A DNA stretch of 36,116 nt from Microbacteriaceae bacterium. GTDB taxonomy: Bacteria; Actinomycetota; Actinomycetes; Actinomycetales; Microbacteriaceae. The notes below the pieces were generated by a model, which saw only the letters and a list, made by a program, of their open reading frames with translations, was not told the DNA's origin and searched no databases. The stretch lies in assembly GCA_947453465.1 (NCBI GenBank), contig CANGGL010000014.1, positions 1-36,116 on the forward strand, read 5' to 3'. The translations under genes and the position numbers were made by a program. Below, piece after piece: positions 1 through 36,116 of the stretch. Position 1 is the stretch's first letter, and each line of letters begins with the position of its first letter.

Positions 1-104
1 GCGGAGGGGAAACGCCTGGTAACATTCCGAACCCAGAAGCTAAGACCTCCTGCGCCGATGGTACTGCAAAGGTGACTTTGTGGGAGAGTAGGACACCGCC
101 GGAC
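1..104 (+). rRNA. rrf: 5S ribosomal RNA, 5' end cut off by the window
   Basis: The first ~104 nt match the conserved body of bacterial 5S rRNA: the GCGGAGGGGAAACGCC block near the start, a CCGAACCCAGAAGCTAAG stretch, GCGCCGATGGTACTGC, and the closing GGGAGAGTAGGACACCGCCG. About 15 nt of the 5' end are missing, since the full molecule is usually near 117 nt. The 3' end is approximate. It is the last gene of an rRNA operon lying to the left and is followed at once by a strong hairpin. Confidence 0.93.
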
Positions 105-113
105 TTAATTTAA

Positions 114-150
114 CAGAATAGCCACCTTTTACCAGGTGGCTATTCTGGTT
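114..150 (+). terminator. rRNA operon terminator hairpin
   Basis: A perfect 14-bp inverted repeat (114-127 with 134-147) encloses a 6-nt loop and is followed by a short GTTT tail. It starts ten nt after the 5S rRNA and before the next gene, the expected place for an rRNA operon terminator. The T-tract is short, but the stem is long and stable. Confidence 0.85.
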
Positions 151-183
151 TAACATGGATATTTGTATCCCTAGGAGAGTCAA

Positions 184-1419
184 ATGAGCGAACGTGAGTT
201 CGAGAACCGTCCAAAGCGAGCCTTTTCAGGTGAGCGTAGTTCGGGCACCGGCACGGGTCGTGGCGGTTTCGACCGTCGTCAAGACGCTCCTAGTGGCCGT
301 GCACGTCGTGATGAAGATCCGGGGGCAGCGCGCCCTGATTGGCAGCAACGTGTGGCGCGTCCTGTCGATTACGACAAGCCGAAGAGCCCGCTCATCCCTG
401 ATGAAATCACCGAAAAGGACCTCGAGCTCGGGCTTCGCGTCCAGCTAAAGACCCTAACTCCGGAAAACGCCGAGATGGTGGCACGTCATCTGGCCATGGT
501 CGGTCTTCTCATCGACCAGGACCCTGAACTTGCTCACCAGCATGCCCTTGCTGCTGCTGGTCGTGCTGCTCGAATCGGACTAGTCCGCGAAACTGTGGGC
601 ATCACCGCGTATACCGTTGGCGACTTCGCGGTTGCGCTCCGTGAGCTACTTACCTTCCGAAGAATTTCGGGCTCGAATGACCAGCTACCTCTAATGGTTG
701 ACTGCGAGCGTGGGCTCGGTCGTCCAGATCGCGCGCTTGAACTTGGCCGCTCTGTGGACCGCGCCACCCTGTTGTCTGGAGTTCGAGTAAACCTCGCGAT
801 TGCCATGTCCGGTGCACGTCTGGACCGCAATGAAAACGAGCTAGCTCTTGCCGAGCTGCAGATTCCAGAACTGAACCCGGAGAAGGTTTTTCCTTACTCG
901 GTCCCGCTTTTCTATGCTTACGCGGATACCCTCGACATTCTGGGCAAAGAGGCCGAGTCGAAGCGTTGGACTGATCTTGCCGTTCGCGCAGAAACCGCAT
1001 TGGCAGGGAATCCTGGTCCAGAGGACGAAATCGTCGAGGTCTTGGAAGAATTCGAAATTCCGGTCCGTGCCGAGCGCAAGGAGTGGGAGCCTCGTGAGGA
1101 TCGCTCACCTCGGGACGATCGCGGCTATCGCGGCGACCGTGGTTCAGGGGATTCTCGCGGATCTCGAGATGACCGTTGTTCACGCGACTCGCGTCCAAAT
1201 AATTTTGCACCACGTAACGCTGAACGACCTGTTCGCGGCTACGGGGAGCGTCCGGTACGTCCTTATGGTGATCGTCCTAATCGTGATGGGGAGCGTCCGG
1301 CAGGTTCGGAAGCTCGCCGCGAATCCCCATCCACCGGTGATGCGGCACGTCCGCAACGCGACCGTGCCCCACGCGAGGGTGCACGCGATCGCAAGTTCGG
1401 CGAGAACCGTGACCGCTAG
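184..1419 (+). CDS. TPR-like protein with Arg/Gly/Asp-rich disordered ends (Rv1691-like position)
   Basis: 411 aa. The ATG at 184 follows a good ribosome binding site (AGGAGAG, 173-179). Residues 1-75 are low complexity and rich in R, G, D and S. Residues ~76-285 form an Ala/Leu-rich helical region resembling tetratricopeptide repeats. Residues ~290-411 are again disordered, with repeated RDDRG and ERPVRxYG-like units. No catalytic motif is visible. Position suggests the TPR protein that precedes the HAD phosphatase and tlyA in actinobacteria. The basic RG-rich tails recall RNA-binding proteins, and the gene directly follows an rRNA operon. An RNA or ribosome-related role is inference only. 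Its stop overlaps the next gene by 11 nt. Confidence 0.85.
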   Translation: MSEREFENRPKRAFSGERSSGTGTGRGGFDRRQDAPSGRARRDEDPGAARPDWQQRVARPVDYDKPKSPLIPDEITEKDLELGLRVQLKTLTPENAEMVARHLAMVGLLIDQDPELAHQHALAAAGRAARIGLVRETVGITAYTVGDFAVALRELLTFRRISGSNDQLPLMVDCERGLGRPDRALELGRSVDRATLLSGVRVNLAIAMSGARLDRNENELALAELQIPELNPEKVFPYSVPLFYAYADTLDILGKEAESKRWTDLAVRAETALAGNPGPEDEIVEVLEEFEIPVRAERKEWEPREDRSPRDDRGYRGDRGSGDSRGSRDDRCSRDSRPNNFAPRNAERPVRGYGERPVRPYGDRPNRDGERPAGSEARRESPSTGDAARPQRDRAPREGARDRKFGENRDR

Positions 1420-2392
1420 GGTCTGGGGTAACTACGACGTATTGCTGGCTGACCTCGATGGCGTTGTCTATGAAGGCGATGCGGCAATCGAGGGTGCGCC
1501 GGAGGCCATCCGTGCTCTAAAGTCACAGGGTTTACCTGTGGGTTACGTGACTAATAACTCGAGCCGAAAGCCAGAGGCAATTGCGATGCAACTTGCTGGC
1601 TTTGATGTTCCTTGTGAACCTGAAGACATCATCGGTTCGGGTAAAACCGCCGTTGACATTCTGAAAACCATGATTCCAGCCGGCGCCAAGGTTTTAGTGG
1701 TTGGTGGCGACGGTCTTCGTGCGCGCGTGACCGAAGGTGGTTTCGAGCTCGTATCTGATTCGAAGGACAACCCTGCAGCCGTGATTCAAGGCTTTGCGCC
1801 CGACGTAAGTTGGCGCGACCTCGCGGAAGCGGCATTTTCAATTCAAAAGGGCGCCAAGTGGGTAGCCACTAACCAAGACTGGACTTTGCCGCAGGAAAAG
1901 GGTCTAGCCCCGGGTAATGGCACCCTTGTCTCCGCAGTGCACACTGCGGTTGGTCAACTTCCGGTGGTTGCGGGTAAACCCGAACCGGCAATTTTTCACA
2001 CTGCCGTTGAGCATTTTGGTGCTAAAAACGCCTTGTTTATTGGTGACCGCATAGATACCGACATCACCGGCGCTAACCGCGCAGCAATTGACTCCGTCTT
2101 GGTGTTAACCGGTGTTAGCACTCGCAAAGAGGTCATCGGCATCAAAGCCGAGGGGCGCCCAACCTATATCATTGGATCGATGTCCGAGCTTTTGGAGCCT
2201 TATAAGGCGCCAAAGAAAACTAAGCGAGGCTTCTCCTGCGATGGAGCCGAGGTCGAATTGCTCGACAACAAGGTGGTTGTCGCAATCGGCGACCCGAAGA
2301 GTCTTGGCGCTCTAAAGGCGGCTTGTGCTGTTATTTATGGCAGCGGTTTGCCGATTTACGCCTTGGATGTCGAAGTGGCCCTGTACGAATAG
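1409..2392 (+). CDS. HAD-IIA family phosphatase, NagD-like (probable glycerol-3-phosphate phosphatase type)
   Basis: 327 aa from a GTG at 1409. The frame stays open much further upstream, but only this start gives a protein that begins just before the HAD motif. It overlaps the previous gene by 11 nt, which fits translational coupling. The catalytic motif is DLDGV (Asp15 nucleophile, Asp17). TNNSS follows as motif II and GDRIDTDI as the late acidic motif. This order, with a C2-type cap between, is typical of the NagD/p-nitrophenyl phosphatase group. About 60 residues extend beyond the HAD fold. The mycobacterial gene in the same position (Rv1692) is a glycerol-3-phosphate phosphatase; the same substrate here is inferred from position. 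Confidence 0.88.
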   Translation: MTARVWGNYDVLLADLDGVVYEGDAAIEGAPEAIRALKSQGLPVGYVTNNSSRKPEAIAMQLAGFDVPCEPEDIIGSGKTAVDILKTMIPAGAKVLVVGGDGLRARVTEGGFELVSDSKDNPAAVIQGFAPDVSWRDLAEAAFSIQKGAKWVATNQDWTLPQEKGLAPGNGTLVSAVHTAVGQLPVVAGKPEPAIFHTAVEHFGAKNALFIGDRIDTDITGANRAAIDSVLVLTGVSTRKEVIGIKAEGRPTYIIGSMSELLEPYKAPKKTKRGFSCDGAEVELLDNKVVVAIGDPKSLGALKAACAVIYGSGLPIYALDVEVALYE

Positions 2393-2412
2393 GTGTCTCG
2401 GCCTCGAGCGCA

Positions 2413-2424
2413 TAGGCTTGAGGC
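2413..2424 (+). promoter_or_regulatory. TAGGCT -10-like element, leaderless start of the 46-aa gene
   Basis: TAGGCT at 2413-2418 lies exactly 6 nt before the ATG at 2425, so a transcript would begin at or near the start codon. No ribosome binding site or clear -35 box is present. The same arrangement occurs before several other genes in this window. Confidence 0.4.
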
Positions 2425-2565
2425 ATGTCAGAAGATCTCGTTTCACAGGTAAAAACCGAGGTGGAGCGCATCGTCGCACTGCCGCTGGACCAGCAGGTCA
2501 ATGATTTCGCCGCATTACGCGATGAGCTCGAGTCTGTTCTAAACGACTCAGATTCGAATCGGTAG
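2425..2565 (+). CDS. small conserved acidic protein, 46 aa (Rv1693-like position)
   Basis: An ATG-started frame of 46 codons that fills the gap between the HAD phosphatase and tlyA. The product (MSEDLVSQVK...SDSNR) is acidic and probably one or two amphipathic helices, with no cysteine and no membrane segment. The stop at 2563-2565 falls 4 nt before the TTG start of tlyA. A small unnamed gene is also found at this place in mycobacteria. There is no ribosome binding site; a TAGGCT hexamer sits 6 nt upstream instead. Function is unknown. Confidence 0.68.
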   Translation: MSEDLVSQVKTEVERIVALPLDQQVNDFAALRDELESVLNDSDSNR

Positions 2566-2569
2566 CCGG

Positions 2570-3379
2570 TTGCGCATCGATGTTGCACTGGTTGAGTTGG
2601 GTCTCGCCAGATCTAGAAACCACGCGTCCACTTTGATTGATGCTGACCGTGTTTTGATCAACGGTCGCGCCGCCCGAAAGGCATCTCAGCCGGTGGTAGA
2701 CGGAGCTGAAATCGTTGTCTTAGAGGCCGTTGACTATGTCAGCCGCGCCGGTCACAAACTCGCAAAAGCATTCGATGTGTTTACCGAAATTGACCCGGTG
2801 AATAAGACCGCGCTAGATGTCGGTGCTTCCACCGGAGGATTCACGGATGTGTTGCTTCGACGAGGCATCGCAAGGGTTTTTGCCATCGATGTTGGCCATG
2901 ACCAGATGGCACTCGAGCTAATTGATAACCCAAAGGTCATCAGCATGGAGGGTTTCAACGCCAGAGACCTCTCACTGGAGACCTTGGCTGAGGCCAGCGG
3001 TATTTCTTCAGACAAAATCAAGATTGATCTAGTCGTTGGCGACCTATCGTTCATTTCACTGACTCTTGTTCTCGAGCAAATTCTTTCGGTTGCCCCAACG
3101 GCCGATTACGTTCTGTTGATTAAGCCTCAGTTTGAAGTGGGCAAGCAGTCACTTCACGCTTCGGGTATCGTAACTGATCACCGTCTTCGAGCCGGTGCCA
3201 TCAAGCAGGTTGTTGATTGCGCTCATGATCTTGGTTTGGGTGTTCGAGGCCTGACCAGGTCTGAGCTGCCGGGAACCCACGGCAATATCGAGTACGTTTT
3301 GTGGATAAGCCCACTTGAGCCGGTAAATCGGTCAAAATGGACAGACAGGATCGAAGCTCTAGCAAAGGAGGGCAAATGA
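2570..3379 (+). CDS. tlyA: TlyA-type rRNA 2'-O-methyltransferase
   Basis: 269 aa from a TTG at 2570. Residues 1-60 form an S4 RNA-binding domain (RIDVALVELGLARSR, with ADRVLINGRA). From about residue 60 follows an FtsJ/RrmJ-like methyltransferase with SAM-binding GASTGGFTD, then GDLSFISL and LLIKPQFEVG. TlyA enzymes methylate ribose 2'-OH groups of 16S and 23S rRNA, and their loss gives capreomycin resistance in mycobacteria. The stop overlaps the nadK start as ATGA, so the two genes are translationally coupled. Confidence 0.93.
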   Translation: MRIDVALVELGLARSRNHASTLIDADRVLINGRAARKASQPVVDGAEIVVLEAVDYVSRAGHKLAKAFDVFTEIDPVNKTALDVGASTGGFTDVLLRRGIARVFAIDVGHDQMALELIDNPKVISMEGFNARDLSLETLAEASGISSDKIKIDLVVGDLSFISLTLVLEQILSVAPTADYVLLIKPQFEVGKQSLHASGIVTDHRLRAGAIKQVVDCAHDLGLGVRGLTRSELPGTHGNIEYVLWISPLEPVNRSKWTDRIEALAKEGK

Positions 3380-4374
3380 GTGCAGTCCGAAAGGTATTGC
3401 TAGTAACTCACACCCGACGTCCTGAGGCTTTGGCGGCGGCGCTGGAAACCTGCGTCAAACTTGTTGCAGCTGGCATTACTCCGGTCATGTCATCGGCTGA
3501 CCATTTTGAATTGTTGGCTTTTAGTGAGGCGCAGGCTGACTCGCCGACGCCGCTAGCATCGGCATTCGGCGCTCCAGAACGGCACAGCATTCAGCACCCA
3601 CAGCTGCCGACCAACATCGAATTCTTGGACCAAAACTGTTCGATCGATGAACTTGAAGTTGCCATGGTTCTCGGTGGCGACGGCACCATCCTGAAGGCCG
3701 CGGAGGTTGTGCGAGAAGCTCGTGTTCCACTGGTCGGAATCAATCTTGGACATGTCGGTTTCTTGGCAGAATCTGAGCGAGACGGGCTGGCGGATGCCGT
3801 CGATAAAGTTGTCGCTAAAGACTACGTGGTCAAGGAACGTATGGCCCTTGCGGTCCGAGTAATCGTCGATGGCAAAGAGGTTTACAAAACTTGGGCCCTA
3901 AACGAAGCAACCGTTGAGAAGAGTGAGCGCGAGCGCATGCTCGAAGTTGTTGTTGAGGTTGAGGAGCACCCGCTTTCCAGCTTTGGTTGTGACGGCATCG
4001 TGATTTCAACCCCAACCGGCTCTACCGCTTATGCCTTTTCGGCCGGTGGGCCAATCGTTTGGCCTTCTGTCGAGGCGCTCCTGCTTGTTCCGCTGAGCGC
4101 GCATGCCCTATTTGCGCGACCGCTGGTTATTAAACCCGATGCTTTGGTCGCTGTCGAAGTCCTACAGCGCAGTGCCGGCCACGGAGTTCTGTGGTGTGAT
4201 GGCCGACGCACTTGGCAGTTACCTCCGGGTGCTCGCGTTGAAATCGTTAAGTCAGACAAGCCGGTATTACTGGCTCGACTTAGGGACAGCACTTTTACTG
4301 ACCGCTTGGTCAATAAGTTCTCATTGCCAGTTGCTGGATGGCGCGGACCGGACGAAGAGCACAAGGCAGAGTAG
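3376..4374 (+). CDS. nadK: NAD kinase
   Basis: 332 aa. The ATG at 3376 overlaps the tlyA stop and has a strong AGGAGGG site at 3366-3372; an in-frame start 39 nt earlier lies inside tlyA and is less likely. The NAD kinase signature GGDGT is at residues 100-104. The second conserved block (CDGIVISTPTGSTAY, then SAGGPIV) is complete. The enzyme phosphorylates NAD to NADP in the cytosol. The tlyA-nadK-recN order is a known actinobacterial arrangement. Confidence 0.95.
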   Translation: MSAVRKVLLVTHTRRPEALAAALETCVKLVAAGITPVMSSADHFELLAFSEAQADSPTPLASAFGAPERHSIQHPQLPTNIEFLDQNCSIDELEVAMVLGGDGTILKAAEVVREARVPLVGINLGHVGFLAESERDGLADAVDKVVAKDYVVKERMALAVRVIVDGKEVYKTWALNEATVEKSERERMLEVVVEVEEHPLSSFGCDGIVISTPTGSTAYAFSAGGPIVWPSVEALLLVPLSAHALFARPLVIKPDALVAVEVLQRSAGHGVLWCDGRRTWQLPPGARVEIVKSDKPVLLARLRDSTFTDRLVNKFSLPVAGWRGPDEEHKAE

Positions 4375-4381
4375 GTTTGCC

Positions 4382-6091
4382 ATGATTGAAGAAATTTACA
4401 TCCGTGACCTCGGAGTAATTCAAGAGGCACGTCTCCCGTTTGGCTCTGGCCTTACTGTCATCACCGGCGAGACCGGAGCCGGAAAGACCATGGTGCTTTC
4501 CGCGCTTGGGCTCCTGCTCGGTGAACGTGCCGATTCTTCTTCGATTCGTCGTGGTCAAGACCAGGCCTTTGTCGAAGGTAGATGGCTTATTTCGAAGGAT
4601 TCACCGGTAAATGAAAGAGTGCGCGACGCCGGCTCAGAGGTGGATCAGGGTGAACTAATTCTGAATCGTTCGGTTTCGAGCGAGGGGAGAAGCCGCGCGG
4701 CTGTCTCTGGTCGTTCGACGCCTGTCGGTGTGTTGAACGAACTGGGTGAAATGCTGGTTGTTGTTCACGGACAGTCAGATCAGATTCGCTTGAAGTCAGC
4801 CGTGGCTCAGCGTGAAGCTCTAGATCAATTTGGCGGTGCAGAGCTGCAGGCAGCCTTAATTAGGTACCAGCAAACATTCAAGTCCTGGCGGGAAGTCACC
4901 CAAAGGCTAGAGGCGCTGAAGGCGTCACTAGAGGAGCGGGCCGCCGAAGCTAATCTTCTGCGTGAAGCGGTCGCCGAACTCGAAAAATTGGATCCGAAAC
5001 CAGGTGAAGACCTCGAGCTGTCCGAAAAAGCTGAACGGTTCAATAATCTTGAGATCCTGCGCTCTGCCGCAGCCTTGGCCCACGAGGCAATCTCCTCTGA
5101 GAACTTCGCCGAATCTCCGGACGCAGTTGGGTTGGTTGGTCAGGCTCGCAGGTCTCTGGAGCAGGTTTCAAACCATGATCCGGAACTTGGCCGGCTGGCT
5201 GGACTGTTAAGGGACCTCGGCCTTCAGCTGAATGACGTCTCGGGGGAGATCTCCAGGTATCTCGCATCGCTCGATCTCGAGGGTGCTGGTGAAATTGATC
5301 TGATTCAAGAGCGTCGCGCAGCCCTCACAGCGGCCATGCGCAAATATGGCCCAACGCTCGACGAAGTTATTTCGTTCAGGATGTCAGCCTCTGACCGCTT
5401 GCTCGATCTGGATTCGTCGACCGAAACAGTCGATCAGTTGGGATTCGAGTACCAGCACCTATCTGAAGCCCTTAAGGTCCAAGCCGATGAACTCACTGGC
5501 ATTCGCAAGTCTGCCGCTGAGCGGCTGGCCGAGCGAGTGACCGTCGAACTCCGCGAGTTAGCCATGAGCGGGGCAAGTCTTGTGGTTGAAGTGGCTTACG
5601 GCGATGCTTACTCAAGTCACGGCCAAGACCTGATCTCGATTCAACTAAGTTCATACCCGGGAGCAGAGCCAAGACCCCTTGGCAAAGGCGCCAGCGGTGG
5701 AGAGCTGTCTCGAATCATGCTTGCGATCGAGGTGGTGCTGGCCGAAACCCAGCAGGCACCCACATTTATCTTCGATGAAGTCGATGCAGGCGTCGGAGGT
5801 GCTGCTGCGATTGAGGTGGGGCGCAGATTGGCAATGCTTGCCCAGCGCGCCCAGGTCATCGTGGTCACCCACCTGGCGCAGGTGGCGGCCTACGCCAATG
5901 AGCATCTCAGAGTACTCAAGACAAGTTCGACAGAGTTCACCGCCACCGACGTGGTGGCGCTTGATTCATCTGCCCGAGTTGAAGAACTCGCGCGAATGCT
6001 TTCTGGTCTCAGTGACTCGGAATCAGGTCTGGCACATGCCGCCGAGCTGCGAGAACGTGCGCTCGCCGAGTTTGCCGTAGGTGACAAATAA
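4382..6091 (+). CDS. recN: DNA repair protein RecN
   Basis: 569 aa from the ATG at 4382, 7 nt after nadK. The frame is open further upstream inside nadK, but the protein aligns with RecN from MIEEIYIRDLGVI. Walker A is GETGAGKT (29-36). The middle is a long coiled coil (~150-380). The C-terminal half carries an ABC signature (GKGASGGELSRIML) and Walker B (FIFDEVDAGVGG). RecN is an SMC-like ATPase that acts in double-strand break repair. Two genes that follow recN in M. tuberculosis (Rv1697-Rv1698) are absent here. Confidence 0.95.
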   Translation: MIEEIYIRDLGVIQEARLPFGSGLTVITGETGAGKTMVLSALGLLLGERADSSSIRRGQDQAFVEGRWLISKDSPVNERVRDAGSEVDQGELILNRSVSSEGRSRAAVSGRSTPVGVLNELGEMLVVVHGQSDQIRLKSAVAQREALDQFGGAELQAALIRYQQTFKSWREVTQRLEALKASLEERAAEANLLREAVAELEKLDPKPGEDLELSEKAERFNNLEILRSAAALAHEAISSENFAESPDAVGLVGQARRSLEQVSNHDPELGRLAGLLRDLGLQLNDVSGEISRYLASLDLEGAGEIDLIQERRAALTAAMRKYGPTLDEVISFRMSASDRLLDLDSSTETVDQLGFEYQHLSEALKVQADELTGIRKSAAERLAERVTVELRELAMSGASLVVEVAYGDAYSSHGQDLISIQLSSYPGAEPRPLGKGASGGELSRIMLAIEVVLAETQQAPTFIFDEVDAGVGGAAAIEVGRRLAMLAQRAQVIVVTHLAQVAAYANEHLRVLKTSSTEFTATDVVALDSSARVEELARMLSGLSDSESGLAHAAELRERALAEFAVGDK

Positions 6092-6150
6092 ATTAGCTCG
6101 AAATATCGGGAAATTCTCATGTTGAAGAGATGTTGTGCCTCAGTAGTTGG

Positions 6151-6164
6151 TAGGCTGTAATTCC
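6151..6164 (+). promoter_or_regulatory. TAGGCT -10-like element upstream of pyrG
   Basis: TAGGCT at 6151-6156 is 8 nt before the pyrG ATG, in the 73-nt gap after recN. There is no purine-rich ribosome binding site. A short or leaderless mRNA is therefore plausible. No good -35 box is visible. Confidence 0.35.
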
Positions 6165-7841
6165 ATGGCAGAAGCAATGGAATCCGGTAGAACACGTCAC
6201 ATTTTCGTCACCGGAGGTGTCGCATCATCACTCGGTAAGGGCCTTACCGCCTCGAGTCTAGGCAACTTGCTGCGTGCACGCGGCCTCAAGGTTGTGATGC
6301 AGAAATTAGACCCGTATCTAAACGTTGACCCGGGCACAATGAACCCCTTCCAGCACGGTGAAGTCTTTGTCACCGATGATGGCGCCGAGACCGACCTAGA
6401 CATCGGCCACTACGAGCGCTTCCTAGACATCAACCTCGGCCAATCGGCTAACGTCACCACCGGCCAGATTTACTCGACTGTGATCGCTCGTGAGCGCCGC
6501 GGTGAGTACTTGGGCGACACTGTCCAGGTTATTCCGCACATCACCGATGAAATCAAGCGTCGCATGCGCCTTCAGGCTCACGAGACTCCTGCTCCAGACG
6601 TGATCATCACCGAAATTGGTGGCACCGTCGGCGACATTGAATCGCAGCCATTCTTGGAGGCAGCCCGACAGGTTCGCCACGAGGTTGGGCGTGACAACGT
6701 CTTTTACGTTCACGTGTCACTGGTTCCATACTTGGCCGCATCTGGCGAGCTAAAGACCAAGCCAACCCAGCACTCTGTCGCGACACTCCGCTCAATCGGT
6801 ATTCAGCCTGACGCTGTGGTTTGCCGAAGCGACCGGGAGTTGCCAGAGGGAATCAAGAACAAAATCGCTCTAATGTGCGACATCGAGAAGAGTGCGGTTG
6901 TAACGGCGGCCGATGCCTCGAGCATTTACGACATCCCGAAGGTGCTAAACCGCCAAGGGCTTGACTCCTACATCGTGAAGAAGTTTGGTTTCGAGGACAC
7001 TCCGGTGGATTGGAGCCGTTGGCAGGGCGTTCTAGACGCAGTGCACAACCCAAAGCACGAGGTTCGTATCGGTCTGGTTGGAAAGTACATCGACCTACCA
7101 GATGCTTACCTTTCGGTCACCGAGGCTCTTCGTGCCGGCGGTTTTGCAAACATGACCAAGGTTCACATCAAGTGGATTGCATCGGATTCATGTGATACCC
7201 CAGAGGGTGCCGAAGCTCAACTCTCTGATGTAGACGCAATCTGCATCCCTGGTGGTTTCGGAGTTCGTGGCATTGAGGGCAAGCTTGGCGCTCTGACCTA
7301 TGCCCGTGAAAACAAGATTCCAACCCTTGGACTCTGCCTAGGTCTGCAGTGCATGGTGATTGAGTTCGCCCGCAGCAAGGCCGGTCTCGCCGGTGCTTCA
7401 TCTACCGAGTTTGACCCTGAGGCACAGTATCCGGTGATTGCAACCATGGCCGAACAGGTGGACATCCTTGCCTCTGGTGACATGGGTGGAACCATGCGTT
7501 TGGGACTATACGAGGCCAAGTTGAAGCCTGGTTCGATTGTGGCCGAGGTATACGGAGCTGACTCAATTGAGGAGCGCCACCGTCACCGCTACGAGGTGAA
7601 CAACAACTATCGTGCTCAGATCGCTGAGGCAGGCCTAGTCTTCTCAGGCACCTCGCCAGATGACCACCTAGTCGAGTTCGTTGAATTGCCACGCGAGGTT
7701 CACCCTTACTACGTAGCAACTCAGGCTCACCCGGAATTCCGCTCACGCCCAACCAATGCCCACCCATTGTTCCGTGGGCTGGTTGCTGCTGCCATCAAGC
7801 GTCAGGAATCAAACAAGCTCTTTGAGGTCAAGGATGCCTAA
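6165..7841 (+). CDS. pyrG: CTP synthase
   Basis: 558 aa from the ATG at 6165; a TTG 18 nt upstream is possible but adds unconserved residues. The N-terminal amidoligase domain (~1-280) contains [24 protein letters not shown] and [11 protein letters not shown]. The C-terminal class I glutamine amidotransferase carries the nucleophile in GLCLGLQ and the His/Glu pair in THPEF-like AHPEF. The enzyme converts UTP to CTP using glutamine and ATP. Its end overlaps the NUDIX gene by 8 nt. Confidence 0.97.
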
Positions 7842-8391
7842 AGACCGCCCCGCAACTCTTGCAATCAGCAAGAGCGAGGTTGTCTTTAGTGGCAAAATCT
7901 GGGACATCACTAGAGAGTCTTTTGACTACAACGGTGAGACCCTAGTCCGTGAGTTTGTTTCACACCCGGGTGCAGTCGCAGTAATCGCGCTGGACGATGA
8001 AAATCGGGTTTTGTTAATTAACCAGTACCGCCACCCCGTTAGGGAGTACCTCTGGGAGATTCCAGCGGGGCTGCTGGATGTTCCAGGAGAATCGAAGCTT
8101 GAGGCTGCCAAGCGCGAGCTGCTAGAAGAGACCGGTTACATCGCCGAAGGCTGGGCCGAACTTATCGAGTTTCACACCACGCCGGGTGGCAACAATGAAA
8201 CCATCAGCATCTTTTTGGCGCGCAATCTGAGACATCAGGGTCATGATTTTGATCTTGAAGGTGAAGAGACCGACATGGCCCTGGAGTGGGTTCCACTGGG
8301 CGAGGCTCTTAAGAGTGTTCTTGCTTCGGAGATGAGAAGCCCGAGCGCTGCTGTCGGAATCATGGCTGCGGCTTTCAAACAGGGACTTTAG
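7834..8391 (+). CDS. NUDIX hydrolase, probable ADP-ribose pyrophosphatase
   Basis: 185 aa from the ATG at 7834, which overlaps pyrG by 8 nt. The Nudix box is REL-LEE-TGY with the upstream AGLLDVPGE segment, one residue longer between Gly and Glu than the textbook pattern. The preceding [21 protein letters not shown] stretch is typical of ADP-ribose/NDP-sugar pyrophosphatases. The neighbour order pyrG-NUDIX-xerD matches mycobacterial Rv1699-Rv1701. Substrate is inferred from family resemblance. Confidence 0.9.
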
Positions 8392-8395
8392 TGAC

Positions 8396-9295
8396 ATGTC
8401 GGGATTCGAAGTCGACTCCTACATCCGTCACCTGACCATTGAGCGTGGCGTTGCCAAAAACACCATTGGGGCTTATCGCCGAGATCTGAGGCGCTATCTG
8501 GGCTTTCTGGCCAGCCGCGAGATTCACGGCATTGAGCAGATTACCGAGAATGTGGTGCAGGATTTTGCCGAGCAACTGGTGACGGTTGATGATCTGGCCC
8601 CTAGTTCCGTAGCCAGAGTACTGGCTGGCGTGCGAGGGCTGCACAAATACTGGTTATTTGAGAACCTCACCAACCTAGACCCCTCGGCTCGCGTGAAGCC
8701 TCCGAAGGCGCCTCGCAAGTTACCCAAGGCCCTCTCGGTCAGCCAGGTAGAAGATTTGTTGAACACCGTTGCTGGAGAAGACCCGATCAGTTTGCGAGAT
8801 CGCGCAATTCTTGAGCTGCTCTATGCCACTGGAGCCCGCGTTACCGAGATTGTGACTCTGGATCTTGATGATTTAGTTGACCCAACCCAGTTAAGGGTCT
8901 TGGGCAAAGGTTCAAAAGAGAGAATTGTGCCGGTTGGTAGGTATGCGCAGAAGGCTCTGGAGAACTATCTAGTCAGAACCCGACCTCAGCTTGCCGCACT
9001 CGGCAAGGGCACCTCGGCCCTTTTCTTGAATCAGCGAGGCGGCCGACTAAGTCGCCAAAGTGCCTGGCAAGTCATTCATGATGCCAGTGAGGCCGCCAAG
9101 CTACCGGGCGAGATCTCACCGCACACGCTCAGGCATTCTTTTGCTACCCACCTCCTCGAGGGTGGCGCAGATGTCAGGGTAGTCCAGGAACTACTCGGGC
9201 ACTCATCGGTGTCAACCACGCAGATCTACACCTTGGTCACGGTGGATGCGCTTCGCGAGGTGTACGCGACAGCACATCCTCGCGCACGGCGGTAG
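8396..9295 (+). CDS. xerD: site-specific tyrosine recombinase XerD
   Basis: 299 aa, ATG at 8396, 4 nt after the NUDIX stop. The N-terminal SAM-like core-binding domain covers ~1-95. The catalytic domain has all active-site residues: Arg148 (GARVTE), Lys in GKGSKER (~171-174), His243 and Arg246 (HTLRHSF), His269 (GHSSV) and Tyr278 (TQIYT). Length and placement beside parA/scpAB suit the housekeeping XerD that resolves chromosome dimers rather than a mobile integrase. No dif-like site is evident in this window. Confidence 0.94.
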   Translation: MSGFEVDSYIRHLTIERGVAKNTIGAYRRDLRRYLGFLASREIHGIEQITENVVQDFAEQLVTVDDLAPSSVARVLAGVRGLHKYWLFENLTNLDPSARVKPPKAPRKLPKALSVSQVEDLLNTVAGEDPISLRDRAILELLYATGARVTEIVTLDLDDLVDPTQLRVLGKGSKERIVPVGRYAQKALENYLVRTRPQLAALGKGTSALFLNQRGGRLSRQSAWQVIHDASEAAKLPGEISPHTLRHSFATHLLEGGADVRVVQELLGHSSVSTTQIYTLVTVDALREVYATAHPRARR

Positions 9296-9335
9296 GCTAT
9301 AGACAACAGGTTGCATCGTAATTTCGGGAGGAATC

Positions 9336-10175
9336 ATGGCTAAGGCAAATAAGGTTGCATCGGATTCGCGCTTCGCGAAGCCAAAACCACTTAGCTCGCA
9401 CGGCCCCGCGCGAATCATCGCGATGTGCAACCAAAAGGGTGGCGTCGGAAAGACCACCACCAGCATCAACATGTCAGCCGCGCTCGCCGAATACGGCCGC
9501 AAAGTATTGCTGATTGACTATGACCCTCAGGGTGCGCTCTCGGCAGGCTTGGGCGTAAACGCTCACGACGCTGTGACCATCTACGACCTGATGCTTGATC
9601 GCAAAATCGACCCTAAGACCGCTATTCAGCACACCTCGGTGAAGAACCTGGATGTCATTCCGGCGAACATCGAACTATCTGCCGCTGAAATGAAGCTGGT
9701 GAACGAGATTGCTCGCGAGCAAATCTTGGCCAAAATTTTGAAGCAAGTTTCTGATGACTACGATCTAATCATCATCGACTGCCAGCCTTCGCTCGGTCTG
9801 CTCACCGTCAACGCGCTTACTGCAGCGCACGGTGTCATTATTCCTCTGGCCAGTGAGTTCTTCGCACTTCGCGGTGTCGCGATCCTAGAAGACATCATCA
9901 GCAAGGTGCAGGAGGGGCTGAATCCAGCACTTCAGCTCGATGGAATCCTTGCCACTATGTACGACGCTCGCACTCTTCACTCACGTGAGGTGCTCGACCG
10001 CCTTCACGAAGCTTTTGGAGCCAAGGTTTTCCGCAGTGTTATCAACCGAACGGTCAAGTTCCCTGATGCCACCGTCGCCCAGGCTCCGATTACCGTTTAT
10101 GCACCTGATTCGGATGCGGCTGAAGCCTACCGAACCGTAGCCCGTGAACTTGTGGATCGTGGCTGCGCCCCATAA
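9336..10175 (+). CDS. parA: ParA/Soj-type partition ATPase next to scpAB
   Basis: 279 aa, ATG at 9336 with a GGGAGGA site at 9326-9332. The deviant Walker A KGGVGKTT spans residues 34-41. DYDPQGALSAGLG and LIIIDCQPSLGLLTVNAL follow as the A' and Walker B motifs. No parB or parS-like palindrome is nearby. This is the second, scpAB-linked ParA of actinobacteria (Rv1708 position), not the origin-proximal parAB pair. It probably serves chromosome organisation with condensin. A TAGGCT hexamer at 9293-9298 overlaps the xerD stop and could be its promoter. Confidence 0.92.
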   Translation: MAKANKVASDSRFAKPKPLSSHGPARIIAMCNQKGGVGKTTTSINMSAALAEYGRKVLLIDYDPQGALSAGLGVNAHDAVTIYDLMLDRKIDPKTAIQHTSVKNLDVIPANIELSAAEMKLVNEIAREQILAKILKQVSDDYDLIIIDCQPSLGLLTVNALTAAHGVIIPLASEFFALRGVAILEDIISKVQEGLNPALQLDGILATMYDARTLHSREVLDRLHEAFGAKVFRSVINRTVKFPDATVAQAPITVYAPDSDAAEAYRTVARELVDRGCAP

Positions 10176-10986
10176 CCAAGACCTGGCTGAAGCAACCGAG
10201 AAATCTATTGGATTTGCCGTCAGCCTGGGCAACTTTGAGGGGCCATTTGACCTAATGCTTTCGTTAATTTCGAAGCATGAAATGGACATCACCGAGATTA
10301 CTCTGAGTCGGGTTACCGACGAGTTCATCTCGTACCTAAAGAGCCTTGACGATGATGAAGAACTTGACCAGGCCAGCGAGTTTCTAGTTATCGCGGCGAC
10401 CCTTCTCGATCTGAAAATTGCCGGGCTACTGCCAAAGGGCGAAGTGGTGGACGCCGAAGATGTTGCCTTGCTCGAAGCTCGTGACTTGCTTTTTGCTCGC
10501 CTACTTCAGTACCGAGCTTTCAAGGAAATTTCGAGTTGGTTCTCGACCGCCTTGACCATTGAAAGCAATCGCATTCCTCGTGAAACGCAGATGGAAGAGC
10601 GGTTCCGTAAGCAGAAGCCAGAACTGGTTTGGAACTTGACATTGGCTGAGTTCTACAAGCTCTCGCAAGAGGTACTGACCCCGCGTGAAATTCCATCGGT
10701 CGGGCTTACTCACCTGCATGCGCCGAGAGTGTCAATTCGTGAGCAGGCTGCCGAAGTAATCTCCATGCTGCGCAAGGCTTCGACCCTAAGTTTTAGAGAC
10801 CTTATTGGTTCCATCCGTGACCGAGGCGTTGTCGTTGCTCGATTCTTGGCCGTTCTCGAGCTTTATCGCCTGGCGGCAATCAGCTTCGAGCAGGTTTCAC
10901 CATTGGGCGATCTTCAGCTGAGCTGGCGCGCAGAGAACTTTGACGATGAACAACTAGCCACACTAGGAGCTGATTATGACTCTTGA
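10159..10986 (+). CDS. scpA: segregation and condensation protein A
   Basis: About 275 aa. GTG codons at 10144 and 10159 are both possible starts. Neither has a good ribosome binding site, and both overlap the end of parA; the later one is chosen for the shorter overlap. The ScpA hallmark FEGPFDLMLSLI appears near residue 26, followed by long helices and a C-terminal winged-helix region. ScpA is the kleisin that bridges the heads of SMC in the bacterial condensin. The end overlaps scpB by 11 nt. Confidence 0.92.
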   Translation: MAAPHNQDLAEATEKSIGFAVSLGNFEGPFDLMLSLISKHEMDITEITLSRVTDEFISYLKSLDDDEELDQASEFLVIAATLLDLKIAGLLPKGEVVDAEDVALLEARDLLFARLLQYRAFKEISSWFSTALTIESNRIPRETQMEERFRKQKPELVWNLTLAEFYKLSQEVLTPREIPSVGLTHLHAPRVSIREQAAEVISMLRKASTLSFRDLIGSIRDRGVVVARFLAVLELYRLAAISFEQVSPLGDLQLSWRAENFDDEQLATLGADYDS

Positions 10987-11536
10987 TCCAACCACCAGGG
11001 GTGCCCTAGAGGCAATCCTGATGATTACCGATGCGCCGGTGTCGCTGGTTGCCTTGGCAACTGCCCTGGAGTGCCCGGTCAAAGAGGTGCGCGACGCGGT
11101 TTTGCAGCTAAAAGCCGAGTATGACGGCCAGGACGGCTCTGCGCCGCGTGGATTTGAGCTGCGCGAAGTTGGCGGCGGCTGGAGAATTTATGTTCGTCAA
11201 GAGTTTGACTGGGCCGTGAGGATGTTCATCTCAAATGAGAACCCAACCAAACTAAGCCAGGCCGCACTCGAAACTCTTGCGGTCATTGCCTATAAGCAAC
11301 CAATTTCACGAGGCCAGATTGCCTCAATCCGTGCAGTAAATGTTGATTCGGTCGTGCGCACCCTGCTCAGCCGAGGCCTCATCACGGAGCTTTACACCGA
11401 TTCAGAAACCGGTGCCATCAATTACGGAACGAGCGAGCTCTTGCTAGAACTACTCGGTATCAACTCTTTGGATGAGATGCCTCTAATCAGCCCATACCTG
11501 CCAGACGCGAACAGCACCTTCGATGTCGAACTCTAA
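10976..11536 (+). CDS. scpB: segregation and condensation protein B
   Basis: 186 aa, ATG at 10976 inside the last codons of scpA, with an AGGAG site just upstream. It shows the tandem winged-helix pattern of ScpB, with the conserved LSQAALETLAVIAYKQPISRGQI stretch around residues 97-118. ScpB dimers bind ScpA and regulate SMC ATPase activity. The stop overlaps the rluB start by 14 nt, so parA-scpA-scpB-rluB look like one translationally coupled unit. Confidence 0.95.
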   Translation: MTLDPTTRGALEAILMITDAPVSLVALATALECPVKEVRDAVLQLKAEYDGQDGSAPRGFELREVGGGWRIYVRQEFDWAVRMFISNENPTKLSQAALETLAVIAYKQPISRGQIASIRAVNVDSVVRTLLSRGLITELYTDSETGAINYGTSELLLELLGINSLDEMPLISPYLPDANSTFDVEL

Positions 11537-12341
11537 TAACGAGAACGCCGAGGGCGTAAGACTTCAGAAGGTAATGGCAGCTGCAGGTGTTGCCTCACGT
11601 CGCGTTTGCGAGGATTACATCACCCAAGGGCGTGTAAAGGTCAACGGGAAGGTTGTTACCGAACTTGGCACCCGAATCAACCCTGAGGTAGACAAGGTGA
11701 CCGTCGGTGGCACACCGATTCAGCTCGACGCCTCGCGAGTTTACTTAGCGCTGAATAAGCCTTATGGCGTAGTGAGTTCTATGGCTGATGAGAACGGACG
11801 CGGCGACCTAAGCCAGTTCGTTGTCGGTTACGATCGCGTTTTCAATGTCGGCCGACTCGACTCTGAAACCACCGGTCTAATCATCATGACCAACGATGGA
11901 GACTTGGCTCACAAGCTAGCTCACCCGAAGTTCGGCGTTACCAAGACCTACGTGGCCCGTGTTGAGGGAGTTGTCACACCCGCAGTCATACACAAATTAG
12001 TAAGTGGTTTCGAGCTCGAAGATGGCCTAATCAAGGCAGATAAGGCCCACATCGTTGATGTTTCGGGCAACGAAAGCCTGGTTGAGGTTGTCCTTCACTC
12101 TGGTCGCAACCGCATCGTTCGCCGTATGTTCGAGTTTGTCGGTCACCCGGTTCTTGGTCTGGTTCGCCGCCAATTTGGCCCGATTCAGCTTGGCCCTCTA
12201 AAGGAAGGTCGAATTCGCGAACTTAGTAAAATAGAGGTCGGCGCTCTGCTGAAGGCCGCCGAAGGGGGAGTGGAGCGCGCTCCTCGACCACGCTTGAAGC
12301 CCGGAAAAACAGCACCGGCCAAGAACACCAAAAGGCGGTAA
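11523..12341 (+). CDS. rluB: 23S rRNA pseudouridine synthase, RluB/RsuA family
   Basis: 272 aa, ATG at 11523 overlapping scpB. An S4 domain (VRLQKVMAAAGVASRRVCE) fills residues ~11-70. The catalytic domain has the family motif GRLDSETTGLIIMTNDG, whose Asp is the catalytic residue, and a SGRNRIVRRMF segment. The C-terminal ~30 residues are Lys/Arg/Pro-rich and probably disordered. The scpB-rluB pair is widely conserved, which favours RluB over other subfamily members. Confidence 0.93.
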   Translation: MSNSNNENAEGVRLQKVMAAAGVASRRVCEDYITQGRVKVNGKVVTELGTRINPEVDKVTVGGTPIQLDASRVYLALNKPYGVVSSMADENGRGDLSQFVVGYDRVFNVGRLDSETTGLIIMTNDGDLAHKLAHPKFGVTKTYVARVEGVVTPAVIHKLVSGFELEDGLIKADKAHIVDVSGNESLVEVVLHSGRNRIVRRMFEFVGHPVLGLVRRQFGPIQLGPLKEGRIRELSKIEVGALLKAAEGGVERAPRPRLKPGKTAPAKNTKRR

Positions 12342-12343
12342 CA

Positions 12344-12706
12344 GTGGCGATTAGAGCTATTCGGGGGGCTATCCAGCTCGATGTCGATGAGCGTGAGCAC
12401 CTTCTAAAGTCAACCGCTGAGCTGTTGACCAAGATGTTGCACGCGAACGACATCGCCAACGGTCAGTTGGTGAACATCTTCTTCACCGCAACACCGGATT
12501 TGGTGAGCGAATTTCCAGCAGTGGCGGCGCGCGAGCTTGGTCTTGGCGACGTTCCTCTGATGTGCTTCGTCGAGATGAATGTTGCACGAGCGTTGCCTCG
12601 AGTCATTCGAATCATGATTCAAGCCGAGCTCGAGATTTCTCGTTCTGAAGTTCAGCACGTCTATCTACGCGGAGCCTCTGCTCTTCGGCTGGACATAGCC
12701 CAGTGA
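12344..12706 (+). CDS. aroH: chorismate mutase, AroH type
   Basis: 120 aa from a GTG at 12344, 2 nt after rluB. The length and pattern match the trimeric Bacillus subtilis-type AroH fold: an N-terminal RAIRGAI strand with the active-site Arg, the FFTATPDL segment, DVPLMCF, and the C-terminal HVYLRGASALRLD with a further active-site Arg. The enzyme converts chorismate to prephenate, the substrate of the next gene product, TyrA, whose start overlaps its stop by 4 nt (GTGA). Most actinobacteria also use AroQ-type enzymes; whether one exists elsewhere cannot be seen. Confidence 0.9.
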   Translation: MAIRAIRGAIQLDVDEREHLLKSTAELLTKMLHANDIANGQLVNIFFTATPDLVSEFPAVAARELGLGDVPLMCFVEMNVARALPRVIRIMIQAELEISRSEVQHVYLRGASALRLDIAQ

Positions 12707-13797
12707 GTGAAGTTTCCGTTGCACGTTTCAAGGGCTCGGTCCGCATAGTCGGAGCCGGGTTGCTTGGCACGAGCATCGGTTTAGGGCTGTCGAAACTAGG
12801 CACCTCGGTTGCATTGGCGGATAGTTCGCCGGCAAATCTCAAACTTGCCATCGACTATGGTGCTGGCAAAGCAGCTCAGGGCGCAGATCAACCAGACCTC
12901 GTGATTGTGTGTGTTCCGCCAGACGTGACCGCCACTGTAGTGGCATCGGAACTGGCCGCCTTCCCGGCTGCATTCGTGACCGACGTTGCCAGCGTGAAGC
13001 ATCAAGTACTGGATCAACTCACCGAACTCGGAGTCGATCTTTCTCGTTATGTAGGCTCGCACCCGATGGCTGGTCGCGAACGCGGAGGAGCCATTTCTGG
13101 GCGAGCCGACCTTTTCCTGGGTCGCCCATGGGTGATCACGGCAAACGCAAAGAGCTCTGCCGAGGCTATCTCGGCGGTTGAGACAGTGGCGCTTGATCTA
13201 GGCTCGGCGCCTTTGAAGGTTGACGCACTCGAGCATGACCGAGCGGTTGCCTTGGTTTCCCATGTTCCACAGCTGGTCTCCAGCTTGTTGGCATCGCGAC
13301 TTATTCACGCGGAACCACAGGACGTTGCCCTCGCCGGTCAGGGCCTAAGAGACACCACCCGGATCGCGGCTAGCGACCCAAAGCTTTGGATTCAAATCTT
13401 GGCTGCGAATGCTGCTCAGGTTGCACCGGTACTCAAATCTCTCGAACTTGAACTACATGGGGTCGTTGAGGCTCTGGAAAACATTGACCAACCCGGGTCT
13501 CTGGCTCGAATTAGCCGAGCACTTGAATCAGGCAACCACGGAGTGGAACGCATCCCAGGTAAGCACGGCACCAAGCAAACCAGTTATGCGCAGGTAGTGG
13601 TTGTCATCGCCGATAAGCCGGGTGAGCTCGGCCGCCTCTTCAATGAAGTTGGCGAAATCGGCGTGAACATCGAGGAGCTAAAACTTGAGCACTCACCGAG
13701 TGCCCCGGTCGGGCTCGTAGAGCTATATGTTTTGCCTTCCATTGAACAAAAGCTGATTAGCGATCTTGAGTCGCGCGGATGGAAAATAGCCGGATGA
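12703..13797 (+). CDS. tyrA: prephenate dehydrogenase with C-terminal ACT domain
   Basis: 364 aa from a GTG at 12703. A Rossmann motif GAGLLGTSIG is at residues 17-26 and the signature HPMAGRE at 120-126. The helical dimerisation region follows. Residues ~285-364 form an ACT domain (DKPGELGRLFNEVGEIGVNIEEL), the usual site for amino acid feedback, here probably tyrosine. With the preceding mutase it converts chorismate to 4-hydroxyphenylpyruvate. The stop overlaps the cmk start as ATGA. Confidence 0.94.
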   Translation: MSEVSVARFKGSVRIVGAGLLGTSIGLGLSKLGTSVALADSSPANLKLAIDYGAGKAAQGADQPDLVIVCVPPDVTATVVASELAAFPAAFVTDVASVKHQVLDQLTELGVDLSRYVGSHPMAGRERGGAISGRADLFLGRPWVITANAKSSAEAISAVETVALDLGSAPLKVDALEHDRAVALVSHVPQLVSSLLASRLIHAEPQDVALAGQGLRDTTRIAASDPKLWIQILAANAAQVAPVLKSLELELHGVVEALENIDQPGSLARISRALESGNHGVERIPGKHGTKQTSYAQVVVVIADKPGELGRLFNEVGEIGVNIEELKLEHSPSAPVGLVELYVLPSIEQKLISDLESRGWKIAG

Positions 13798-14474
13798 GTC
13801 AATTTTTAGTTGCCATTGATGGGCCGGCGGGCTCTGGAAAATCGAGTGTTTCAAAGCAGGTCGCACGAGTGCTTGGTTTTGGTTACCTTGACACCGGTGC
13901 CGCCTATCGAGCGCTCGCGTGGGCGGTTCAGCACCTTGAAGGCTTTGACCTAGATGGGTTGGTCAATAAAGACCTGCACGCCGACTTTGCCTACACAATT
14001 TCTCTAAACCCGGATGACTATTGGGTTCGAGTCGGGGGACATGACCTCACCTCGGCGATTAGAACGCCGGCCGTGGCCGAGTCTGTCTCTGCGGTGGCCC
14101 GAATTCCTCAGGTGCGTGAGTTCATGAAATCTCTCACTCGCGACCTTGTCGCTAAGTCTGAATTGCCGGGAGTTATCGTCGAAGGCCGTGATATCACGAC
14201 AGTGGTGGCACCCGATGCCGAAATAAAAATTCTCCTAACTGCCGCCGAAGAGGTTAGACTTAAGAGACGATCAGCCGAGCTTTCCGAAGCTTCTGCTGCA
14301 AGCGTCAAGCGTCAGGTTTCAGAACGTGATGCCAGCGACTCAAAAGTCGTTGATTTTATGACTCCCGCTCCGGGGGTCCAACTCGTGGATTCTTCTGATC
14401 TCAACTTCGAACAGACGGTTAATGCCGTTGTTTCCTTGATTGAGCAGTTTGGGTCTACTAAGGAATCCAAATGA
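13794..14474 (+). CDS. cmk: cytidylate kinase
   Basis: 226 aa from the ATG at 13794, overlapping the tyrA stop; an in-frame ATG at 13779 is an alternative adding five residues. The P-loop is GPAGSGKS (10-17), followed by [13 protein letters not shown] and, later, [10 protein letters not shown], all typical of CMP kinase. It phosphorylates CMP and dCMP. The stop overlaps the der start as ATGA; cmk-der is a conserved pair. Confidence 0.95.
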
Positions 14475-16024
14475 TTGAAGAAGAATTCGGCAACGAACTA
14501 GACGGCGATGAAGTCGAAGTTGAGTACGTAGCCATCGACCCGGCTGACCAAGCCTTTATCGAGCGTCTCAAGAGTATGAGCACCGATGAGGAGGAGAACC
14601 GCGCACGCGTTCTTCGCTCAGGCCTTGACGACTACGACCTCGAAGACGATGACTTTGAGCTAATTGAAGGCGAACTAGACCTCTCTGATGGCCCGGTCTA
14701 CCTTCCAGCCTTGCCAGTGCTAGCCATCGTTGGCCGACCAAACGTTGGTAAATCAGCGTTGGTTAACAGAATTTTGGGCCGCCGCGAGGCCGTAGTCGAG
14801 GACAAGCCTGGCGTAACCCGCGACCGCGTTTCATACAAGGCCGAGTGGAATGAGCGAAAGTTCACCCTGGTTGACACCGGCGGTTGGGAGCCAGATGCCA
14901 AGGGCATCGACAAATCGGTTGCCCTTCAGGCAGAAATTGCCATCGAGCTTTCGGATGCCGTGCTTTTTGTGGTTGACGCAATGGTTGGCGCCACCAGCAC
15001 CGATGAGCGCGTAGTCAAGTTGCTTCGCGCCAGCGGAAGACCGGTAATCCTGGTTGCTAACAAGATTGACGATGCTCGCCAAGAGCCTGAGGCTGCCGCG
15101 CTTTGGTCTCTGGGTCTGGGCGAACCGCACCCTGTCTCGGCTGTTCACGGTCGTGGCGTCGCAGACCTTTTGGATGCCGCTATGGCGGTTTTGCCAAAGG
15201 TTTCAGGCGTTGCCAAAGAAGAATTCGGCGGTCCACGTCGCGTCGCTCTAATCGGTCGTCCAAACGTAGGTAAGTCTTCGCTTTTGAACAAGGCCGTTGG
15301 CTCGGAGCGTGCCGTAGTAAACGACCTCGCCGGCACAACTCGCGACCCTATTGACGAACAGGTAGACCTAGGCGGAAAGATCTGGCGTTTCGTAGACACC
15401 GCCGGAATCCGCCGCCGCCTGCACTTGGCTCAGGGTGCCGACTTTTATGCTTCACTGCGCACCGCAGCCGCTCTTGAGCGTGCCGAAGTTGCCGTTGTGC
15501 TATTTGATGTCACTCAGCCGATCAGCGAGGCAGACATCCGCATCGTTGACATGGCTTTGGAATCTGGCCGAGCGCTAGTGCTTGCTTTCAATAAGTGGGA
15601 TGAGCTTGACGACGAACGTCGCCGCTACCTTGAGCGTGAAATCGAGCAGGATTTGGCTCACGTTGACTGGGCTCCACGTGTAAACATCTCGGCTAAGACC
15701 GGGCGCCACCTCGAAAAGTTGGTTCCGGCGCTTGAAGTTGCTCTTGACTCATGGGACCAGAGAATTCCTACCGGAAAGCTCAACGCTTTCATCCAGGAGC
15801 TCACCATGGAGACCCCGCACCCGGTTCGTGGAGGAAAGCAGCCGCGAATCCTGTTCGCAACTCAGGCTGGCAGCCGCCCGCCGAAGTTCGTGCTCTTCAC
15901 TACTGGCTTCCTGGACCCTGGTTACCGTCGCTTCATTCAGCGTCGCCTGCGCGAAACCTACGGTTTCGAAGGCACTCCGATTGAAGTTGGTATGCGTGTC
16001 CGTGAGAAGCGTAAGCGCACCTAA
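14471..16024 (+). CDS. der: ribosome biogenesis GTPase Der (EngA)
   Basis: 517 aa, ATG at 14471. Two tandem GTPase domains each carry GRPNVGKS (residues 88-95 and again ~260), with DTGGWE and DTAGI switch II motifs, and NKID and NKWD specificity motifs. The C-terminal KH-like domain follows. Der acts in 50S subunit assembly. An N-terminal extension of ~78 residues is strongly acidic (Asp/Glu-rich) and absent from E. coli Der; actinobacterial homologues often have such leaders. Confidence 0.96.
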
Positions 16025-16044
16025 GCAAACGCACGATTAGTCCG

Positions 16045-16056
16045 TAGACTCAACAC
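16045..16056 (+). promoter_or_regulatory. TAGACT -10-like element, leaderless start of the pgsA-like gene
   Basis: TAGACT at 16045-16050 is exactly 6 nt before the ATG at 16057, in the 32-nt gap after der. No ribosome binding site lies between. This marks a likely new transcription unit that starts at the initiation codon. No -35 match is evident. Confidence 0.45.
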
Positions 16057-16653
16057 ATGACCGAGCAGAAGACACTGAACCTTAGGGAGCAGTTCCTCAC
16101 GCTACCGAATTTGCTGAGTCTTCTGCGTTTGGCGCTTGTGCCGGTGTTTCTACTGCTACTAATCAACGAAAAGTTTGCACTGGCAATCGGCGCACTCGCG
16201 CTGGCCAGCCTGACTGATTTTCTCGACGGATATTTCGCTCGCAAGTGGAACCAAATCACCAGACTCGGCCAGCTTTTAGATCCGGCTGCTGACCGCCTCT
16301 ACATTTTTTCGACCCTGGTTGGTTTGGCCTATGTGGGGCAGATTCCAGCATGGATAGTCGTGGTCATCTTTGCTCGAGATGCGATGCTGGCCGTGGCTTA
16401 TGTGGTGTTGGCAAACTTTGGTTATGGGCCGCTGCCGGTTCACTACCTAGGTAAAACCGCCACCTTTGCATTGCTGTACGCCTTCCCGCTGCTACTGATG
16501 GCAAAGATCTGGACTGGTGCGGAATTCGTGCTCCTGCCAGTGGCCTGGGCCTTTGCACTCTGGGGTGTCGGGCTCTATTGGTGGGCAGGTTTCGTTTATT
16601 TACGTCAGGTTCGCGAAGTTGTTAAAAACAGCCCTCGCGATTCACTAGGCTAG
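16057..16653 (+). CDS. CDP-alcohol phosphatidyltransferase (PgsA2-like)
   Basis: 198 aa, ATG at 16057. The family motif is complete: D57-G58-x2-A61-R62-x8-G71-x3-D75-x3-D79. About six hydrophobic segments make it an integral membrane enzyme that joins a CDP-diacylglycerol phosphatidyl group to an alcohol. It resembles phosphatidylglycerophosphate synthases, and its place before garA matches mycobacterial pgsA2 (Rv1822). The acceptor (glycerol phosphate or phosphatidylglycerol) cannot be told from the sequence. Confidence 0.88.
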   Translation: MTEQKTLNLREQFLTLPNLLSLLRLALVPVFLLLLINEKFALAIGALALASLTDFLDGYFARKWNQITRLGQLLDPAADRLYIFSTLVGLAYVGQIPAWIVVVIFARDAMLAVAYVVLANFGYGPLPVHYLGKTATFALLYAFPLLLMAKIWTGAEFVLLPVAWAFALWGVGLYWWAGFVYLRQVREVVKNSPRDSLG

Positions 16654-16678
16654 AACTCTATTTAGGAGCAGTTACATC

Positions 16679-17131
16679 ATGGATTTTGCAGAGTCAGGCC
16701 TCGGGGGAACGCCAGACGAGGTTCAGTCAACCCTGCGATTCAGCGAAGACTTGCTTGCCGAACTTGGTTCAGACCTAAGCCGTGAAGAACAGTTAGCAAT
16801 CGAAGCTCTTCCATCTGGGAGCGCATTGCTTATCGTGAAGCGCGGGCCAAATGCCGGTGCAAGATTCTTACTCGACCAGAATGTCACCAGCGCCGGACGT
16901 CATCCAAATGCCGACATCTTTCTGGACGACGTGACCGTTTCTCGCCGCCATGCAGAATTTGTGCGCGAAGGCAAAAACTTCAGTGTTTGTGACCTGGCCT
17001 CTCTAAACGGAACTTATTTTGAGGGTCAGCGCATTGAAAAAATTGACTTGGTTGATGGAGCCGAGGTTCAGGTTGGCAAATTCCGACTGACCTTCTTCGC
17101 TTCACGCGCAGACCTGCCACAGGGGGCCTAG
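16679..17131 (+). CDS. garA: FHA-domain regulator GarA/OdhI
   Basis: 150 aa, ATG at 16679 with a TAGGAG site about 10 nt upstream. The C-terminal FHA domain (~50-145) has Gly73-Arg74, Ser88-Arg-Arg-His91 and Asn110-Gly-Thr, the phosphothreonine pocket. The N-terminal tail carries QSTLRF with a single Thr (Thr18) where mycobacterial GarA has two in ETTSVF. GarA binds and controls 2-oxoglutarate dehydrogenase and glutamate enzymes, and is switched off when its tail is phosphorylated by Ser/Thr kinases. The stop overlaps ftsR by one nt. Confidence 0.93.
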   Translation: MDFAESGLGGTPDEVQSTLRFSEDLLAELGSDLSREEQLAIEALPSGSALLIVKRGPNAGARFLLDQNVTSAGRHPNADIFLDDVTVSRRHAEFVREGKNFSVCDLASLNGTYFEGQRIEKIDLVDGAEVQVGKFRLTFFASRADLPQGA

Positions 17132-17835
17132 TGTCAGCGGCCTTAGCAGCGAACCTCTTCGAGGCGCGTCACTCAAAACTGTTCAACATCGGTCACGTGC
17201 TGTCTGAACTGAACAAAGATTTTCAGGACCTTAGCCCCTCCAAGCTTCGATTCCTCGAGGAGCAGGGGCTAGTCGCACCGCAGCGAACAGCTTCTGGATA
17301 TCGAAAATTCACTCAACTCGACATTGAGCGCATTCGAATAGTTCTAGAACTTCAGCGCGATCAGTATCTGCCGTTAAAGGTCATTCGTGCCTACCTAGCC
17401 GACCTGGACGCCGGTAAGCAGCCGAGCCTTCCGAGTGGTGCATCGGTCAACCCACAGCACCTTCGCCAGGCACGCACGAAGACCTTCACACACCTTGAAC
17501 TTATTGCTGAAACTGCAATCACCGATGCCTTGATTCGCGAGGCGCAGGACGTCAACCTAATTGGCGTGGAGCCCTTCGAAGTCGGCGATGTTGAAATTGC
17601 TCGCGCGCTAGTTCACTTGCAGCGTTTTGGAATCGCACCGCGTCACCTCAGAGGTCTAAAGGCATCTGCAGATCGTGAAATCGGAATTATCGAAGGCGTT
17701 GTTGCTCCAGTTCTGAGCAAAAACGACACCGCCAATCGCTCGCGGGCGGCACACTATGCAGCGGAAATTGAGAACCAGTTCTCTGCAATTCGCGCTGAAC
17801 TCATCCGATCAGTCATCGGAAAAATTGACGCTTAA
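17131..17835 (+). CDS. ftsR: MerR-family regulator FtsR (Rv1828-like)
   Basis: 234 aa from a GTG at 17131 that shares its first base with the garA stop; AGGGGG at 17121-17126 is the ribosome binding site. Residues ~32-100 form a MerR-type winged helix (LSPSKLRFLEEQGLVAP, then RKFTQLDIERIRIVLELQ). The rest is helical, without the metal-binding cysteines of classical MerR. The garA-linked homologue in Corynebacterium (FtsR) activates ftsZ. The same function here is inferred from position and fold. Confidence 0.85.
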   Translation: MSAALAANLFEARHSKLFNIGHVLSELNKDFQDLSPSKLRFLEEQGLVAPQRTASGYRKFTQLDIERIRIVLELQRDQYLPLKVIRAYLADLDAGKQPSLPSGASVNPQHLRQARTKTFTHLELIAETAITDALIREAQDVNLIGVEPFEVGDVEIARALVHLQRFGIAPRHLRGLKASADREIGIIEGVVAPVLSKNDTANRSRAAHYAAEIENQFSAIRAELIRSVIGKIDA

Positions 17836-17847
17836 TTTGCGGGTTCA

Positions 17848-17865
17848 GCGGCCTAAAAACCGCTC
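17848..17865 (+). terminator. weak hairpin after ftsR
   Basis: AGCGG and CCGCT (5-bp arms, 8-nt A-rich loop) lie ~13 nt after the ftsR stop. There is no T-tract, so this is at best a weak or regulated terminator. The rest of the 135-nt gap holds an AAAGGAG ribosome binding site (about 17960-17966) for the next gene and no clear promoter. Confidence 0.25.
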
Positions 17866-17970
17866 CAAATAAGGCGACACGCCGTCACGGAAATTAACAC
17901 CGAGAACACCGCTTTAGAGACAACAATTAAACCTGTACTTGAACGTTGGACTTAGCTGAAAGGAGCCGAC

Positions 17971-18519
17971 GTGGATACCCCACTTGAAGGCCTCGAAAAC
18001 AGCTACTCCCGCGGAATGTTGTTCACTGATGGTTTGCCATCGAACGACCCAAACGTTGGCTATCGCGGCACCTCAGCCGCCACCGCTTGCGGTATCACCT
18101 ATCGCCAACTCGACTACTGGGACAGAACCGGGTTGGTTCAGCCAACTGTGCGCGGAGCGCATGGTTCGGGTTCTCAGAGACTCTATGCTTTCCGCGACAT
18201 CCTCGTTCTAAAGTTGGTCAAGCGTTTACTCGACACCGGAGTATCGCTTCAGCAAATTCGCATTGCCATGGATCAGCTCCGTGCAGCGGGTATCAACGAC
18301 TTGGCCTCAATCACACTGATGTCTGATGGCGCCAGGGTTTATCTCTGCACCACCCAGGACGAGGTCATGGACCTTCTCGGTCGCGGACAGGGCGTTTTTG
18401 GAATTGCCATCGGCCGAGTGCTTCGCGAGGTTGAAGCAAGCTTGGTAAACATGAAAGAAAGTCATGTTGACGAGCTTGATGAACTGGCCGCTCGTCGTCA
18501 GACCCGCAAGGCCGTCTAG
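17971..18519 (+). CDS. MerR-family regulator, ResR/McdR-like (Rv1830 position)
   Basis: 182 aa from a GTG at 17971 with a strong AAAGGAG site. The MerR helix-turn-helix is clear (GITYRQLDYWDRTGLVQP, then QRLYAFRDILVLKLVKRLLDTGVSLQQIR; residues ~47-110). The C-terminal part is helical and acidic. In mycobacteria the third gene after garA is a MerR regulator linked to growth and division (ResR/McdR); a DUF151 nuclease-like gene that lies between the two regulators there is missing here. Confidence 0.83.
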   Translation: MDTPLEGLENSYSRGMLFTDGLPSNDPNVGYRGTSAATACGITYRQLDYWDRTGLVQPTVRGAHGSGSQRLYAFRDILVLKLVKRLLDTGVSLQQIRIAMDQLRAAGINDLASITLMSDGARVYLCTTQDEVMDLLGRGQGVFGIAIGRVLREVEASLVNMKESHVDELDELAARRQTRKAV

Positions 18520-18583
18520 CCAAATCCCGCTGTAACCCTGCGTTACATCTATGTTTCAGGGCCGAATTCGCCGATAAAAACGG

Positions 18584-18595
18584 TAGAATTACATA
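18584..18595 (+). promoter_or_regulatory. TAGAAT -10 element, leaderless start of pyc
   Basis: TAGAAT at 18584-18589 is exactly 6 nt before the pyc ATG. The hexamer is close to the consensus TATAAT. No ribosome binding site is present, so translation probably starts on a leaderless mRNA. Confidence 0.5.
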
Positions 18596-21500
18596 ATGTT
18601 CAAGAAGATCCTGGTTGCCAACCGTGGCGAAATTGCTGTTCGTGCTTTTAGGGCCGCTTATGAGTTGGGTGCAAAAACTGTTGCTGTTTTTCCATACGAG
18701 GATCGCAACTCCACACACCGCCTAAAGGCCGACGAGGCCTATCAGATTGGCGAAATCGGTCACCCTGTTCGTGCCTACCTTGACGTTTCCGAAATCATCC
18801 GAGTTGCTCTCGAGAGTGGCGCAGACGCCATTTACCCGGGATACGGATTTTTGTCGGAGAACCCTGAACTAGCCGAAGCTGCCAAGGCCAACGGAATCAC
18901 CTTCATTGGCCCAAGCTCGGATGTGCTCGAGATGGCGGGAAACAAGGTCACCGCAAAAGAGTCTGCAATTCGTGCCGGTGTGCCAGTTCTAGCATCGTCA
19001 CCTCAGTCTGCCGACGTTGACGAACTGGTTGCACACGCAGACAAGATCGGCTTCCCAATCTTCGTCAAGGCCGTCGCCGGTGGAGGTGGCCGCGGAATGC
19101 GCCGCGTTGCCGAGGCCAAGGACCTCCGCGCAGCTCTCATTGAAGCCTCTCGCGAGGCCGACAGCGCGTTCGGTGACCCTCGAGTATTCCTTGAGCAGGC
19201 GGTTCTCCGCCCTCGACACATCGAAGTTCAGATTCTTGCTGACACCCACGGAAACGTGGTTCACCTGTTCGAACGCGACTGCTCGATTCAGCGACGCAAC
19301 CAAAAAGTGGTTGAAATTGCTCCGGCCCCAAAGATCACCGAAGAACTTCGTCAGACTCTTTACCGCGATGCCGTTGCCTTCGCGACCCAAATCGGTTACC
19401 AGAACGCCGGAACCGTCGAATTCTTGATCGATACCGTCGGACCTAACGCGGGCAAGCACGTCTTCATCGAGATGAACCCAAGAATTCAGGTTGAGCACAC
19501 CGTTACCGAGGAAATCTCGGATGTCGACCTGGTTCAGTCGCAGATGCGCATCGCAGCGGGGGAGAGCCTGGTTGAACTTGGTCTAACTCAGGACAAGATT
19601 CAGATGCATGGCTTTGCCATTCAGTGCCGAATCACCACCGAAGACCCGGCCGCTAACTTCCGCCCTGACACCGGCAAAATCACCACTTACCGCTCACCGG
19701 GTGGTGCCGGAATTCGCCTCGACGGCGGTACCGTTTCAACCGGTGCCGAGGTCAGCCCATACTTCGACTCAATGCTGGTGAAACTAATCGCCACCGGACG
19801 TGACTTCAAGACTGCAGTTACTCGAGCAAAGCGCGGTTTGGCCGAGTTCCGTATCCGTGGTGTCTCCACCAACATCGCATTCTTGCAGGCTGTTTTGGCC
19901 GATGAGATCTTCGCAACCGGTGACCTCAGCACCTCGTTCATCGATGAGCACCCAGAACTTTTCACCGCCAAGCCTTCTCAGGACCGAGGAACCAAGATCC
20001 TTTCTTGGCTAGCCGACGTGACAGTGAACCAGCCAAACGGGGCTCGCGGTCACCAGGTGACTCCAGCAGCTAAGTTGCCAACCATTGACATCAATTCGCC
20101 GGCACCAGCCGGTTCGCGTCAGCGCCTATTGGAGCTCGGCCCAGCCGGTTTCGCCAAGGCCCTTCGGGCTCAAACTCAAGTGGGAATCACCGAAACCACT
20201 TTCCGCGATGCTCACCAGTCGCTCCTTGCGACTCGAGTGCGAGGTCGCGACCTGATTCAGGTTGCTCCTTACGTTTCTCGTCTAACTCCACAGCTGCTCT
20301 CAGTTGAGGCTTGGGGCGGTGCAACTTACGACGTTGCACTTCGTTTCTTGGGTGAAGACCCATGGGAGCGCTTGGCCTCATTGCGCACCGCAATGCCGAA
20401 TCTCTGCATTCAGATGTTGCTTCGTGGACGCAACACTGTTGGCTACACGCCTTACCCAACCGAGGTAACCGAGGCATTCGTGGCCGAAGCGGCCGCAACC
20501 GGAGTCGACATCTTCCGCATCTTCGATGCGCTCAACGACGTTGAGCAAATGAAGCCAGCCATCGATGCGGTTTTGAAGACTGGCACAGCGGTGGCCGAGG
20601 TTGCCCTTTGCTACACGGCCGACCTTCTAGACCCAGCCGAGAAACTCTACACTCTCGACTATTACCTGGGTCTTGCGCAGGAGATCGTCGATGCCGGCGC
20701 TCACATCATTGCCATCAAGGACATGGCCGGTCTGCTCAGACCAGCCGCTGCTGAAAAGCTTGTGAAGGCTCTGCGCGAGCGCTTTGACTTGCCTGTTCAC
20801 CTACACACCCACGACACTGCCGGTGGTCAATTGGCTACGCTCATGGCTGCTATCGGTGCAGGGGTCGACGCTGTGGACGTAGCCAGCGCTCCGATGGCCG
20901 GAACCACTAGCCAGCCTTCGGCTTCGGCTTTGGTAGCGGCTCTAGCTCACACCGAACGCGACAGCGGAATTCCATTGTCGGCGGTAGCGGATCTGGAACC
21001 CTACTGGGAGGCCGTTCGCAAGGTTTACCACCCATTTGAGTCAGGTTTGCCAGGCCCAACCGGCCGCGTTTACCACCACGAAATTCCCGGTGGTCAGCTC
21101 TCAAACCTACGTCAGCAGGCCATCGCACTCGGCCTGGGTGACCAGTTTGAGAAGGTCGAGAACATGTATGCCTCGGCTAACGAAATCCTCGGTCGACCTA
21201 CCAAGGTGACCCCTTCGTCCAAGGTGGTTGGTGACCTCGCCCTGCACCTTGTTGCGGTAAACGCAGACCCGGCTGATTTCGCTCTGAACCCACAGAACTA
21301 CGATGTCCCTGATTCAGTGGTTGGTTTCATGGCTGGAGAACTTGGTGACCTACCGGGAGGCTGGCCAGAGCCGTTCCGAACCAAGGTATTGCAAGGCAAG
21401 CACCCGAAGTTTGGCATAACCCCGGTCTCGGCCGAAGATCTTGCTTCGCTCTCGAGTGACAGTGCGGCTCTTCGTCGTTCAACGCTCAACCGTTTGCTAT

Positions 21501-22003
21501 TCCCTGGGCCTACCGCGGACTTCCTGAAGTCTCAGGAGACCTACGGAAACCTCGACCAAATTGACACTGTTGATTACCTATATGGTCTTGAACAGGGCCG
21601 AGAGCACGTTGTCGAAATTGCCAAGGGAGTACGTCTTTATGTTGGCCTCGAGGCAATCGGTACTCCAGATGCCAAGGGTTTCCGAACCGTAATGGCGACT
21701 CTGAACGGTCAACTGCGCCCAATCAACGTTCGTGACCGCAAGATTGCCGTAGATACCGTGCAAGCTGAAAAGGCTGACGCCACAAACCTCGGTCACGTGG
21801 CGGCTCCATTCTCGGGCGTTGTCACTCTGCAGACCGTGGAGGGTTCGCACGTTGAAGTCGGGCAGCCAATTGCAACCATTGAGGCAATGAAAATGGAAGC
21901 TACCATCACCTCAAACATCGCCGGTGTGGTTCGCCGTTTGGCAATCAGTAAGACTCAGGCCGTTGAAGCCGGCGACTTGATTGTGGTCGTAGTCCCAGAG
22001 TAA
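18596..22003 (+). CDS. pyc: pyruvate carboxylase
   Basis: 1135 aa, the usual length of single-chain pyruvate carboxylase. Order of domains: biotin carboxylase (~1-450; ATP loop AGGGGRGMRRV, EMNPRIQVEHTVTE), carboxyltransferase (~530-800; TTFRDAHQS, HLHTHDTAGG), the PYC-specific linker, and a biotin carrier domain (~1065-1135) with EAMKMEA, whose biotinylated Lys is about 1099. It makes oxaloacetate from pyruvate and bicarbonate in the cytosol to refill the TCA cycle. It appears to be transcribed from its own leaderless promoter and is followed by a long hairpin. Confidence 0.97.
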   Translation: MFKKILVANRGEIAVRAFRAAYELGAKTVAVFPYEDRNSTHRLKADEAYQIGEIGHPVRAYLDVSEIIRVALESGADAIYPGYGFLSENPELAEAAKANGITFIGPSSDVLEMAGNKVTAKESAIRAGVPVLASSPQSADVDELVAHADKIGFPIFVKAVAGGGGRGMRRVAEAKDLRAALIEASREADSAFGDPRVFLEQAVLRPRHIEVQILADTHGNVVHLFERDCSIQRRNQKVVEIAPAPKITEELRQTLYRDAVAFATQIGYQNAGTVEFLIDTVGPNAGKHVFIEMNPRIQVEHTVTEEISDVDLVQSQMRIAAGESLVELGLTQDKIQMHGFAIQCRITTEDPAANFRPDTGKITTYRSPGGAGIRLDGGTVSTGAEVSPYFDSMLVKLIATGRDFKTAVTRAKRGLAEFRIRGVSTNIAFLQAVLADEIFATGDLSTSFIDEHPELFTAKPSQDRGTKILSWLADVTVNQPNGARGHQVTPAAKLPTIDINSPAPAGSRQRLLELGPAGFAKALRAQTQVGITETTFRDAHQSLLATRVRGRDLIQVAPYVSRLTPQLLSVEAWGGATYDVALRFLGEDPWERLASLRTAMPNLCIQMLLRGRNTVGYTPYPTEVTEAFVAEAAATGVDIFRIFDALNDVEQMKPAIDAVLKTGTAVAEVALCYTADLLDPAEKLYTLDYYLGLAQEIVDAGAHIIAIKDMAGLLRPAAAEKLVKALRERFDLPVHLHTHDTAGGQLATLMAAIGAGVDAVDVASAPMAGTTSQPSASALVAALAHTERDSGIPLSAVADLEPYWEAVRKVYHPFESGLPGPTGRVYHHEIPGGQLSNLRQQAIALGLGDQFEKVENMYASANEILGRPTKVTPSSKVVGDLALHLVAVNADPADFALNPQNYDVPDSVVGFMAGELGDLPGGWPEPFRTKVLQGKHPKFGITPVSAEDLASLSSDSAALRRSTLNRLLFPGPTADFLKSQETYGNLDQIDTVDYLYGLEQGREHVVEIAKGVRLYVGLEAIGTPDAKGFRTVMATLNGQLRPINVRDRKIAVDTVQAEKADATNLGHVAAPFSGVVTLQTVEGSHVEVGQPIATIEAMKMEATITSNIAGVVRRLAISKTQAVEAGDLIVVVVPE

Positions 22004-22012
22004 GAATTAATT

Positions 22013-22054
22013 CGATTACATGCCGTTCAGATAGACTTGAGCGGCATGTAATCG
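22013..22054 (+). terminator. long inverted repeat after pyc
   Basis: Arms 22013-22025 and 22042-22054 are perfectly complementary over 13 bp. The stem can extend by 4 more pairs, one of them G-U, leaving an 8-nt loop. It begins ~10 nt after the pyc stop. The tail is GTTTCT, a poor T-tract, so it could be a terminator, an mRNA 3' stabiliser or an attenuator for the ParA-like gene 46 nt further on. Confidence 0.55.
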
Positions 22055-22099
22055 TTTCTAGAAGTACTTGCAAAACAAACCGAAACAGAGGAGATCAGC

Positions 22100-23305
22100 T
22101 TGGCTATTTGGGGTAAGAAACCAGAAGATGAGTCAACTGACTTTTTGGCACCGCGCCCGGCCATCGATGTAACTTTCGAGAAAAGCCACTCGCTAGCTGA
22201 GATTGCTGTTGATGCCGGTGCCGTAGATGTCACCCCAAGCACCTCATCAATTGAGATTATTTCGGAAGAACCTCGATTCCAGGCCCAGCCTGAAACTTCC
22301 CTTGAGCCGGTTCGCCGCAGTAACTACTCGCGTCGCGACAGCCTACGTGGAGAGTCATTTGACCAGCCTGAGCCGGCAGCAATGCTGACTGCGGATCGCC
22401 TGCTCGATGTGAGCGCCCGTAACCGCCCGGCTCCAGAGAGTGGCTTCCGCCGCTTCCTATACTTCTTGTCACTCAAGACCATTAACCTGGGTGACCCCCT
22501 GCGTGTTCGCGAGCAGAAGGCCATCGATGCACGCATCGGTGCCCCACTCGATGGCGGTGCCAAGTTCCTGCCGATCCTTACCCGTAAGGGTGGCGTCGGT
22601 AAGACTACTGTGAGCACCCTTCTGGGAATGGCTCTTTCCCTTTCGCGTGAAGACCGCATCATCGCCATCGATGCCAACCCTGACCGCGGAACCCTTGCCG
22701 AGCGAGTCAGCAAGTCAACCCGCTTCACCGTTCGCGACGTGGTTAACCGTGCGGCTGCCATCGATGGTTTTACCGACTTTTCAACAATGGTTTCGCGCGA
22801 TGTCACCCGTCTTGACGTTCTCGCCTCTGACAGCGACCCGATGCTTTCTGAAGCCTTTGACGAAGGTGATTACAACGTGGTTGCCGACATGGCAGCTCGT
22901 TACTACTCAATCGTTCTAACCGACTGTGGTACCGGCATCGTGCACTCGGTAATGCGCCCGACTCTCCAGCGCGCCAATGGCCTAGTTATCGTTTCCGGTG
23001 GTTCCGTTGACGAGGCTCGTCTAGCCTCTGAGACGCTGACCTGGCTCGAAGCCAATGGCTATGGTGACTTGGTTCGCAACTCAATCGTGGCCCTCAACAC
23101 AGCAACCCAGGCAACTCAGCTGGTCAAGCTAGACGAGATTGAGCAGCACTTCAAGACTCGTGTGCGCCACGTGGTTCGTATTCCTTACGACCCAGCGCTG
23201 GCAGCCGGTTCGGTCATCAAGTTCAAGGACTTGCGCAAGGGCACTCGTGACGCCGCGCGTGAGCTTGCAGCTCTCGTTGTTGACGGCCTAAACAGCCCAA
23301 TCTAA
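22100..23305 (+). CDS. orphan ParA/MinD-like ATPase with long N-terminal extension (EspI/Rv3876-like)
   Basis: 401 aa from a TTG at 22100, with AGAGGAGA at 22087-22094. Residues 1-115 are acidic/polar and probably disordered. Residues ~127-155 (INLGDP...) form a short conserved-looking linker. The ATPase follows, with Walker A KGGVGKTT at 163-170, IAIDANPDRGTLAER as the A' region and IVLTDCGTG as Walker B. The linker and the DANPDRGTLAER motif recall the ParA-like ATPases linked to type VII secretion in mycobacteria, but no ESX gene lies nearby. It is probably co-transcribed with def (2-nt gap). Function is unknown. Confidence 0.82.
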   Translation: MAIWGKKPEDESTDFLAPRPAIDVTFEKSHSLAEIAVDAGAVDVTPSTSSIEIISEEPRFQAQPETSLEPVRRSNYSRRDSLRGESFDQPEPAAMLTADRLLDVSARNRPAPESGFRRFLYFLSLKTINLGDPLRVREQKAIDARIGAPLDGGAKFLPILTRKGGVGKTTVSTLLGMALSLSREDRIIAIDANPDRGTLAERVSKSTRFTVRDVVNRAAAIDGFTDFSTMVSRDVTRLDVLASDSDPMLSEAFDEGDYNVVADMAARYYSIVLTDCGTGIVHSVMRPTLQRANGLVIVSGGSVDEARLASETLTWLEANGYGDLVRNSIVALNTATQATQLVKLDEIEQHFKTRVRHVVRIPYDPALAAGSVIKFKDLRKGTRDAARELAALVVDGLNSPI

Positions 23306-23307
23306 GA

Positions 23308-23805
23308 ATGGCAGTACGTGAAATTCGCCTCTATGGCGACCCCGTTTTGCGCACCGTTTCTGATCGAATCGAACTAATCGATGACAAGATCAAGGCGCTC
23401 ATCGCTGATTTAATCGACACCACTAAATTGCCAGGTCGCGCCGGCGTTGCCGCACCGCAAATTGGCGTCAACCTTCGTGCCTTTAGCTACAACGTGGACG
23501 GCAAGGTGGGTTACCTTATCAACCCGGAGATTACTGAGCTTGGCGGCGAGAAAACCCTCGTGGATGAAGGTTGTCTATCGGTGCCGGGGCTCTGGCATAA
23601 GACTCCGCGCTACGAGTTTGCCCGCGCTGTCGGAACCAACCTCGAAGGCGAGATTGTCGAATTGTCAGGCAGCGGTTTGATGGCTCAGGCTCTTCAGCAC
23701 GAATGCGATCACCTCGACGGCATGGTTTACCTCGGGCGTCTCGAGGGTGATGAGCGCAAAATCGCGATGAAGAACCTCCGAGACACCGATTGGTTCTTGG
23801 GCTAG
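23308..23805 (+). CDS. def: peptide deformylase
   Basis: 165 aa, ATG at 23308, 2 nt after the ParA-like gene. All three deformylase motifs are present: GVAAPQIG (46-53), EGCLS (87-91, with metal ligand Cys89) and HECDH (131-135, with the two His ligands and catalytic Glu). The enzyme removes the formyl group from nascent proteins. Its stop overlaps the convergent fadD stop by 4 bp, with no terminator between the two. Confidence 0.96.
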   Translation: MAVREIRLYGDPVLRTVSDRIELIDDKIKALIADLIDTTKLPGRAGVAAPQIGVNLRAFSYNVDGKVGYLINPEITELGGEKTLVDEGCLSVPGLWHKTPRYEFARAVGTNLEGEIVELSGSGLMAQALQHECDHLDGMVYLGRLEGDERKIAMKNLRDTDWFLG

Positions 23806-25604
23806 TTAGAAGCCCCGTAGATCTCTTCCACGGCTGGGTCGAAATCGCGCATCACTGCTTCACGTTTAATCTTTAGCGATGGAGTTAGGTGTCCAGATTC
23901 CTCGGTCAACTCGCGATCGATCACGACAAACTTTCTAATCGATTCGGCACGCGAGAAGTGACGGTTAACCCGGTCAATTGCCTTCTGAATCTCTGCCAAC
24001 ACAATCGGCGACTTAGCAGCTTGGGCCAAGGTCATGTTCTTATCGGCGCCATTATTGGCCAACCAGATTGGCAGCATTTCGGTGTCTAGAGAAATCAAAG
24101 CAGCGATAAAGGGCTTTTGGTCGCCGATTACGACGGCTTGGCCAATCAATGGGTCCGCGCGGAGCGGATCCTCTAGAGGTGCCGGTGCCACATTCTTTCC
24201 ACCGGCGGTGACCAGCAGTTCCTTTTTGCGGCCGGTGATGCTTAGGAATCCGTCTTCATCAAGATCGCCGATGTCACCGGTTTTGAACCATTCGCCATCG
24301 AAGGCTGCGGCGGTTGCCTCAGGGTTTCTCCAGTAGCCGCGGAAAATGTTGTTGCCTCGAAGCCAGACTTCGCCGTCTTCGGCGATTTTGATCCCGGTGC
24401 CAGGTAGGACGCGACCGACCTTGCCGATCTTCAAGTTATCGGCTCGTCCGATCAACGCCGGAGCGGTGACCTCGGTTAGGCCATATCCCTCAAGGACAAT
24501 CAAACCAATGGCGCGGTAGAAGTGACCAAGGCGCGCACCCAGGGGAGCCCCACCGGAAACCGCATACTTGACCCTGCCACCCATAGCGGCTCGAAGTTTT
24601 TTGTAGACCAAGAAGTCAAAGAAAGCGTGGCGAAGTTTGAGGCTCAGGTTCGGGCCTGCTGAGGTATCAAGAGCCTTCGAATAGGCGATCGCAACGTATG
24701 CAGCGGTTCGGAAGATTTTGCCCTTACCGGCGGCCTCAGCCTTCTGCTCAGCCGAGTTATAAACCTTCTCAAAGACACGTGGAACCGCCAGCAGGAAGGT
24801 TGGGTGGAACGAAACCATGGCCGGTCCGACATTCTTGGAATCTGGCTGGTGACCGACTTTCACGCCACCGTGCACACAAAGAACTTCGATAAAGCGCGCG
24901 AAAACGTGAGCCAATGGTAGGAACAGCAGCGTGCTCGCGCCTTCGGCAACCACCTGAGGTAGCTCCAGGGTGGCATTTCTGCTTAGTTCGACGAAACCTC
25001 GGTGAGTTAGCTCGCAACCCTTTGGTTGACCAGTTGTGCCCGAGGTGTAAATGATTGTTGCCAGGTCGCGAAGCTTCGCGGTTTTACGCTTGATCTCAAT
25101 TGCTTCGTCAGTTATGTCTCGGCCGACCTTAATCAGCTGGTCGATGGCGTCAGAGTCAATCCGCCATACTTTGCGCACCATGGGTGCGCCGGCCTTGATC
25201 TCCTCAAAACGTGACTCGTGCTCTTCGGTTTCAACGAATAGCGCTACAGCATCTGAGTCAGAGAGAATCCATTCCATCTGAGATGGGGCCGAACTTTCAT
25301 AGATTGGCACAGAGACGGCTCCGGCGTACCAAATTGCGAAGTCGAGAAGGGTCCACTCGAGGCGGGTTCGGCTCATGATGCCAACGGCTTGACCCGGTTG
25401 GATACCGGCGGCTACGAGCCCCTTGGCCAGGGCGACAACTTTGGTTCGGAAAGCAAGTGCTGTTACATCCACCCAGCGACCCGCTGCTTCTTCAACCGAG
25501 AAGAGGGCCAGATTAGGGGTTTTCTCGACGCGCTTTTCTAATAGGTCGGTGATGTTGTCTGATTCCGGAGATACGATTAGCGGCTCGATGTCGTACGCCT
25601 TCAT
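23802..25604 (-). CDS. long-chain acyl-CoA ligase / AMP-dependent synthetase (FadD15-like)
   Basis: 600 aa on the minus strand, ATG at 25604 with an AAGGAG site. The P-loop YTSGTTGQPKG is at residues 186-196. GYGLTEVTAP follows in the middle, then WFKTGDIGDLDEDGFLSITGRKKE, the adenylate-binding and hinge motifs. This architecture and length fit long-chain fatty acid-CoA ligases that activate fatty acids via acyl-AMP. The neighbouring plsC-like gene and the order fadD15-plsC-aroG known from mycobacteria support a role in lipid synthesis or recycling. Substrate chain length cannot be told. Confidence 0.92.
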   Translation of the reverse strand: MKAYDIEPLIVSPESDNITDLLEKRVEKTPNLALFSVEEAAGRWVDVTALAFRTKVVALAKGLVAAGIQPGQAVGIMSRTRLEWTLLDFAIWYAGAVSVPIYESSAPSQMEWILSDSDAVALFVETEEHESRFEEIKAGAPMVRKVWRIDSDAIDQLIKVGRDITDEAIEIKRKTAKLRDLATIIYTSGTTGQPKGCELTHRGFVELSRNATLELPQVVAEGASTLLFLPLAHVFARFIEVLCVHGGVKVGHQPDSKNVGPAMVSFHPTFLLAVPRVFEKVYNSAEQKAEAAGKGKIFRTAAYVAIAYSKALDTSAGPNLSLKLRHAFFDFLVYKKLRAAMGGRVKYAVSGGAPLGARLGHFYRAIGLIVLEGYGLTEVTAPALIGRADNLKIGKVGRVLPGTGIKIAEDGEVWLRGNNIFRGYWRNPEATAAAFDGEWFKTGDIGDLDEDGFLSITGRKKELLVTAGGKNVAPAPLEDPLRADPLIGQAVVIGDQKPFIAALISLDTEMLPIWLANNGADKNMTLAQAAKSPIVLAEIQKAIDRVNRHFSRAESIRKFVVIDRELTEESGHLTPSLKIKREAVMRDFDPAVEEIYGASN

Positions 25605-25660
25605 TTTCGCTCCTTAGCGGACTGTTTCCACAACTCTAGCGGTCTTGAGGTCGCTAAACT

Positions 25661-25690
25661 TTGACTTGCGAAAGCAAGTTTTTATTGAAT
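25661..25690 (+). promoter_or_regulatory. probable glucokinase promoter with an internal palindrome
   Basis: TTGACT at 25661-25666 resembles a -35 box, and TATTGA or TTGAAT (25683-25690) could be the -10 at 16-18 bp spacing. Between and overlapping them lies a perfect palindrome: ACTTGC, GAAA, GCAAGT (25664-25679). This is the usual place of a repressor operator, though an RNA hairpin is also possible. The ROK gene start is 14 nt downstream. Confidence 0.45.
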
Positions 25691-25703
25691 AAGAGGGTCA
25701 ATC

Positions 25704-26654
25704 ATGTACGCAATCGGTATCGACATCGGTGGAACCAAAATCGCCGGTGCTCTGGTTGACGCAAACGGTGTCATCGTTCTTGAAGAGCGCGTGCCGTCAC
25801 CGGCAAATGACTCTGAAGCGATGGTCGAGGCAGTGGTTGGTCTAATCCAGCGACTATCGGCAAATCACGAGGTAATTGGCGCCGGAGTTGCAGCCGCGGG
25901 TTTCATTGATGCCGATCAATCGACCATCATTTACGCTCCAAACATCAGCTGGCGCAATGAGCCATTCAAGGCGAAGTTGGAAGCCAAGCTGGACATCCCG
26001 GTAATCATCGAGAACGATGCCAACGCCGCTGGGTGGGCTGAGTACCGTTACGGCGCCGGCCGAGGCTATAAGCACATGATCATGTTGACCATCGGTACTG
26101 GCGTTGGCGGAGCGGTTATCACCGACTCACGGATGCTCCGTGGAGGATTCGGAATCGCCGGTGAGCTGGGGCACCTACGCATGGTCCCGGATGGTTTGCT
26201 GTGTGGCTGTGGCCAGCATGGATGTCTTGAATCGTATGCCTCGGGCTCAGCGCTGCTTCGTGCGGCCAAGGAACTGGCAGCCTCAGGCGCACCCGACGGT
26301 GTTCGACTTCGCGAAATTGAGGCCGAAGCGGGGGAGCTCACCGGCCTTGAGGTTTACAAGGCAATTCTTGAGGGTGATGCCGGCGCACTTCGCATTCTCA
26401 GTGAACTAGGGGCTTGGCTCGGTCAAGCTGTCGCGAGCCTAACCGCAGTCCTTGACCCAGAGGTAGTCGTCATCGGTGGCGGAGTCAGCGCCGCTGGAGA
26501 CTTGCTGTTGGATTCGATTCGCTCGGCGTACTTGGCTCATTTGCCAGCTCGAGGTTTCCGCCCCGAGCTGAAGATTACGACCGCAGAGTTTGTCAACGAT
26601 GCCGGTGTAGTTGGCGCCGCTGACCTCGTCCGGGTTGCATTCACAGCGCGATAA
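25704..26654 (+). CDS. glk: ROK-family glucokinase
   Basis: 316 aa, ATG at 25704 with an AGAGGG site. The N-terminal phosphate loop is GIDIGGTKIAG (5-15). ENDANAAG (103-110) holds the catalytic Asp105. The ROK zinc site is complete: His157 (ELGHLRM) plus Cys167, Cys169 and Cys174 in CGCGQHGCLE. There is no N-terminal DNA-binding domain, so it is an enzyme rather than a NagC-type repressor. The CGCGxxGCxE form is typical of actinobacterial ATP glucokinases; use of polyphosphate cannot be excluded. Confidence 0.92.
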   Translation: MYAIGIDIGGTKIAGALVDANGVIVLEERVPSPANDSEAMVEAVVGLIQRLSANHEVIGAGVAAAGFIDADQSTIIYAPNISWRNEPFKAKLEAKLDIPVIIENDANAAGWAEYRYGAGRGYKHMIMLTIGTGVGGAVITDSRMLRGGFGIAGELGHLRMVPDGLLCGCGQHGCLESYASGSALLRAAKELAASGAPDGVRLREIEAEAGELTGLEVYKAILEGDAGALRILSELGAWLGQAVASLTAVLDPEVVVIGGGVSAAGDLLLDSIRSAYLAHLPARGFRPELKITTAEFVNDAGVVGAADLVRVAFTAR

Positions 26655-26692
26655 ACTATTACCTCGAGTCGAAATCACCTGAGGGAGGCGAA

Positions 26693-27382
26693 GTGGCTTA
26701 CTTTATCCTGAAGACCTTCGTGCTCGGGCCGCTATTGCGTGTGCTTTTTCGACCTTGGGTACGCGGAATGGAAAACATTCCATCGACCGGCGCCGCCATC
26801 CTGGCAAGCAACCACTTATCTTTTTCAGACTCAATTTTCCTTCCGCTGATGAGCCGACGCCCAGTCGTGTTCTTGGCGAAGAGTGAGTACTTCACTGGCA
26901 AAGGTCTCAAAGGCGTGCTAACCCGCTGGTTCTTCAAAGCCACCGGCCAGTTGCCAATTGACCGCTCGGGTGGCAAGGCATCAGAAGCATCATTGAACAC
27001 CGGCCTTGGTGTTTTGGCTCAGGGGTCGGTCCTCGGCATTTACCCCGAGGGCACCAGAAGCCCGGATGGCCGCCTATACCGCGGACGCACCGGAATTGCC
27101 CGTATGGCTTTGGAAGCCAAAGTGCCAATCATCCCGGTGGCAATGATTGACACCGAAAAAGTTCAACCAATCGGGCAGAAAATGCCAAAGATTCGCCGAA
27201 TCGGCATCGTCGTCGGCAAGCCATTGGACTTCTCGAGGTTTGATGGCATGGAGGGTGATCGAATCGTGCTGCGTGCGGTCACCGATGAAATCATGTACGA
27301 GCTCAAGCAATTGAGCGGCCAAGAATACGTGGATGCATATGCTTCTTCGGTAAAAGAAAAGCGGGCTCGTCTAGCGCGCTAG
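26693..27382 (+). CDS. 1-acylglycerol-3-phosphate O-acyltransferase-like (PlsC family)
   Basis: 229 aa from a GTG at 26693 with a GAGGGAGG site. Acyltransferase block I is NHLSFSD (HxxxxD), block III is YPEGTRSPDG, and PIIPVAMI follows. One N-terminal hydrophobic segment (~1-20) probably anchors it to the membrane. It transfers acyl groups to lysophosphatidate or a related acceptor in phospholipid synthesis. TAAACT about 38 nt upstream may be a promoter. It lies 38 nt after the glucokinase stop and 22 nt before the DAHP synthase gene. Confidence 0.9.
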   Translation: MAYFILKTFVLGPLLRVLFRPWVRGMENIPSTGAAILASNHLSFSDSIFLPLMSRRPVVFLAKSEYFTGKGLKGVLTRWFFKATGQLPIDRSGGKASEASLNTGLGVLAQGSVLGIYPEGTRSPDGRLYRGRTGIARMALEAKVPIIPVAMIDTEKVQPIGQKMPKIRRIGIVVGKPLDFSRFDGMEGDRIVLRAVTDEIMYELKQLSGQEYVDAYASSVKEKRARLAR

Positions 27383-27404
27383 GGGAGCCAGGTAGGAAAT
27401 CAAA

Positions 27405-28766
27405 ATGAACGAACCAGTAGTCAACGCGGATCCGACGGTGCTTGCCGGTCTTGACCACTATTTGACTCTTCCTGCCAAGCAGCAGCCAACTTGGCCCGAC
27501 GCGGCCAAAGTGGCCGAGGTTCGCGCCGAACTCGCTGTTCAGCCACCGCTGGTTTTCGCTGGTGAAGTAGACATCCTGCGTTCCAGACTGGCTGAAGCCG
27601 CTTCGGGCAAGGCCTTCTTGCTTCAGGGGGGTGACTGCGCCGAGACTTTCGCCGACGCGACCGCTGATCGAATCAGAAACCGAGTCAAGACGCTTTTGCA
27701 GATGGCTGTCGTGCTTACCTATGGCGCATCCATGCCAGTAATCAAAATGGGTCGCATGGCCGGCCAGTTTGCTAAGCCGCGCTCAAGCGACGATGAAACC
27801 CGTGGCGATGTGACTTTGCCTGCCTACCGCGGCGACATCGTTAACGGTTATGACTTCACCGCCGAGTCGCGAGTGCCAGACCCAAACCGCATGCTGAAGG
27901 CCTACCACACCAGTGCATCGACCCTAAACCTGATCCGCGCGTTCACGCAGGGTGGTTTCGCAGATCTTCGTTCTGTCCACGAATGGAACCGTGGCTTCGC
28001 TGATAACCCCGCAAATGCCCGCTACCAGTCCTTGGCGCAGGAAATCGATCGTGCGATCAAGTTCATGGCGGCCTGCGGAGCAGACTTCAACGAGTTGCGA
28101 ACCACCGAGTTCTATGTGAGCCACGAAGGCCTTCTAATGGATTACGAGCGCCCACTGACTCGCATCGACTCACGCACCGGAAACCCATACCTAACCTCAG
28201 GTCACTTCATTTGGATTGGTGAGCGCACCCGTCAGATGGACCACGCACACGTTGATTACCTATCGCGAGTCCGTAACCCGATTGGTGTCAAGCTTGGCCC
28301 AACCACGCAGGTGGCTGATGTCGTCGAGTTGATTGAGAAGCTTGATCCAAATCGCGAACCTGGCCGTTTGACCTTCATCACCAGAATGGGTGCGGGCAAA
28401 ATTCGTGAAGAGCTGCCAAAGCTTGTTGAGGCAGTCCGTGACTCTGAGGCAAACCCGCTTTGGATTACCGACCCAATGCATGGCAATGGAATCACCACCA
28501 AGAACGGTTACAAGTCTCGACGCTTCGACGACGTAATGGACGAAGTTCGTGGTTTCTTCGAGGTTCACAAGGCTGCGGGGACCTTCCCTGGCGGCGTTCA
28601 CGTCGAGCTAACTGGCGACGACGTGGCCGAGTGCCTTGGGGGGTCGGATTCAATCGATGAGGCTGCTCTCGAGGAGCGCTACGAGTCACTCTGCGACCCT
28701 CGCCTGAACCACATGCAGTCGCTTGAGTTGGCCTTCTTGGTTGCCGAGCAGCTATCTAAGCGCTAG
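27405..28766 (+). CDS. aroG: class II 3-deoxy-7-phosphoheptulonate (DAHP) synthase
   Basis: 453 aa, ATG at 27405 with a TAGGAA site. It belongs to the class II (plant/mycobacterial) DAHP synthases: LLQGGDCAETFAD with the metal-binding Cys, KMGRMAGQFAKPRS, and HGNGITTKNGYKSR near the end. It condenses phosphoenolpyruvate and erythrose 4-phosphate, the first step of aromatic biosynthesis. Mycobacterial relatives are controlled by aromatic amino acids and by binding chorismate mutase. A strong terminator follows. Confidence 0.95.
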   Translation: MNEPVVNADPTVLAGLDHYLTLPAKQQPTWPDAAKVAEVRAELAVQPPLVFAGEVDILRSRLAEAASGKAFLLQGGDCAETFADATADRIRNRVKTLLQMAVVLTYGASMPVIKMGRMAGQFAKPRSSDDETRGDVTLPAYRGDIVNGYDFTAESRVPDPNRMLKAYHTSASTLNLIRAFTQGGFADLRSVHEWNRGFADNPANARYQSLAQEIDRAIKFMAACGADFNELRTTEFYVSHEGLLMDYERPLTRIDSRTGNPYLTSGHFIWIGERTRQMDHAHVDYLSRVRNPIGVKLGPTTQVADVVELIEKLDPNREPGRLTFITRMGAGKIREELPKLVEAVRDSEANPLWITDPMHGNGITTKNGYKSRRFDDVMDEVRGFFEVHKAAGTFPGGVHVELTGDDVAECLGGSDSIDEAALEERYESLCDPRLNHMQSLELAFLVAEQLSKR

Positions 28767-28774
28767 AACCAAAG

Positions 28775-28805
28775 AAAAAGGCGACCCCTCGGGGTCGCCT
28801 TTTTT
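28775..28805. terminator. bidirectional Rho-independent terminator
   Basis: A stem GGCGACCC / GGGTCGCC with a CTCG tetraloop, flanked by five A's on one side and a run of at least five T's on the other, so it works on both strands. It separates the convergent DAHP synthase and PASTA kinase genes (stops at 28766 and 28815). Confidence 0.92.
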
Positions 28806-28814
28806 ATTGGCCGG

Positions 28815-30788
28815 TTACTTTGTGGAAATTGTCACCGAGTCACCGGCTTTCAATTTGGTGCCGACCGCTGCGCTGGTTCGCTTTACCTTCACGATGCCCC
28901 ATTTGCTCTGAAGCTGATCGGTGTTCACGAATACAGTCAAGCCGGCGCTCTCAAGCAGGGCCTTGGCGGCCAAGACTGTCTCACCGATCACCTTTGGCAT
29001 AATCACCACGTTTGGGCCCTTGGAGACCAGTAGTTTCACGGATCCACCTGCGCCGAGCGGCTGAGACTGAGGCACAATTCCGATTGCCTTGCCCGGCGAG
29101 ACAGTGTCGCTGAACTCCTGGCTGATACTAGAAACCTTCAAGCCGGTTGCTTCGATGGCAGTCACGGCAATTGCTTGATCGATGCCGGAGACCGCAGGTA
29201 TAGGGCCAAGCGAAACGCTCAGATCAACGGCTGTTCCTTCGGGGATGGGGGCTCCATCGGCTCCGAGGTAGTCGTATACCTGACCAATTGGCTGGACGGC
29301 AAACCATGAGTTGACAGCGCCTAGTTTGAAACCCGAGCCGAGTAGTTTTGCCGTTGCTTCGGCCAGATTGAGACCCTTGAGTTCAGGAGCCGGCACCAGC
29401 TTAGGGCCCAACGAGACAAACAGCTTGAGGTCTGAATTCTTGGCCAGGTATGAACCTGCGGTCGGCTCGGTTCGAATCACGAGGCCCTTGGTGACCGTCA
29501 TACTGTTTTCGTTTACGAGCGTTATCTTTGGCGCCAGAGTAGCCAGAGCTGATTCAGCCGAGGCAACGGTTCTACTGGTCAGCGTCGGCACCACGCCAAG
29601 TGCGCCGGGCCCGCTGCCGAACCACCAGCCTGCTCCGCTTGCCAAAACTAAAATTATGAGTGTGGTTACCAAAAGTTTTAGCCCGAGCCTGCGTGTTGAG
29701 CGAATCTCGGTGGTGAGTTGCGTTTCGGCGACCAGATCGGCGCTCTGAAGCACCTGTGTGGCGTTTGAAGCTGAGTTGAGCGCGCTGCCAGCCGCGAAAG
29801 GCGCAACAAGTTCAGTGCCGATTAGTGCTTCCGTTCCGTTGAGAAGCTCGGTGCTGTTAAGTAACTCGGTGCTGTTAAGTGACTCCTTGCGAGTCGGGTC
29901 GATACCCATCGCGGTTCCACCGAGGTTGAAATCCATCACGGTGGTCACTGCTGCGCGCCCGGTCTTCAGCTCGGCGATGACTTGGTTGACTTTGGTGAGC
30001 AACGCTCCGGCATTATCTGGGCGGTCGGCCGGGTCCTTTGCGGTTGACCAGAAGACTAACTTATCGATGACCTGCGGCACCTCGGCAACCAGTGCCGATG
30101 GGGCTGGGACCGTTGAATTTGCGTGCTGGTAGGCAACCTGCACTGCCTGCTCACCCTCGAAAGGCTGACGGCCAGTTAGCAACTCAAACAGCATGATTCC
30201 GGCTGCATAGACGTCACTTCTTGCATCGGCGATGCCCCTCGTAACGAGTTCTGGAGACAGGTAGGCGACGGTGCCAACTAGGCTGCCGGTGCTGGTGTGG
30301 GCGGTGATTGCCCGGGCCAGGCCAAAATCGCCGAGTTTCACTCGGCCATCATCGGCAAGCAGCACATTTTCTGGCTTCAGGTCACGATGCAAAATACCAG
30401 AACGATGAGCTGCCGCGAGACCCGAGAGAATCTGGGCAAGCATTTCCAATGCACGAAGCGGGGGAAGGGGGCCGTAATCCTTTAGAGCATCGCGCAGGGT
30501 GATGCCTTGAACGTATTCCATGACCAGGAAAGTTTGCTCACCCTCGTTGCCTTGATCGAACACGTTGACCAAATTTGGGTGCGAAAGGTTGGCTGCGATT
30601 TTGGCTTCGGAAACGAATTTTGCCTGGAAGCCCGCGTCGTTGGCCAGGTGTGGGTGAATTACCTTGACCGCAACCTTGCGATCAAGTCTTTGGTCGGTTG
30701 CCAGGTACACGGTTGCCATGCCGCCGCGAGCAACGAGACGCTCAATTAGGTAGCGGTTGCCAATCAGTTGGCCGATGAGATTAGACAT
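28815..30788 (-). CDS. pknL: transmembrane Ser/Thr protein kinase with four PASTA domains (pknL locus)
   Basis: 657 aa on the minus strand, ATG at 30788. The kinase domain (~12-270) has the Gly loop ARGGMATVY, Lys42, HRDLKPEN with Asp136, DFG at 154-156, and an activation loop rich in Thr/Ser. A juxtamembrane linker with NxTE repeats leads to one membrane helix (~370-392). Four PASTA repeats fill the outside (~395-657). PASTA kinases sense peptidoglycan fragments and control division and metabolism. The location beside the Rv2175c homologue and class II DAHP synthase identifies the pknL locus. Mycobacterial PknL lacks PASTA domains, so this is the longer form. Confidence 0.93.
   Translation of the reverse strand: MSNLIGQLIGNRYLIERLVARGGMATVYLATDQRLDRKVAVKVIHPHLANDAGFQAKFVSEAKIAANLSHPNLVNVFDQGNEGEQTFLVMEYVQGITLRDALKDYGPLPPLRALEMLAQILSGLAAAHRSGILHRDLKPENVLLADDGRVKLGDFGLARAITAHTSTGSLVGTVAYLSPELVTRGIADARSDVYAAGIMLFELLTGRQPFEGEQAVQVAYQHANSTVPAPSALVAEVPQVIDKLVFWSTAKDPADRPDNAGALLTKVNQVIAELKTGRAAVTTVMDFNLGGTAMGIDPTRKESLNSTELLNSTELLNGTEALIGTELVAPFAAGSALNSASNATQVLQSADLVAETQLTTEIRSTRRLGLKLLVTTLIILVLASGAGWWFGSGPGALGVVPTLTSRTVASAESALATLAPKITLVNENSMTVTKGLVIRTEPTAGSYLAKNSDLKLFVSLGPKLVPAPELKGLNLAEATAKLLGSGFKLGAVNSWFAVQPIGQVYDYLGADGAPIPEGTAVDLSVSLGPIPAVSGIDQAIAVTAIEATGLKVSSISQEFSDTVSPGKAIGIVPQSQPLGAGGSVKLLVSKGPNVVIMPKVIGETVLAAKALLESAGLTVFVNTDQLQSKWGIVKVKRTSAAVGTKLKAGDSVTISTK
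29847..29882 (-). repeat. 18-bp tandem repeat coding for NSTELL units in the kinase linker
   Basis: Two adjacent 18-bp copies (29847-29864, 29865-29882) differ by a single base. A more degenerate third copy follows. They encode LNSTEL-type hexapeptides between the kinase domain and the membrane helix. Each unit presents a Thr followed by Glu. Confidence 0.85.
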
Positions 30789-30872
30789 TGACCACTGTTC
30801 TGTTCATACCAATATCGTGCCACATTGCTGGTTTGATTATCCTCAGGCTCAAAGGTGTGGCAATCTTGACGT

Positions 30873-31220
30873 GTGACTGATGTATTAGCCTCCGTGGCAT
30901 CCTGGATTACCGTTCCCGACGCAGCCGAACTTATGGGCATCCCGCTAGGGCGTGTTCGTCGATTGATCGAGGAACATCAGCTCGTCGCGGTCAAGCGCGA
31001 TGGTGTGGTGAGCATTCCAGCCGAGACCATCGTCGATGGCGAACCGTTGGTTAGCCTGCACGGCACGATAATCGTGCTGCTGGATTCGGGTTATTCACTT
31101 GATGCGGCCATCGAGTGGCTTTACACATTCGATGACCAACTCCCAGGAACCCCTATGGAGTTTCTGTTGAAGGGGCACAAATCTGCCGTTCGCCGTTTGG
31201 CAATGGTTCAGGCGCTCTAA
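30873..31220 (+). CDS. helix-turn-helix DNA-binding protein, Rv2175c-like
   Basis: 115 aa from a GTG at 30873, divergent from the kinase gene with an 84-bp gap. Residues ~10-55 form an excisionase/MerR-like winged helix (WITVPDAAELMGIPLGRVRRLIEE, then LVAVKRDGVVSIPAE). The remainder is a small helical C-terminal domain (FLLKGHKSAVRRLAMVQAL). The mycobacterial homologue binds DNA and is phosphorylated by PknL at an N-terminal Thr; here the N-terminal tail is very short, with Thr2 and Thr13 only. CAATCT lies 6 nt before the GTG and may be a -10 element. Targets are unknown. Confidence 0.85.
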   Translation: MTDVLASVASWITVPDAAELMGIPLGRVRRLIEEHQLVAVKRDGVVSIPAETIVDGEPLVSLHGTIIVLLDSGYSLDAAIEWLYTFDDQLPGTPMEFLLKGHKSAVRRLAMVQAL

Positions 31221-31250
31221 CCGCCCAAAAAAACTTAAGCTTGGCGGTTA
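31218..31250. terminator. inverted repeat between convergent genes
   Basis: TAACCGCC (31218-31225) pairs with GGCGGTTA (31243-31250). The 17-nt loop contains an A7 run, which is T7 on the minus strand. It overlaps the stops of both convergent genes. A classic terminator has the T-run after the stem, not in the loop, so function is uncertain. Confidence 0.4.
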
Positions 31251-32350
31251 ATTACCTTCAGCGCCAAGCCGCGAAGCTGCTCTTTGGCAGTCGGTTCTAG
31301 GTCTAGCGATTCAAGCGCATTCAGGCTCTCATCGGCAAGTTCTTCCATCATGCGCTCGGTCTTGGCTAATGCGCCCGATTCCTTGATGGTCTGCTGCAAG
31401 AATCCAATTTGCTCTGGCTCAAGTTCTCTGCTGCTCAGCAACTCATCGAAGATACGTCCGATTGAGGGACTGAGCGCCTCGCGAGTGAGCGCAACCAGCA
31501 CGGTGCGCTTACCTTCGCGCAGGTCATCGCCGGCAGGTTTTCCGGTGACTGCCGGGTCGCCAAAAACACCAAGGATGTCGTCGCGCAGCTGAAAGGCCAT
31601 GCCCAGTGGAATGCCGAAAGCTGAAAGTCCGTGGAGCAAGCCAGCCTCGGCGCCGGCAAAAGCTGCACCGATCAAAAGTGGCGCCTCGATGCTGTACTTC
31701 GCGGTCTTGTAAAGCATGACTCGGTTTGCTCGACCGAAGGCCTCTTCGGCTGGGCGAGTGGTTGCGGAGTTCTCCTCGAGGACGTCAAGGTACTGACCCG
31801 CCATAACCTCTACTCGCATCTTGCTGAACTCGGTTCGGCAAGCGGACTCAATCGAAGTATTTGGTGCAGCCAACAAGGCATTTCCGAAGATTTCGCTGCT
31901 CCAGCCAAGCATTAGGTCTCCCACGAGCACCGATCCGGCGACGCCGAAGCGCTCAGGGCTTCCCGCCCAGCCGGATGCGCTGTGCAAAGCCTCGAAGCGC
32001 TTGTGAACTGCAGGAGCACCGCGTCTGGTGTCTGATTGGTCGAGAAGGTCGTCGTGGACCAAAGCCGCTGCGTGGAACATCTCGAGAGCCGCCGTGATTC
32101 CGACGATTGCGGCAGCGGAGTTTTGGCGCTGAGCTTCGGTTTGCTGGAGATCGGCAGTGCCCATGGCGCCCACCCAGGACCAGTAGCAAAACAGAGCACG
32201 GAATCGCTTGCCGCCGGCAAGGAGGCTCTGGGTGTAGTCAACAACTGGGACCAAATCGGGAGAAATCGCGTTGAAATCATCACGCCGCGAGACGCAAAAT
32301 TCATCGAGATTTGCTTGGATCAGTTCAAGTAGGACTTCGGATTCACTCAC
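31235..32350 (-). CDS. idsA: polyprenyl diphosphate synthase (geranylgeranyl-PP synthase type)
   Basis: 371 aa on the minus strand from a GTG at 32350. The first aspartate-rich motif is HDDLLDQSDTRRG; the second is LRDDILGVFGD, as in actinobacterial IdsA enzymes. GGKRFRALFCYW is the conserved IPP-binding region. It builds C15-C20 allylic diphosphates from IPP for quinone, carotenoid or lipid-carrier synthesis; chain length cannot be read with certainty. The neighbours match mycobacterial Rv2173 (idsA2). TAGGCT lies 6 nt before the GTG on this strand. Confidence 0.93.
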   Translation of the reverse strand: MSESEVLLELIQANLDEFCVSRRDDFNAISPDLVPVVDYTQSLLAGGKRFRALFCYWSWVGAMGTADLQQTEAQRQNSAAAIVGITAALEMFHAAALVHDDLLDQSDTRRGAPAVHKRFEALHSASGWAGSPERFGVAGSVLVGDLMLGWSSEIFGNALLAAPNTSIESACRTEFSKMRVEVMAGQYLDVLEENSATTRPAEEAFGRANRVMLYKTAKYSIEAPLLIGAAFAGAEAGLLHGLSAFGIPLGMAFQLRDDILGVFGDPAVTGKPAGDDLREGKRTVLVALTREALSPSIGRIFDELLSSRELEPEQIGFLQQTIKESGALAKTERMMEELADESLNALESLDLEPTAKEQLRGLALKVINRQA

Positions 32351-32362
32351 AGGAATAGCCTA
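32351..32362 (-). promoter_or_regulatory. TAGGCT -10-like element, leaderless start of idsA
   Basis: On the minus strand TAGGCT (32362-32357) is exactly 6 nt before the GTG of idsA at 32350. No ribosome binding site is seen. It faces a second TAGGCT promoter for the divergent DUF3040 gene about 37 bp away. Confidence 0.5.
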
Positions 32363-32375
32363 ACAATCTGGAACG

Positions 32376-32404
32376 TTTACATAAGTAGAACGGAGCCGTA
32401 GGCT
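32376..32404 (+). promoter_or_regulatory. promoter of the DUF3040 gene
   Basis: TTTACA (32376-32381), a 17-bp spacer and TAGGCT (32399-32404) form the best-spaced -35/-10 pair in the window. Transcription would start near 32411, leaving a ~17-nt leader with the GCGGAGG ribosome binding site. Confidence 0.7.
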
Positions 32405-32427
32405 TAAGGCAATAGCGGAGGATTCAA

Positions 32428-32790
32428 ATGGCACTTTCGGATCGAGAGCAAAGATTACTTGATGAGCTCGAGCGCGGACTTTACGAGACCGATGCGAACT
32501 TCGCCAACAAGCTAGGCAACCCTTCCGCCAAGACTCCGGCGAGGCTTATCGCCGGTCTGGCCATTGGTCTGATTGGTGTCTCGCTTATCGTTTTTGCGGT
32601 GATGATTCGTGTCGCCTTCTTTGGCGTCTTTGCGTTTTTAGTGATGCTGGCTGGATTGATCGTAGCCAGTTCAAACCTCGCGCCACAGGCAGGTTCCTCG
32701 CAGAATCAGCCAGGCCAGCGAAAGTCATCAGGTGGTAGTCCGCGCAGAAACTACTTTGAAGAACGCTGGGAGAAGCGTCAGCGTGAATAG
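32428..32790 (+). CDS. DUF3040 family small membrane protein
   Basis: 120 aa, ATG at 32428 with a GCGGAGG site. The N-terminus MALSDREQRLLDELERGLYETD is the DUF3040 hallmark, followed by two adjacent membrane helices (~36-80) and a polar Gln/Ser/Arg-rich C-terminal tail. Such genes lie just upstream of mraZ in many actinobacteria (Rv2169c position). Function is unknown; location hints at the cell envelope or division. Confidence 0.9.
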   Translation: MALSDREQRLLDELERGLYETDANFANKLGNPSAKTPARLIAGLAIGLIGVSLIVFAVMIRVAFFGVFAFLVMLAGLIVASSNLAPQAGSSQNQPGQRKSSGGSPRRNYFEERWEKRQRE

Positions 32791-32855
32791 TTCACCGGTC
32801 TAACACCCGCAAAGGCGTGGCCGTAGGTCGGTCAATCAGCAAAGAGTCCTGACAA

Positions 32856-32879
32856 CCCCCGAAAGGGGGGTATTTTTTT
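32856..32879 (+). terminator. Rho-independent terminator after the DUF3040 gene
   Basis: CCCCC, a GAAA tetraloop and GGGGG(G) are followed by TATTTTTTT. This is a strong intrinsic terminator on the plus strand. It insulates the dcw cluster from upstream transcription. Confidence 0.93.
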
Positions 32880-32891
32880 GCCCTTTTTGAC

Positions 32892-32936
32892 CTGCATTTG
32901 GACCGCATTTAACCCATTTGCCTCCATTTGCCTCCA
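32892..32936 (-). promoter_or_regulatory. distal, inverted array of five MraZ-like boxes
   Basis: Five pentamers begin at 32892, 32902, 32912, 32922 and 32932, an exact 10-bp period. Read on the minus strand from right to left they are TGGAG, TGGAG, TGGGT, GCGGT and TGCAG, separated by A-rich pentamers (GCAAA, GCAAA, TAAAT, CCAAA). They match the TGGAG boxes before mraZ but point the other way. The two rightmost copies are best conserved. Confidence 0.55.
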
Positions 32937-33010
32937 CTCGTTACATCCCTGTTATTTATTGGTAATTACGACACGCCGAGGTGAAAATATTCCCCAAAAT
33001 ATTGAATATG

Positions 33011-33045
33011 TGGAAGGAAATGGAGTAAAGTGGAGTAAAGCGGAA
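33011..33045 (+). promoter_or_regulatory. proximal MraZ operator: four direct boxes upstream of mraZ
   Basis: TGGAA, TGGAG, TGGAG and CGGAA start at 33011, 33021, 33031 and 33041, with spacers GGAAA, TAAAG and TAAAG. MraZ proteins bind TGGGN-like boxes repeated every 10 bp in their own promoter (AAAGTGG-type boxes). The array ends 25 nt before the mraZ ATG, as expected for autoregulation of the dcw operon. Confidence 0.85.
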
Positions 33046-33070
33046 TTTCAAAGGATGAAAGGGGGAACCG

Positions 33071-33502
33071 ATGCTTCTAGGTCAGCACTCACCAAAGCTT
33101 GACGACAAGGGTCGAGTCATCCTCCCTGCCAAATTCCGCGAGGAGCTCCAGGGTGGTCTAGTAATCACCCGAGGCCAGGATCGTTGCCTTTTTGTTTTCA
33201 GTGCAGCAGAGTTTGCTTTGGTCAATGAAAAGATCCGTCAGGCGCCGGTTACCAATGCCGAGGCGCGCAACTACCTCCGCGTTTTTCTATCGGGTGCCTC
33301 GGATGAGCAGCCGGACAAGCAGGGTCGCGTAACTATTCCGGCCACACTGCGTCAGTACGCAGGCCTGGACAAAGACTTAGTCGTTATCGGTGTGGGAAAT
33401 CGCGCCGAAATCTGGGATGCCAAGGCGTGGACTGAATTCTTGGCCACACACGAAGCCTCCTTCTCTAATGTCTCGGAGGAGGTGGTTCCCGGACTCTTCT
33501 AG
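33071..33502 (+). CDS. mraZ: transcriptional regulator MraZ
   Basis: 143 aa, ATG at 33071 with an AAAGGGGG-like purine tract upstream. Two tandem SpoVT/AbrB-type half domains each carry the DxxGR motif: DDKGRVILP near the start and DKQGRVTIP about 75 residues later. MraZ forms ring oligomers that bind the repeated boxes before its own gene and control the dcw cluster. Located in standard order before rsmH. Confidence 0.96.
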
Positions 33503-33592
33503 CCTGCTGCTAGATCTCCACCCGTTCATAACTGCGATAAACCAAGCTCGCGGCGAATGGATGGGGTTCTAGTAACAGGAACTTCCGGATAA

Positions 33593-34558
33593 ATGATGTC
33601 AAAGAAGATTTCTGAACTACACGCTCCAGTGACTCTCGAGCGCACCATTGAACTCCTGGCTCCGGCTCTCGAAGCGGAAGGCGCCGTATTTGTCGACGGC
33701 ACTCTCGGCCTGGGTGGTCATAGCGAGGCTTTCCTCGAGCGTTTCCCCAAGCTAACGTTGGTTGGCATCGACCGAGACACCAACGCTTTGGTGCTCGCGG
33801 GGGAGAGACTAGCCAGATTTAAAGACCGAATCCACTTGGTGCACGCCGTCTACGAAGAAATCGAAGACGTGCTGGACGAGCTAGACATTAAGTCGGCGCA
33901 GGGCATTTTGCTTGACCTCGGAGTCTCGTCTATGCAGCTCGATGAGGCCGACCGCGGATTCGCTTATTCCTACGAAGCCCCGTTGGACATGCGCATGGAT
34001 GCTTCTACCGGGCAAACTGCGGCGGACGTCGTGAACACATACTCTGAGCAGGATCTGGCCCGAATCTTCAAAGAATTCGGTGAAGAACGCTATGCCAAGG
34101 GAGTTGCCAGGGCTATCGTCGAGGCTCGCAAGACCACTCCGTTCACCACTAGCACCCAGCTAGCCGGTTTGATCGCCAAGGTCATCCCATTCATCCCTGG
34201 CAAGAGCAGCGGCCACCCAGCCAAGCGCGTTTTCCAGGCACTAAGAATCGAAGTCAACGGTGAGCTAGAGGTGCTAGAGCGCACTATGCCAGCTTCCATT
34301 CGCTCACTTTCGGTAGGTGGCCGAATCGTGGTCTTGTCTTATCACTCGCTAGAGGACCGAATCGTGAAGCAGGCCTTGGTTGCTGCGGCCAACTCTTCAG
34401 CGCCACTCGAGCTTCCATTTGAACTTCCAGAGCACGCCCCAGTCCTTCGCCTTCTGGTGAAGGGTGCTGAGCCGGCCACTGCCGAAGAAATTGCAATCAA
34501 CCCACGAGCCGCATCTGTGCGTCTCCGTGCGGCAGAAAAGATCCGGAGTCAAGCATGA
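33593..34558 (+). CDS. rsmH: 16S rRNA (cytosine1402-N4)-methyltransferase RsmH
   Basis: 321 aa, ATG at 33593 (a second ATG follows directly). The SAM-binding motif is [14 protein letters not shown]. The family blocks [37 protein letters not shown] and [12 protein letters not shown] are all present. It methylates C1402 of 16S rRNA in the decoding centre. The stop overlaps the next gene as ATGA. Confidence 0.96.
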
Positions 34559-35193
34559 GTACAGTTCGTCTAACCCAGGCACCTAGGGCTACTCGCCAAC
34601 TGCCAGCTCGCGCCAGCCTTCGCTCAATCAACCTTTCGGGTCTCACCAACTCACCATCCAGCCGAGTGGTGGTTGCAACCATCACTCTTGGTGCGGTCGC
34701 AATCGCTATTTTCCAGTTGTTGCTTCACATCGCTACCTCTAGCTCGGTTTATGAGCTTTCTCACCTGCAGACCGAAAAGCGTGAACTTAGTACCACTACT
34801 CAGATTCTTGGGCAGCAGGTGGATTCGCTGGCATCTCAGCAGAACCTGGCCAATGCTGCCGAAAAGCTGGGTATGATTTCAAACGCAAACCCAGTGTTCT
34901 TGCGCCTCGCTGACCAGAACGTATTCGGTAAGCCGACCGCGGCTTTGACCGCAGATGGTCGCGTTTCTCGCAATCTGGTGCCTAACGCCGCGATGACTCG
35001 TAGTTCAGTCATCGTCGACCCTTCTAAGACGGCGGATTCCTCTGCTTTGGATGCAACTTCAAACTCGGTGACTGGTATTTCGCCTCTTGCCGCGAATGCT
35101 TCTCCTGTGAACCTGAATGTCGCTGAGGCGAGTTCAAAGGTTCGTTCGGTAGTTTCTTCTAGTGGCGGCATTCCAGCGTCACCAACTCACTAA
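34555..35193 (+). CDS. FtsL-like septum formation protein
   Basis: 212 aa, ATG at 34555 overlapping rsmH. Short basic cytoplasmic N-terminus (~1-38), one membrane helix (~39-62), a coiled-coil-like segment ([40 protein letters not shown] read as heptads, ~70-108), then ~100 residues rich in Ser, Ala and Val, probably disordered. Bitopic topology and position between rsmH and ftsI identify it as the FtsL-like divisome component, which joins FtsQ and FtsB to activate septal synthesis. Sequence identity to FtsL is naturally low. Confidence 0.82.
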
Positions 35194-35211
35194 ATCAAGG
35201 CAGGTCGGCGG

Positions 35212-36116
35212 ATGACATATCTGACGCCAGGCGACCCGAAAAAACGAGTCCGCAAGATTCAAGCCACGGTTGTCGTAATCGCCGTGATTTTCGGCATTCG
35301 GTTGGTTGACCTTCAAATTGTTGAAGCTAACGCCATCAATGCAAAGTCATACTCAAACCGCGCAGTTTCGCGCACACTTCCGTCATTTCGCGGTGACATC
35401 ACGGATGGCGAAGGAGCAGTTCTTGCTCACACAGTCTTCAAGTACGACGTCAACGCGGCTCCTGACATTGTTAGGCCATTCACGCACAAGGTAAATGGTC
35501 AGGATGTGCTGGTTTCAGTTGACCAGGCGGCTCTTGAGTTGGCGACTTTGACTGGTCAGACTCAGCCCGAGGTTCTTGCCAAGCTGATCGGCACCGGAAA
35601 GTATTCGCAGGTCGCGAAGGCGGTTGATGCCGCTGTTTACCGACAAATCAAGAAGCTTGACATTCCTTGGTTGTTCTTCGACCCGCGCCCGGCGCGCGTT
35701 TACCCAAATGGTGCGGTGGCCGGAGGCATCCTTGGCTTCCTTGACCCGGATGGCAAGCCGCTCGAGGGTATTGAGCTGGCTCAGAATGCTTGCCTAGCGG
35801 GTAAGGATGGCGAAGAGACTTTCGAAAAGGGTGTCGACGGCATCAAGATTCCATCCAGTGCTGTGACCACTAAGCCAGCTGTGGCGGGTAAGAAAATCGT
35901 TCTCACCATCAATTCTGACCTGCAGTATTTCGCTCAGCAGATTCTGACGGCAAATGTGGCGAAGTTGCGAGCCGACTGGGGTACCGCGGTCGTAATCGAG
36001 GTCAAGACCGGCAAGATTCTCGTGGCAGCAGATGCTCCGAGCTATGACCCGAATGAGCCTGGCAAGTCTTCGGCCGATAACCGCGGTTCGCGAGTCTTCA
36101 GAACCTCATTCGAACC
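35212..36116 (+). CDS. ftsI: septal penicillin-binding protein FtsI/PBP3 (3' end beyond the window)
   Basis: At least 301 codons from the ATG at 35212; the frame runs open to the window end. One N-terminal membrane helix (~18-40) precedes VSRTLPSFRGDITDGEGAVLA, the class B PBP dimerisation motif, and ARVYPNGAVAGGILGF...GIELAQN, the pedestal region. TAVVIEVKTGKILVAADAPSYDPNEP begins the transpeptidase domain. The window stops before the active-site SxxK, so catalytic residues cannot be checked. Septal peptidoglycan transpeptidase of the divisome. Confidence 0.93.
   Translation, partial: MTYLTPGDPKKRVRKIQATVVVIAVIFGIRLVDLQIVEANAINAKSYSNRAVSRTLPSFRGDITDGEGAVLAHTVFKYDVNAAPDIVRPFTHKVNGQDVLVSVDQAALELATLTGQTQPEVLAKLIGTGKYSQVAKAVDAAVYRQIKKLDIPWLFFDPRPARVYPNGAVAGGILGFLDPDGKPLEGIELAQNACLAGKDGEETFEKGVDGIKIPSSAVTTKPAVAGKKIVLTINSDLQYFAQQILTANVAKLRADWGTAVVIEVKTGKILVAADAPSYDPNEPGKSSADNRGSRVFRTSFE

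Follow-up and report, generated by a model that had tools for sequence, protein, structure and literature searches.

The mraZ Locus and Its Promoter Region

In many bacteria, MraZ heads the division operon. The stretch of DNA analysed here (“the window”; 36,116 bp) lies on contig C14 of a genome of 1.43 Mb (85% complete), in which a single mraZ was found and whose nearest named relatives are Microbacteriaceae, Micrococcales and Rhodoluna MAGs. According to Pfam matches and the list of open reading frames (ORFs), a DUF3040 gene on the plus strand (PF11239; 32428..32790) is the co-directional upstream neighbour of mraZ (PF02381; 33071..33502, plus strand), which is followed by rsmH, or mraW (PF01795; 33593..34558, plus strand), an ORF with no Pfam match and the beginning of a gene encoding a penicillin-binding-protein dimerisation domain. 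A terminator-like hairpin with a T-run (32855..32879, plus strand) is located 3' of the DUF3040 gene and 5' of the conserved boxes of the distal array described below. Elsewhere in the window, an Rv2175c-like winged-helix DNA-binding protein (30873-31220; PF21531, PF18367) is encoded between a 657-aa minus-strand ORF and a polyprenyl synthetase gene.

Immediately 5' of mraZ, inspection of the letters and a search for TGGAG-N5-TGGAG reveal a direct array of MraZ boxes with a 10-bp period on the plus strand (the proximal array; 33011..33045), composed of TGGAA at 33011, TGGAG at 33021, TGGAG at 33031 and CGGAA at 33041. The same arrangement recurs 5' of mraZ in relatives, among the matches listed. 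By sequence reading, a likely promoter on the plus strand (33002..33031) combines a -35 element, TTGAAT (33002-33007), an 18-bp spacer and a -10 element, TAAAGT (33026-33031), although this proposed mraZ promoter was not called by a consensus scan. The predicted -10 element sits in the spacer separating proximal boxes 2 and 3, transcription would start near 33038 and, judged by sequence, the proximal array overlaps the predicted promoter or start. Spacer 2 of the proximal array reads TANNG in 71 of 71 loci, a uniformity that is partly by construction, since the anchor used for alignment was weighted towards TA.

An Inverted Distal Array Upstream of the Likely Promoter

A second set of boxes in 10-bp register is found further upstream on the minus strand: TGGAG (32932-32936), TGGAG (32922-32926), TGGGT (32912-32916), GCGGT (32902-32906) and TGCAG (32892-32896). 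The original prediction had given the coordinates and letters of both arrays, as well as their edge-to-edge distance of 74 bp (32937..33010), correctly. Both arrays consist of tandem TGG[AG]N boxes at 10-bp spacing 5' of mraZ, and in all 36,116 bp just two perfect TGGAG-N5-TGGAG pairs occur on either strand, one in each array. Scored over five boxes, the distal array reaches 18/25 and is tied with the proximal array as best; the best place elsewhere in the window comes as near as 17 because distal boxes 4 and 5 are weak.

This weakness extends to relatives, and the claim of five distal boxes has to be reduced accordingly. In the four closest species among the 13 loci shown (L003, L004, L005 and L011; MraZ 94-98% identical), TGG is retained in distal boxes 1-3, box 4 has degenerated (ATGGG, CGGGG, TTGGC and CAGGG, respectively), and the position of box 5 is occupied by the T-run of the DUF3040 terminator, so that this box is lost. 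We would therefore call the distal array one of three boxes (conserved core; 32912..32936, minus strand), leaving the two outer weak boxes (GCGGT and TGCAG; 32892..32911, minus strand) as elements that are not kept.

At positions that played no part in the selection of sites, the base preceding the distal box is a G and the spacer tends to the [GC]GAA[AG] type, resembling proximal spacer 1. None of 71 distal spacers begins with TA, the sign of a -10 element, and a single one contains TA. Sequence features of this kind make the distal array look like an MraZ site without a promoter; showing no sign of overlap with a promoter, it would therefore be an auxiliary rather than a primary operator. 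The ORF list holds no leftward ORF of at least 90 aa running from the distal array within the DUF3040 region, where the upstream gene is co-directional, and the absence of a leftward gene, already stated in the original prediction, fits this list. With no leftward gene and no TA-start spacer (0/71), a divergent promoter at the distal array is rejected.

Conservation of the Distal Array

The mraZ-upstream stretches were collected from 213 loci (one dropped; 205 unique). Excluded from the counts were L035 (a partial gene), duplicate upstream sequences and the named loci L012-L034, L036 and L037, which form an uneven sample. Altogether, 78 genera matched, and the 40 genera of the family are those among the matches listed. 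In the first set of counts, the 160 bp preceding the proximal array were searched for CTCCA-N5-CTCCA with at most one mismatch.

The minus-strand pair is present in 30 of the 40 Microbacteriaceae genera, exactly so in 24, as compared to a shuffle mean of 0.34 and one genus with a plus-strand pair. Corresponding values are 9/22 loci for the genus of the window (shuffle mean 0.08; no plus-strand pair), 14/33 for other families of the order (0.24; one), 3/27 for other orders of the class (0.15; one) and 1/15 for named distant relatives (0.07; none). Six permuted words yielded 0-2 matches in the same upstream regions. With more loci and slightly different limits, the pair was counted in 29/40 (family), 8/22 (genus), 25/53 (order) and 9/47 (class); outside the order its rate is thus low in both counts (3/27 or 9/47). 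A chance origin of the distal array is disfavoured by the shuffles and the permuted words, as well as by the reversed-pattern control of the genome scans described below, which gave 0.

In the window's genus the full pair is rarer than in the genera of the family, and the remaining loci shown mostly retain one box. Among pair-less loci of family and genus taken together, a CTCCA remains between -101 and -84 in 18/25, compared with 63/677 background stretches. No CTCCA between -150 and -20 is found in 5/11 pair-less family genera and in L061 and L062 of the genus. The distal periodicity, whose conservation in relatives the original prediction had proposed as a check, survives in the family (30/40 genera) and in other families of the class; judged from these upstream sequences, the distal array is not a local feature but one which many actinobacteria keep.

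Helical Phasing of the Two Arrays

The distance between the arrays was determined in whole genomes with a pattern consisting of the exact distal pair, a gap and TGGRGTANNGTGG. Within the order, gaps of 58-88 bp were found in 63/297 genomes (the genome of the window included), representing 34/93 genera, and gaps of 89-119 bp in 10/297; gaps of 27-57 bp were found in 0/297. The latter two ranges were scanned across the order alone. A sample of the class gave 23/295 genomes with gaps of 58-88 bp; 12 of these, from three further families, were new, whereas the other 11 had been included in the sample of the order. The reversed pattern was matched 0 times in every gap scan. The two-array pattern is a strict one, and 224/297 genomes of the order do not contain it.

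The resulting 85 gaps are confined to four classes—70-75 bp (61), 81-85 bp (14), 93-97 bp (7) and 105-106 bp (3)—with none between. In the window, 84 bp separate the distal pair from the anchor box at 33021, a distance in the 81-85 class; the motif of the proximal array recurs at this gap in the window and at 70-106 bp across genomes. The best-fitting period is 11.05 bp, with a bootstrap range of 10.7-11.6. At the genus-by-class level (n = 51), R is 0.83 at 11.05 bp vs. 0.72 at 10.0 bp, a fit that 0/2000 uniform nulls equalled; the means behind this estimate were formed per genus and class after grouping in steps of 11.1 bp, a procedure that narrows each class, but the raw histogram of the 85 gaps has identical empty intervals without that grouping. 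Likewise, in six families possessing more than one spacing class, eight steps, which are differences of class means entered by hand, average 11.01 bp per turn, and 0/5000 random sets fit equally well. By both the overall period (11.05 bp) and the family steps (11.01 bp per turn), the distance is restricted to one helical phase. An artefact of box register, i.e., an array shifted by one box, predicts a period of 10.0 bp and is rejected by the observed 11.05 bp, with 0/1000 bootstraps at or below 10.2.

Further Elements Upstream of mraZ

The interval between the arrays contains additional conserved sequence. The element ACACGCCG (32971..32978, plus strand) is found at -50/-49 from the anchor in 12/22 loci of the genus and in 4/40 of the family; four other words gave 0/22. 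This suggests another regulator site inside the interval. The block CTCCACTCGTTAYATCCCTGTTA...CGACACGCCG (window 32932-32980) is nearly invariant in L001, L003, L004, L005 and L011, among the matches listed.

A different word, TGACCTGC, is found no more than 150 bp from the proximal anchor in 22/54 loci of the order, 9/47 of the class and 0/40 of the family, with five permuted words giving 0; the loci of other families belong to the sets L064-L082 and L125-L213. Its usual position is either -65 to -68 or roughly -77; measured from where the distal pair begins, it lies at 21-22 bp in 11/14 cases. Among the loci of the genus, the window alone (1/22) has TGACCTGC, at 32888-32895 and, hence, 5' of the conserved distal boxes.

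At least one further minus-oriented pair is present 140-330 bp before the anchor in 19/40 family genera, 26/54 loci of other families of the order, 8/47 of the class and 4/22 of the genus, while plus-oriented pairs in the same range number 0, 1, 0 and 0, respectively. Third minus-oriented MraZ-like arrays are seen in L085, L095, L109, L115, L117, L121, L122 and others, and L113 has several, arranged in a roughly 24-bp repeat. Among the 57 loci with further arrays, 23 have a frame of at least 70 codons ending at most 40 nt before the array, and 17 of these 23 frames are DUF3040-like.

As to a wider MraZ regulon, the genome contains TGGR-N6-TGGR at 107 places, compared with 160 for the reversed control, and no other target is evident from this search. 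Among the matches listed of these 107, three-box runs in register are confined to the two mraZ arrays.

Proposed Function and Alternative Explanations

Our preferred reading, to which we assign a probability of roughly 60%, is that 32912-32936 constitutes an auxiliary MraZ operator, inverted with respect to 33011-33045, and that a loop bridged by MraZ tightens autorepression. MraZ would act as a ring-shaped oligomer with many DNA-binding subunits that occupies the proximal array and covers the -35/-10 region. Contact with the distal array from the same side of the helix would close the DNA between them into a loop spanning about 7-10 turns, and the higher local occupancy of the repressor would result in tighter autorepression of mraZ and the division operon. 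Bridging or looping, as raised in the original prediction, gains support because the gap varies in steps of about 11 bp. The loop is probably short, MraZ-bridged and repressive, and the two operators would share one helical face. Observed directly are the array, its conservation and orientation bias, its resemblance to the proximal motif and spacer and the distance quantised at about 11 bp; that MraZ binds the distal site, that it bridges both arrays and that repression results is what we infer.

How a ring would span two inverted arrays deserves a comment. A cyclic ring combined with a U-turn of the DNA would favour direct arrays and, therefore, the inverted orientation would need flipping of the ring, ring–ring contact or another path. 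Either a pair of touching rings or one ring in flipped orientation may be at least as likely as a single bridging ring. MraZ has been named an octameric toroid (PMC7761207). MraZ entries 9qlr, 9qlg, 9r4j, 9sx6 and 9sz7 in the PDB (one with 36 chains), beside 1n0e-g, may show MraZ–DNA or multi-ring assemblies.

The main rival, unlikely in our estimate, assigns the distal array to activation: MraZ bound in a phase-constrained manner about 90-110 bp upstream would contact RNA polymerase (e.g., the alpha C-terminal domain) or a co-bound factor. A distal MraZ touching RNA polymerase predicts helical phase relative to the promoter equally well, given that the -10 element has a fixed place in the proximal array. 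The position of TGACCTGC in other families, mostly 21-22 bp beyond the point where the distal pair begins, would also suit an activator, possibly within a multi-factor complex. Furthermore, M. gallisepticum MraZ has reportedly been found to be an activator. However, distance changes of two to three whole turns (gaps 93-106) would be easier to reconcile with a flexible loop than with a polymerase contact of fixed geometry. Excerpts of PMC8475190 describe the MraZ proteins of E. coli and M. genitalium as repressors of the division operon, which speaks for the repressive loop.

Very improbably, the CTCCA repeats are a C-rich, G-poor site for Rho loading in the plus-strand transcript of the upstream gene, with their likeness to MraZ boxes a by-product. 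Such a site would accord with the further arrays 140-330 bp upstream, minus-oriented in 19/40 and plus-oriented in 0/40 of the family, and with the DUF3040-like frames ending at most 40 nt before such an array in 17/57 loci. The exact boxes, their exact 10-bp spacing, the proximal-like spacer and the promoter phasing of about 11 bp would, however, all be unexpected, and the conserved boxes of the window come after the terminator-like hairpin.

An RNA stem, in which a read-through transcript would pair CUCCA with UGGAG and attenuate or terminate transcription into mraZ, we hold to be highly improbable. The arrays are nearly reverse complements of each other and the upstream gene is co-directional, yet the excess of pairing within a locus is tiny (12.17 vs. 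12.05 of 15 for permuted partners), with 54/1000 permutations equally good over 71 loci. With the likely promoter located within the proximal array, the mraZ mRNA would not carry the distal array, and loop lengths quantised at about 11 bp are not needed for a stem. A known RNA element was not found either, as Rfam gave no match up to E = 1 for 32300-33700.

The least probable explanation, a neutral relic of an inverted operator duplication, draws on the degenerate outer boxes of the window and the single good box left in part of the genus, but the array is kept across families and orders at a fixed phase while the flanking columns carry little information, and the ancestral duplicate offered in the original prediction would, as a mere duplicate, leave this kept phase unexplained.

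Returning to the looped auxiliary operator, we see about an even chance that it extends beyond this locus, i.e., that the division operon of Actinomycetes carries a bipartite inverted MraZ operator with a loop of 7-10 turns held by MraZ rings, and that the further upstream arrays possibly belong to a higher-order MraZ–DNA assembly in many genera. A conserved, phase-locked and inverted second operator would give the MraZ ring a task, namely the bridging of two arrays, and would point to regulation across a large bacterial class that the single-array model of E. coli and Mollicutes would miss. If true, this would, to our knowledge, make MraZ the first regulator of the MraZ/AbrB kind with a looping switch.

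Comparison with Known Systems

The proximal array matches known operators in box and period. The MraZ operator of B. cenocepacia comprises four 7-nt repeats with 3-nt spacers, similar to the proximal array (PMC7761207), and MraZ sites in Mollicutes are direct AAAGTG[T/G] repeats (PMC8475190). E. coli MG1655 also possesses a plus-strand array, with pairs at -43 and -33; a minus-strand pair is absent from the 634 bp preceding mraZ. A difference concerns the promoter, as the sites of B. cenocepacia and E. coli are placed downstream of the -10 element (PMC7761207), whereas the proximal array described here seems to span -35 to -10.

At the mraZ promoter region of another actinobacterium, Dietzia, a different protein, the regulator MtrA, binds (PMC9602371), with no exact site named in the passages considered. 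Titles and abstract beginnings of open-licence articles in PMC contained no inverted or second MraZ array, which may still be described in work on MraZ of E. coli or C. glutamicum. The descriptions of E. coli, B. cenocepacia and Mollicutes cited above name one array; the present locus adds another, inverted and 74 bp further upstream.

A further likeness is to looping of the lac O1-O3 type, in which two operators are held by one oligomeric repressor—here, presumably the same protein at both arrays—and the distance follows the helical repeat in vivo. For LacI repression in living E. coli, three data sets with spacings of 58-156 bp give 11.60 and 11.08 bp per turn, and 10.95 without HU (PMC1762422); the 11.05 bp obtained for the mraZ arrays resembles these values and not the 10-bp period of the boxes. 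In contrast to the lac type, the operators of mraZ are direct-repeat arrays that would be read by a ring protein and that face each other in inverted orientation, and it is their evolution that points to looping.
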